From NCBI GenBank assembly GCA_013373325.1, contig JABXIA010000091.1, forward strand, positions 1-45,344: a DNA stretch of 45,344 bases. The letters are read 5' to 3'. A program made the position numbers and the translations under genes. This DNA is from Paracoccaceae bacterium. GTDB lineage: Bacteria > Pseudomonadota > Alphaproteobacteria > Rhodobacterales > Rhodobacteraceae. The stretch's first letter is position 1; each line of letters opens with the position of its first letter. The notes beneath the pieces are model-generated. The model was not told where the DNA came from and searched no databases. It was given only the letters and a program-made list of their open reading frames with translations. Positions 1-45,344 of the stretch are shown here, piece by piece.

Positions 1-71
1 CCGAGGAAGAAATCGAAATCCTGACCGATTACGGCCCGTTCCGCAAAGCGCATGTGGAGGAGCAAGAATGA
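1..71 (+). CDS. 3' end of an unidentified gene
   Basis: Only the last 22 codons are inside the window, read in the frame starting at base 3 and ending with TGA at 69-71. The tail is acidic and polar (it begins [13 protein letters not shown] and ends VEEQE). Its stop overlaps the start codon of phhB in an ATGA arrangement, so the two are probably co-transcribed and translationally coupled. The fragment is too short to name a family. Confidence 0.55.
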
Positions 72-376
72 CGGAAAAACTGTCCGACGCCACCCGCGGC
101 CCGCTGCTGGAGCCGCTGTTCGCCACCGGCTGGGAAATGGTGGAAGGCCGCGATGCCATCACCAAGACTTTCAAGTTCAGCAATTTCGCCGATGCCTTCG
201 GCTGGATGACCCGTGCCGCGATCTGGGCGGAGAAATGGAACCACCATCCCGAGTGGAGCAATGTCTACAACAAGGTGACAGTGGTGCTGACCACGCATGA
301 CGTGGATGGCATCAGCTCCCAGGACGCCAAGCTGGCGCGCAAGATGGACGGCCTTTACGGCGAGCCGCAGATGTGA
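68..376 (+). CDS. phhB: 4a-hydroxytetrahydrobiopterin dehydratase (pterin-4a-carbinolamine dehydratase)
   Basis: A 102-residue protein of normal length for the PCD/DCoH family. The family dehydrates 4a-hydroxytetrahydrobiopterin in the recycling of the pterin cofactor of phenylalanine hydroxylase. Visible family signatures are the active-site segment [15 protein letters not shown] with the paired histidines, and [16 protein letters not shown] near the C-terminus. The ATG overlaps the stop of the upstream gene, and a GGAGG-type ribosome site lies at about 56-60. No phenylalanine hydroxylase gene is visible here, so in this organism it may serve another pterin, for example in molybdopterin or folate chemistry. 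That last point is inference. Confidence 0.93.
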
Positions 377-525
377 GCCGCAGGGCCTGATAGAAAGGGT
401 CAGAAACCCTGTCCCAATGTTTCGCGCGCGAAACATTGCGGCAGATCTGCTGACCTGATTTTTTAAGGTTTGTTAAGGGTTTGCGCCTGCGGCCGCCAGC
501 ACTGGCAGCCGCAGAAATCAAGGCC

Positions 526-1014
526 TTAGCCCATTGATTCCAGCAGACCTTCGCCTGCCGACAGCTCGCACTGGCCGGGGTTGTCTTCCTTATTGAGGAT
601 TTTCACTTCGCCATCCTCCACCAGCATCGCATAGCGCATCGAGCGGCCGATCAAACCGGCCGGAGGCGCGTCGAAACGCATGCCGATCGACTCGGTGAAG
701 GTGCATTCGGCGTCGGACAGCATGGTGATCCCGGCCTCGGTGGCGCCGGTGTTGTCGCCCCAGATCGACATGACGAACGGGTCGTTGCCGGCCAGGCAGA
801 TGATCTCGTCAACGCCCTTGGCGGCAAACTGGTCCTTGGTGCGGATGAAGCTGGGCACATGGGCCGAATGGCAGGTGCTGGTAAACGCGCCGGGAACCGC
901 AAAGATCACCACTTTCCGCCCCTTCAGCTTGCTTGACAGCTGAACTTGCTCCGGCCCGTCGTCTCCGATCCGCGTCAGCACGGCGTCGGGCAGCTGGTCT
1001 CCAACAGAAATCAT
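526..1014 (-). CDS. Peroxiredoxin, Prx5/AhpE-like (thiol peroxidase)
   Basis: A 162-residue AhpC/TSA-fold protein of the Prx5 subfamily that reduces H2O2 and organic hydroperoxides, probably in the cytoplasm. The peroxidatic cysteine is Cys48 in PGAFTSTCHSAHVPSF, the characteristic Prx5 PGAFTxxC motif. The conserved arginine lies in IGRSMRYAML. Further cysteines (DEIICLAGND, SDAECTF, NPGQCELS) could act as resolving residues. The open frame extends 50 codons upstream, but the start at 1014 is preferred because it follows an AGAGGAA ribosome site and begins with the usual MISVGDQLPD. The gene is divergent from the flavoprotein at 1110 with a 95-bp shared regulatory region. Confidence 0.93.
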   Translation of the reverse strand: MISVGDQLPDAVLTRIGDDGPEQVQLSSKLKGRKVVIFAVPGAFTSTCHSAHVPSFIRTKDQFAAKGVDEIICLAGNDPFVMSIWGDNTGATEAGITMLSDAECTFTESIGMRFDAPPAGLIGRSMRYAMLVEDGEVKILNKEDNPGQCELSAGEGLLESMG

Positions 1015-1109
1015 TGCACGTTCCTCTTTCTCGTGATTGCGTTTTGGGGCCCCCGGTATATAGGGTCCGTTGGAAGCGTGACGGGAACTATTGCGGGAGG
1101 CAAGCAGAG

Positions 1110-2321
1110 ATGTCCCATATCGTCGTGATTGGGGCGGGGCAGGCGGGGGCCTCGCTGGTGGCAAAGCTGCGCAAAGACGGGTTTGAGGGGGAGATTACCC
1201 TGATCGGCGCGGAAGAAGCGCTGCCCTATCAGCGGCCGCCCCTGTCCAAGGCCTATCTGCTGGGCGAGATGGAGGTGGAGCGGCTGTTCCTGCGTCCCGA
1301 AAGCTTTTATGCCGAAAACAACATCACCTTGAAACTGGGGCAGCGCGTCACCGCGATTGATCCGGCAGCCAAAACCGTTTCGCTGGGGGATGAAGTGATT
1401 TCCTATGACCAGCTGGCGCTGACCACCGGCTCCGACCCGCGCCGCCTGCCGGCCGCAATCGGCGGTGATCTGGACGGCGTCTTTGTGGTGCGCGGCCTGA
1501 CCGACGTCGACGCGATGGCGCCGCACGTCGTCGAAGGCAAGCGCGCGCTGATCGTCGGCGGCGGCTATATCGGGCTGGAGGCGGCAGCAGTCTGCGCCAA
1601 GCGCGGTGTGCAGGTGACGCTGGTCGAGATGGCGGACCGCATCCTGCAGCGCGTCGCAGCGCCGGAGACGTCGGATTTCTTCCGCAACCTGCATACCTCC
1701 CACGGTGTCGATATCCGCGAAGGTGTCGGCCTGGAGCGGCTGGAAGGCGAGAACGGCCAGGTCGCCCGCGCGGTGCTGAGCGGCGGCGAGGTGCTGGACG
1801 TGGATTTTGTTGTGGTTGGCGTTGGCATCACCCCGTCGTCGCAACTGGCAGAGATGGCCGGGCTGGAGCTGGACAACGGCATCAAGACGGACGCCAAGGG
1901 GCGCACCTCGGATGCGTCCATCTGGGCGGCGGGCGACTGCGCCTCCTTCCCGTTCCAGGGCAGTCGTATCCGTCTGGAAAGCGTGCCCAACGCCATCGAC
2001 CAGGCTGAGGTCGTGGCGCAGAACATGCTGGGCGCGGACAAAGACTATGTCGCGCAGCCCTGGTTCTGGTCGGATCAATACGACGTCAAGCTCCAGATCG
2101 CGGGTCTGAACACCGGCTATGACAATGTGGTCACCCGTCAGGGCGACGGCCGGCAGGTCTCGTTCTGGTACTATGCCGGCGACCGGCTGGTGGCGGTCGA
2201 CGCGATGAACGATCCGCGCGCCTATATGGTGGCCAAGCGGCTGATAGACATGGGCAAGACCGCAGACAAAACCGTGGTTTCCGATCCCTCCGCCGATCTG
2301 AAGCCGCTGCTGAAGGCGTGA
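1110..2321 (+). CDS. NAD(P)/FAD-dependent ferredoxin/rubredoxin reductase family flavoprotein
   Basis: A 403-residue pyridine-nucleotide disulfide oxidoreductase-fold protein of the ferredoxin/putidaredoxin reductase type, which passes electrons from NAD(P)H to a small iron-sulfur protein. The N-terminal FAD site is VVIGAGQAGASLVAKL, the second GxGxxG (NAD) is ALIVGGGYIGLEAAAV near residue 150, the TTGSDPRRLP segment contacts FAD, and SIWAAGDCASFP is the conserved GD motif. The C-terminal third resembles the reductase dimerisation domain. The start at 1110 follows GGGAGG with 9-nt spacing; the open frame reaches back to 933, but that part would overlap the divergent peroxiredoxin gene. The partner ferredoxin and monooxygenase are not in the window. 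The stop overlaps the GTG start of rsmD. Confidence 0.85.
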   Translation: MSHIVVIGAGQAGASLVAKLRKDGFEGEITLIGAEEALPYQRPPLSKAYLLGEMEVERLFLRPESFYAENNITLKLGQRVTAIDPAAKTVSLGDEVISYDQLALTTGSDPRRLPAAIGGDLDGVFVVRGLTDVDAMAPHVVEGKRALIVGGGYIGLEAAAVCAKRGVQVTLVEMADRILQRVAAPETSDFFRNLHTSHGVDIREGVGLERLEGENGQVARAVLSGGEVLDVDFVVVGVGITPSSQLAEMAGLELDNGIKTDAKGRTSDASIWAAGDCASFPFQGSRIRLESVPNAIDQAEVVAQNMLGADKDYVAQPWFWSDQYDVKLQIAGLNTGYDNVVTRQGDGRQVSFWYYAGDRLVAVDAMNDPRAYMVAKRLIDMGKTADKTVVSDPSADLKPLLKA

Positions 2322-2869
2322 GGATCATCGCAGGGGAATTCCGCGGCCGCGCGCTGGCCGCGGTGGGCAAGGGGGATGCAGGCGCGCATCTGCGCCCCAC
2401 CACAGACCGCGTGCGCGAAAGCCTGTTCAACGTGCTGATGCACACCGGCGCCATCCCCGGCGCCCGGGTGCTGGACCTGTTCGCAGGCACCGGCGCACTG
2501 GGGCTAGAGGCGCTGTCACGCGGTGCGGCAGAAGTGGTGTTCGTGGATGACGGCCGCGTCTCCACCGGTTTGATCCGCAAGAACATCGCCATCTGCCGGG
2601 CGGAGGACCGCTGCACCCTGTTGCGCCGCGATGCGCTGAAGCTGGGGCAGAACCCGGAGCCCCCGTTTGACCTGATCTTTCTCGATCCGCCCTATGGCAA
2701 GGCGCTGGGAGAAAAGGCCCTTGCCGCTGCCGTAACTGGCGGCTGGGTGGCGGAGGATGCTTTGGTGGTCTGGGAAGAAAGCGCGCCGATGGCCGCCCCC
2801 GAAGGGTTCGAGCTGCACGACAGCCGCAAATACGGTGATACCCATATCTCGCTGATGTGGCGGCAATAA
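2318..2869 (+). CDS. rsmD: 16S rRNA (guanine(966)-N(2))-methyltransferase RsmD
   Basis: A 183-residue class I SAM methyltransferase of typical RsmD length, methylating G966 of 16S rRNA in the small subunit. It begins MRIIAGEFRGRAL, a near-universal RsmD start, followed by LRPTTDRVRESLFNVL. The SAM-binding motif is LDLFAGTGALGLEALSRGA and the catalytic N-methyltransferase motif is LIFLDPPYGK (DPPY). The start is GTG at 2318, overlapping the TGA of the upstream reductase by four bases (GTGA), so translation is coupled. Confidence 0.95.
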   Translation: MRIIAGEFRGRALAAVGKGDAGAHLRPTTDRVRESLFNVLMHTGAIPGARVLDLFAGTGALGLEALSRGAAEVVFVDDGRVSTGLIRKNIAICRAEDRCTLLRRDALKLGQNPEPPFDLIFLDPPYGKALGEKALAAAVTGGWVAEDALVVWEESAPMAAPEGFELHDSRKYGDTHISLMWRQ

Positions 2870-3002
2870 AACAGGTGCGGACCCGAACGCGCGGTTTCTC
2901 CGATTAATTGATTTTCTATTTGCAAAAATAATCCTCTGGATGTAACGACCCCGTGATTTCAATCAAATTTCCGTCAATTCTGGCGGTTTCAGAGGGTTTC
3001 AT

Positions 3003-3329
3003 ATGAAAACTGCAAAAATCCTTGGCCTGCTGGCCGCTGGTTCGCTGTTCCTGGCTGGCTGCGTGTCTCCTGAGGTCGTCACCACCAACAATATCGACGA
3101 CGCCTCGCTGACCTGCGACGAGATCAAGACCCAGATGGGTCAGCTGGACGAGATCCGCGCCGAGGCCAAGAAAGGCAAGACCGCATCGGGCGCCAATGTG
3201 GCGGCGGCGATCCTGTTCTGGCCGGCGGTCATCGGCAATTACTCCAACGCAAACGAGGCCATGAACGCGGCAAACAAACGCCATGAAGTTCTGGTCGCTC
3301 TGGCCAAGAAAAAGCGCTGCAAGTTCTGA
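3003..3329 (+). CDS. Small lipoprotein of unknown function
   Basis: A 108-residue protein with a lipoprotein signal peptide: a short positive N-region (MKTAK), a hydrophobic core and lipobox LAGC with Cys20 as the predicted acylated residue. The mature part has an acidic segment (DDASLTCDEIKTQMGQLDEIRAEAKKGK), then an alanine/glycine-rich hydrophobic stretch (GANVAAAILFWPAVIGNY), and ends with a basic KKKRCKF. This organisation is common in small envelope lipoproteins of Rhodobacteraceae, but I cannot assign a role. It stands alone, is preceded by an AT-rich region (2900-3000) and is followed by a clear terminator, so it is likely a single-gene transcript. Confidence 0.8.
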   Translation: MKTAKILGLLAAGSLFLAGCVSPEVVTTNNIDDASLTCDEIKTQMGQLDEIRAEAKKGKTASGANVAAAILFWPAVIGNYSNANEAMNAANKRHEVLVALAKKKRCKF

Positions 3330-3357
3330 GTTTATTAAGACCAGTGAACGATATGAA

Positions 3358-3386
3358 ATGCAGGGGGGCCTCCCCTGCATTTTTTG
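3358..3386 (+). terminator. Rho-independent terminator of the lipoprotein gene
   Basis: A 9-bp perfect stem (3358-3366 pairing with 3372-3380) with a short GGCCT loop region is followed by six T residues. It lies about 30 nt after the lipoprotein stop. Confidence 0.85.
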
Positions 3387-3520
3387 TTTCCGCCTGTTTC
3401 AGATCCGGCCTGGATTGTGACCGAGCCGGCGAAAAACCGCGGTGCCGGGTTTGCCGTGGGCCTGATTGCCGCATAAACCTGTGACCCAGAAAAGGATTAT
3501 TCCGGCAAAGGCCTCTCATT

Positions 3521-4183
3521 ATGCCAAAGACATTTCCAACCCCGAAACTGGTGATCTTCGATTGCGACGGCGTGCTGGTCGACAGCGAGCCGGCCTCCAA
3601 CCAGGCGCTGATCGAAAACTTGGCCCGGCACGGACTGGAGCTGACCATGGAGCAATCGATGGCGCATTTCGTCGGCTGCACCATGGCCGGGGTGATGGAA
3701 AAGGCCCGCGGCCTGGGGGCCGCGCTGCCGGAGGACTGGACCCGCGAAGTCTACGCCGAGACCTATGCGCGGCTGAAGCAGGGGGTGCCGCTGACACCGG
3801 GCATTTCGCAGCTGCTGGCGCGGCTTGATGCCAGGGGCATTCCGGTCTGCGTCGCCTCCAACGGCAGCGAGGAGAAGATGCGCATCACGCTGGGGCAGCA
3901 CGGCCTGTGGGACCGGTTCCATCCGCAAGCGATGTTCTCGGCACAGTCCCTGGGCGTGGCCAAGCCGGAGCCGGGGCTGTTCCTGGCGGCAGCCAGCCAT
4001 TTCGCGGTGCAGGCGCGCGACTGCCTGGTGATCGAGGACAGCGGCAGCGGCGTCACCGCCGCGGTGCGGGCAGGCATGCGCTGCCTCGGTTATGCGCCGC
4101 AGGGCGGCGGACAAAAGCTTGCAGCACTGGGGGCGGAGGTGTTCCGCGACATGGCTGAGGTGCCCGCGCTTTTGTCGATCTAA
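3521..4183 (+). CDS. HAD-superfamily IA hydrolase (beta-phosphoglucomutase/phosphatase-like)
   Basis: A 220-residue haloacid dehalogenase-fold phosphatase. Motif I is VIFDCDGVLVDSE, with the nucleophilic aspartate first in DCD. Motif II is VCVASNGSEEK. Motif III is the lysine in VAKPEPGLF, and motif IV is CLVIEDSGSGVTAA. An alpha-helical cap occupies roughly residues 25-90. These features place it with subfamily IA sugar-phosphate phosphatases and mutases, but the sequence does not tell the substrate. The ribosome site is weak. It is flanked by a terminator upstream and appears monocistronic. Confidence 0.88.
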   Translation: MPKTFPTPKLVIFDCDGVLVDSEPASNQALIENLARHGLELTMEQSMAHFVGCTMAGVMEKARGLGAALPEDWTREVYAETYARLKQGVPLTPGISQLLARLDARGIPVCVASNGSEEKMRITLGQHGLWDRFHPQAMFSAQSLGVAKPEPGLFLAAASHFAVQARDCLVIEDSGSGVTAAVRAGMRCLGYAPQGGGQKLAALGAEVFRDMAEVPALLSI

Positions 4184-4207
4184 GGCGGGTGTGCTATTGT
4201 TCCGGGC

Positions 4208-4399
4208 ATGGAACAGACACTGCGCACGCCGTTCCTGCCGCCTGTAACCAAGGCTGAAGCCGGGACGAAACCCAAACCGAAATCCGCTCGATCACCGCTG
4301 TTCATCCAGGATGCGGTGACTCCCTGGGCGGATGGCACCCTGCTGCTCGCCCTGTGGAGGATGCAGGAAGCGGAAGGTCAGGATGGCGCCGGCTCCTGA
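4208..4399 (+). CDS. Possible small protein, hypothetical
   Basis: An open frame of 63 codons starting at ATG 4208, 24 nt after the HAD gene. The product is basic and proline-rich at the start (TKPKPKSARSPLF), followed by a tryptophan-containing segment (TPWADGTLLLALWRMQEAEG). No Shine-Dalgarno site is convincing and no family is recognised. It could be a real short gene, or chance coding in GC-rich DNA. Confidence 0.35.
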   Translation: MEQTLRTPFLPPVTKAEAGTKPKPKSARSPLFIQDAVTPWADGTLLLALWRMQEAEGQDGAGS

Positions 4400-4439
4400 C
4401 GGGATCCGTCCTTCATCTGGCTGAAAATATCCCGGGGGT

Positions 4440-4457
4440 GCGGGGGCTGGCCCCCGC
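4440..4457. repeat. GC-rich perfect inverted repeat between convergent genes
   Basis: Arms of 8 bp (4440-4447 and 4450-4457) are separated by TG. There is no T-tract on either side. It lies between the small open frame and the convergent map gene, where it may act as a bidirectional transcription stop or a processing hairpin. Confidence 0.55.
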
Positions 4458-4474
4458 CTGCGCGCCTTAACAGC

Positions 4475-5284
4475 TTACCCGTAGGTCGGGTGGAATTTCC
4501 CGGCCGGTGACAGGGTGAAAATCTCCGCCCCGTCAGCAGTTACCCCGATCGAATGCTCGAACTGCGCCGACAGCGACTTGTCGCGGGTGACGGCGGTCCA
4601 TTCATCGGCCAGGATCTTGGTCTCCGGGCGGCCCAGGTTGATCATCGGCTCGATGGTGAAGAACATGCCTTCCTCCAGAACCGGGCCGGTGCCGGGGCGG
4701 CCGTAGTGCAGGACGTTGGGCGGGGCGTGGAACACCTGGCCCAGCCCGTGGCCGCAGAAATCGCGCACCACGCTCATCCGCTGGCTTTCGGCATAGGTCT
4801 GGATCGCGTGGCCGATATCGCCGAAGGTATTGCCGGGCTTCACCGCCTCGATCCCCATCATCAGGGAATCGTGGGTGACCTGAATCAGCCGCTCCGCCTT
4901 GCGGCTGAGCTTTCCTGCCACGAACATCCGCGAGGTATCGCCGAACCAGCCGTCGACAATCACGGTCACGTCGATGTTCAGGATGTCGCCGTCCTTCAGC
5001 TTTTTGTCGCCGGGGATGCCGTGGCAGACCACGTGGTTCACCGAGATGCAGCTGGCGTGCTGATAGCCCTTGTAACCGATGGTGGCGGAGGTGGCGCCCG
5101 CGTCCTCAACCATTTTGGTGATCAGACGGTCAATCTCGCCAGTGGTCTGGCCCGGGAACACATGGGCTGCGATATCGTCCAGAATGCGCGCAGCAAGCGC
5201 CCCCGCCTTGTGCATGCCCGCAAAATCGCCGGGCTCATGAATGCGGATGCCGTCCTTGGTCGTGCGGCCGTCTTTCGATCTCAT
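4475..5284 (-). CDS. map: Methionine aminopeptidase, type I
   Basis: A 269-residue MetAP-I that removes the N-terminal methionine from new proteins. The pita-bread-fold signature residues are visible: SVNHVVCHGIPG (conserved histidine), LNIDVTVIVDGWFGDTSRMF (metal-binding aspartates), FCGHGLGQVFHAPPNVLHY (metal histidine), FFTIEPMINLG (glutamate) and the terminal FEHSIGVT (glutamate). The start at 5284 is chosen because GGAG lies 9 nt upstream; an in-frame ATG at 5299 has no ribosome site but cannot be excluded. The open frame continues to 5452 without a credible start. The gene is divergent from mscS. Confidence 0.95.
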   Translation of the reverse strand: MRSKDGRTTKDGIRIHEPGDFAGMHKAGALAARILDDIAAHVFPGQTTGEIDRLITKMVEDAGATSATIGYKGYQHASCISVNHVVCHGIPGDKKLKDGDILNIDVTVIVDGWFGDTSRMFVAGKLSRKAERLIQVTHDSLMMGIEAVKPGNTFGDIGHAIQTYAESQRMSVVRDFCGHGLGQVFHAPPNVLHYGRPGTGPVLEEGMFFTIEPMINLGRPETKILADEWTAVTRDKSLSAQFEHSIGVTADGAEIFTLSPAGKFHPTYG

Positions 5285-5438
5285 CAGGCGGAGCTCCATC
5301 GGATGTCTTTGCGTAGCTATGTAAGGGGTTCCCGGGAAAAGGGCCAGAGGGGGCAGGGGCGGCATCCTGGAACTTTTTCCGTTGCGCCGCGTTACCGGTG
5401 GTGAGGGAAACTGCGGCAGAACGGAGAGAAACAGCGGC

Positions 5439-6326
5439 ATGGAAAGCTTCAACGACCTGATGCAAACTGAAATTTACGGCGGAAAGTCACTCTCCGATCT
5501 GGTGACCTTGGAATTCCTGGCCGAGGTGATGGGCAGCGTTGTGGCTGCAGTGGTCATCCTGCTGGCGGGTTTTATCGTGGCTAGCTGGGTCAAGCGGCGG
5601 ATCGTGACGCTGGGGGACACCCATGCCAGTCTCGACGTGACCCTGTTCCACTTTCTGGGCAATCTCGCCCGCTATGTTATCCTCGCCTTCGCGGTTCTGT
5701 TCGTGCTGAACACCTTCGGAGTCGAGACCACCTCGATCATCGCGGCCATAGGTGCTGCGGGCCTGGCCATCGGCTTGGCGATGCAGGGGGCGCTGTCCAA
5801 TGTTGCGGCAGGGGTGATGATCATCCTGTTCCGTCCCTTCAAGCTGGGCGATTTCATCGAGGTGGATGGCGAGATGGGCACGGTGAAGGACATCAACCTG
5901 AACAATACCGTCATCGCGAGCCTCAGTAACCTGAAGGTCATCATCCCCAACTCCGAGGTCTGGGGCAACACCATCACCAATTACTCATCGTTCGACACCC
6001 GCCGGGCCGAGTGGACCTTTGGCGTCGGCTATGGCTCCAACCTGGCCGTGGCTGAGCGGGTGATCCGCGAAACCATCATGAGCGACAGCCGCTCGCACAG
6101 CGAACCGGAGCCGTTCATCCAGGTCAACGAGCTGAACAGCAGCTCGGTCGATTTCCTAGTGCGCGTCTGGGTCGATGCGGCGGAGTATTTCCAGTATCAG
6201 GCCGACATGAAGCGCAAGGTGAAAGAGGCGCTGGACGCGGCCGGGGTCGATATCCCCTTCCCGACCCGCACTATCGTTCGGGCCGAACCGGACGCGCAGG
6301 AGGATGAGGCCAGCAAGGCCGCCTGA
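5439..6326 (+). CDS. mscS: Small-conductance mechanosensitive channel, MscS family
   Basis: A 295-residue inner-membrane channel of the length of E. coli MscS; it opens on membrane tension to release solutes at hypo-osmotic shock. TM1 is around residues 27-50 (VVAAVVILLAGFIVASWV), TM2 around 72-95 (YVILAFAVLFVLNTFG) and TM3 around 98-140 with the glycine/alanine-rich pore helix (AAIGAAGLAIGLAMQGALSN). The beta domain is marked by FRPFKLGDFIEVDGEMGTV and NLKVIIPNSEVWGNTITNYS, both family hallmarks. The start at 5439 follows GGAGAG. A short acidic tail ends the protein. Confidence 0.95.
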   Translation: MESFNDLMQTEIYGGKSLSDLVTLEFLAEVMGSVVAAVVILLAGFIVASWVKRRIVTLGDTHASLDVTLFHFLGNLARYVILAFAVLFVLNTFGVETTSIIAAIGAAGLAIGLAMQGALSNVAAGVMIILFRPFKLGDFIEVDGEMGTVKDINLNNTVIASLSNLKVIIPNSEVWGNTITNYSSFDTRRAEWTFGVGYGSNLAVAERVIRETIMSDSRSHSEPEPFIQVNELNSSSVDFLVRVWVDAAEYFQYQADMKRKVKEALDAAGVDIPFPTRTIVRAEPDAQEDEASKAA

Positions 6327-6350
6327 GCCGGTGCGCCAGCGCCCCCGCCG

Positions 6351-7055
6351 TTACTCCCCGGCGGGGATGGGGGCGCCGGCCTCGACACCAGCCGGTGAGA
6401 TCTTTGTGCCCATCACCAGCCGCTCCACCCCCACGGCCTGGGCGCTGGCAAAGGCGTCTGCATAGGCCGGGTCGATATCCGCTGCCAGCTGGAAGCGGTC
6501 GCAATCGGTGCGCTGCACCAGATACAACATCACCGCCCGGTGGCCTTGCGCGGCCATGTTTGCAAGTTCCCCCAGATGCTTGGTGCCGCGCGCGGTGACG
6601 CTGTCGGGAAATTCCGCAAGGCCCGGCTGGCGCGAGAGCGTCACGCTTTTCACCTCGACATAGCAGTCGGGCAGGCCGTCCTGGCTCAGCAGAAAGTCGA
6701 TCCGGCTGTTCGCCCCGTATTTCACCTCTGCCCGCACGGTTTTGTAGGCCGCAAGCTCCGCGACGTCCCCGTTTTCGAGCGCGGCACGCAGGGCGCGGTT
6801 CGGCACCGAGGTGTCGACGCCGGTGAAATGGCCGCCGTCATGCTCGACCAGCCGCCAGCCGTATTTCAGCTTTTTCTTCGGGTCGTCGTTGGGCTCCAGC
6901 CAGATCTTCATGCCGGGCTCCGCCAGCCCCATCATGCTGCCGGGGTTGGCGCAATGAGCCGTCACTTCCCGCCCGTCCTCCAGCCGGCAATCGGCGAGGA
7001 AGCGTTTGTAGCGGCGGATCAGCACGGCGGGGATCAGAGGGGTTTCAAAGCGCAT
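6351..7055 (-). CDS. sfsA: DNA/RNA nuclease SfsA (sugar fermentation stimulation protein)
   Basis: A 234-residue SfsA family protein of usual length. The N-terminal OB-like part contains RRYKRFLADCRLEDGREVTAHCANPGSMMGL, strongly conserved in SfsA, and the C-terminal restriction-endonuclease-like core carries RIDFLLSQ and CYVEVKSVTL, the PD-(D/E)xK-type catalytic segment. The family was named for effects on maltose metabolism in E. coli; the nuclease fold is clear but its cellular role is not settled. The start at 7055 gives the conserved MRFETPLIPA. The gene is divergent from the MoCF-domain gene at 7104, with 48 bp between starts, and converges with mscS. Confidence 0.93.
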   Translation of the reverse strand: MRFETPLIPAVLIRRYKRFLADCRLEDGREVTAHCANPGSMMGLAEPGMKIWLEPNDDPKKKLKYGWRLVEHDGGHFTGVDTSVPNRALRAALENGDVAELAAYKTVRAEVKYGANSRIDFLLSQDGLPDCYVEVKSVTLSRQPGLAEFPDSVTARGTKHLGELANMAAQGHRAVMLYLVQRTDCDRFQLAADIDPAYADAFASAQAVGVERLVMGTKISPAGVEAGAPIPAGE

Positions 7056-7103
7056 GGCAACGGGCCTATACCTGCGGAGACGAGGTATCAAGGGAGGACA
7101 ACC

Positions 7104-7826
7104 ATGGCCAATCCGACGGCTGCCATGCTGGTGATCGGGGACGAGATATTGTCAGGCCGCACCCGGGATGCCAACATGCATTACCTGGCCGGGGAGCTGG
7201 CCAAGCATGGCATCGACCTGAAGGAAGTCCGCATCGTCAGCGACGATGAGGCGGCGATCATCGCAGCGGTCAAGGCGCTGGCCGCGGCCTATGATCATGT
7301 CTTCACCAGCGGCGGCATCGGCCCGACCCATGATGACATCACCGCCGATTGCATTGCCAAGGCTTTTGACGCGCATCTGGGCGTGCGCGATGATGCCCGG
7401 GCAATCCTGCAGGCGCATTATGACACCCAAGGCATTGAGCTGAACGAGGCCCGGCTGCGCATGGCGCGGATCCCGGACGGTGCCGATCTGATCGACAATC
7501 CGGTCTCTGCGGCGCCGGGGTTCACCCTTGGCAACGTGCATGTGATGGCCGGGGTGCCGATGATCTTTCAGGCGATGGTGGCCAGCGTGATCCCAACGCT
7601 CACCGGCGGCCAGCCGATGCTGTCGCAGACCCTGCGGGTCATGCGCGGCGAGGGCGAGATTGCCGGTCCGCTGCGCCTGCTGGCTGAGGCTTATGCGGAT
7701 TTGTCGGTCGGCTGCTACCCGTTTCAAAAAGACGGCGTGTTCGGGGCCAACGTGGTGATCCGCGGCACCGATGGCGCCCGGATCGACACGGCGATGACCG
7801 AGCTGGCAAAGGAGCTGGAGCAGTGA
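7104..7826 (+). CDS. Molybdopterin-binding (MoCF/CinA N-terminal) domain protein
   Basis: A 240-residue protein with the MoaB/Mog fold found as the N-terminal half of CinA. Signature stretches are LVIGDEILSGRTRDAN and TSGGIGPTHDDITADCIAKAF, which form the phosphate/pterin-binding loop. The C-terminal NMN deamidase domain of full CinA is absent, so this is a stand-alone competence/damage-inducible-protein-A-like domain. Its substrate is uncertain, either a nucleotide or a pterin. GGAGG lies 7 nt before the ATG. The stop overlaps the GTG start of the next gene, so it heads a three- or four-gene operon. Confidence 0.88.
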   Translation: MANPTAAMLVIGDEILSGRTRDANMHYLAGELAKHGIDLKEVRIVSDDEAAIIAAVKALAAAYDHVFTSGGIGPTHDDITADCIAKAFDAHLGVRDDARAILQAHYDTQGIELNEARLRMARIPDGADLIDNPVSAAPGFTLGNVHVMAGVPMIFQAMVASVIPTLTGGQPMLSQTLRVMRGEGEIAGPLRLLAEAYADLSVGCYPFQKDGVFGANVVIRGTDGARIDTAMTELAKELEQ

Positions 7827-8548
7827 CCACCGACCCCCGGTATTACGCCGTGACAGAGGCGACTTGGCCGCCCGCCTCGCTGCGCACGCTTGGCCCCGTG
7901 ACCCTGCGCAAGGGGCAGGGCGGCGGCAGCCGGGTGTCGGCGGCAACGGTGTCCGGCCCGGTGTCCGGCGCGCAGATCGCAGCGGCGGAAGAGGCGATGC
8001 GTGCCATGGGTCAGGACTGCCTGTTCATGATCCGGGACGGCGAGACGGAGCTGGACGCGCAGCTGGAGGCCCGCGGCTATGCGGTGAAGGATCCGGTCAA
8101 CCTTTGGACCTGCCCGGCGGAACGGCTGACGGATATTCCGGTGCCGCGTGTCACCGCCTTCTGCGTCTGGGAGCCGCTGGCGATCCAGCGCGAGATCTGG
8201 GAGCAGGCTGGCATCGGGCCCGAGCGCCTGGCGGTGATGCAGCGGGTGCGGGGGCCCAAGACAGGGCTGCTGGGACGCCACAGGGACAAGCCGGCCGGCG
8301 CGGGCTTTGTCGCCATCCATGATGGGGTGGCGATGGTTCATGCGCTGGAGATCCTGCCGCATCAGCGCCGGGCCGGCATGGGCGGCTGGATGATGCGCCA
8401 GGCCGCCTACTGGGCGCTGGAGCATGGCGCCAGCGAACTGGCGGTGCTCTGTACGAAACGTAACGAGGGTGCAAACGGGCTTTATGCTTCCCTCGGCATG
8501 GATTGCACCGGACAGTATCACTACCGGATTTTGAAGGAAGGCGATTGA
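7823..8548 (+). CDS. GNAT-family N-acetyltransferase
   Basis: A 241-residue protein with a C-terminal GNAT domain. The acetyl-CoA-binding motif A is ALEILPHQRRAGMGGWMMRQA (Q/RxxGxG/A variant), and the motif B region ends VLCTKRNEGANGLYASLGM, typical of GNAT enzymes. The N-terminal half (about 110 residues) is less conserved and may be a degenerate second GNAT lobe. Start is GTG at 7823, overlapping the upstream stop (GTGA). The acceptor substrate cannot be told from sequence. Confidence 0.85.
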   Translation: MTTDPRYYAVTEATWPPASLRTLGPVTLRKGQGGGSRVSAATVSGPVSGAQIAAAEEAMRAMGQDCLFMIRDGETELDAQLEARGYAVKDPVNLWTCPAERLTDIPVPRVTAFCVWEPLAIQREIWEQAGIGPERLAVMQRVRGPKTGLLGRHRDKPAGAGFVAIHDGVAMVHALEILPHQRRAGMGGWMMRQAAYWALEHGASELAVLCTKRNEGANGLYASLGMDCTGQYHYRILKEGD

Positions 8549-8553
8549 CCGCG

Positions 8554-9126
8554 ATGACTGACCAGACCCAGCCCACAGCCCTCGACCTGCCGATGGCGGA
8601 CCCGCTGCCGCCCGAGACGCAGAAGTATTTCGATATCTGCCAGGAAAAGCTGGGGATGGTGCCGAATGTGCTGAAAGCCAACGCGTTCGACATTGTTAAG
8701 CTGAATGCCTTCACGGGGATGTACAACGATCTGATGCTGGCCGACAGCGGCCTCAGCAAGCTGGAGCGGGAGATGATCGCAGTCGTGGTCTCTTCGATCA
8801 ACCGCTGCTTCTATTGCCTGGTGGCGCATGGCGCGGCAGTGCGGCAGCTGTCGGGCGATCCGCAGTTGGGCGAGATGCTGGTGATGAACTACCGGGTGGC
8901 CCCGCTGGACACGCGGCAGCGGGCGATGCTGGATTTTGCCGCCAAGATGACGACGGCGAGTGCGGAAATCGAAGAGGCGGACCGCGAGGGCTTGCGTAAG
9001 GCGGGGTTCAGTGACCGCGACATCTGGGACATCGCCAATGTCACCGGCTTCTTCAACATGTCCAACCGGGTGGCCAGCGCAACCGCCATGGTGCCCAATC
9101 CGGAATACCACAGCCAGTGCCGCTAG
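8554..9126 (+). CDS. Peroxidase-related enzyme, AhpD/carboxymuconolactone decarboxylase fold
   Basis: A 190-residue all-helical protein of the AhpD-like 'uncharacterised peroxidase-related enzyme' group. The redox centre is SINRCFYCLVAHGAAV, with Cys85, Cys88 and His92 forming the CxxCxxxH motif that in AhpD supports disulfide-exchange peroxidase chemistry. The QKYFDICQEKLGMVPNVLKA opening is conserved in this subgroup. The start at 8554 lies 5 nt after the GNAT stop; an upstream in-frame ATG at 8503 would overlap that gene. It overlaps the next gene by 10 bp. Confidence 0.87.
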   Translation: MTDQTQPTALDLPMADPLPPETQKYFDICQEKLGMVPNVLKANAFDIVKLNAFTGMYNDLMLADSGLSKLEREMIAVVVSSINRCFYCLVAHGAAVRQLSGDPQLGEMLVMNYRVAPLDTRQRAMLDFAAKMTTASAEIEEADREGLRKAGFSDRDIWDIANVTGFFNMSNRVASATAMVPNPEYHSQCR

Positions 9127-10049
9127 GGCGGCTGCCGGCCCTTGCTGTCCTGGCCGCGGCGGCGCTGCTGGCCGGGCAGGCCGGGGCGGTGGAGATGGCC
9201 TTGCCGCCCGGCGCGGAAGCTGTGTCCGAACGGGACACTGCGCTGGGCGTCTACCAGCTGCCGGTCGGGCCGGAGGTTTCGGACAAGGTGCCTTCACAGC
9301 GGTTCGAGGGCCGGATTTCGCGCCGCACCTGGCGGGTGGAGGGAAGCAGCACGGTGCTGGAGATCCTGGCGCCGCTGCGCCAGCAGCTCATGGCGCAGGG
9401 CTATGAGGTGCTGCTTGATTGCGCGGCCCGCGATTGCGGCGGCTTCGGCTTCCGCTTCGGGACTGAGGTGGTACCGGCACCGGACATGATGGTGGATATC
9501 TCCCGCTATCACTTCCTGTCGGCGGCCAGGGACGGGCAGGCGGTCTCGATCCTGGTGTCGCGGGCGGGCGGCACGGCCTATGTGCAGATGATCACGGTGC
9601 ACCCGCCCGGCGCCGCGGCGCCGGTGGTGAAGCCCGCCGCAGAGGTGAAATCCCCGGAGCGCCCGGTGCGCCCGGTGGAGCTGGCAAAGGTGCTGGATGT
9701 CCGCGGGCATGCGGTGCTGGCCGATCTGGTGTTCGAGAGCGGCTCCACCCGGCTGCGCGAGGGCCGTTATGACAGCCTGATGCAGCTGGCGGAATATCTG
9801 GCCGCAAATCCGGAATACAGGCTGCTGCTGGTGGGCCATACCGACACGGTCGGCTCGCAGGAGCAGAACGCCGGCATCTCAGAGCGCCGGGCGCAATCGG
9901 TGAAGGAGCGGCTGATTGAGGCTTACGGCGCGGAAGAGTCGCAGATCGGCGTGGCCGGTGCCGGTTTCCTGGCGCCGATTGCCAGCAACCTGACCCCGGA
10001 GGGCCGCGAGGCCAACAGGCGGGTGGAGGCGGTGCTGCTCGCTGACTGA
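9117..10049 (+). CDS. OmpA-family outer membrane/peptidoglycan-associated protein
   Basis: A 310-residue exported protein. A signal peptide (LPALAVLAAAALLAGQAGA) is followed by an N-terminal domain of about 170 residues of unknown fold with a CAARDCGGFGFRF segment, then a proline-rich linker, then a C-terminal OmpA/MotB peptidoglycan-binding domain. The last carries LVFESGSTRLR, LLLVGHTDTVGS, SERRAQSVKERL and LTPEGREANRRVEAV, the classic NxxLSxxRA / R-x-NRRVE pattern. Start is GTG at 9117, inside the end of the upstream gene. It ends the operon begun at 7104. It has no lipobox, unlike the second OmpA-domain protein at 22238. Confidence 0.88.
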   Translation: MPLGRLPALAVLAAAALLAGQAGAVEMALPPGAEAVSERDTALGVYQLPVGPEVSDKVPSQRFEGRISRRTWRVEGSSTVLEILAPLRQQLMAQGYEVLLDCAARDCGGFGFRFGTEVVPAPDMMVDISRYHFLSAARDGQAVSILVSRAGGTAYVQMITVHPPGAAAPVVKPAAEVKSPERPVRPVELAKVLDVRGHAVLADLVFESGSTRLREGRYDSLMQLAEYLAANPEYRLLLVGHTDTVGSQEQNAGISERRAQSVKERLIEAYGAEESQIGVAGAGFLAPIASNLTPEGREANRRVEAVLLAD

Positions 10050-10294
10050 CTTTCTGCGGACGGGATCTGGCGAGGGGCTCCCGCCCCAGCAGGCGCCTTG
10101 GCGCAGCCAAGACCCCTTGGCATAACGGACGCGGGAGCATGGGATATGCTCTGGCGGCGGGCGGGAGGCGCTGGGAAAAGCGCGAAATCTCCGGCCGGCG
10201 CCGACATGCCTGCAGGCTCCTCCGGATGAGCGCTCTGGTGCAGGCGGGGAGAGCTGCTGCAGGTGTGCGGGCCCTTGGGAGATAGAAACGGCCG
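10050..10294. other. Intergenic region without a recognised gene
   Basis: About 245 bp between the convergent OmpA-family and LysR genes. It contains GC-rich hairpins, including 6-bp arms at 10097-10102 and 10106-10111, but no T-tract and no convincing coding sequence. Open frames here have no ribosome site or recognisable protein features. Confidence 0.5.
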
Positions 10295-10324
10295 GAAAAA
10301 AAGCCCCCGCGCGGGCGCAGGGGC
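10295..10324 (-). terminator. Rho-independent terminator of the LysR gene
   Basis: On the minus strand a stem of about 9 bp with one mismatch (10303-10311 against 10316-10324) is followed by eight T residues (the complement of 10295-10302). It lies 45 nt beyond the LysR stop. Confidence 0.8.
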
Positions 10325-10368
10325 AGGTCTTCGAGGGAGGTCTTGGTCCGGTATTTCGTTGAACCGGT

Positions 10369-11280
10369 TCAGGTTTTCCATTCGGACGGGTCACGGTCGG
10401 CAAAGGCTGCGACCAGGAAATCGATGAACGCCCGCACCTTGGGCTGGGTGAACTTGCCCGGCGGGTAGACGGCGTAGATGCCCTGGGTCTCGACCGGCAG
10501 GCTGGGCATCACATCCTCGACCAGCCCTTCCTCCATGGCTTCGGCGTAGAGGTAGCTGGGCAGGTAGGCGATGCCGAGGCCGGAAATGGCCGCGGTCAGC
10601 AGCGACTGGCCGTCATTCACCGACAGCCAGCCGGAGGTGCGCACCTGGCGCTTCTCCCCGGAGGGCGCGGTGATCTTCCAGACATTGCCGCTGGACTGGC
10701 TGGAGTAATGCAGCAGCTTGTGATTGTTCAGCTCGTCGATCTTCTGCGGGCGGCCGAATTTCTCCAGATAGGCGGGGGAGGCGATCATCCGCTTGGTGGT
10801 TTCGGTCAGCTTGCGGGCGCGCAGGGAGCTGTCCTCCAGCTCGCCGATCCGCACCGCCATGTCGAAGCCTTCGGAGATCAGTTCAACATAGCGGTTGTTC
10901 AGCACCATGTTGACGGTGATGTCCGGGAAATCGCGCAGGAAGTCGGACAGGACCGGTGACAGATGATTGACGCCGAAATCGGTGGCGACGGAAATCCGCA
11001 GAAGGCCTGAGGGCGCCGATTGCATCGAGGTGACAAGTGCATCCGCTTCGCCCGCATCGTTCAGCACCCGGCGGGCGCGATCGTAGTAGGCAAGCCCGAT
11101 CTCGGTCGGCGACACCCTTCGGGTGGTGCGGTTCAAAAGCCGCGCGCCCAGGCGGGCTTCCAGGCTGGAGACATGTTTGGAGACCGCCGACTTGGAAATC
11201 CCCATTTTGCGTGCCGCATCGGTGAAGCCGCCCTGGTCCACCACATTGGCAAAGGCCTCCATCTCGGTCAGTCGGTCCAT
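10369..11280 (-). CDS. LysR-type transcriptional regulator
   Basis: A 303-residue LTTR. The N-terminal winged helix-turn-helix reads FTDAARKMGISKSAVSKHVSSLEARLGARLLNRTTRRVSPTEIG, and the periplasmic-binding-like effector domain follows from about residue 90 (LLRISVATDFGVNHLSPVL). It belongs to the large DsdC/AaeR-like subgroup with RTTRRVSPTEIG. The ATG at 11280 is preferred; a GTG two codons upstream would sit too close to the GAGGG. No target gene is obvious; the divergent DUF4399-like gene at 11554 is a candidate because LTTRs often control a divergent neighbour, but the 273-bp gap weakens this. Confidence 0.9.
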   Translation of the reverse strand: MDRLTEMEAFANVVDQGGFTDAARKMGISKSAVSKHVSSLEARLGARLLNRTTRRVSPTEIGLAYYDRARRVLNDAGEADALVTSMQSAPSGLLRISVATDFGVNHLSPVLSDFLRDFPDITVNMVLNNRYVELISEGFDMAVRIGELEDSSLRARKLTETTKRMIASPAYLEKFGRPQKIDELNNHKLLHYSSQSSGNVWKITAPSGEKRQVRTSGWLSVNDGQSLLTAAISGLGIAYLPSYLYAEAMEEGLVEDVMPSLPVETQGIYAVYPPGKFTQPKVRAFIDFLVAAFADRDPSEWKT

Positions 11281-11553
11281 GTTCACCCACCCTCGTTAAG
11301 CTGTGTTGCAGTCAGTGTTGCCGGGGAAATCGGGCAAGATCGGGGCGGGGGTGGGATAATTGCAGGGTTTTGCAGGGATCGTTTGCGCAGTGGAAACGGC
11401 ACCTTACAGGACGGGCACTTGCCAGGCTTGGGTGCCAAGCGCTTACCGGCGGCTGCCGCTTTTTGTGCATTCGTTATGGGCGGCAGGATTGCCAGGGCCG
11501 GGCCAGCCGCTAGCTTTGTCTTGCTGGTTAAGCAATTTTCTGGAGGACCCGAT

Positions 11554-11994
11554 ATGAAACTGCTGATTGCGGCTGCCTTGTCTGCCTGCCTGGCGGCCCC
11601 GCTGTGGGCTGGCGGTGAGACGGCCTCGAACCCTGAGGCCAAGGTCTATTTCGCAAATGTCCAGGACGGGGACACGGTCACGTCGCCGGTGACGCTGGTT
11701 TTTGGCCTGTCGGGCATGGGCGTGGCACCGTCGGGGATCGAGAAGGAGAACACCGGCCACCATCACCTGCTGATCGACCGCCCGCCGCTGGGCGAGGGGG
11801 AGGATGGTGCGGATGAGCTGGCCTTTGGACTGCCGTCGGATGACAACCACCTGCATTTTGGCGGCGGTCAGACCGAGGTGACACTGGAGCTGTCCCCGGG
11901 CCGTCACACGCTGCAATTGGTGCTGGGCGATGCAGGCCATGTCCCGCACTCAAGCCCGATTGTCTCTGAGCAGATCACTATCACGGTGGAGTGA
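11554..11994 (+). CDS. Secreted DUF4399-like protein
   Basis: A 146-residue exported protein with a signal peptide ending near LAAPLWAGG. The mature domain has conserved histidine-rich turns, TGHHHLLIDRPPLGEG, DDNHLHFGGGQTEVTLEL and GDAGHVPHSSPI, and a beta-sandwich-like pattern ending SEQITITVE, matching the DUF4399 family (function unknown). The histidine clusters suggest metal binding in the periplasm, which is inference. The start at 11554 has TGGAGGA 7-8 nt upstream. It is monocistronic or leads into the NIPSNAP gene 76 nt downstream. Confidence 0.82.
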   Translation: MKLLIAAALSACLAAPLWAGGETASNPEAKVYFANVQDGDTVTSPVTLVFGLSGMGVAPSGIEKENTGHHHLLIDRPPLGEGEDGADELAFGLPSDDNHLHFGGGQTEVTLELSPGRHTLQLVLGDAGHVPHSSPIVSEQITITVE

Positions 11995-12070
11995 CGGTTC
12001 GGTCCGCGCCGAAGCATCCGGCTGATGGGGCGGGTTAGGCAGGTGGTCCTGAACAAGCAAAGGACATGCC

Positions 12071-12394
12071 ATGCTGACCTGCATCATCCGTTACCGCATC
12101 GACCCCGCCAAGAAGGCGCAGTTTGAACAATACGCCCGTACCTGGGGGCAGGCGATTCCGCGCTGCGGGGCGGATCTGGTGGGGTATTACGCGCCGCATG
12201 AGGGGTCCTCGACGCTGGCCTACGGGATCTACAACGTGGAGAGCCTTGCGGAGTATGAGGCCTACCGCGCGCGGCTGGCGCAGGATCCGCTGGGGCGCGA
12301 AAACTACGAGTTTGCGCAGCGCGAGCGGTTCCTGCTGCGCGAGGACCGGACCTGGCTGAAGCTGGCCTCGGCGCCGCACGGGCAGGCCGGATGA
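12071..12394 (+). CDS. NIPSNAP-family protein
   Basis: A 107-residue dimeric alpha-beta barrel (ferredoxin-like) protein. The start MLTCIIRYRIDPAKKAQFEQYARTW and the central segment VGYYAPHEGSSTLAYGIYNVESLAEYEAYRARL are typical of NIPSNAP. The function in bacteria is not known. AAGGA precedes the ATG. Its TGA overlaps an ATG of the next small barrel protein, so the two are coupled and may interact. Confidence 0.87.
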   Translation: MLTCIIRYRIDPAKKAQFEQYARTWGQAIPRCGADLVGYYAPHEGSSTLAYGIYNVESLAEYEAYRARLAQDPLGRENYEFAQRERFLLREDRTWLKLASAPHGQAG

Positions 12395-12405
12395 GGGAGG
12401 CGCAG

Positions 12406-12750
12406 ATGATTGCCGTGATTTTCGAGGTGGAGACCGCCGCAGGGCAGAAAGAGGCCTATCTGGATGCAGCTGCGGAGCTGCGGCCCTTGCTGGAGCAGGT
12501 GGACGGGTTTTTGTCGGTGGAGCGATTCCAGAGCCTGAGCGCACCGGGCAAGCTCCTGTCGCTGTCTTTCTGGCGCGACGAGGCGGCAGTGCAGCGCTGG
12601 CGGCAGTTGGCGGAGCACCGGGCCGCGCAGGCCAAGGGGAGGGCCGGTGTCTTTGCGGACTACCGGCTGCGGGTGGCAGGTGTGATTCGGGACTACGGGA
12701 TGACCGCGCGGGACGCGGCGCCTGCCGACAGCCGTGCCGTTCACGGCTGA
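12406..12750 (+). CDS. Antibiotic biosynthesis monooxygenase (ABM) domain protein
   Basis: A 114-residue small dimeric alpha-beta barrel protein. MIAVIFEVETAAGQKEAYLD opens the fold and LLSLSFWRDEAAVQRWRQLAEHRAAQ is the typical second half with the conserved tryptophans. ABM proteins include cofactor-free quinone-forming monooxygenases and heme-degrading enzymes, but many are uncharacterised. The start at 12406 is chosen for GGGAGG five nt upstream; an ATG at 12391 overlapping the upstream stop adds five residues and is possible. Confidence 0.83.
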   Translation: MIAVIFEVETAAGQKEAYLDAAAELRPLLEQVDGFLSVERFQSLSAPGKLLSLSFWRDEAAVQRWRQLAEHRAAQAKGRAGVFADYRLRVAGVIRDYGMTARDAAPADSRAVHG

Positions 12751-12769
12751 GACCGCGGGCTATGCAGGG

Positions 12770-12800
12770 AAAACCGCCCCGCGCCGCGGGCGCAGGGCGG
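12770..12800 (-). terminator. Rho-independent terminator of the PfpI-family gene
   Basis: On the minus strand a GC-rich stem of about 12 bp (12774-12800) is followed by TTTT. It lies just after the stop of the gene at 12808. Confidence 0.75.
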
Positions 12801-12807
12801 AAACCGG

Positions 12808-13368
12808 TCAGGCTGCGGCGCGCGGGTGCGCGCCTTCCTCGATCTCCTCGGCGATTTTCGACACGAATGCCTTCAGATCCTCCGGCTGGCGGCTGGTCAC
12901 GATTCCATGATCCGTGACGACCTCGGCGTCTTTCCAGTTGGCGCCTGCATTGGCGATATCGGTCTTGATCGAGTGATAGGATGTCATGTCGCGGCCCTTG
13001 GCAATGCCGGCCTCCGCCAGCACCCAGGGTGCGTGGCACACGGCGGCGATCACCTTGCCGCTGTCATGGAAGGCCTTGACCAGATTGATGACATCCTCCT
13101 CGACCCGCAGCAGGTCGGGATTGATCTGGCCGCCGGGGATCACCAGCGCGTCGTATCCATCGGCCTTCGCATCAGCGATTTTCAGATCGGCGTCGGCCTC
13201 GCGGCCCCAGTCGCTGCCTTCCCAGCCCTTGGCCGGCTTGCCGTCGAGGGTGGCGACATGGACCTCGGCGCCCTTCACCCGCAGCTGGTCGCGCGGGAAT
13301 TCCAGTTCCGACTGCTCAAACCCATGGGTGGCAATGATCAGGATCTTTGCATCTGCGATTTTGGGCAT
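12808..13368 (-). CDS. DJ-1/PfpI family protein (type 1 glutamine amidotransferase-like)
   Basis: A 186-residue cytoplasmic protein of the PfpI/YhbO subgroup. The nucleophile elbow is VIAAVCHAPWVLAEAG, with cysteine followed by histidine, and the upstream acidic partner lies in ATHGFEQSELEFPRDQL. YDALVIPGGQINPDLLR and TDHGIVTSRQPEDLKAF are family hallmarks. Reported roles of relatives include stress protection, chaperone or glyoxal detoxification; which applies here is unknown. The start at 13368 follows AAGGAG. It is downstream of, and on the same strand as, the flavoenzyme gene at 13500, but a strong terminator separates them. Confidence 0.9.
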   Translation of the reverse strand: MPKIADAKILIIATHGFEQSELEFPRDQLRVKGAEVHVATLDGKPAKGWEGSDWGREADADLKIADAKADGYDALVIPGGQINPDLLRVEEDVINLVKAFHDSGKVIAAVCHAPWVLAEAGIAKGRDMTSYHSIKTDIANAGANWKDAEVVTDHGIVTSRQPEDLKAFVSKIAEEIEEGAHPRAAA

Positions 13369-13423
13369 TACGGGCTCCTTTCCTGTTCTGAAATGCCAAA
13401 CCGTCCGGCCGGGCGGTGCTGCA

Positions 13424-13467
13424 GAACAAACGCGCCCCCGCCCGGAGGTGTTCCGGACGGGGGCGCG
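13424..13467 (-). terminator. Strong hairpin terminator of the flavoenzyme gene
   Basis: Arms of 10 bp (13431-13440 with 13458-13467) continue after one mismatch into a further 5 bp. On the minus strand the hairpin is followed by TTTGTT. It lies 33 nt beyond the stop at 13500. Confidence 0.75.
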
Positions 13468-13499
13468 GGGACTGGAGGGCCGCGGCGTTTGGCCGCAGG

Positions 13500-15551
<2,052 letters not shown>

Positions 15552-15665
15552 TTACAGGATCGGGCGCGCAGGCCGCCTTGTCACGGGCAAACGCCGCGTC
15601 ACCCTCTTGCGTGCCCCGGCGGCAAGCGGTCTAAGGTTCTGGAAAAGCATTTCGAGGAGAGCCGG

Positions 15666-16148
15666 ATGACACCGGAAGACATTGCCAAGCTGCCTTACCG
15701 CCCCAACGTGGGCGTGATGCTGATCAACGCCGAGGGCGCGGTGTTCGTCGGCCAGCGCAAGGACCGGTACAAGGACGCCTGGCAGATGCCGCAGGGCGGG
15801 ATCGACAAGGGCGAGGACCCGCGGATCGCGGCGCTGCGCGAACTGGAGGAAGAGACCGGCGTGGGGCCGGAACTGGTGGAGATCATCGCAGAGAGCAATG
15901 GCTGGCTGCTTTATGACCTGCCGCATGACGTGGTGCCCGGTTTCTGGGGCGGCAAATACCGCGGGCAGGAGCAGAAGTGGTATCTGATGCGGTTCCTGGG
16001 GACAGATGACCAAGTGAACATCGAGACCGATCACCCGGAATTCTCCGCCTGGTGCTGGCAGCCGGTGGAAACCCTGGTGGAGAAGATCGTGCCCTTCAAG
16101 CGCGAGGTCTATGCGCGGGTGGTGGCAGAGTTCCGGGACTATTTGTGA
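15666..16148 (+). CDS. rppH: RNA pyrophosphohydrolase (Nudix)
   Basis: A 160-residue RppH that converts 5'-triphosphate RNA to monophosphate RNA and so triggers mRNA decay. The start region [21 protein letters not shown] and the complete Nudix box (residues 44-66, [22 protein letters not shown]) are textbook, and the RppH-specific [11 protein letters not shown] and [11 protein letters not shown] segments are present. The start at 15666 has AGGAGAG upstream. A secreted protein gene starts one base after its stop. Confidence 0.95.
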
Positions 16149-16149
16149 G

Positions 16150-16692
16150 ATGCGTTTGCCGCGGTTTCTTTCCGGGGGTTTCGCCCGGCCGGCCGGCGTT
16201 GCCCTAGGCGTATTCGCCGCAGCGTTGTTGCCGGTAATTTCTGTAACTCCCGCGGCGGCCCTCAGCTGCCTGCCTTGGGGTCCTGCGGACGCCTATTTGC
16301 ACGCTGCTGCATCAGAGAGCGCCTATAACCTCGTCGCGGGCGAACTGCGGTTCGACGAAAGCCTGCTGCCGCAATCGCATGCGGACAATCCCAATGACAC
16401 CCCGCCGCTGACCCAAATCCCGGCGCAGCTTTCCGGCAAGATGCTGGAGGGCAAATATTTCTCGGGGCGGGTCAATGTGCCAGCGGTGCTGGAGGTGGAA
16501 TGCCTTGGCCCCTGGTGCGGCGGTATGAAGTCCGGTGCGGATTATGTGTTCTTTGCGGAGCAGCGGGGGCAGGATCTGGTGATCCGGGCGGGTGCCTGCG
16601 GCGGTTTCGCCTTTGACGATACGCCGGAAGTGCGGCGGCAGGTGCTGGACTGCCACCGCGGCGCAGCGTGTGAGCCCGCGATGCCGCGGTGA
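16150..16692 (+). CDS. Secreted protein of unknown function, coupled to rppH
   Basis: A 180-residue exported protein: n-region MRLPRFLSGGFARPAG, hydrophobic core VALGVFAAALLPVISV and a probable cleavage after PAAA, before LSCLPWGPADAYLHAAA. The mature part has several cysteines (SCLPW, ECLGPWCGGM, GACGGFAF, LDCHRGAACEP), suggesting disulfides in the periplasm. No known family is recognised. The ATG lies one base beyond the rppH stop, so it is probably translated by coupling. The C-terminus converges with the DMT exporter gene with only 6 bp between stops. Confidence 0.75.
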   Translation: MRLPRFLSGGFARPAGVALGVFAAALLPVISVTPAAALSCLPWGPADAYLHAAASESAYNLVAGELRFDESLLPQSHADNPNDTPPLTQIPAQLSGKMLEGKYFSGRVNVPAVLEVECLGPWCGGMKSGADYVFFAEQRGQDLVIRAGACGGFAFDDTPEVRRQVLDCHRGAACEPAMPR

Positions 16693-16698
16693 CAGGCG

Positions 16699-17574
16699 TC
16701 AATCGGCCGGGGCTGCCGCACGGTTCGCGCGCAGCCGCAGACGGGATTGGCCAAGCCAAAGGCTGAAGAGGGCCAGCAGGGCCCCCAGCATCTGGTTGGG
16801 CGTCAGCGTTTCGCCCAGCAGCAGCCAGCCCAGGATCACTGCCGACAGCGGGCTGAGGACGCCCAGCAGCGAAACCTGCGAGGGGTCGATACGGGCGAGA
16901 CCCCGGAACCACAGGATGTAGGTCAGCGCACCGCCGATCAGGCTCATATATGCCAGGCCCAGGATGTTGGCGGCGGTGAAGACGGGCAGCTCCGGCACCG
17001 CCCACAGCGCAACCGGGACCAGCAGCAGCCCGCCCGCGGTCAGCTGCCAGGCGGTGAAGGTGAGGGGCGGCACCGGCGGCTGCCATTTGCGCGTCAGCAC
17101 CACGCCAGCCGCCATCGACACCGCCCCGCCAAGGCCCGCCAGCACGCCCAGCGTGTCAAGCTTGGCGGCGGGGGTCAGCACCAGAAGGGCAACGCCCGCG
17201 ATGCTTAGCAGGGCGGCAGCAACGGAGGCGGCGCGGATTTGCGTCCTGAGCAGCGCGGCTGACAGAAACACCACGATCAGCGGCTGCACCGCGCCCAGGG
17301 TGGCGGCGACCCCGCCCGGCAGGCGGTAGGCGGAGACGAACAGAAGCACCCAGAACAGCGAGAAGTTCAGCGCGCCCAGCACCATAAGCCGCGGCAGCCA
17401 GTTGAGCGGCGGCAGCTGGCGCACCAGAAGCAACAGCAGCAAACCCGCAGGCAGTGCCCGCAGCAAGGCCACCACCAGCGGTGAGTGGCCGGGCAGCAGG
17501 GTTGTCGTCACAATATAGCTGCTGCCCCAGATGGCAGGGGCCAGCGCTGTCAGCAAAAGGGTCCGGGTGGGCAT
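16699..17574 (-). CDS. DMT-superfamily (EamA) exporter, PecM-like
   Basis: A 291-residue inner-membrane protein with about ten predicted helices in two EamA repeats, starting MPTRTLLLTALAPAIWGSSYIVTT, the typical EamA opening with WGSS. The second repeat contains LAYMSLIGGALTYILWFRGLARI and LLGVLSPLSAVILGWLLLGE. It is divergent from a PecS-type MarR regulator, and this pair matches the known pecM-pecS arrangement in which PecM is a DMT efflux pump. The substrate is not inferable. AAGGAG lies before the ATG, and two operator-like palindromes lie in the 76-bp gap. Confidence 0.88.
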   Translation of the reverse strand: MPTRTLLLTALAPAIWGSSYIVTTTLLPGHSPLVVALLRALPAGLLLLLLVRQLPPLNWLPRLMVLGALNFSLFWVLLFVSAYRLPGGVAATLGAVQPLIVVFLSAALLRTQIRAASVAAALLSIAGVALLVLTPAAKLDTLGVLAGLGGAVSMAAGVVLTRKWQPPVPPLTFTAWQLTAGGLLLVPVALWAVPELPVFTAANILGLAYMSLIGGALTYILWFRGLARIDPSQVSLLGVLSPLSAVILGWLLLGETLTPNQMLGALLALFSLWLGQSRLRLRANRAAAPAD

Positions 17575-17586
17575 GTGTTTCTCCTT

Positions 17587-17628
17587 ATCTTGATGTCGAG
17601 ATAGTGGATTTTATCTTGACGTCAAGAT
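17587..17628. promoter_or_regulatory. Twin MarR/PecS-type operator between exporter and regulator genes
   Basis: A perfect 16-bp palindrome, ATCTTGACGTCAAGAT, at 17613-17628 is preceded by a close copy at 17587-17602 (ATCTTGATGTCGAGAT, two mismatches), starting 26 bp earlier. Both lie between the divergent start codons. This is the expected form and place for sites of a dimeric MarR-family repressor acting on both genes. The binding itself is inference. Confidence 0.8.
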
Positions 17629-17650
17629 GCAAGGGCTTAAACCGGTTGCC

Positions 17651-18157
17651 ATGGATCATGTGGATTTTATTACCCAGCAATGGGGGAAAGAGCGGCCGGA
17701 CCTGGATGTCACGGCCATGGGGGTGATCGGCCGGGTGGCGCGGCTGTACCTGGCCTATCAGCGCGAGATGCATAAGACCTTTGCGGAATTCGGGCTGAAT
17801 GCGGCCAAGTTCGACGTGCTGGCCACTTTGCGCCGGTCCGGCGCGCCCTACACGCTGTCGCCGGGCGAGCTGCTGAAGGCTACCATGGTGGCCTCCGGCA
17901 CCATGACCAACCGGATCGACCGGCTGGAGGCGGACGGGCTGGTCAAGCGGGAGGTGAACCCGCAGGACAGCCGCAGTTTCCTGGTCGGGCTGACAGAGGA
18001 AGGGTTTGCCCTGATCGACCGGGCGGTGACGGCGCATGTGCAGACACAGACCCGGCTGCTGGCAGGGCTCAGCGCGGCGGAGGCCGAGGCCTTGACCGGG
18101 CTGCTGAGCAAGGCCCAGGCGGCAGCTGATCAATCTGAAACGGATCACCCGGGCTGA
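17651..18157 (+). CDS. MarR-family regulator, PecS/MftR-like
   Basis: A 168-residue winged-helix repressor. The N-terminal extension MDHVDFITQQWGKERPDLDV with Trp11 is the extra helix seen in the urate-responsive PecS/HucR/MftR group. The DNA-binding part is LSPGELLKATMVASGTMTNRIDRLEADGLVKREVNPQDSRS, with the conserved DxRS wing. An ATG at 17627 would give eight more residues but lies inside the palindromic operator and has no ribosome site; 17651 matches the usual PecS start. Relatives de-repress an efflux pump in response to urate or xanthine; this is inferred for the divergent exporter. Confidence 0.87.
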   Translation: MDHVDFITQQWGKERPDLDVTAMGVIGRVARLYLAYQREMHKTFAEFGLNAAKFDVLATLRRSGAPYTLSPGELLKATMVASGTMTNRIDRLEADGLVKREVNPQDSRSFLVGLTEEGFALIDRAVTAHVQTQTRLLAGLSAAEAEALTGLLSKAQAAADQSETDHPG

Positions 18158-18208
18158 GCCTGTGATCCTGCGCGGGCTGTTGCCCTTGCGTCCTGCGGAC
18201 GGCGGGCG

Positions 18209-18249
18209 GGGCGTGGCGCGGAGCGGCAAAGCCGCTCCGCGCCACGCCC
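18209..18249. repeat. Perfect 19-bp inverted repeat with AAA loop
   Basis: Arms 18209-18227 and 18231-18249 are exact reverse complements with a 3-nt loop (AAA). It sits between the convergent marR and adenosine kinase genes. No T-tract follows on either strand, so it may be a bidirectional terminator of an unusual kind, a processing site or a copy of an intergenic repeat family. Confidence 0.9.
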
Positions 18250-18307
18250 AACGGGAGGAATTGCACCGTCAGGTGCGGTTTCGACGGGCGGGAGTGCTGC
18301 GCCGCAC

Positions 18308-19300
18308 TTAGACCAGGCCGGCCTCTTCCAGCAGGTGCAGCACGTGGGTTTCCGGGCGCGGGCCGATGTGGCGGATCACCTCGCCGGCGCAGATGCAGCC
18401 CATCCGGGCGCAGATTTCCATACTGCGGCCGGTGGCCATACCGAACAGGAAGCCGGCAGCAAACTGGTCGCCGGCACCGGTGGCATCCACCGGCACAATC
18501 GTTTCGACCGGCACGTCGATCCGCTCACCGTTGTTCAGCACCGTTACCCCGTCGCCCGAGCGGGTGCAGACCACCAGCGGGCAGATCGCAGCGGTCCTGG
18601 CAATTGCGTCTTCCAGGTCGGTGGTTTCGAACAGGGCGCAGATTTCGTCCTGGTTGCCGATCACGAAATCCAGCTCGTTGCCGATCAGATTGAGGAAATC
18701 GGCCCGGTGGCGTTCGACGCAGAACGGATCGGAGATAGAGATGCCAACCTTGCCGCCGCCCTCGCGGCAGTCACGGGCGGCCTCCAGAAAGGCGGTCTTG
18801 CCCTTGTCCTTGTCAAACAGGTAGCCCTCCAGGAACATGATCTGCGCGTTGCCGGCCACCTCTTGCGGCACGTCCGCCGAACTCAGCTCTGACGAGATGC
18901 CGAGGTAGGTGTTCATCGACCGCTCCCCGTCGGGCGAGACAAAGATCATCGACCGCGAGGTCGGCAGCTCGCCGTCGGCAACCGGCGGGTTCACGAAAGC
19001 CACGCCTTCGTTGTTCATTGCATCGGCGTAGAATTTACCCAGCGCGTCGTCGCGGACCCGGCCGATGAACGCGGCCTCCAGCCCCAGCGCGCCGGCGCCC
19101 GCAATGGTGTTGGCCACTGAGCCGCCGGGGGTCAGCACCCGGTTGCCCATCGCCGCATAAAGATCCTCGCAGCGGTCGCGTTCGATCAGCTGCATGATGC
19201 CTTTTTCGATGCCCTGCTCGGCCAGGAAACTGTCCTCGCACTGCGCAATCACGTCGACCACAGCGTTGCCGATACCGACGAGATGATAGGTTTTTGTCAT
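18308..19300 (-). CDS. Adenosine kinase (PfkB family carbohydrate kinase)
   Basis: A 330-residue ribokinase-fold enzyme. PfkB signature 1 is GGSVANTIAGAGALGLEAAFIGRV, and signature 2 with the catalytic aspartate is DATGAGDQFAAGFLFGMATG near residue 280. Conserved N-terminal residues (GIGNAVVDVIAQCEDSFL) match the alphaproteobacterial adenosine kinase group, which phosphorylates adenosine to AMP for purine salvage; another nucleoside or sugar substrate is possible. The start at 19300 has GAGGAGGG 7-8 nt upstream; the open frame continues to 19447 without a better start. It is on the same strand as nth, 127 bp downstream. Confidence 0.88.
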   Translation of the reverse strand: MTKTYHLVGIGNAVVDVIAQCEDSFLAEQGIEKGIMQLIERDRCEDLYAAMGNRVLTPGGSVANTIAGAGALGLEAAFIGRVRDDALGKFYADAMNNEGVAFVNPPVADGELPTSRSMIFVSPDGERSMNTYLGISSELSSADVPQEVAGNAQIMFLEGYLFDKDKGKTAFLEAARDCREGGGKVGISISDPFCVERHRADFLNLIGNELDFVIGNQDEICALFETTDLEDAIARTAAICPLVVCTRSGDGVTVLNNGERIDVPVETIVPVDATGAGDQFAAGFLFGMATGRSMEICARMGCICAGEVIRHIGPRPETHVLHLLEEAGLV

Positions 19301-19427
19301 AAACTGCCCTCCTCGGGGATGTTCGTGCCGGGTCCGGGACCGGCGTGTCTGTTTCGATAGTTGCAATGGCCGGGGCAGGCCAGGCGGCGCGCTGCCCGCG
19401 CATGGGCTGCGTGACTGCGCCGGCGCC

Positions 19428-20072
19428 TCAAAGGTTCTTGTCCTCATACATGCAGAGGTCGCGGATCAGGCAGCTGCCGCACATCGGCTTGCGCGCCTTG
19501 CAGTGGTAGCGGCCATGCAGGATCAGCCAGTGATGGGCGTGCTGCTGGAAATCCACCGGGATGTTGTCTTCGATGGCGCGTTCGACGGCGTCGACATCCT
19601 TGCCCGGGCAGATGCCGGAGCGGTTGCCGACCCGGAAGATATGGGTGTCAACCGCCTGGGCCGGGTAACGCCACCACATGTTCAGGACCACATTGGCGGT
19701 CTTGCGCCCGACGCCGGGAAGCGACTGCAGTGCGGCGCGGGAATTCGGGACCTCGCCGCCGTACTCCTCGACCAGGATCCGGGACAGCTTGATCACGTTC
19801 TTGGCCTTGTTGCGGTAAAGGCCGATGGTCTTGATATGCTCGATCAGGCGTTCCTCGCCCAGATCCAGCATCTTTTGCGGGGTATCCGCGATCTTGAACA
19901 GTTCATGGGTTGCCTTGTTCACGCCGGCATCTGTTGCCTGCGCGGACAGCGCCACCGCCACCACCAGCGTGTAGGCGTTGACATGCTCCAGCTCGCCCTT
20001 TGGTTCGGGCTCCGCTGCGTGAAACCGGGTAAAGATCTCGCGGAGGGTATGATAATCGAGTTGCTTGGCCAT
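19428..20072 (-). CDS. nth: Endonuclease III (DNA glycosylase/AP lyase)
   Basis: A 214-residue base-excision repair enzyme that removes oxidised pyrimidines and cuts at AP sites. The helix-hairpin-helix is LPGVGRKTANVVLN with catalytic Lys124, the catalytic aspartate is Asp142 in VDTHIFRV, and the 4Fe-4S ligands are Cys191, Cys198, Cys201 and Cys207 (C-x6-C-x2-C-x5-C). All catalytic residues are present. It is divergent from another DNA-repair gene, the Ada relative at 20272. Confidence 0.96.
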   Translation of the reverse strand: MAKQLDYHTLREIFTRFHAAEPEPKGELEHVNAYTLVVAVALSAQATDAGVNKATHELFKIADTPQKMLDLGEERLIEHIKTIGLYRNKAKNVIKLSRILVEEYGGEVPNSRAALQSLPGVGRKTANVVLNMWWRYPAQAVDTHIFRVGNRSGICPGKDVDAVERAIEDNIPVDFQQHAHHWLILHGRYHCKARKPMCGSCLIRDLCMYEDKNL

Positions 20073-20271
20073 CGCGCGCCATATGTACAGGTCAGGCCTT
20101 AAAGCGCAATTTATTTTGCGCCCCGGAACCCGCTAGGCGGGCGTTTCACCGCGGCACTCCGGCCAGCCTGGACAACGCGGTCGCGCCGGGCGATGGATTT
20201 CGCATGTTCCGGGTCGAATGGCGGGCCTGTGCGCGGTAATCTGGCTTGCAAGACTGCCGAAGGACACAGCG

Positions 20272-21141
20272 ATGAATATTGAAGCCCGGGAAAGCACCTA
20301 TCACTACGGCGTCATGCGGCGGGCGATTGAGCTGATCGACGATGGCGGAGAGGATCTGACGCTGGAACAGCTGTCCGCCCGCATGGACATGAGCCCGGCG
20401 CATTTCCAGCGGCTGTTCTCGGCCTGGGTCGGCGTCTCGCCCAAGCGCTATCAGCAGTATCTGCGGCTGGGCCATGCCAAGGCGCTGCTGCGCGACCGGT
20501 TCACCACGCTGCAGGCTTCGCACGCGGTGGGGCTGTCGGGATCCGGGCGGCTGCACGACCTGTTCCTGCGCTGGGAGGCGATGAGCCCGGGCGAATATGC
20601 CCGTAAGGGGGACGGGTTGCGGATATTCTGGGGATGGTTCGACAGCCCCTTTGGCCTGGCGCTGGTGATGGGCACCGAAAAGGGCATCTGCGGGCTGGCC
20701 TTTGCAGCCGAGACCGGGGCGGAGCCCGCCATGGCCGATATGCGCGCCCGCTGGCCGCAGGCGGAATTCGTCGAGGATCCTGCGGCCCTGCGCCCGCTGG
20801 CGCAGGCGGCCTTTGCCCAGAAGGGCGAGACCGCGCTGCACATGATCGGCGCGCCGTTGCAGATCAAGGTCTGGGAGGCGTTGCTGCGCATCCCCTCCGG
20901 ACATGTCACCACCTATTCCGAACTGGCCCAGGCGATCGGCTCTCCGCGCGCGGTCCGGGCCGTCGGCACAGCGGTGGGGCGCAACCCGGTCAGCTGGCTG
21001 ATCCCCTGCCACCGTGCCTTGCGCAAGTCCGGGGCGCTGGGCGGCTACCACTGGGGCCTGCCGGTCAAACGCGCGATGCTTGCTTATGAGGCCGCCCGGG
21101 AGGAGGACTGCCCGGCGCAGGAAGCGCGCGCCGCCGGTTGA
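20272..21141 (+). CDS. AraC-type HTH / O6-methylguanine-DNA methyltransferase fusion (Ada-like)
   Basis: A 289-residue two-domain protein. Residues about 15-110 are an AraC-type DNA-binding domain (LTLEQLSARMDMSPAHFQRLFSAWVGVSPKRY), and residues about 120-285 are a methylated-DNA-protein cysteine methyltransferase with the acceptor Cys246 in SWLIPCHRALRKSG. IPSGHVTTYSELAQAIGSPRAVRAVG is the conserved DNA-recognition helix region. The N-terminal zinc/methyl-phosphotriester domain of E. coli Ada is absent, so it cannot sense phosphotriesters in the E. coli way. The start at 20272 follows AAGGA. The function is repair of O6-methylguanine, with a likely regulatory role. Confidence 0.92.
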   Translation: MNIEARESTYHYGVMRRAIELIDDGGEDLTLEQLSARMDMSPAHFQRLFSAWVGVSPKRYQQYLRLGHAKALLRDRFTTLQASHAVGLSGSGRLHDLFLRWEAMSPGEYARKGDGLRIFWGWFDSPFGLALVMGTEKGICGLAFAAETGAEPAMADMRARWPQAEFVEDPAALRPLAQAAFAQKGETALHMIGAPLQIKVWEALLRIPSGHVTTYSELAQAIGSPRAVRAVGTAVGRNPVSWLIPCHRALRKSGALGGYHWGLPVKRAMLAYEAAREEDCPAQEARAAG

Positions 21142-21307
21142 ACAGGCGTTGCAGAAGTCCGGGCGGGGCGGGCCTTGCCGCCTGTTGCGCCTGGTAACGC
21201 CTGCGCGCTGCTTCAAGCTCGATTTCATGCGGGGCGAGGGGGCGGCGCTGGTTTTCCCAGCGGTCCAGGCCCAGGGTGATCAGCACGATCCAGTCATAAC
21301 TCAGCAT
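21065..21307 (-). CDS. Small protein with N-terminal hydrophobic segment, unknown function
   Basis: An 80-residue open frame. It begins MLSYDWIVLITLGLDRWENQ, a short hydrophobic segment, continues with a charged helix (HEIELEAARRRYQAQQAAR), and ends in a proline/arginine-rich tail. AAGGAG lies 7 nt before the ATG, which is the main support for it being real. Its 3' end overlaps the end of the Ada-like gene on the other strand by 77 bp. It is divergent from the WYL regulator at 21412. No family is recognised. Confidence 0.5.
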   Translation of the reverse strand: MLSYDWIVLITLGLDRWENQRRPLAPHEIELEAARRRYQAQQAARPAPPGLLQRLFNRRRALPAPGSPPPGRPHKQASRV

Positions 21308-21349
21308 CGGGTTTCTCCTTCTTGAGGAGGCCAGAAAACCAGAGCACTG

Positions 21350-21400
21350 CTGACAGGCTGTTGTCAGTGGTATGTGCTAGGGTGTCAGCAGACTGTCACT
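21350..21400. promoter_or_regulatory. Candidate operator region with repeated TGTCA
   Basis: An inverted repeat CTGACA-N6-TGTCAG at 21350-21367 is followed by further TGTCA copies at 21383 and 21394, just upstream of the WYL-type regulator and between divergent starts. Spacing and number suggest autoregulatory sites. No experimental consensus is known to me for this regulator. Confidence 0.5.
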
Positions 21401-21411
21401 GGAGCCTGCCC

Positions 21412-22101
21412 ATGCCCCGCACCGGCCGCCTTTTTGAAATCATCCAGATCCTCCGCACCGCCGCGGCCCCGGTGCGGGCGGAGGATCTCGCCGGGACGCT
21501 GGAGGTCAGCAAGCGGACGATCTACCGCGACATCGCAGCGCTGCAGGCGATGCGCACGCCGGTGGAGGGCGAGGCCGGGATCGGCTACATGCTGCGCAAG
21601 GGGTACGACCTGCCGCCGCTCAATTTCGACGAGGAGGAGCTGGAGGCGCTTCACGTTGGCCTGGCGATGCTGATGCGCACGGGTGACGGCGCCTTGCAGA
21701 AGGCGGCCGCGCGGGTGAGCCACAAGATCAAGGATGTGCATGCCACCGCCGACTGGCTGCAGGTGGCCCCCTGGGGCGCGCCGCTGGACGACCCAGAGCA
21801 GGGTTGCGTCTCTAAGGCGCTGCTGCGCCAGGCGGTGCGGGAAAGCCGCAAGCTGCAGCTCACCTACCTCAGCCCGGAGAGCGGCGAGAGCTGCCGGACC
21901 CTGCGGCCGCTGGCGCTGATCTATCATATCGACTGCACCATGCTGGCGGCGTGGTGCGAACTGCGCGGCGGCTTCCGCCATTTCCGCACCGACCGGATGC
22001 TGGCGGCGGACGTGCTGGAGGACGGGTTTGCGCCTGAGGCGGGGGCCTTGCGTAAACTGTGGATGGAACAAGAGGGCTGGAACTTCGCCTTTGCCCCATA
22101 A
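21412..22101 (+). CDS. HTH/WYL-domain transcriptional regulator (YafY-like)
   Basis: A 229-residue regulator. The N-terminal winged HTH reads MPRTGRLFEIIQILRTAAAPVRAEDLAGTLEVSKRTIYRDIAAL, the typical YafY/DeoR-like start. A WYL-type ligand-binding domain follows in the second half (VRESRKLQLTYLSPESGESCRTLRPLALIYH and AWCELRGGFRHFRTDRM). The start at 21412 is chosen because GGAG lies upstream and the HTH begins immediately; the frame is open from 21322. Its target is unknown; the divergent 80-residue protein and its own gene are candidates. Confidence 0.87.
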   Translation: MPRTGRLFEIIQILRTAAAPVRAEDLAGTLEVSKRTIYRDIAALQAMRTPVEGEAGIGYMLRKGYDLPPLNFDEEELEALHVGLAMLMRTGDGALQKAAARVSHKIKDVHATADWLQVAPWGAPLDDPEQGCVSKALLRQAVRESRKLQLTYLSPESGESCRTLRPLALIYHIDCTMLAAWCELRGGFRHFRTDRMLAADVLEDGFAPEAGALRKLWMEQEGWNFAFAP

Positions 22102-22237
22102 AATTCGGTGTTTACGCGGATTTTGCGCGGTATTTCGCCGAAACTGGAAGACCGTCTCTTGAGTAGCCGCGGTGCCGGCATGATATTCGAGCGGACCTCC
22201 GGGCATCCCCGGATCTTAGAAAGCAGAAGGCAATTTG

Positions 22238-22897
22238 ATGATGCAGATGAAACTCACCACGGCTGGTATTGTCGCCGCAGCACTGGGCCTGAGCGCCTGT
22301 ACCGATCCCGCAACCGTCGGCACGCCGGGCAGCAACACCCAGAAGGGCGCAGTCCTGGGCGGCATCATCGGCGCGGGCGTCGGTGCGATCGCCAATGACT
22401 CCGACCGCGGCCTTGGCGCTGCAACCGGGGCACTGGTCGGTGCTGCTGCCGGCAGCGTGATCGGCAACCAGCTCGACGCGCAGGAGCGCGAGCTGCGCCA
22501 GACCCTGGCCAATGACTCGATCACCATCGTCAACACCGGCGACCGCCTGATCCTGTCCTTCCCGAACGATCTGACCTTTGCCACCGACAGCGCCGCGGTT
22601 GCGCCGGCGGTTCAGGCCGACCTGCGCCGGGTGGCCGACAGCCTGGTGCGCTACCCCAACAGCGCCATTCAGGTGATCGGCCACACCGACAGCGATGGTG
22701 ATGCCGGTTACAACCAAGGCCTCTCGGAGCGCCGCGCCAATGCGGTGGCCAGCCACATTCAGGCTGGCGGCGTGCCCTATCACCGGATGCGGATCATCGG
22801 CCGCGGCGAGTCGCAGCCGGTGGCCTCCAACCTGACCCCGGAGGGCAAGGCCCGCAACCGGCGCGTCGAAGTTGTGGTCATCCCGCAGGCGGCCTGA
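22238..22897 (+). CDS. OmpA-domain lipoprotein with glycine zipper (Pal/YiaD-like)
   Basis: A 219-residue outer-membrane lipoprotein. The signal peptide ends in lipobox LSAC, followed by a glycine-zipper segment in two halves (GAVLGGIIGAGVGAIAND and GAATGALVGAAAGSVIGN). The C-terminal OmpA/Pal peptidoglycan-binding domain carries LTFATDSAAV, IQVIGHTDSDGD, LSERRANAVASHI and LTPEGKARNRRVEVVV. This order matches YiaD-like proteins. Of several clustered starts (TTG 22235, ATG 22238, 22241, 22247), 22238 has the best spacing to AGAAGG. A clear terminator follows. Confidence 0.9.
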   Translation: MMQMKLTTAGIVAAALGLSACTDPATVGTPGSNTQKGAVLGGIIGAGVGAIANDSDRGLGAATGALVGAAAGSVIGNQLDAQERELRQTLANDSITIVNTGDRLILSFPNDLTFATDSAAVAPAVQADLRRVADSLVRYPNSAIQVIGHTDSDGDAGYNQGLSERRANAVASHIQAGGVPYHRMRIIGRGESQPVASNLTPEGKARNRRVEVVVIPQAA

Positions 22898-22920
22898 TCC
22901 GGCTGCCGTCGGTATAATGC

Positions 22921-22953
22921 ACAGCCCGTCCCCCAGCGGGGCGGGCTGTTTTT
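22921..22953 (+). terminator. Rho-independent terminator of the OmpA lipoprotein gene
   Basis: An 8-bp outer stem (22921-22928 with 22942-22949) is extended by four inner GC pairs after a one-base bulge, then a T run to 22953. Confidence 0.88.
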
Positions 22954-23076
22954 GTGTCTGCGGCCGCGCCGGTTCACGTAACGCTGCACAGTGCCTGCGC
23001 GGCATTTGCTGTTTCATGCTGCGGGCCGCCGCATACATGATGAACGATACACAGACGCGAACAGAAGGATTTCCCC

Positions 23077-23619
23077 ATGGCTGACCCTGTACTGCTCACC
23101 ATTTCCGGATCGCTGCGCCGCGAGGCGACAAACCGCAAGCTGCTGGCAGAGGCAGTCCGGGTGTTCGGGCCCGCCTCGGTGGTAGAGGCGGACCTGAACC
23201 TGCCGCTTTATGACGGCGACGACGAGGCGGCAGACGGCATCCCGCCGGCGGTTCAGACACTGGCGGATCAGATCGCGGCGGCGGATGCAGTGGTGATCTC
23301 CACCCCGGAATACAACAAGGGGCCGTCTGGCGTGCTGAAGAATGCGCTGGACTGGGTGAGCCGCACCGAAGGCAGCCCCTGGGCGGATAAGCCGGTGGCG
23401 GTCATGTCGGCGGCGGCGGGCCGCGCCGGTGGCGAGCGCGCGCAGATGATCCTGCGCGGCTTCCTGGTGCCTTTCCAGCCGCGGCTGATCACCGGTCCGG
23501 AAGTGCATCTGGCCGGATCGAGCAGGGAATTCGACGAAAACGGACGTCTGACAAGCGAGCAGTATGAGGCCACGCTGACCAAGCTGATGCAGAAGCTGCG
23601 TTCGGAACTGACCCGCTGA
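23077..23619 (+). CDS. NADPH-dependent FMN reductase family flavoprotein
   Basis: A 180-residue flavodoxin-fold protein. The FMN phosphate loop is TISGSLRREATNRKLLAEA, and the flavin-contacting segment is VVISTPEYNKGPSGVLKNALDWVSR, both typical of the chromate/azo/quinone reductase group. Such enzymes reduce quinones or free flavin in the cytoplasm, but the in vivo substrate is unknown. AGAAGGA precedes the ATG. It is monocistronic after the upstream terminator. Confidence 0.9.
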   Translation: MADPVLLTISGSLRREATNRKLLAEAVRVFGPASVVEADLNLPLYDGDDEAADGIPPAVQTLADQIAAADAVVISTPEYNKGPSGVLKNALDWVSRTEGSPWADKPVAVMSAAAGRAGGERAQMILRGFLVPFQPRLITGPEVHLAGSSREFDENGRLTSEQYEATLTKLMQKLRSELTR

Positions 23620-23722
23620 GGCCGGTGGGGCGGGGGGCGGCGCGCTCCCGCGCCCCAAGCTGCCCTGGCGGGCAGATTAGGGGCTTGGGCCGGGCGCCGC
23701 TGCGCGTCGCGGGGGGCCGGTG

Positions 23723-24763
23723 TCAGAGGTTGTCTTCGACCCGGAAGCCCGCGGGGATGCAGTCCTTGCGGTCCAGCAGCAGATCCGCCATCACATGGGC
23801 CGCCTTAGGGGCCATGCCGAAGCCGATCTTGAAGCCGCCGTTGGAGATATAGTGGCCGTCGCGGCCGGGCCATGCGCCCAGCATCGGGGCGCGGGACTTG
23901 GCGCGGGGGCGCACGCCGGCCCAGCGTTCAATGACTTCGGCGCCGTGCAGCACCGGCACTGCGGCGCGTGCGCGCTCGATCACGTCATCGAGCTGGGCAT
24001 CTGTGGCCTTGCCGTCCTCGAACTCCCGCTCCGAGGTGGAGCCGATCGCCAGGGTGCCGTCGGCATGCGGGATGATGTGCAGGCCGTCGGCATAAAGCTG
24101 CGGCACCTCGCCTTCGTGGAACCTCAGCAGCGCGGCCTGGCCTTTGACGCCGCCGCCGACGGTCTTGCCGAAGGCCTCGTTCAGCTCCAGAAGGCCTGCG
24201 TAGCCCTTTGCGTGGACTACCTTGCCTTGATTCTGGGCCTCGGTCTGGATCTCCACGCCCATCACCGCCAGGGCAGAGACCAGCGCGGCGCAGGCGCGGC
24301 GCGGGTGCATGCGGGCGCTGAGGGTGTCGTGGATGACATATCCGGTGGCGCTGGGCGGCACCCAGGGGCCAAGACTGTCCGCCTTGCAGACACGCCATTC
24401 GGCCTCGTCCTTCCACAGCGCGCGGGCGGAGAGTTCGCGCTGGCGGGCAAGTTCCAGCGTGCGTTCGTCGTTGATCGGCTGCAGGCGCCCGGTCCGGCCG
24501 TAACCGGGGGACACACCGCCGGTGGCCTCGACCTCAGCCCAGAAGGTTTCTGCCATCAGCAGGCTTTCAAGCTGGAACTGCTTCTTGGCATTCCAGTTCT
24601 CCGGCACATGCGGGGCAAGGGCGCCAACAAGGCCTCCGCTGGAGCCTGCGCCTGCGCCATAGGGATCCGCCACCTGCACGCGCGCACCGCGGCGGGCGCA
24701 GACCCAGGCGACCGACAGGCCGAAGATGCCCGCCCCGCGCACCGTTACATCTGCCATTGCCAT
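23723..24763 (-). CDS. FAD-dependent oxidoreductase (DAO family), candidate MnmC oxidase half
   Basis: A 346-residue D-amino-acid-oxidase-fold flavoprotein. The FAD motif is VRGAGIFGLSVAWVCARRGARVQVAD, followed by GAGSSGGLVGALAPHVPENWNAKKQFQLESLLMAETFW, reminiscent of the GALxP region of the MnmC oxidase domain. C-terminal ISNGGFKIGFGMAPKAAHVMADLLL is the second FAD contact. It is divergent from mnmD, whose product is the partner domain in fused MnmC. I therefore infer that it oxidatively removes the carboxymethyl group of cmnm5(s2)U34 in tRNA to give nm5(s2)U34. Glycine or sarcosine oxidase activity is the alternative. The start at 24763 has AAAGGA 7 nt upstream. Confidence 0.8.
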   Translation of the reverse strand: MAMADVTVRGAGIFGLSVAWVCARRGARVQVADPYGAGAGSSGGLVGALAPHVPENWNAKKQFQLESLLMAETFWAEVEATGGVSPGYGRTGRLQPINDERTLELARQRELSARALWKDEAEWRVCKADSLGPWVPPSATGYVIHDTLSARMHPRRACAALVSALAVMGVEIQTEAQNQGKVVHAKGYAGLLELNEAFGKTVGGGVKGQAALLRFHEGEVPQLYADGLHIIPHADGTLAIGSTSEREFEDGKATDAQLDDVIERARAAVPVLHGAEVIERWAGVRPRAKSRAPMLGAWPGRDGHYISNGGFKIGFGMAPKAAHVMADLLLDRKDCIPAGFRVEDNL

Positions 24764-24821
24764 TTGGTATTCCTTTCGCCAGTGTCGCGCCGTTCGAGGC
24801 ACTCACTTAGGGGATTATAGC

Positions 24822-25490
24822 ATGGCAGACCAGCAGGCCCGCCTCAGCTGGCGCGATGGCACTGTTCCGGTGTCGGATCAGTTCGATGATCCCTATTTCT
24901 CAATCCAGGACGGGCTGGCAGAGACTGAGCACGTGTTCCTGACTGGAAACAGCTTGCCGGAGCGTTTTGCTCCGGGCTTTCACATTGCCGAACTGGGTTT
25001 TGGCACCGGCCTCAACATGCTGGCGGCCTGGCGCGCCTGGGAAGCGGCGGGGAAGGAAGGGCCGCTGCGCTTCACCAGTTTTGAGGCCTTCCCGATGGCG
25101 CCTGCCGATATGGCCAAGGCGCTGGAGGCGTTCCCGTCGGTGGGTCCCTGGGCGGAGCGGTTTCTGGCCAAATGGCATGGCGCAGGGGCTTGCGATCTGG
25201 GGAGCTTGCAACTGGAGGTGATCCAGGGCGACGCGCGGGTGTCGCTGCCGGAGTGGACAGGTCGGGCCGATGCCTGGTTTCTGGACGGGTTCTCTCCGGC
25301 CAAAAACCCCGAGTTATGGGAGGAGGCGCTGATGGCGGAGGTTGCGGCGCATACCGCGCCCGGAGGCTCGGCGGCGACCTATACGGCGGCAGGCTTTGTC
25401 CGCCGCGGGCTGGAAGCGGCAGGATTTAAAGTGACCCGCATCCCCGGCTACGGGCGCAAGCGGCATATGACAAAGGCAGTATTGCTATGA
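24822..25490 (+). CDS. mnmD: tRNA (5-methylaminomethyl-2-thiouridine)(34) methyltransferase MnmD
   Basis: A 222-residue SAM methyltransferase equal to the methyltransferase half of MnmC, converting nm5(s2)U34 to mnm5(s2)U34 in tRNA wobble positions. Family segments are DDPYFSIQDGLAETEHVFLTGN, the SAM site IAELGFGTGLNMLAAW, DAWFLDGFSPAKNPELWEEAL and the C-terminal TYTAAGFVRRGLEAAGFKV. No oxidase domain is fused; the divergent FAD protein next door may supply it. The start at 24822 follows AGGGG. The stop overlaps the ATG of the next gene (ATGA). Confidence 0.95.
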   Translation: MADQQARLSWRDGTVPVSDQFDDPYFSIQDGLAETEHVFLTGNSLPERFAPGFHIAELGFGTGLNMLAAWRAWEAAGKEGPLRFTSFEAFPMAPADMAKALEAFPSVGPWAERFLAKWHGAGACDLGSLQLEVIQGDARVSLPEWTGRADAWFLDGFSPAKNPELWEEALMAEVAAHTAPGGSAATYTAAGFVRRGLEAAGFKVTRIPGYGRKRHMTKAVLL

Positions 25491-26395
25491 GCATGGTTCC
25501 ACAGGGCAAAAGCCTGCCTCAGCCCCGGGTGCAGCAAAACAACGTGCCGCTGGGTATTCTGCTGATGATCGGAGCCACCATCGTCTTTGCCCTGCAGGAC
25601 GGCATTTCGCGTCATCTGGCGGGCACCTACAACACCTACATGGTGGTGATGGTGCGCTACTGGTTCTTTGCTGCTTTTGTGGTTTTCCTGGCGGCAAGGG
25701 CGCCGGGAGGGATCAAGGAGGCTGCCCGTACCGACCAGCTGTGGCTGCAGATCTTCCGCGGCGTTCTGCTGGTCGCTGAAATCTGTGTGGCGGTCTATGG
25801 CTTTACCGTGCTGGGCCTGATTGAGAGCCAGGCGGTGTTCATCTGCTATCCGCTGCTGGTCGCGGCGCTGAGCGGCCCGGTCCTGGGCGAAAGCGTTGGC
25901 TGGCGGCGCTGGGCGGCAATTGGCGTCGGCCTGATCGGGGTGCTGGTTATCCTGCAACCTGGCATGGGCGTGTTCAACCCGGCGGCGGTGATCCCGTTCA
26001 TCTCGGCGCTGATGTTTGCCGTATACGGGCTGGTGACGCGCTACGCCGCGCGCAAGGACAGCACCGCCACCAGTTTCTTCTGGACCGGCATTGCCGGCAT
26101 GGTCTTCATGACCGCAATCGGCATCTGGTTCTGGGAGCCGATGAGCCAGGGTGACTGGTTCTGGATGGCGCTGCTGTGCGTTTCGGGCGTGACCGGCCAT
26201 TGGCTGCTGATCAAATGCTACGAGATGGCCGAGGCCAGTGCGGTGCAGCCGTTTGCCTATTTCCACCTGATCTGGGCGGCGATGCTGGGCATGGCGGTGT
26301 TCGGCGAGGTGATTCGCACCAATGTGGCCATCGGTGCGGGCATCATCATCGCCGCGGGCCTGTTCACCCTATGGCGCGAACGCGTGAAGGGTTGA
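25487..26395 (+). CDS. DMT-superfamily (EamA) transporter
   Basis: A 302-residue inner-membrane protein with about ten helices. A short polar N-terminus is followed by PLGILLMIGATIVFALQDGISRHLAGTY, the usual EamA first helix with the QDGISR variant; the second EamA repeat ends VQPFAYFHLIWAAMLGMAVFGE. The substrate is unknown; relatives export amino acids or metabolites. The ATG overlaps the mnmD stop. The 3' end overlaps the convergent lytic transglycosylase gene by 27 bp. Confidence 0.88.
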   Translation: MSMVPQGKSLPQPRVQQNNVPLGILLMIGATIVFALQDGISRHLAGTYNTYMVVMVRYWFFAAFVVFLAARAPGGIKEAARTDQLWLQIFRGVLLVAEICVAVYGFTVLGLIESQAVFICYPLLVAALSGPVLGESVGWRRWAAIGVGLIGVLVILQPGMGVFNPAAVIPFISALMFAVYGLVTRYAARKDSTATSFFWTGIAGMVFMTAIGIWFWEPMSQGDWFWMALLCVSGVTGHWLLIKCYEMAEASAVQPFAYFHLIWAAMLGMAVFGEVIRTNVAIGAGIIIAAGLFTLWRERVKG

Positions 26396-28327
26396 GCCCT
26401 TCAGCTCCTTGGAGAACGGAACCGGCAGCGGCGCCTTGCCCAGCCGGGCCCGGTAGACCGGCAGGCTTTCGGTGACCCGCATCACGTAGTTGCGGGTCTC
26501 GTTGAAGGGGATGTGTTCGATCCAGTCAACGATATCGGGGTTGCCGTCCCGGGGATCGCCATAGCGTTCCATCCAGGCAATGGGGCGGTGCGGGCCGGCG
26601 TTGTAGCCGGCCGCCATCATCACCACGTTCCCGCGGAACCTGCCGGCCAGGCCTGCCAGGTAATTGGCCCCCAGTTTGGCGTTGTAGTCCCACTCCGCCG
26701 TCAGGCGCGACGTCTTGTGGTTTGCCAGGATGCCCAGTTCCGTTGCAACCAGCTTGGCGGTTGCCGGCATCACCTGCATCAGCCCGCGTGCGCCTGCGTG
26801 GCTGACAACTGCAGGGTCAAATTCGCTTTCGCGCCGGGCGATGGCCAAGGTCATTTCTTCCGCCATGGGCAACTGGTGCCCGGCGACCGGGTGCAGCGGG
26901 TAATAGGCGCCTTCCAGTTCTATCCCGCCGCGGGCTGCACGCTTGGCGATCATCACGGCCAAATGCGGCTGGTCCTTTTCGACCGCCATCTGCCCAAGCT
27001 GCCGGGCCTGCACCGGCGGCAGGGTTTCTACCAGATGGGTGAGAAAGCGTTCAGCCAGAGCGAGATCGCCAGCCTTCAGCAGCATCAGCCCGGCCTCCGT
27101 TACAGAGGATTGCATGAAAGCCGCTTTGCGCCAGTCAGGCATCGGCGCGGGTTTCACCAGGGCCGGATCAAAGGGACGTCCCAATTTTTCTGCGGCCAGA
27201 AGGCCGTAAAAGGACGTCTGATACTCTGCGCCTTTGGCGTATGCCTCATGTGCCTTATCTGCCTCTCCCATCGCCGCATAGGCCCGGCCCAGCCAGTACC
27301 CACCGCGGCCGATCGAGATCGGGGTCTCGACCGAGGCGAGGAAGCGCTGAAAATGAACGGCGGCGAGTTCAGGGTCACGCAATTTTTGCAGGGCAATGTA
27401 GCCGGCCAGCCATTCGCAATCGGAATACCCATAGCCGTCCTCAGGAGTGGAGAAATGATAGGCCGCGAGCTGGTAGGCGCGCTCATGATCGCCATCCCGC
27501 ATCAGCTGGCGTGAAAAGTCACGGCGGCGGCGCAGCCATTTTCCTGGTTCGCCCAGCTTCTCGGCGCTGGTGCTGCGGTCCACAAGCATTTCGATGGCGC
27601 TGTCCTGCAGGCGTTTTCGGTCGCGCCAGGCAAAGCGGTCATAGGCAAGGCCGGCAGAATCTTTTAGGCGGTCCGGAACCGCTTTGATCCTGGTATCCAC
27701 GCCGGGTGCGCGTTCTTGCAAAGCGATGCGGGCTTCCGCCAGTTTGCGTTCCCCCTCCGGCACCAGCGGCAGCATGCGCTTGGAGCTGACCAGATGATCT
27801 TCCCACAAGAGCCGGTCCAGCCGTGCGGCATGGTGCGGCTTCAGCAGTTTTGTGAAATCGCGCAAGTAGAGGTCCTGGATAGCGCTGCCCATCGCCATAG
27901 TGCGCCAGGCCAGAACGATCTCTGCCTCGCCATCGCCCCGCCGCCCGGCGGCAATGAGCGCCTTGCCCAGGCTCAGCGCGCCTTCGGCAGTTTGCGGACG
28001 GTCTGCGGCGTAAAAGGCCAGGATCGTCTCGCGTCCGGTGCCGGCTATGGCGTCCTCATTCTGGCGGCGCAGGTAGTCCAGACCTGGCCAGTCCGGGCGC
28101 CTCTGCAGAAAGGCCATCACATCACCGGCAGATCCCAGCCTGGCCCGCAAGCGGTGCCATTCGATGATGTCACGCGCCACGCTGTCGCGCTTGCCGGCTT
28201 CCCGCGCGGCCTGATCCCACTTTTCTGCACGCATAAGATCAAGCGCAGTGCCTAAGTCACGGGCCAGCGCCGGGTCGCCCGGCAGGGCCGCGGAAATTAG
28301 CAGAATAAGGGCCAGGATGCGGGTCAT
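26369..28327 (-). CDS. slt: Soluble lytic murein transglycosylase (Slt70-like)
   Basis: A 652-residue periplasmic enzyme that cleaves peptidoglycan to 1,6-anhydromuropeptides. The signal peptide is MTRILALILLISAALPGDPALA. A long alpha-helical superhelix of TPR-like repeats fills residues about 30-480. The SLT catalytic domain contains AIARRESEFDPAVVSHAGARGLMQVMPATA, with the catalytic glutamate in RRESEF, and GGYNAG-like MMAAGYNAGPHRPIAWMERYGD. In-frame starts at 28336 and 28363 exist; 28327 gives the cleanest signal peptide but no start has a strong ribosome site. It is divergent from dapA. Confidence 0.9.
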   Translation of the reverse strand: MTRILALILLISAALPGDPALARDLGTALDLMRAEKWDQAAREAGKRDSVARDIIEWHRLRARLGSAGDVMAFLQRRPDWPGLDYLRRQNEDAIAGTGRETILAFYAADRPQTAEGALSLGKALIAAGRRGDGEAEIVLAWRTMAMGSAIQDLYLRDFTKLLKPHHAARLDRLLWEDHLVSSKRMLPLVPEGERKLAEARIALQERAPGVDTRIKAVPDRLKDSAGLAYDRFAWRDRKRLQDSAIEMLVDRSTSAEKLGEPGKWLRRRRDFSRQLMRDGDHERAYQLAAYHFSTPEDGYGYSDCEWLAGYIALQKLRDPELAAVHFQRFLASVETPISIGRGGYWLGRAYAAMGEADKAHEAYAKGAEYQTSFYGLLAAEKLGRPFDPALVKPAPMPDWRKAAFMQSSVTEAGLMLLKAGDLALAERFLTHLVETLPPVQARQLGQMAVEKDQPHLAVMIAKRAARGGIELEGAYYPLHPVAGHQLPMAEEMTLAIARRESEFDPAVVSHAGARGLMQVMPATAKLVATELGILANHKTSRLTAEWDYNAKLGANYLAGLAGRFRGNVVMMAAGYNAGPHRPIAWMERYGDPRDGNPDIVDWIEHIPFNETRNYVMRVTESLPVYRARLGKAPLPVPFSKELKGSTLHAFAP

Positions 28328-28466
28328 CTCTTGCATTTTCCAGTGGTCCGGGGATAGAGGCATGAACGTTACTCATTGGCGTGCCGGTATCAACTCAAAT
28401 AACCGGCATTCCGTATCTTGACGGCGGCGGATTGCCGCCAGCACCTGCAGCGAAGGGAGCGTGCCC

Positions 28467-29339
28467 ATGTTCAAAGGCTCTATGCCAGCACTCGTTACCC
28501 CGTTTTCGAACGGTGAGCTGGATCTGGATGCGCTCAAACGCCTGGTGGAATGGCAGATTGCCGAAGGGTCAACTGGCCTGGTACCCGTCGGAACCACCGG
28601 TGAAAGCCCGACTTTGACCCATGAGGAGCACGAGCTGGTGATCGCGGAGACGGTCAAGGCTGCGGCTGGGCGGGTGCCGGTGATTGCGGGTGCAGGCTCG
28701 AACAACACCGTCGAGATGATTCGATTCGTCGAGTTTGCCAAGAAGGTCGGCGCCGATGCGGCGCTGGTTGTGACCCCGTATTACAACAAGCCGACCCAGC
28801 GCGGCATGGTGCAGCATTTCCAAGCTGCTCATGACTGTGCTGAGATTCCGATCATCATCTACAATATCCCCGGCCGCTCGGTGGTCGACATGACACCTGC
28901 AACCATGGGTGAGCTGGCCGAACTGCCGCGCATCATCGGGGTGAAGGACGCCACCGGTGATCTGGCCCGGGTCAGCCAGCAGCGCGCCTCCTGCGGTGCT
29001 GGTTTTGTGCAGCTGTCCGGCGAGGACGCCACCGCGCTGGGCTTCAACGCCCACGGCGGTGTTGGCTGCATCTCCGTGACCGCAAACGTCGCACCGAAGC
29101 TCTGTGCCGAATTCCAGGCCGCTACCCTGGCGGGCGACTATGCCAAGGCTCTGGAGTATCAGGACAGGCTGATGCCGCTGCACGAGGCGATCTTCATCGA
29201 GCCGGGCCTTGCAGGCGCCAAATACGGCCTGTCCAAGCTCGGCATGTGCAGCGAAGAAGTTCGCTCGCCGCTGACCACGCTGGAGGACAGCACCAAGGCT
29301 GCCATCGACGCGGCTATGGTGCACGCGGGCCTGCTGTAA
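28467..29339 (+). CDS. dapA: 4-hydroxy-tetrahydrodipicolinate synthase
   Basis: A 290-residue DapA of standard length, condensing pyruvate with aspartate semialdehyde in lysine and diaminopimelate synthesis. The Schiff-base lysine is Lys160 in [14 protein letters not shown], the catalytic tyrosine is Tyr132 in [13 protein letters not shown], the threonines are in [15 protein letters not shown] (Thr43/Thr44), and the second tyrosine lies in [11 protein letters not shown]. All match true DapA rather than only the wider superfamily. ATG 28467 is preferred because AGGGAG lies 7 nt upstream; a GTG at 28461 is too close. Confidence 0.95.
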
Positions 29340-29364
29340 TCTTTGTTCGCAGCTGAAAACAGGT

Positions 29365-29397
29365 AGGGTGGCCTCCATCCGAGTGCCGCCCTTTTTT
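29365..29397 (+). terminator. Rho-independent terminator of dapA
   Basis: An 8-bp stem with one G-T pair (29365-29372 with 29385-29392) and a 12-nt loop is followed by six T residues, 25 nt beyond the dapA stop. Confidence 0.82.
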
Positions 29398-29461
29398 GCC
29401 TCTTGCCGGTTGGAAATGCTCCGGAATGTGTTGCCCTGAAGGGGTGAGATGGGTTGCCCCT

Positions 29462-30343
29462 TCAGCTCAGAGCATCCGCAAGGTGCCGGGTCTTATCCGG
29501 GTTGCGGGTCACATAGATCCTTGTGATCTTTCCCTCCGCGATCTCCAGCGAGGTTGCTTGCAGGATACCATCCTCGGCTAGATTCAAAATCGCCGGCAGG
29601 CCGTTCAGGCGGCAAAACCGCCAGCGGGTCGGAACCGTATTGCCGAACTTGCGGGCAATGCCTTCTAGCAGCCGCAGAATCTTGTCCCGCCCGTAGATCG
29701 GATTGAGCGCCGCCATGGCCTTGCCGCCGCCATCCGAAATGAGCTGCACATCTTGCGCCAGAAGCTGAGTTAGGGCTGCTGTGTCGCCTGTCCTTGACGC
29801 CCGGAAGAAGGCTTCGGTCAAATCCTGTCCCCGGTCCGGGTCGGCCGGGACACGCGGCCGCAGGTCCTGCACCTTGCGCCTGGCGCGGGCAGCCAACTGG
29901 CGGCATGCCTCAGGGGAGCGGTTCAACGCGTTAGAAATATCATCGTAGGAACTTTCGAAGATATCATGCAGCAGGAAAGCGGCACGCTCCAGTGGTGACA
30001 GGGTTTCCAGTGCAAGCAGCAAGGCAACCGAAACGTCGTGGTCCAGCTGTTCTGTCGCGTCCTCTGTAAGCAGAGGCTCCGGCAGCCACTCGCCGGGATA
30101 GGTCTCGCGTCGCACACGGGCCGATTTCAGCTGGTCCAGGCACAGCCGGGTGGTGATCCGCATCAGGTAGCCGGTGGGGTCCCGAACCTCAGCCATTTCC
30201 GCGGTCTGCCAGCGCAGGAACGCATCCTGCAGGATGTCCTCGGCGTCGCTGACGGTGCCCAGCATCCGGTAGGCGGCCGCAAACAATCGCGGCCGCGCTG
30301 TCAGGAACGCATCGGTTCCGTCATTTTTGTGTTGAGCTGTCAC
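29462..30343 (-). CDS. ECF41-family RNA polymerase sigma factor with fused regulatory domain
   Basis: A 293-residue extracytoplasmic-function sigma factor. Sigma region 2 (AYRMLGTVSDAEDILQDAFLRW) and region 4 (LETLSPLERAAFLLHDIFESSYDDISNALNRSPEACRQLAARAR) are followed by a C-terminal SnoaL-like domain of about 110 residues. All three ECF41 hallmarks are present: WLPEPL (86-91) in the inter-domain linker, DGGGK (204-208) and NPDK (281-284). In ECF41 factors the C-terminal domain replaces a separate anti-sigma factor. The start is GTG at 30343, overlapping the stop of the upstream carboxymuconolactone-decarboxylase gene, the typical ECF41 partner. An inverted repeat (29436-29444 with 29457-29465) marks its 3' end. 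Confidence 0.92.
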   Translation of the reverse strand: MTAQHKNDGTDAFLTARPRLFAAAYRMLGTVSDAEDILQDAFLRWQTAEMAEVRDPTGYLMRITTRLCLDQLKSARVRRETYPGEWLPEPLLTEDATEQLDHDVSVALLLALETLSPLERAAFLLHDIFESSYDDISNALNRSPEACRQLAARARRKVQDLRPRVPADPDRGQDLTEAFFRASRTGDTAALTQLLAQDVQLISDGGGKAMAALNPIYGRDKILRLLEGIARKFGNTVPTRWRFCRLNGLPAILNLAEDGILQATSLEIAEGKITRIYVTRNPDKTRHLADALS

Positions 30344-30801
30344 GCGGCATTGGCCTCCTCAGCGGCAGGATGCGAGGTGCGGAAACCGATTGCAATGCGG
30401 TTCCAGGCGTTGATGGCGCTGATCAGCAGTGTCAGCACCACTTGCTCGCGCGGGGAGAACAGCCGGGTCATTTCCTCATAGTCTGTATCCGGCGCGCCGG
30501 TCTTTTCCACCCGGGTCAGCGCTTCGCACCAGGCCAAGGCAGCACGCTCCCGTTTCGAGTAGAGAGAAGATTCCCGCCAGGCATTCAGCAGCTGCATCCG
30601 GTCCTCGCTTTCGCCATGGGCGCGCAGGTCGTGGCTGTGCATGTGGATGCAGAAGGCACAGCCGTTGATCTGCGAGGCCCGGAGTTTCACCAGCTCCACC
30701 AGGCTGTGCTCCAGAGTGCTGTCCTTGAACAGCTTCTCCTGCTCCAGCATCGGCTGAAACAGGTCGGGAGCAATGGCGAAATAGTCGAGGCGTTGGGTCA
30801 T
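30340..30801 (-). CDS. Carboxymuconolactone decarboxylase / AhpD-family protein, ECF41 partner
   Basis: A 153-residue helical protein with the AhpD-type redox motif INGCAFCIHMHSHDLRAHG (Cys48, Cys51, His55). The opening MTQRLDYFAIAPDLFQPMLEQEK is typical of the alkylhydroperoxidase-domain proteins found beside ECF41 sigma factors. It lies first in a two-gene operon with the sigma factor (GTGA overlap). AGGAAC precedes the ATG, and a candidate ECF41 promoter lies about 35-60 nt upstream. Probable role: a thiol peroxidase or reductase expressed under control of its own sigma factor. Confidence 0.9.
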   Translation of the reverse strand: MTQRLDYFAIAPDLFQPMLEQEKLFKDSTLEHSLVELVKLRASQINGCAFCIHMHSHDLRAHGESEDRMQLLNAWRESSLYSKRERAALAWCEALTRVEKTGAPDTDYEEMTRLFSPREQVVLTLLISAINAWNRIAIGFRTSHPAAEEANAA

Positions 30802-30834
30802 TGGTCTGTTCCTTTCTGATGACTTCAGGAACAG

Positions 30835-30861
30835 GACGAGGCAGCCACGGCGTTTGTGACG
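30835..30861 (-). promoter_or_regulatory. Candidate ECF41-type promoter
   Basis: On the minus strand CGTCACA (30861-30855) is separated by 16 nt from CGTC (30838-30835), ending 34 nt before the ATG of the carboxymuconolactone-decarboxylase-family gene. The ECF41 consensus as I recall it is TGTCACA in the -35 and CGTC in the -10 element, so 10 of 11 positions match. This suggests that the sigma factor activates its own operon. Confidence 0.75.
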
Positions 30862-30881
30862 TCTTCGATGAAAAATACTTC

Positions 30882-30914
30882 AAAAAAACCGGGGCGCCTC
30901 AGTGGGCGCCCCGG
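30882..30914 (-). terminator. Rho-independent terminator of the sulfite dehydrogenase operon
   Basis: Perfect 10-bp arms (30889-30898 with 30905-30914) with a 6-nt loop are followed on the minus strand by seven T residues. It lies directly after the soeC stop and insulates the ECF41 operon. Confidence 0.92.
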
Positions 30915-30919
30915 GGATG

Positions 30920-31807
30920 TCAGCGTTTGCCGTAGTAGAGGCCGACCACATGTTCGGCTTGGGCAAAGAACAACCAGCGCGAGGCTGCGATGCCTGCGAG
31001 ATGCGACAGCACCGCGAGGGCAGCAAACACATGCTTGATCACGAGGCCCTGAACCGGGGTCAGGATCAGCAGCAGCGGCAGGACGAAGCCGAGTGTAAAG
31101 GCAATCATCCGCAGCTTCTGCGCGTGTTTGCGGCCCACCACATGCACGAACTCGCGCAAGAGGTAGTTGGAGCCGGTATGCGGCGGCTCAAACGCCCGCA
31201 CCGCGCCGCGATCACCCAGGCCGGTGGCGGTACCCAGATTGGTGCCGGAGGTTTCCAGCGCCTTGTCTCCCTTGGCCCAATAGGCCAGCTGCACCGCACC
31301 TGCAATGGCCAGAAGCCAAGGCGCCACGGCCTCGGCACCGGCCAGCAGCGCACCACCCGCCAGACTGAAGCTGAGGAACACCGCGGGCGTCAGCTCCATA
31401 TTCCAGCGCGGGATGGTCTTCAGCTGGGTGTAGATCATCGAGGTGGTGAAGACCGTAGCCAGGCTGAGTGCCGCACCGATCCAGCCCAGCAGGGTCCAAT
31501 GGCTGTCCATGAACACTGCACCAAGCGCGTAAAGGCCCATGACGATCAGTGCGCCAACGGCGCAGACGCCCTCACGGCTGAGCCAGCTGGATTTCCACTG
31601 GGTCAGCGCGCGCCAGGCGCGTTCCGGGTGGCCCAGGTGGAAAGTGGAGGCCAGAAGGCCGCCGCAGGCCAAGCCAAAGGCGATGGCGTAGAACACAAAG
31701 GCCACGGTGCCGGTCACAGCCGGCTGGCCGATCCCGAGGAAGAACAGCAGGCCAAAGCCCAGACCCGACAGAGTGGTAAAGATGATGACTGAGGGTGCGG
31801 GATGCAT
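30920..31807 (-). CDS. soeC: Membrane anchor subunit of sulfite dehydrogenase, DmsC family
   Basis: A 295-residue inner-membrane protein with about eight predicted helices, starting HPAPSVIIFTTLSGLGFGLLFFLG as in DmsC-type quinone-interacting anchors. FHLGHPERAWRALTQWKSSWLSREG is the conserved DmsC motif. It would hold the cytoplasmic SoeAB at the membrane and pass electrons to the quinone pool. Its start overlaps the stop of soeB (TGATG). Assignment to SoeC rather than another DmsC relative rests on the neighbouring pta-xsc genes. Confidence 0.88.
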   Translation of the reverse strand: MHPAPSVIIFTTLSGLGFGLLFFLGIGQPAVTGTVAFVFYAIAFGLACGGLLASTFHLGHPERAWRALTQWKSSWLSREGVCAVGALIVMGLYALGAVFMDSHWTLLGWIGAALSLATVFTTSMIYTQLKTIPRWNMELTPAVFLSFSLAGGALLAGAEAVAPWLLAIAGAVQLAYWAKGDKALETSGTNLGTATGLGDRGAVRAFEPPHTGSNYLLREFVHVVGRKHAQKLRMIAFTLGFVLPLLLILTPVQGLVIKHVFAALAVLSHLAGIAASRWLFFAQAEHVVGLYYGKR

Positions 31808-32571
31808 CAGTTCGCTCCTCCCGGAAGCTTGTCGAGGGCCTTGTCCAGCCAGCCCATGAAGCCCTGCGGCTCTTCAGCGACCGGAGCCAGCAGTGGGGCG
31901 AGGATGTCGATTTCCTCTTCGATGGTGTCCTTGGGGCGGGGCGGCAGGTATTTGTTCACGGGTTTGGTGCCCAATTCCGGCATCAGGTCCATGCCGCCGC
32001 GCTCGGCCACCAGTTTGGAGACATCGCTGTCCGGATCGCCCAGGTCGCCGAAATGGCGGGCACCTGCAGGGCAGGTCCGCACACAGGAAGGAATACGGTC
32101 AACTTCCGGCAGGTTTTCGTTATAGATCCTGTCCACACACAGGGTGCATTTCTTCATCACCCCTTCGGCCAGATCCAGTTCCCGCGCGCCGTAAGGGCAG
32201 GACCAGGCGCAAAGACCGCAGCCGATGCAGTGGTCTTCGTTGACCAGCACGATGCCGTCTTCAACGCGTTTGTAGCTGGCGCCGGTGGGGCAGACGGTGA
32301 CGCAAGGGGCGTCCTCGCAGTGCAGGCAGGACTTGGGGAAATGGATCAGCTGGGCGTGGCCCTGTTCCGGCTGTACCTCATAGGAGTGCACCCGGTTCAG
32401 GAAGGTGCCCGACGGGTCGCCGCCATAGGGGTTCTGATCGCTGAGCGGAGCGCCATAGTTTTCCGTGTTCCAGCCTTTGCAGGAGATCACGCAGGCATGG
32501 CAGCCGACGCAGGTGTCCAGGTCGATGACCAGACCCATCTTGCGGTCTGTAGAGTTGGGGAGCTCGGTCAT
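31807..32571 (-). CDS. soeB: Iron-sulfur subunit of sulfite dehydrogenase, DmsB family
   Basis: A 254-residue ferredoxin-like electron-transfer subunit with four cysteine groups for four 4Fe-4S clusters: CVGCHACVISCKGWN, CLHCEDAPCVTVCPTG, CIGCGLCAWSCPYG and CTLCVDRIYNE paired with CVRTCPAG. No twin-arginine signal is present, so it is cytoplasmic, as expected for SoeAB. An extended C-terminal tail (residues about 200-254) contains an acidic stretch and GFMGWLDKALDKLPGG. The ATG at 32571 overlaps the soeA stop (ATGA); a GTG at 32586 is less likely. Confidence 0.9.
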   Translation of the reverse strand: MTELPNSTDRKMGLVIDLDTCVGCHACVISCKGWNTENYGAPLSDQNPYGGDPSGTFLNRVHSYEVQPEQGHAQLIHFPKSCLHCEDAPCVTVCPTGASYKRVEDGIVLVNEDHCIGCGLCAWSCPYGARELDLAEGVMKKCTLCVDRIYNENLPEVDRIPSCVRTCPAGARHFGDLGDPDSDVSKLVAERGGMDLMPELGTKPVNKYLPPRPKDTIEEEIDILAPLLAPVAEEPQGFMGWLDKALDKLPGGAN

Positions 32572-35390
32572 TTGCCTACTTTCCACTTCAGTTCTTTCGG
32601 GCCGGTGCCGACCGGGGATTCCTGCGCCGGGAAGGCCGGCTGGCTTTCCTGCATGTCAGACGGCGCGGCGGCCTTTTCGATTTTGACTTTCAGGTCGAAC
32701 CAGGCCGCCTGGCCGGTGATGGGGTCCGAGTTGGCCCACCGCATGCCGTCGCCCTTGGCGGGCAGCAGCTCGTGGATCAGGTGGTTGAGCAGGAAGCCCT
32801 TGGTGGCTTCCGGCGCATCTTCCTCCAGCGCCCAGGCGCCTTTGCGTTTGCCGATGGCGTTCCAGGTCCAGACGGTGTTGTCATTCAATGCCGCCATCTC
32901 CATCACCGGCACGGTGATTTCGCCATGCGGTGAGGTGATCTTGGCCCAGTCGCCGTCCTGCAGATTGTTTTCACGCATCAGCTTGGTCGGGACATAGAGC
33001 GGGTTGCGGCCGTGCAGCTGGCGCAGCCAGGCGTTCTGGGTGCCCCAGGAGTGATACATTGCCATCGGCCGCTGGGTCAGCGCGTTGACGGTGAAACCTT
33101 CGTTCCCTTGCTGGTCAGTCTCATACCAGATCGGCAGCGGGTCCATCACGTCCTTGACCCGCTGGCGCAGATGCTCGGGCGGCTGGCGCTCGCCATGGCC
33201 TTCGGCGGCCAGCTGGAACTTGCGCATCGGTTCCACGTAAAGCTGGAACAGGTAGGGCTGCGGGCTGTCATAGAGCCCCATGCCCACGGCCCAATCCTGA
33301 TAGGCGGTGTTCCACGGTTTGTAGTAATCCGCACCTTCCGGGATGTGGGCCACATGGAAGCCGCCGTTTTCGATATACTGGTTCAGCTGCTCCGGGTTCA
33401 CTTCGCCGCGGCCGGTCTTGCTGCCGTCCTCGCCGCGGAAACCCGACAGCGGGCCGATGCCCGGCTTGCGCTCGTGGTTGACGATGTAGTCGGCGTAATC
33501 CTTCCACTTCGCGGTGCGGTCTTCGTTGGTGAAGCCGGGCAGCTTCATCCGGTTGGCCAACTGGATCAGCACTGTCTGGAAACCGCGCACGTCGCGGTCC
33601 GGCTCAATCACCGGCCAGCGGATGGCATCTGCAGCGGCGTCCGCCTCGCAGATCGGGCGGTCCAGCAGCGATATGCAGTCGTGGCGTTCCAGATAGGTGG
33701 TGTCCGGCAGGATCAGGTCGGCAAAGGCCACCATCTCGGAACTGTAGGCGTCCGAGTAGATGATATGCGGGATTTTGTAGTCGCCGTTCTCGTCCTTGTC
33801 GGTCAGCATCTCCATCACACCTTTGGTGTTCATGGAGGAGTTCCACGACATGTTGGCCATATACATGAACAGCGTGTCGATCTTGTAGGGATCTCCCGCA
33901 TGCGCGTTGGAAATCACCATATGCATCAGGCCATGGGCCGACATCGGGTTTTCCCAGGTAAACGCCTTGTCGATCCGCGCCGGGCTGCCGTCTTCTTTCA
34001 GCGCCAGATGCTCTGGCCCGCGCACAAAGCCCAGGTGCGGGCCGTCCAGCGGGGTGTCGGGCGTGGATTTGCAGTGCGGGGTCGGATGCGCCTCGACCGG
34101 CTTGGGGTAGGGCGGCTTGAAGCGGAAGCCGCCGGGAACCTCGACCGTGCCCAGAAGGATCTGCAGCACATGCAGCGCCCGGCAGGTCTGAAAGCCGTTG
34201 GCATGGGCCGAGACACCGCGCATCGAATGCATGGCCACCGGGCGGCCGATCATCTTGGTGTGCTTCTCACCGCGGAAGTCGGTCCATTCGTGATCAAGCT
34301 CAAAAGCCTCGTCAAAGGCGACGCGGGCCAGCTCACCCGCGATGGCGCGGATGCGCTTGGCCGGGATGCCGCATTTGTCCGCAACCGCTTCGGGCGCGTA
34401 TTCATCGGCCAGATAGCGTTCGGCCATCTGGTGGAAGACCGGGCGGTGGGTGACGCCGTCCTTTTCGTAGACCGCCGAAAGATCCGGGCGCACGCCGGGC
34501 TGGTCGAAGGGGGTCAGTTTGCCGGTGTTGCGGTCGATGACCAGCATCTTGCCGTCAGCATCACGCATCAGCAGGCCCTTTTCAGGCCCTTCCGAGGCGT
34601 TCACCAGCACCGGCGCGTTGGTGTAGCGGCTGAGGTAGTCGAGGTCTATCTTGCCGGCCTTCATCAGCACATGGATCATCGAAAGGATGAACAGCCCGTC
34701 GGTGCCCGGCGTGATACCGACCCAATCGTCCGCAATTGCGTTATAGCCGGAACGGATCGGGTTCACGCCAATCACCCGTGCGCCGCGCTTCTTGATCTTG
34801 CCGATACCCATCTTGATCGGGTTGGAATCGTGGTCCTCGGCAACGCCGAACAGCAGGAACAGTTTGGTGTGCTCCCAATCAGGCTGGCCGAATTCCCAGA
34901 AGGCGCCACCCATGGTGTAAATACCCGCTGTCGCCATATTGACCGAACAGAAGCCGCCGTGCGCAGCGTAATTTGGCGTGCCATAGCTTTGCGCCCAGAA
35001 GCTGGTGAAGCTTTGCGACTGGTCGCGGCCGGTGAAAAACGCTAGCTGTTCCGGCGCCTCGTGGCGGACAGGCTCCAGCCAGCCCACCGCAATCGCCAGC
35101 GCCTCGTCCCAGGTGATCTCTTTGAACTGGCCCGATCCGCGCGGCCCGGTGCGCAGCATCGGCGCCTTCAGGCGGGACGGCGCATTGACCTGCATGATCC
35201 CGGCGGAGCCTTTGGCGCAAAGCACACCCTTGTTCACAGGGTGATCGCGGTTCCCTTCGATATAGGCGACCTTGCCGTTCTTCATGTGCACATTGATGCC
35301 GCAGCGGCAGGCGCACATGTAGCAAGTCGTCTTGCGGATTTCGTCCGAGACCTTGGGTGAGGTGTCCAGGATTGGCTGCTGATGGGTCAT
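32568..35390 (-). CDS. soeA: Molybdopterin-containing sulfite dehydrogenase catalytic subunit (SoeA-like)
   Basis: A 940-residue member of the DMSO reductase molybdoenzyme family. The N-terminal 4Fe-4S ligands are Cys23, Cys26, Cys30 and Cys58 (C-x2-C-x3-C-x27-C). Mo-bis-MGD domains follow (KGSAGIMQVNAPSRLKAPML, FFTGRDQSQSF, GVAEDHDSNPIKMG); the cysteine in GGFCSVNMA is a candidate metal ligand. The C-terminal MGD-binding domain includes MAMYHSWGTQNAWLRQLHGRNPLYV. No Tat signal is present. SoeABC oxidises sulfite to sulfate in the cytoplasm and feeds electrons to quinone; the gene order next to pta-xsc supports that substrate. AGGA lies 9 nt before the ATG. Confidence 0.9.
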   Translation of the reverse strand: MTHQQPILDTSPKVSDEIRKTTCYMCACRCGINVHMKNGKVAYIEGNRDHPVNKGVLCAKGSAGIMQVNAPSRLKAPMLRTGPRGSGQFKEITWDEALAIAVGWLEPVRHEAPEQLAFFTGRDQSQSFTSFWAQSYGTPNYAAHGGFCSVNMATAGIYTMGGAFWEFGQPDWEHTKLFLLFGVAEDHDSNPIKMGIGKIKKRGARVIGVNPIRSGYNAIADDWVGITPGTDGLFILSMIHVLMKAGKIDLDYLSRYTNAPVLVNASEGPEKGLLMRDADGKMLVIDRNTGKLTPFDQPGVRPDLSAVYEKDGVTHRPVFHQMAERYLADEYAPEAVADKCGIPAKRIRAIAGELARVAFDEAFELDHEWTDFRGEKHTKMIGRPVAMHSMRGVSAHANGFQTCRALHVLQILLGTVEVPGGFRFKPPYPKPVEAHPTPHCKSTPDTPLDGPHLGFVRGPEHLALKEDGSPARIDKAFTWENPMSAHGLMHMVISNAHAGDPYKIDTLFMYMANMSWNSSMNTKGVMEMLTDKDENGDYKIPHIIYSDAYSSEMVAFADLILPDTTYLERHDCISLLDRPICEADAAADAIRWPVIEPDRDVRGFQTVLIQLANRMKLPGFTNEDRTAKWKDYADYIVNHERKPGIGPLSGFRGEDGSKTGRGEVNPEQLNQYIENGGFHVAHIPEGADYYKPWNTAYQDWAVGMGLYDSPQPYLFQLYVEPMRKFQLAAEGHGERQPPEHLRQRVKDVMDPLPIWYETDQQGNEGFTVNALTQRPMAMYHSWGTQNAWLRQLHGRNPLYVPTKLMRENNLQDGDWAKITSPHGEITVPVMEMAALNDNTVWTWNAIGKRKGAWALEEDAPEATKGFLLNHLIHELLPAKGDGMRWANSDPITGQAAWFDLKVKIEKAAAPSDMQESQPAFPAQESPVGTGPKELKWKVGK

Positions 35391-35486
35391 GGGCGGGTCC
35401 TGTTGGGAGTTTCGGGCGACCGTATGACGGAATGCCTCAATTTGGGAATAGTGTTCTGCAATGGCTCTGGATTTTGGAACATGTGT

Positions 35487-36521
35487 TCAAATCTCCGGAC
35501 GCTTGTTGCCAGCAGCCTGCAGGATGGTGACGGCGATAATCTGGGTTACATCCTCGGCGCTGCAGCCGCGTGACAGATCGTTGGCGGGCTTGGCCAGCCC
35601 TTGCAGCACTGGTCCGATTGCTGAATAGCCGCCCAAGCGCTGGGTGATTTTGTAACCGATGTTGCCCGCGTCAAGGTTGGGGAAGATCATCACGTTGGCT
35701 TGGCCTGCCACGCTGGAACCGGGAGATTTACGCTCCCCTACAGAGGGTACGAATGCTGCATCGAACTGAAGTTCGCCGTCGGCTTGCAGGTCCGGATGCG
35801 CGTCTTTGAACAGGCTCAGGGCGTCTGTCACCTTGTCTACCGCGGGGTGCTTGGCGCTGCCCTTGGTGGAGAAGCTGAGGAAAGCCAGTCTCGGATCAAC
35901 CCGCAGCAGCGCGCTGGCTGAATGGGCGGAGGCAGCCGCGATAGACACCATCTCTGCTGGCTCTGGGTCTATCACGAGGCCACAGTCGGAATAGAGCATC
36001 GCGCGGGCGCCTTCGGGAGCACCTTCCGGAGGGTACATAAGGAAAAAGGAGGAGACCATGCCGGCATCCGGCGCCATGCCGATCACCTGGATGGCGCTGC
36101 GCACCACATCGCCGGTGGTGTGCACAGCACCGCCGACGGTGCCGTTTGCATGGCCAAGTCGGACCAGCATGGCGGCATAAACCAGCGGCGTTTCAGCCGC
36201 AGCACGGGCCTCGGCTTCATCTACGCCCTTGTGTTTGCGCAGTTCATAATACTCGGCAGCAAAGCTTGCAGTCAGATCTGAGGTGGCCGGATCGTGGATT
36301 GTCACACCTTCACTAGCCTTGGAGCCTTCGGCTTCCAGGGCAGCCTCAACCTCGACCCGCGGGCCGACCAGAATTACGTCGGCGATACCGGCCTGATGTG
36401 CGGCCAGGGCGCCTGCAACCACACGGGGGTCGGTGCCCTCGCTCAGCGCAACAACGGGACGGGTTGCCGGGGCTTCGGCCTTCAGCAATTCGAGCGGGGA
36501 CAAAGTTTGGGTCACGGGCAT
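35487..36521 (-). CDS. pta: Phosphate acetyltransferase (dissimilatory sulfonate type)
   Basis: A 344-residue Pta of the short class, converting acetyl phosphate from Xsc to acetyl-CoA. Characteristic segments are VVALSEGTDPRVVAGALAAHQAG, HANGTVGGAVHTTGDVVRSAIQVIG, SSFFLMYPPEG, ALLRVDPRLAFLSFSTKGSA and GQANVMIFPNLDAGNIGYKITQRLGG. It lies between the TauE-like exporter and soeA on the same strand, with gaps of 38 and 96 bp. No ackA gene is seen, consistent with acetyl phosphate being used for CoA thioester formation rather than ATP. Confidence 0.94.
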   Translation of the reverse strand: MPVTQTLSPLELLKAEAPATRPVVALSEGTDPRVVAGALAAHQAGIADVILVGPRVEVEAALEAEGSKASEGVTIHDPATSDLTASFAAEYYELRKHKGVDEAEARAAAETPLVYAAMLVRLGHANGTVGGAVHTTGDVVRSAIQVIGMAPDAGMVSSFFLMYPPEGAPEGARAMLYSDCGLVIDPEPAEMVSIAAASAHSASALLRVDPRLAFLSFSTKGSAKHPAVDKVTDALSLFKDAHPDLQADGELQFDAAFVPSVGERKSPGSSVAGQANVMIFPNLDAGNIGYKITQRLGGYSAIGPVLQGLAKPANDLSRGCSAEDVTQIIAVTILQAAGNKRPEI

Positions 36522-36559
36522 GCGTCCTGTAACAGTGGTTTCGGGGCAGGGCGCGGCAG

Positions 36560-37306
36560 TCAGAATGCCAGCCGTGCGATATTGATCAGCGACAGTGCGG
36601 TCAGCATCAGCACCACCGCGCGGCGGAACAGCGATTGCGAGACCGCTTTGAAACTGTGAGACCCGGCCAAGATGCCGAGGGCCAGAATGGGAAAGGCCAG
36701 CAGGATGCCAGTTAGAGTTTCCGCTCCTACAAGCCCGTTTGCGGCCATAACCGGTAGCGCCATCATGTCGATGCCGGTCAGGAAAACGATCATCGTCGCG
36801 CGGAACACCGCAGGCGGAACTGGCTGCGCGGTCAGAAAGGCCGCCACCGGCAGCCCGCCGACGCCGGCGCTGTTGGCGATGCCAGCAATGGCACCTACGC
36901 CCACATTACCATTGCGTCCAACAGGGCGCTCCAGTTGCCAGCCGCTCAGCAAAACCAGGCTTAGAACCAGGATCAGGCTCGAGATCGCCAGCCGGGCCTC
37001 TTGTTCGCCAAGCCGCGCCATGACGGCGATGGCTGGAACGGTTGCGATGGCAGCCCCGGCCAGCAGAGCAAAGGCCCGGTGCCAGTCGATATACGGGCGG
37101 ATGTCGCGGGCCTGAAAGGCGGTCATGGCGATTTCGCAGGAAAACACCACGGGGATCAGCGGCAGGGGATTGGTGGTGAGGGCCGCCAAAATGATGAAGA
37201 TCGCGGAAAATCCGAAGCCGGAAAAGCCCCGGATAACGGCCGCCGCGAATAACGCGGCGGCCAGATAGAGCCCCTGGCCCATAGAGAGGTCAAAGGGCAG
37301 GGGCAT
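36560..37306 (-). CDS. TauE/SafE-family sulfite/sulfur-anion exporter
   Basis: A 248-residue inner-membrane protein with about seven or eight helices. The N-terminal repeat ALFAAAVIRGFSGFGFSAIFIILAAL with the GFSGFG motif and the second repeat VGAIAGIANSAGVGGLPVAAFLTAQ are typical of TauE/SafE (DUF81). In sulfonate degraders this family (TauE, TauZ, SafE) is proposed to export sulfite, sulfate or sulfoacetate. The ATG lies 5 nt after the xsc stop, so it is translated with xsc. Together with soeABC it gives two ways to dispose of sulfite. Confidence 0.88.
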   Translation of the reverse strand: MPLPFDLSMGQGLYLAAALFAAAVIRGFSGFGFSAIFIILAALTTNPLPLIPVVFSCEIAMTAFQARDIRPYIDWHRAFALLAGAAIATVPAIAVMARLGEQEARLAISSLILVLSLVLLSGWQLERPVGRNGNVGVGAIAGIANSAGVGGLPVAAFLTAQPVPPAVFRATMIVFLTGIDMMALPVMAANGLVGAETLTGILLAFPILALGILAGSHSFKAVSQSLFRRAVVLMLTALSLINIARLAF

Positions 37307-37311
37307 CAGGT

Positions 37312-39084
37312 TCAGACCTTTTGCGGACGCATGTCGTCCTTGCTGATGCCGGCAACCTGAACCGGCTTCTTCATCGCATCGCGGCGGAAGGGCTCGCCCA
37401 GTTCCTGATTGATCATCGCTTCGATCAGGGTGGTGATGCCTTTCTTCTGGTCTTCGCAGGCCTGGCGCAGCGCGTCGGTCAGCTCTTCCTGAGTGCGTGC
37501 AACCACACCTTTCAGGCCGCAAGCATTGGCGATACCGGCGTAAGACACTTGTGTGTCCAGTTCGGTGCCAACGAAGTTGTCGTCGAACCAGAGGGTGGAG
37601 TTACGCTTTTCCGCGCCCCACTGGTAGTTGCGGAAGACAACCTGGGTCACGGCGGGCCATTCCTCGCGGCCTATTGCGGTCAGCTCGGTCACTGCGATGC
37701 CGAAGGCGCCGTCGCCGGAGAAGCCGACAACCGGAACGTCCGGGCAGCCGATTTTCGCGCCGACAACGGCCGGCAGGCCGTAGCCGCAGGGGCCGAACAG
37801 GCCGGGAGCCAGGTACTTGCGGCCTTCCTCGAAGGACGGGTAGGCGTTGCCGATGGCGCAGTTGTTGCCGATGTCGGAAGAGATGATCGCATCCTTCGGC
37901 AGGCCGGCCTGGATCGCACGCCATGCGCGGCGCGGCGACAGCCAGTCAGGCTTGGCAGCGCGGGCACGCTCGTTCCAGGTGGTGCCGGGATCGTCCTGCT
38001 CGCTGTCCATCGAGGACAGTTCCTGCGCCCAGGAGGATTTGGTGTGCGCGATCAGCGCCTTGCGCTCTTCTCGGCCCTCGTCGCCTGCGGTGCCGGACAG
38101 TTTGCCCAGGATGGTGTCTGCAACCTGCTTGGCGTCGCCGACGATGCCGACGGTGACTTTCTTGGTCAGGCCGATGCGGTCCGGGTTGATGTCAACCTGG
38201 ATGATTTTCGCGTCGGTCGGCCAGTAGTCGATGCCGTAGCCGGGCAGGGTCGAGAACGGGTTCAGGCGGGTGCCAAGGGCAAGGACGACGTCGGCCTTGG
38301 AGATCAGCTCCATGCCGGCCTTGGAACCGTTGTAGCCCAGCGGACCAGCAAACAGCGGATGCGAGCCGGGGAAGGCGTCGTTGTGCTGGTAGCCAACGCA
38401 AACCGGGGCGTCCAGGCGCTCGGCCAGTGCAATCGAGGACGGGATCGCGCCGCCGATGACAACGCCGGCACCGTTCAGGATGACCGGGAATTTCGCGTTC
38501 GACAGCAGCTCAGCCGCTTCGTTCACCGCATCGGTGCCGCCTGCGGGGCGCTCAAAGTCAACAACGGCCGGCAGCTCGATATCGACAACCTGGGTGAAGT
38601 AATCACGCGGCACGTTGATCTGGGCCGGAGCGGAGTTACGCTTGGCCTGCATAATCACGCGGTTCAGGACTTCAGCCATACGGGACGGGTCGCGCACTTC
38701 TTCCTGATAGCAGACGCAGTCCGCAAACATGCGCATCTGTTCCATTTCCTGGAAACCGCCCTGACCCATGGTCTTGTTTGCTGCCTGCGGGGTAACCAGC
38801 AGCAGCGGGGTGTGGTTCCAGTAAGCTGTTTTTACCGCGGTCACGAAGTTGGTAATGCCGGGGCCGTTCTGGGCGATCATCATCGACATCTTGCCGGTGG
38901 CGCGAGTGTAGCCGTCGGCCATCATGCCGCCGGAGCCTTCGTGTGCGCAATCCCAGAAGGTGATGCCCGCCGGCTCAAAGATGTCGGAGATCGGCATCAT
39001 GGCCGAGCCGATAATACCAAAGGCATGCTCGATGCCGTGCATCTGAAGCACTTTGACGAAGGCTTCTTCGGTGGTCATTTTCAT
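37312..39084 (-). CDS. xsc: Sulfoacetaldehyde acetyltransferase
   Basis: A 590-residue thiamine-diphosphate enzyme of exactly Xsc length. It converts sulfoacetaldehyde and phosphate to acetyl phosphate and sulfite. Diagnostic stretches include MTTEEAFVKVLQMHGIEHAFG, IIGSAMMPISDIFEPAGI, VTPQAANKTMGQGGFQEMEQ and the TPP/Mg site VVGFSGDGAFGIAVTELTAIG followed by FRNYQWGAEKRNSTLW. AGGAG precedes the ATG. It heads the operon xsc, exporter, pta, soeABC. A pair of TauR-box-like decamers lies 88-120 nt upstream of the start. Confidence 0.97.
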   Translation of the reverse strand: MKMTTEEAFVKVLQMHGIEHAFGIIGSAMMPISDIFEPAGITFWDCAHEGSGGMMADGYTRATGKMSMMIAQNGPGITNFVTAVKTAYWNHTPLLLVTPQAANKTMGQGGFQEMEQMRMFADCVCYQEEVRDPSRMAEVLNRVIMQAKRNSAPAQINVPRDYFTQVVDIELPAVVDFERPAGGTDAVNEAAELLSNAKFPVILNGAGVVIGGAIPSSIALAERLDAPVCVGYQHNDAFPGSHPLFAGPLGYNGSKAGMELISKADVVLALGTRLNPFSTLPGYGIDYWPTDAKIIQVDINPDRIGLTKKVTVGIVGDAKQVADTILGKLSGTAGDEGREERKALIAHTKSSWAQELSSMDSEQDDPGTTWNERARAAKPDWLSPRRAWRAIQAGLPKDAIISSDIGNNCAIGNAYPSFEEGRKYLAPGLFGPCGYGLPAVVGAKIGCPDVPVVGFSGDGAFGIAVTELTAIGREEWPAVTQVVFRNYQWGAEKRNSTLWFDDNFVGTELDTQVSYAGIANACGLKGVVARTQEELTDALRQACEDQKKGITTLIEAMINQELGEPFRRDAMKKPVQVAGISKDDMRPQKV

Positions 39085-39171
39085 GGGTTTTGCTCCTGAG
39101 TGAGACGCATGATCCGCCCGGGCAGGAATGCCGGGAATTGACTCTGGTTTAGGGGGCAGTGGGGTGCCGGG

Positions 39172-39204
39172 TTAGGGCCAGTTCTCGCGCTGGAATAGGT
39201 CCAA
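39172..39204 (-). promoter_or_regulatory. Candidate TauR box pair upstream of xsc
   Basis: On the minus strand TTGGACCTAT (39204-39195) and CTGGCCCTAA (39181-39172) form a direct repeat with a 13-nt gap. The TauR site recalled from Rhodobacter is a direct repeat of CTGGACYTAA. The CTGGCCCTAA copy is identical to one upstream of tpa and the spacing is the same. Confidence 0.75.
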
Positions 39205-39297
39205 AACTGGGCTTGTGAAAATAGCCGGGAGGTTTTTTCACATAAGGTTCAGTCGGTCATGCCCAGTGAACGCAAAAAAAAGTTGCGTATCGCCTGT

Positions 39298-39314
39298 TGA
39301 TACAAATCGTATCA
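39298..39314. promoter_or_regulatory. Palindrome TGATAC-N5-GTATCA in the xsc upstream region
   Basis: Six-base perfect arms are separated by AAATC in an AT-rich stretch between the tauR stop and the xsc promoter region. It has the form of a dimeric repressor site, but the regulator is unknown. Confidence 0.45.
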
Positions 39315-39355
39315 TTTCTCGGGTGGTGTGAGAGTCATGGACCAGCAAAAGCTGC

Positions 39356-40816
39356 TCAGCGTTGCTTCAGCGCCTGAGCAAGCAAGGCCAACCCGGGCTC
39401 GATTCTGGTTGCCGGTATCGAGGAATAGCCGAGACGGTAATAATTCTGCTTGCGGTGCTCTGCCGCGAAGAAGGGTGCGCCAGGTTCAATGATCACGCTT
39501 TTTTCCCGCAGCCGCTCAGCTACCGCTGTGGCATCGACATCCTCGGGTGCCTGCATCCAAAGGGCGGAACCGCCAAAACTGCCGACGCCGGCGATGGTCA
39601 GGCCGTGTTTGCGGATCGCATCTTCGATGACCGCGCGCCGGTCGTGCAGAACCTTGGCGATGCGGCGGATCTGAGCGTCATAGTGGCCGAGGGACAGAAA
39701 GTAAGCCACGGTACGTTGCACATGGCCGGGCGGGTGACGCAACACGCTGGCGCGCAATGCACGGGCTTGGCGGATGAAAGGTTCTGACCCAACCAGGTAA
39801 CCAAGCCTGAGGCCTGGGAACAGCGACTTGGAGAAACTGCCCGCGTAAATGACCCGGCCTTCGGTGTCGAGCGACTTGAGCGACGGTGAAGGTGCGCCTA
39901 GGAAGGACATCTCGAACTCGTAGTCGTCTTCGACAATCACGGCATCAATTTCGCTGGCGCGCCGGAGCAGCTCCTTGCGGCGTTCCATTGGCATTGTGAA
40001 TGTGGTCGGGCTCTGGTGGCTGGGAGTGCAGAAGATGACATTGGTGTCATCAGGGATGCTGCCGGGTGGCAGGCCGCAGTCATCCACCGGAATGCAGTCG
40101 ATCTGGCATCTGGTTTGCACTACCTGGTCACGTAGGGTGTAGTAGGCCGGGTCCTCAACAGCTGCGCGGCGTCCGCGGTTCAGCAGAAGCTGGCAGGTAA
40201 TCCACAGTGCGTTTTGGGCGCCCAGCGTGATCAGAATTTCCTCCGGCCGTGCGGTGATTCCGCGCCGCGGCAGCGTATGGCGGGCGATGTATTCGATCAG
40301 CAGCGGATCGTCCTGGTCGAAGTAATCATTGGCCAGTGCGGAGAAGTCCTTTTGCCCCAGAGCGCGCAGCGCGCAAAGCCGCCAGTTAGCGTGATCGAAG
40401 AGCGAAGCATCGGCCTGACCGTATATGAACGGATACCGGTATTCCCGCCAATCCTGCGGTTTGCGGGGCGTGTCGCCGCCAGTGAAGTTGCGCGCCATCA
40501 CCTTGCCCCAGTCAACAGTGTCGCCGGATTTCTGTTGCGGGGTATAGGAGGGTGGTACCGGTGCATTGTCGGAGACGAAATACCCTGAACGTCCACGCGA
40601 GCTGAGATAGTCATTCGCCAGGAGTTCGGTGTAGGCCAGCGTTACGGTGATCCGGCTGATGCCAAGATGCGCGGCAAGTTTGCGCGAGGACGGCAGCTTC
40701 TCGCCCACCCGGAAGCGGCCGGACAAGATGCCCTCGGCAATCATTTCCTGAATCTGCGCCTGCAGGGTGCCCTGTGCATCCGGATTCAGGAAGAAGGTGT
40801 CAACGGAGATGGCCAT
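39356..40816 (-). CDS. tauR: MocR-family taurine catabolism regulator TauR
   Basis: A 486-residue MocR/GabR-type regulator: a GntR winged HTH (residues about 15-80, GEKLPSSRKLAAHLGISRITVTLAYTELLAND) joined by a linker to a fold-type-I aminotransferase domain (about 125-486). The PLP lysine is Lys330 in AGSFSKSLFPGLRLGYL, and the PLP-contact IVEDDYEFEMSF is conserved. In Rhodobacter, TauR activates tpa and xsc for taurine use. The gene lies immediately upstream of xsc on the same strand, and box-like sequences lie 15-52 nt before its own start, suggesting autoregulation. Confidence 0.92.
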   Translation of the reverse strand: MAISVDTFFLNPDAQGTLQAQIQEMIAEGILSGRFRVGEKLPSSRKLAAHLGISRITVTLAYTELLANDYLSSRGRSGYFVSDNAPVPPSYTPQQKSGDTVDWGKVMARNFTGGDTPRKPQDWREYRYPFIYGQADASLFDHANWRLCALRALGQKDFSALANDYFDQDDPLLIEYIARHTLPRRGITARPEEILITLGAQNALWITCQLLLNRGRRAAVEDPAYYTLRDQVVQTRCQIDCIPVDDCGLPPGSIPDDTNVIFCTPSHQSPTTFTMPMERRKELLRRASEIDAVIVEDDYEFEMSFLGAPSPSLKSLDTEGRVIYAGSFSKSLFPGLRLGYLVGSEPFIRQARALRASVLRHPPGHVQRTVAYFLSLGHYDAQIRRIAKVLHDRRAVIEDAIRKHGLTIAGVGSFGGSALWMQAPEDVDATAVAERLREKSVIIEPGAPFFAAEHRKQNYYRLGYSSIPATRIEPGLALLAQALKQR

Positions 40817-40825
40817 ACGGGCACC

Positions 40826-40868
40826 TTAGGGTGGACTTAAGCGGGGCGCAATCTGGACTTAGGGCCAG
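40826..40868. promoter_or_regulatory. Candidate TauR boxes upstream of tauR
   Basis: On the plus strand GTGGACTTAA (40831-40840) and CTGGACTTAG (40853-40862) form a direct repeat with a 12-nt gap. Each also overlaps a TTAGG half in the other orientation (40826-40830 and 40859-40868, the latter TTAGGGCCAG). The position close to the tauR start fits autorepression. Confidence 0.65.
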
Positions 40869-40921
40869 TTTGGAGGAAACTGCGCCTTGTACTGGCTGGG
40901 CTGGCAGTGCCAGATTACTTC

Positions 40922-41664
40922 ATGTTGAAAACCATTGGGCACTTAGCTTTTGCAGTTTTTTTGACTCTTCTTACACAGCTCGGCGGTTTGGCCTGGTTGG
41001 TTTCGCTCATGTTCCGGCGCAGGCTTGCGGCATTCATGATTCTTTACTCGGGTCTCAGCTTGGCGGCCATCTGGGCCGCCCCGCACTTCGGGCGGGTTGC
41101 TCTCAGCTGCTGGCATCAGGGTCCTTTGCAAATGCAATCCTGGCTATATTGTGGGTTGAACCGGAACTTCGTGACACCGGAGCTGGCCAAGGCGCTGCAG
41201 GAAACTGCGGCGTCGGTTGACACAGCCTTTCCCGGTACTGTCACGCAAGTGCTTGATGCCAATTTCCCGTTTCTTGAGGGCTTTCCGCTGCTTCCGCACC
41301 TGTCTCACCACGATGGGAGCAAAGCAGATCTCGCATTCTACTATTCGGACGCATCGGGTTACGTTCCCAAGGCGACCCGGTCTCCGATCGGCTACTTTGC
41401 CTTTGAGCAGGGGGGGCGGAGTGCCCCGCTGTTTGGTTGTCGCTGCGTTGGGACCTTCAGACGCTACAGCCATTGTGGCAGGAATTGAGGGTAGATGCTG
41501 ACCGAACCCGCCATCTGCTGCGGGCTCTGGTGGCGGATGGCAGTATCGGGAAAGTATTTCTTGAGCCACACTAGCAAGAACGGTTTTCGGTGAGTTCCGG
41601 CAAGCTGCGCTTCCAGGGGTGCCGTGCTGCGCGGCACGATGATCATATTCATGTGCAACTCTAA
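40922..41664 (+). pseudogene. Broken membrane-anchored LAS-type (M15/M74-like) metallopeptidase homologue
   Basis: The reading frame from ATG 40922 codes a protein with two N-terminal hydrophobic segments (TIGHLAFAVFLTLLTQLGGLAWL and AAFMILYSGLSLAAIWAA), then DANFPFLEGFPLLPHLSHHDGSKADLAFYY. The SHHDGSKAD part fits the SHxxGxxxD zinc motif of LAS peptidases (His129, Asp136). The frame is lost at a run of seven G (41410-41416); adding one base restores LSLRWDLQTLQPLWQELRVD and FLEPH, then an amber TAG at 41572-41574, then QERFSVSSGKLRFQGCRAARHDDHIHVQL ending at TAA 41664, with the HxH second zinc motif. The repaired frame totals exactly 247 codons. Either a true pseudogene, or a sequencing error plus one nonsense change. 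Confidence 0.75.
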
Positions 41665-41744
41665 TGATGCAGGACCCTCCTACATCTTGAAACTCGAGAA
41701 GTAACCATATAACTAGTTTTATCGAATCAATGAGGGCTGAAGTC

Positions 41745-42056
41745 ATGGGATGGGAAGAAGCGGCACAGGGCTTTGCTGCCATGGGGTCTGAAGCAAGGCT
41801 GCAGGTATTGCGTTGTCTCATCCGGGCCGGAGAAAACGGGTTGACCGTCGGGGAAATTCAGGGCCGCACGGGTATTGCGCCATCGACACTGGCTCATCAC
41901 CTGAAACTTCTGGCAGCGGCTGGCGTGGTGAAGCAGGCGCGTGACGGGCGCAGCACCATCTGCCGGGCCGACTACAAGCGGCTGGAGGCGCTGGCCGGCT
42001 TCATCCTGGAGGAATGCTGCGCGGATGCAGTAATGAGGGCTGCAAGCGATGGCTGA
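41745..42056 (+). CDS. ArsR-family winged-helix repressor
   Basis: A 103-residue ArsR/SmtB-type regulator. The HTH runs through LRCLIRAGENGLTVGEIQGRTGIAPSTLAHHLKLLAAAGVV, followed by the wing ARDGRSTICRADYKRLEAL. A Cys pair in ILEECCADAVM near the C-terminus, as in many thiol- or metalloid-sensing ArsR proteins, could be the sensor. The start at 41745 has GAGGG 8 nt upstream; an ATG at 41730 is possible. The gene overlaps the permease gene by 8 bp, so the pair is one operon and the permease is its likely target. Confidence 0.88.
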   Translation: MGWEEAAQGFAAMGSEARLQVLRCLIRAGENGLTVGEIQGRTGIAPSTLAHHLKLLAAAGVVKQARDGRSTICRADYKRLEALAGFILEECCADAVMRAASDG

Positions 42057-43080
42057 GCTGACACAGGAACCCCGCCCTGCGAAGATGGTGGGAGGCTGGC
42101 TGAAGACGCCTTGGACTCTCAGCGTTGTATTGCTGGCTGCTGCCGCAATCCTCGATCCGGGCAATTTTCGAACTGTTCTGGAATTCACTCTTGCCGCACT
42201 AGGCAGCACTGCGCGCTATATTCTGTTTGCAGTGCTGCTGCTGGCCTATCTCAAGGCAACCGGGGCTGAGGCTATGGTCGCTCGTGCCTTTGAAGGCCGT
42301 GAAACCCGGATGATCTTCCTAGCCGCATTGTTTGGCGGCTTGGCCCCATTCTGCTCTTGTGAGGTGATCCCCTTCATAGCAGGGCTTCTGGCGCTTGGCG
42401 CGCCATTGTCGGCGGTGATGGCGTTCTGGCTGTCCTCACCGCTGATCGATCCGCCGACGTTGTTAATCACTGCGGGGGCTTTGGGCTGGCCTTTTGCCAT
42501 CGGCAAGGCAGTTGCTGCAGTGGCGTTGGGATTGTTAGGTGGTTTTGCCATCAAGATGTTGCGTGGACGGGGTGTGTTTGCCAATCCATTGCGCCAGCAG
42601 AAGACCAGGAGCTGTTGCGGTTGCAGCGTGCCGAAGCCTGATGCCGAGCCGAACTGGAGCTTCTGGACCGAGGCCGGGCGCCGGACGAGGTTCCGCAGGG
42701 AGTTCATCTCAAACGGCGTGTTTTTGCTGAAATGGCTAGCGTTGGCTTATGTGCTGGAAGCACTTTTAGTCCACTACGTGCCAGCCGCTGTGATTGCCGG
42801 TCTGGTCGGAGGAGAGGGGGTGCTGCCTATTGCTGTTGCAGCGCTGGTTGGGATGCCAGCCTACCTCAATTCCTATGTAGCGCCACCGCTTCTGGCTGGG
42901 CTGATGGAGCAAGGTATGAGTACAGGCGCCGCCATGGCCTTTATGGTTGCGGGCGCGGTCAGCTCTGTTCCCGCCATGGCCGCGGTCTGGTCACTGGTAA
43001 AGCCAAAAGTATTCGCAGCCTATCTGGGGCTGGGAGTAAGCGGCGCATTTCTGGCGGGGATGCTCTTCCAGCTAATATGA
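42049..43080 (+). CDS. Permease of the DUF318/ArsP or SO_0444 type
   Basis: A 343-residue inner-membrane protein with about eight to ten helices. The motif GLAPFCSCEVIPFIAGLLALGAPLSAVMAFWLSSPLIDP is the hallmark of the DUF318 permease family, which includes ArsP (efflux of trivalent organoarsenicals) and SO_0444-type metal exporters; the paired cysteines in CSC are functional in ArsP. A cytoplasmic loop carries a second cysteine cluster, TRSCCGCSVPK. The second half repeats the fold (ALVGMPAYLNSYVAPPLLAGL). It is coupled to an ArsR repressor. Metal or metalloid export is the best guess; transport linked to taurine is not supported. Confidence 0.85.
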   Translation: MAELTQEPRPAKMVGGWLKTPWTLSVVLLAAAAILDPGNFRTVLEFTLAALGSTARYILFAVLLLAYLKATGAEAMVARAFEGRETRMIFLAALFGGLAPFCSCEVIPFIAGLLALGAPLSAVMAFWLSSPLIDPPTLLITAGALGWPFAIGKAVAAVALGLLGGFAIKMLRGRGVFANPLRQQKTRSCCGCSVPKPDAEPNWSFWTEAGRRTRFRREFISNGVFLLKWLALAYVLEALLVHYVPAAVIAGLVGGEGVLPIAVAALVGMPAYLNSYVAPPLLAGLMEQGMSTGAAMAFMVAGAVSSVPAMAAVWSLVKPKVFAAYLGLGVSGAFLAGMLFQLI

Positions 43081-43134
43081 AATACCTTAGGCCCGGCGCG
43101 GTGCTAACACGCGGCGCCGTTCCCTGTCCCAAAG

Positions 43135-43184
43135 AAGTCCCTGTTATTTGAGGCGCTATTCTGATCTGCTCCGGGACTTTTTTG
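43135..43184 (+). terminator. Possible terminator after the permease gene
   Basis: Arms AAGTCCC (43135-43141) and GGGACTT (43173-43179) are followed by a run of T to 43183. The loop of 31 nt is long, so support is modest. Confidence 0.4.
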
Positions 43185-43187
43185 AGT

Positions 43188-43234
43188 AAGCTGCGCATGG
43201 GCCAGCTGACTAGCGGCGTGCCCATGCGCAGCTT
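43188..43234. repeat. Perfect 15-bp inverted repeat with 17-nt loop
   Basis: AAGCTGCGCATGGGC at 43188-43202 is exactly complementary to 43220-43234. It lies between the convergent permease and tpa genes, with terminators on both sides. No T-tract follows it. Confidence 0.85.
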
Positions 43235-43249
43235 TACCTCGCGTTTCAC

Positions 43250-43285
43250 AAAAGAAAACGCCCCGGAGTTCCGGGGCGCAGTTTT
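43250..43285. terminator. Bidirectional terminator between permease and tpa
   Basis: A stem of 8-9 bp (43259-43267 with 43270-43278) is followed on the minus strand by a T-rich run (complement of 43250-43258) and on the plus strand by GTTTTT soon after. On the minus strand it ends tpa. Confidence 0.85.
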
Positions 43286-43306
43286 TCGTCCAACAGGGAG
43301 AGGTTG

Positions 43307-44704
43307 TCAGCCGAATACTTTGGTCAGCGCTTTGTCGACCGCATCGCAGATTGCGTCAATGTCATCTGCTGTGGCGATCAGGGCCGGGCTGAAGCACAGG
43401 GTGTTGTTGCGGCCCGGCAGCGAGCGGTTGGTGACACCAATAATCACGCCCTGCGCGCCGCATTCTGCGACAACCTGCTGGGCTAGCTTCTCGTCCACTG
43501 GCTCTTTGGTTTCGCGGTCCTGCACCAGCTCGGCACCAAGGAAAAGGCCTTTACCGCGCACGTCGCCGATCACGGTGTGCTTTTCCTGCAGCGCACGCAG
43601 ATTGTTCAGCATCCGCTCCCCCATGGCTGCGCAGTTGTCGAGCAGGTTCTCGTCTTCGATGATACGCATGTTTTCCAGCGCTGCCGCCGGGCCTGCGGTG
43701 CAGCCGCCGAATGTGGAGATGTCGCGGAAGTAGCCCATCGGATCCGATGCGACTTCCTTGAACATCTCAAAGACTTCCTCGGTGGTGACCATGCAGGCAA
43801 TCGCGGCATAGCCGGAGGCGACGCCTTTGGCCATTGTCACGAAATCGGGTTTGATGCCGTACTGCTGGTAGCCGAACCATTTACCGGTGCGGCCGACGCC
43901 GCAGACAACTTCGTCGATGTGAAGCAGCACGTCGTACTTCTTGCAGATCTCCTGCACACGCTCCCAGTAGCCTTCGGGCGCTTCGATCACACCGCCGCCT
44001 GCGGTCACCGGCTCCAGGCACAGGGCGCCAACGGTTTCCGGGCCTTCGCGCAGAATGACTTCTTCAATTGCGTCAGCAGCGGCAATACCGAACTCGCGGC
44101 CGGACAGGTGCTCCAGGCCCAGCTCATGCTTGCGGTATTCCATGCAGTGGGGCACGCGAACAAAGTCAGGCGCGAAAGGTCCGTACTGCGCATTGCGCTC
44201 GTCCTGGCCACCTGCCGACATGGTCGCCAAGGTGGAGCCATGGTAGTCGCGGTCACGGTACAGGATCTTGGTTTTTTTGCCGCCATATTTCTTGTGGGCA
44301 ATCTGACGGACCATCTTGAAGGCCTTCTCGTTGGCCTCAGAACCGGAGTTGGTATAATAAACGCGGGTCATGCCCGGCATCTTGGAGATCAGCTTTTCGG
44401 CAAACAGCGCGCCAGGAATGGAGCCCGCGGAGTTTGCGAAGTAGCAGACCTTCATCAGCTGATCATACACCGCCTTACAGATGTTTTCGCGGCCGTAGCC
44501 GACGTTGACGGTCCAGACGCCGCCGGACACAGCATCCAGGAATTCCTTGCCGTTCTGATCCCAGACACGCATGCCCTTGCCCTCGACAATGATGCGCGGA
44601 TCGGAGCTTTCCAGCGCCTTGTGCTGGAACAGGTGGTGCCACATATGGGCCTTGTCGGCCTCGACCACACGGGAGAGATCGTTTTCGTTGAACGTGCCGT
44701 CCAT
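43307..44704 (-). CDS. tpa: Taurine--pyruvate aminotransferase
   Basis: A 465-residue class III omega-transaminase moving the amino group of taurine to pyruvate, giving sulfoacetaldehyde and alanine. The PLP lysine is Lys293 in DFVTMAKGVASGYAAI; other family segments are YYTNSGSEANEKAFKM, YRDRDYHGSTLATMSAGGQ and LLHIDEVVCGVGRTGKWFGYQQ. The N-terminus MDGTFNENDLSRVVEADKAHMWHHLFQH matches Tpa of alphaproteobacteria. AAGGA precedes the ATG. It is monocistronic, ended by a strong terminator, and preceded by a TauR-box pair 101-133 nt upstream. Confidence 0.95.
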   Translation of the reverse strand: MDGTFNENDLSRVVEADKAHMWHHLFQHKALESSDPRIIVEGKGMRVWDQNGKEFLDAVSGGVWTVNVGYGRENICKAVYDQLMKVCYFANSAGSIPGALFAEKLISKMPGMTRVYYTNSGSEANEKAFKMVRQIAHKKYGGKKTKILYRDRDYHGSTLATMSAGGQDERNAQYGPFAPDFVRVPHCMEYRKHELGLEHLSGREFGIAAADAIEEVILREGPETVGALCLEPVTAGGGVIEAPEGYWERVQEICKKYDVLLHIDEVVCGVGRTGKWFGYQQYGIKPDFVTMAKGVASGYAAIACMVTTEEVFEMFKEVASDPMGYFRDISTFGGCTAGPAAALENMRIIEDENLLDNCAAMGERMLNNLRALQEKHTVIGDVRGKGLFLGAELVQDRETKEPVDEKLAQQVVAECGAQGVIIGVTNRSLPGRNNTLCFSPALIATADDIDAICDAVDKALTKVFG

Positions 44705-44804
44705 GACATGTCCTTTCGGCGTTAGAAGTGAATCAGGCTGCCCGGAACCCTACAGGGCTTCTGAGGCGTATTATGTACCAGAAACGTCAGTTTCGGGGAA
44801 TTCG

Positions 44805-44837
44805 TTAGGGCCAGAGTATATGCTTGCTTAGGTCCAG
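44805..44837 (-). promoter_or_regulatory. Candidate TauR box pair upstream of tpa
   Basis: On the minus strand CTGGACCTAA (44837-44828) and CTGGCCCTAA (44814-44805) form a direct repeat with a 13-nt gap. The first copy fits CTGGACYTAA exactly and the second differs at one position. The pair points toward tpa and lies between tpa and the divergent BKACE gene. Confidence 0.85.
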
Positions 44838-44995
44838 AGGCGGGTTTCGGCTGCTTAGCTAGAGCGCCGCCGAGCTTTATCGAAAGAACATATGTTCTGA
44901 TATTGGCGGCTTGAGAGCGTGTGTCTCGCCAAGGCAAGCTGCCCAAATGCTCAGGGCGCGAGTCAATGCAGTGCAAACCGCGAAGGAGGTAAGAA

Positions 44996-45344
44996 GTGGC
45001 AGTTTACAGTTTGATGGCGGCACCCAACGGTGCCCGGCGGGATCGCCGGGCTCACCCGCAGTTGCCGGTGACACCGCAGCAAACTGCGGAAACTGCGGCT
45101 GCTTGTTTTGCTGCAGGCGCCCGGGCTTTGCACCTTCATGTGCGCGACAGCGAAGGGCTGCATTCGCTGGATCCGGGCCGCTACCGTGAAGCCCTTGATG
45201 CCGTGCAGGAAAGCGCACCTGCGATGGCGGTACAGATCACCACGGAAAGCGCAGGCCTTTACGATGTGACGGCTCAGATTGCTTGTCTGGAGGCGTTGCG
45301 TCCGGCGGCAGCCTCTGTCTCGGTGCGGGAAATGGCGCGGGACA
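44996..45344 (+). CDS. BKACE-family (3-keto-5-aminohexanoate cleavage) protein, 5' part
   Basis: The first 116 codons of a gene cut by the window edge. After MAVYSLMAAPNGARRDRR comes AETAAACFAAGARALHLHVRDSEGLHSLDPGRYREALDAV, where HLHVRD supplies the zinc-binding histidines of the beta-keto acid cleavage enzyme (BKACE, formerly DUF849) family; VQITTESAGLYD follows. These enzymes cleave a beta-keto acid with acetyl-CoA; substrates vary. The start is GTG at 44996, chosen because a perfect AAGGAGGT lies 5 nt upstream (44983-44990); an ATG at 45014 lacks this. It is divergent from tpa across 291 bp. Confidence 0.85.
   Translation, partial: MAVYSLMAAPNGARRDRRAHPQLPVTPQQTAETAAACFAAGARALHLHVRDSEGLHSLDPGRYREALDAVQESAPAMAVQITTESAGLYDVTAQIACLEALRPAAASVSVREMARD

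Follow-up and report, generated by a model that had tools for sequence, protein, structure and literature searches.

A two-gene ECF41 sigma factor operon of Leisingera with predicted autoactivation and a conserved inverted repeat in its leader

Within the window (i.e. the whole stretch of 45,344 nt analysed here) we identified a two-gene operon that we consider, with a probability of about 0.93, to be a self-amplifying ECF41 system of Leisingera, in which the sigma factor is controlled by its own extension. Judged by its relatives, the source genome is a Leisingera, and the closest named locus is that of L. aquaemixtae DP2N28-1 (93% identity in the sigma factor). The operon runs on the minus strand and consists of a carboxymuconolactone decarboxylase-family (CMD) gene (30340-30801; an AhpD-like protein of 153 aa with a CxxCxxxH motif) and a sigma gene (29462-30343; ECF41/SigJ-type, 293 aa, GTG start, C-terminal SnoaL-like domain), preceded by an ECF41-type promoter (30835-30861; -35 CGTCACA at 30861-30855, 16-nt spacer, -10 CGTC at 30838-30835). 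On recheck, the positions that the original prediction had assigned to both genes and to CGTCACA-N16-CGTC proved exact. The genes, their motifs, the promoter site with its conservation, the terminator and the gene overlap can all be read directly in the DNA.

The mechanism that we propose draws, for promoter use, start site, autoactivation and control by the extension, on relatives in which these steps have been tested. A signal would relieve the SnoaL-like C-terminal domain of the sigma factor, and the freed sigma factor would bring RNA polymerase to CGTCACA-N16-CGTC, with transcription starting near G30826 and giving rise to a transcript with CMD first and the sigma gene second (their translation being probably coupled through the GTGA overlap). 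Since the sigma gene would be part of a transcript driven by its own product, the operon would amplify its own sigma factor, and a separate anti-sigma factor would be unneeded; the positive autoregulation without an anti-sigma factor that had been predicted holds, by analogy, as far as sequence can show. No anti-sigma domain was detected (Pfam, NCBIfam) in the five proteins scanned (sigma, CMD and the products of three upstream genes). The module is an ordinary, well-conserved gene switch and a standard member of the published ECF41 class studied in related bacteria; the only surprise is that an inverted repeat has been conserved between promoter and ribosome-binding site.

Genomic setting and independence of the operon

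The CMD and sigma genes overlap by 4 nt (the GTG start of the sigma gene lies within GTGA, over the CMD stop codon), an AGGAGG is placed 10 nt upstream of this GTG, and the leader from the promoter -10 to the CMD start measures 33 nt. The upstream neighbour, outside the module, is a co-directional DmsABC-like operon (30920-35390, minus strand) encoding a molybdopterin oxidoreductase, a 4Fe-4S subunit and a DmsC-like anchor, and followed by an intrinsic terminator (30882-30914, minus strand; 10-bp stem at 30914-30889, T-run at 30888-30882). On the other side of the module lies a convergent gene (28461-29339, plus strand) that we take to be dapA. For the catalytic subunit of the upstream operon (32568-35390) the nearest NCBIfam model is PhsA, with a score far below its cut-off (204.8 vs. 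694 bits).

DmsC is found upstream of the module in 13/13 loci of one set (L006-L018), in 18/18 of another (L108-L125; the two sets have 11 sequences in common) and in L057 and L058, and dapA is found downstream in these same DmsC-flanked loci, except for L012, L013, L121 and L122 (short loci) and L016. Neither gene was seen within the ~1.5 kb flanks of the distant family loci. In the terminator stem, 5 of the 10 pairs have changed on both sides among 11 sequences, a value reached by none of 500 shuffles. As a covarying terminator stands behind the DmsABC-like operon, we regard the CMD-ECF41 module as a transcription unit of its own, i.e. an independent operon, in which autoactivation is predicted by analogy.

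The sigma factor and its extension

The proposed membership of the ECF41 family is borne out by profile, motifs and fold. Against the NCBIfam model SigJ (PRK09636), which stands in here for the published ECF41 group model, the sigma factor scores 358.3 bits (cut-off 271), and it just misses SigX4 (TIGR02957; 316.7 vs. 323.25 bits). Pfam sigma regions pass their cut-offs at residues 17-76 (PF04542) and 106-157 (PF08281) and the protein extends to residue 293, which corresponds to the ECF41 trait of sigma2 and sigma4 only, followed by a C-terminal extension of ~100 aa. Among PDB sequences it matches SigJ of Mycobacterium tuberculosis (5xe7, E 2.4e-46), which is also the best Foldseek match of its AlphaFold model (20 rows; pLDDT 73.0, pTM 0.56) over the whole chain (E 8.7e-17, probability 1.00), followed by S. 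tsukubaensis SigG1 (7qh5), by sigma domains and, lower down, by SnoaL/NTF2-like folds. The SnoaL-like character of the extension is thus supported by fold (the whole-chain match to 5xe7 and the SnoaL/NTF2-like matches), its sequence score remaining below the Pfam cut-off (SnoaL_2 against the C-terminal part alone: 21.3 vs. 27 bits). SigJ has the same sigma2-linker-sigma4 architecture with a SnoaL-like domain, and WLPEP and NPDK align between the two proteins, whereas DSNGK is aligned where the window sigma factor has DGGGK. A search of the own genome with the sigma protein returned a sole other match (36% identity, residues 12-158).

The motifs WLPEPL, DGGGK and NPDK start at residues 86, 204 and 281; W86, L87, P88, P90, D204, G206, G207, N281, P282 and K284 are invariant across 20 homologues, and W86, P88, D204, G206, P282 and K284 remain so in 11 more varied rows. 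We assume that DGGGK and NPDK are the letters of ECF41 extension motifs, a spelling absent from the main text of Wecke et al. The claim of 'three ECF41 motifs' is correct insofar as all three are present; the label itself mixes the linker with the extension, for WLPEP was assigned to the sigma2-sigma4 linker and three further motifs to the extension (Wecke et al. 2012, PMC3426412). According to the same report, partial removal of the extension renders the sigma factor hyperactive (~20-fold in B. licheniformis, 120-fold in R. sphaeroides) and complete removal abolishes its activity (PMC3426412). The R. sphaeroides form of 206 residues ends just past DGGGKV, provided that its GTG start is real. 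By analogy, we expect the same control by the extension for the window sigma factor.

The CMD partner protein

The CMD protein exceeds the cut-offs of PF02627 (64.3 vs. 23 bits) and of the AhpD core model TIGR00778 (59.3 vs. 27.8 bits), contains CAFCIHMH (i.e. CxxCxxxH) and has Atu0492 as its closest PDB entry (2gmy, E 6.5e-43). Its anticipated role as the ECF41 partner finds support in a PF02627 gene directly upstream of the sigma gene in 19/19 Leisingera modules, and the linked COE gene (CMD, oxidoreductase or epimerase) that is a trait of ECF41 is here the CMD gene. We consider the AhpD-like protein to be probably a thiol-redox enzyme, a redox role being a guess since Wecke et al. observed no reproducible phenotype for the CMD-ECF41 operon of R. 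sphaeroides (PMC3426412). The strict genetic coupling with the sigma gene and the presence of the CxxC motif would also suit a CMD protein that acts as redox sensor or anti-sigma factor of the sigma factor, being more than a mere target; we hold this to be very improbable, as Ecf41Bli activity was not significantly affected by co-expressed YdfG (CMD) in a test done in B. subtilis (data not shown in Wecke et al., PMC3426412).

Promoter and transcription start

The promoter that had been put forward as one mismatch away from the ECF41 consensus was found and is kept in all 19 Leisingera modules, where it lies before CMD, on the right strand, with a spacer of exactly 16 nt and the ATG 30-34 nt further on. 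The mismatch of CGTCACA (to TGTCACA-N16+/-1-CGTC, with spacer N16) falls at position 1 of the -35, where 15 modules have T, 3 have C (the window included) and 1 has G; with C or G in 4/19 modules, we interpret it as natural variation. In the own genome (4.5 Mb) YGTCACA-N15-17-CGTC occurs at 3 sites (vs. 16 for the backwards control), so that ~4e-5 sites would be expected on this strand of the 118-bp gap and the module copy is beyond chance. As the pattern is not enriched genome-wide, this copy stands out by position and conservation alone, and a pattern no commoner than its control is not a genome-wide regulon signal. The suggested genome scan for other targets, run in this near form, accordingly brought up no excess of further sites over the control, in agreement with the single target reported for ECF41 sigma factors of R. 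sphaeroides and B. licheniformis (PMC3426412) and of S. meliloti (PMC6180224). In the latter, RpoE9 has a single detected target, the CMD gene immediately preceding rpoE9, and the promoter of SMb20029-rpoE9 likewise has TGTCACA and CGTC (PMC6180224). A scan of 21 Leisingera genomes for the exact consensus likewise showed no excess over the backwards control. Of the sites it found, the module's alone recurs widely; a few others are common to two genomes, and some lie near distant second ECF41 genes (in G010, G012 and G013). The window has no second match to the promoter motif ahead of the sigma gene, and a simple scan of 29300-31000 revealed no sigma-70-type promoter.

In a set of 21 loci, all 13 from Leisingera, Parasedimentitalea and Pseudophaeobacter have the promoter site (11 of them are identical to sequences among the 19 modules, so that the 13 contribute no more than L016 and L017 as new cases); in the remaining 8 (Mycobacterium, Mycolicibacterium, Thalassospira, Amycolatopsis and Cytobacillus) the site lies elsewhere or was not found. 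A sample of the family contained ECF41 (E <= 1e-40) in 22/295 genomes, and among its 21 loci (the window's own excluded) 19 have a same-strand upstream site, with a 16-nt spacer in 18; such a site is lacking in L064 and L073. A second ECF41 arrangement was observed in L126 (2355-3305, minus strand) and L127, in which the promoter is followed by a gene for a protein of 128-133 aa and the sigma gene lies downstream; L126 (and, by inspection, L069) has a ~180-aa CGPC protein in between. The first two proteins of L126 have no Pfam match at E 0.1, and L068, L069, L070, L074 and L075 resemble this arrangement in where the promoter lies and in having a small first ORF.

The nearest tested counterpart is the R. 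sphaeroides operon RSP_0606-RSP_0607 (Ecf41Rsp), which shares the CMD-then-sigma order, the promoter design and the C-terminal extension, and whose promoter responds to its ECF41 sigma factor, with the start mapped by 5'-RACE (PMC3426412). We recognised this operon in locus L060 (sigma 48% identical to that of the window) solely by a promoter string identical to the one printed for RSP_0606. L060 has TGTCACA-N16-CGTC and 31 nt to the ATG, whereas the window has a -35 that starts with C and 33 nt; the genes overlap by 11 nt if the GTG start is used (GTGA in the window); and, in contrast to the window, the leader of L060 lacks a matching inverted repeat and its ~1.5 kb flank lacks DmsC. In both organisms studied by Wecke et al., the 5'-RACE start is a G and the leader measures 22/23 nt (PMC3426412). 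Combined with the CGTC-ATG distance of 31 nt in L060, this places +1 at the ninth base, from which we infer that transcription of the window module starts at G30826 (minus strand; 9 nt past CGTC and 24 nt ahead of the CMD ATG). A G occupies the matching position in 19/19 Leisingera.

Conservation and loss in Leisingera

Across 21 Leisingera genomes, CMD and a close sigma orthologue (79-100%) are jointly present in 19 and jointly missing in 2. As G016 lacks both (no ECF41 at E <= 1e-30 and no CMD at the threshold used), we consider the module dispensable in the genus. In G013 the close sigma orthologue and CMD are missing, and a distant ECF41 (39%) is located elsewhere in the genome. The DmsC-DapA gap of G013 spans ~530 nt (vs. 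the usual ~1590) and contains an eroded remnant of the module (L144, ~1778-2312). The terminator stem is kept there and the two arms of the inverted repeat are intact, but the two promoter elements have changed, CMD has no start codon left and the greater part of the CMD and sigma genes has disappeared.

The inverted repeat in the leader

The repeat (CTGTTCCT-N13-AGGAACAG; 30806-30834, minus strand) lies between the -10 and the CMD start, with perfect 8-bp arms (30834-30827 and 30813-30806) of which the left begins right after the -10 and the right, AGGAACAG, overlaps the Shine-Dalgarno sequence AGAAAGGA. In all 19 Leisingera, CTGTTCCT directly follows the -10 on its 3' side, and the arms are perfect in 18 (L114 has one mismatch); as the strains share ancestry, these counts are not independent. 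The -10 and the following 11 leader bases are invariant throughout, and the longest invariant run within the CMD coding sequence is 11 nt, with 5/33 invariant fourfold sites (a yardstick covering 17 of the 19 strains, L121 and L122 being left out by the start-codon rule). The repeat decays in neighbouring genera, and the genus of L057 carries a different one, TTTCTGA-N5-TCAGAAA, over the same site (6/6 loci). A search of 29300-31000 against Rfam yielded no match that reached or approached a gathering score (one lncRNA match scored 21.9 vs. 45 bits).

We find it reasonably probable that the two arms have separate jobs (the left as initially transcribed or discriminator sequence, the right as Shine-Dalgarno sequence plus spacing) and that their complementarity is incidental. 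In favour of this, L016 and L017 retain CTGTTCCTG next to a changed right arm, the arms do not covary (compensatory changes in 0/8 pairs), and among 6473 33-nt tiles of the window 33 have perfect arms of at least 8; as the left arm is kept in Pseudophaeobacter L017 in spite of the loss of the right one, it may be a promoter element. On the other hand, conservation of the right arm runs past the Shine-Dalgarno core (AACAGA is kept, the next bases are free) and ends one base after the repeat, and the G013 remnant keeps both arms. That remnant would rather suit a DNA operator, i.e. a repeat bound over the start site by a separate repressor or activator, as would perfect 8-bp arms with centres 21 bp apart in 14/19 strains, overlapping the predicted +1. 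CTGTTCC-N13-17-GGAACAG, moreover, has 11 copies beyond the module's 18 in the 21 Leisingera genomes (in 10 of them; 1 for the backwards control), six of which are one recurrent sequence and one the G013 remnant. We nevertheless judge an operator to be quite unlikely, as the arm spacing differs by 2 nt among strains and the palindrome is single-copy in the window's own genome. A different sequence with these palindrome arms, CTGTTCC...GCGCTGCTGCAGGAACAG (or a close variant or complement of it), is found in six Leisingera genomes (G003, G004, G007, G014, G017 and G018).

The repeat could also serve as a lock against read-through, a reading that we regard as unlikely, if less so than an operator. 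In mRNA that reads through from the dms-like operon, CTGTTCCT would pair with AGGAACAG and hide the ribosome site, whereas ECF41-started mRNA, beginning at G30826, would be without the left arm and hence be translated, so that stray read-through would be kept from igniting the self-amplifying loop. Consistent with such a lock, 15 of the 16 arm positions are invariant in Leisingera while the loops vary (10 distinct loops of 12-14 nt), as compared with only 22/143 invariant third codon positions in CMD; the conserved AACAGA also fits, and perfect arms of at least 8 arise in just 13 of 20000 shuffled window leaders. The predicted fold of the full window leader (-10.9 kcal/mol; z -2.05; 8/200 shuffles equally good) pairs the Shine-Dalgarno sequence, whereas that of RNA from the predicted start (-2 kcal/mol) leaves it unpaired. 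For read-through RNA, the Shine-Dalgarno sequence has a predicted accessibility of 0.05-0.22 in 30/30 Leisingera and near loci, with means of 0.21 for the 19 Leisingera, 0.10 for the 11 near loci and 0.50 for 9 distant ECF41 loci (L077 was left out, its Shine-Dalgarno sequence not being recognised); from the predicted start the means are 0.53, 0.53 and 0.61. With shuffling at offsets 1-10, equal hiding is rare (<=0.08) in 15/19 Leisingera, 9/11 near and 2/9 distant loci.

Several observations run counter to a lock. Besides the missing compensatory changes and the left arm that L017 keeps without its partner, hiding in L110, L114, L119 and L121 is no different from shuffles, and L058 is closed even from the predicted start. 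When 12 leaders chosen from the 30 Leisingera and near loci, together with the full set of 10 distant leaders, were folded against 1000 shuffles, the result was ordinary in L016 (167), L017 (419), L058 (214) and L134 (203) and borderline in L057, L130, L133 and L135 (51-105), and three distant leaders did equally well or better (L128 10, L059 42, L062 52). The G013 remnant, with both arms retained in the absence of an intact promoter, a start codon and most gene sequence, also fits a lock poorly, unless the decay is recent (it is a single case), and the good terminator already limits read-through. Known cases of the mechanism as such are provided by T4 e, soc and I-TevI, where transcripts from the gene's own promoter are without the left arm of the ribosome-site hairpin (PMC3014915, PMC2988022). 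This likeness is an analogy only: the phage hairpins were shown experimentally, whereas that of the window is known from prediction alone. As a read-through-blocking hairpin it has a predicted stem over the ribosome site, an inferred start site and no covariation. It is doubtful that the logic of T4 gene e operates in a bacterial ECF sigma loop, with the repeat guarding a self-amplifying operon against accidental ignition. Our literature search (which also drew on an Azospirillum paper, PMC12826043, and a review, PMC8999054) retrieved neither an ECF-operon leader hairpin that hides the Shine-Dalgarno sequence from read-through nor ECF sigma factor work in Leisingera.

Implications

The operon described here adds a cleanly bounded member to the ECF41 group; it comes from a marine genus rich in sequenced relatives, and the 19 sister sequences provide a footprint of the promoter of a widespread sigma factor group. 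If the hairpin reading of the leader were true, there would be an explanation for the silence of a self-activating sigma factor that has no anti-sigma factor and sits next to an active operon.
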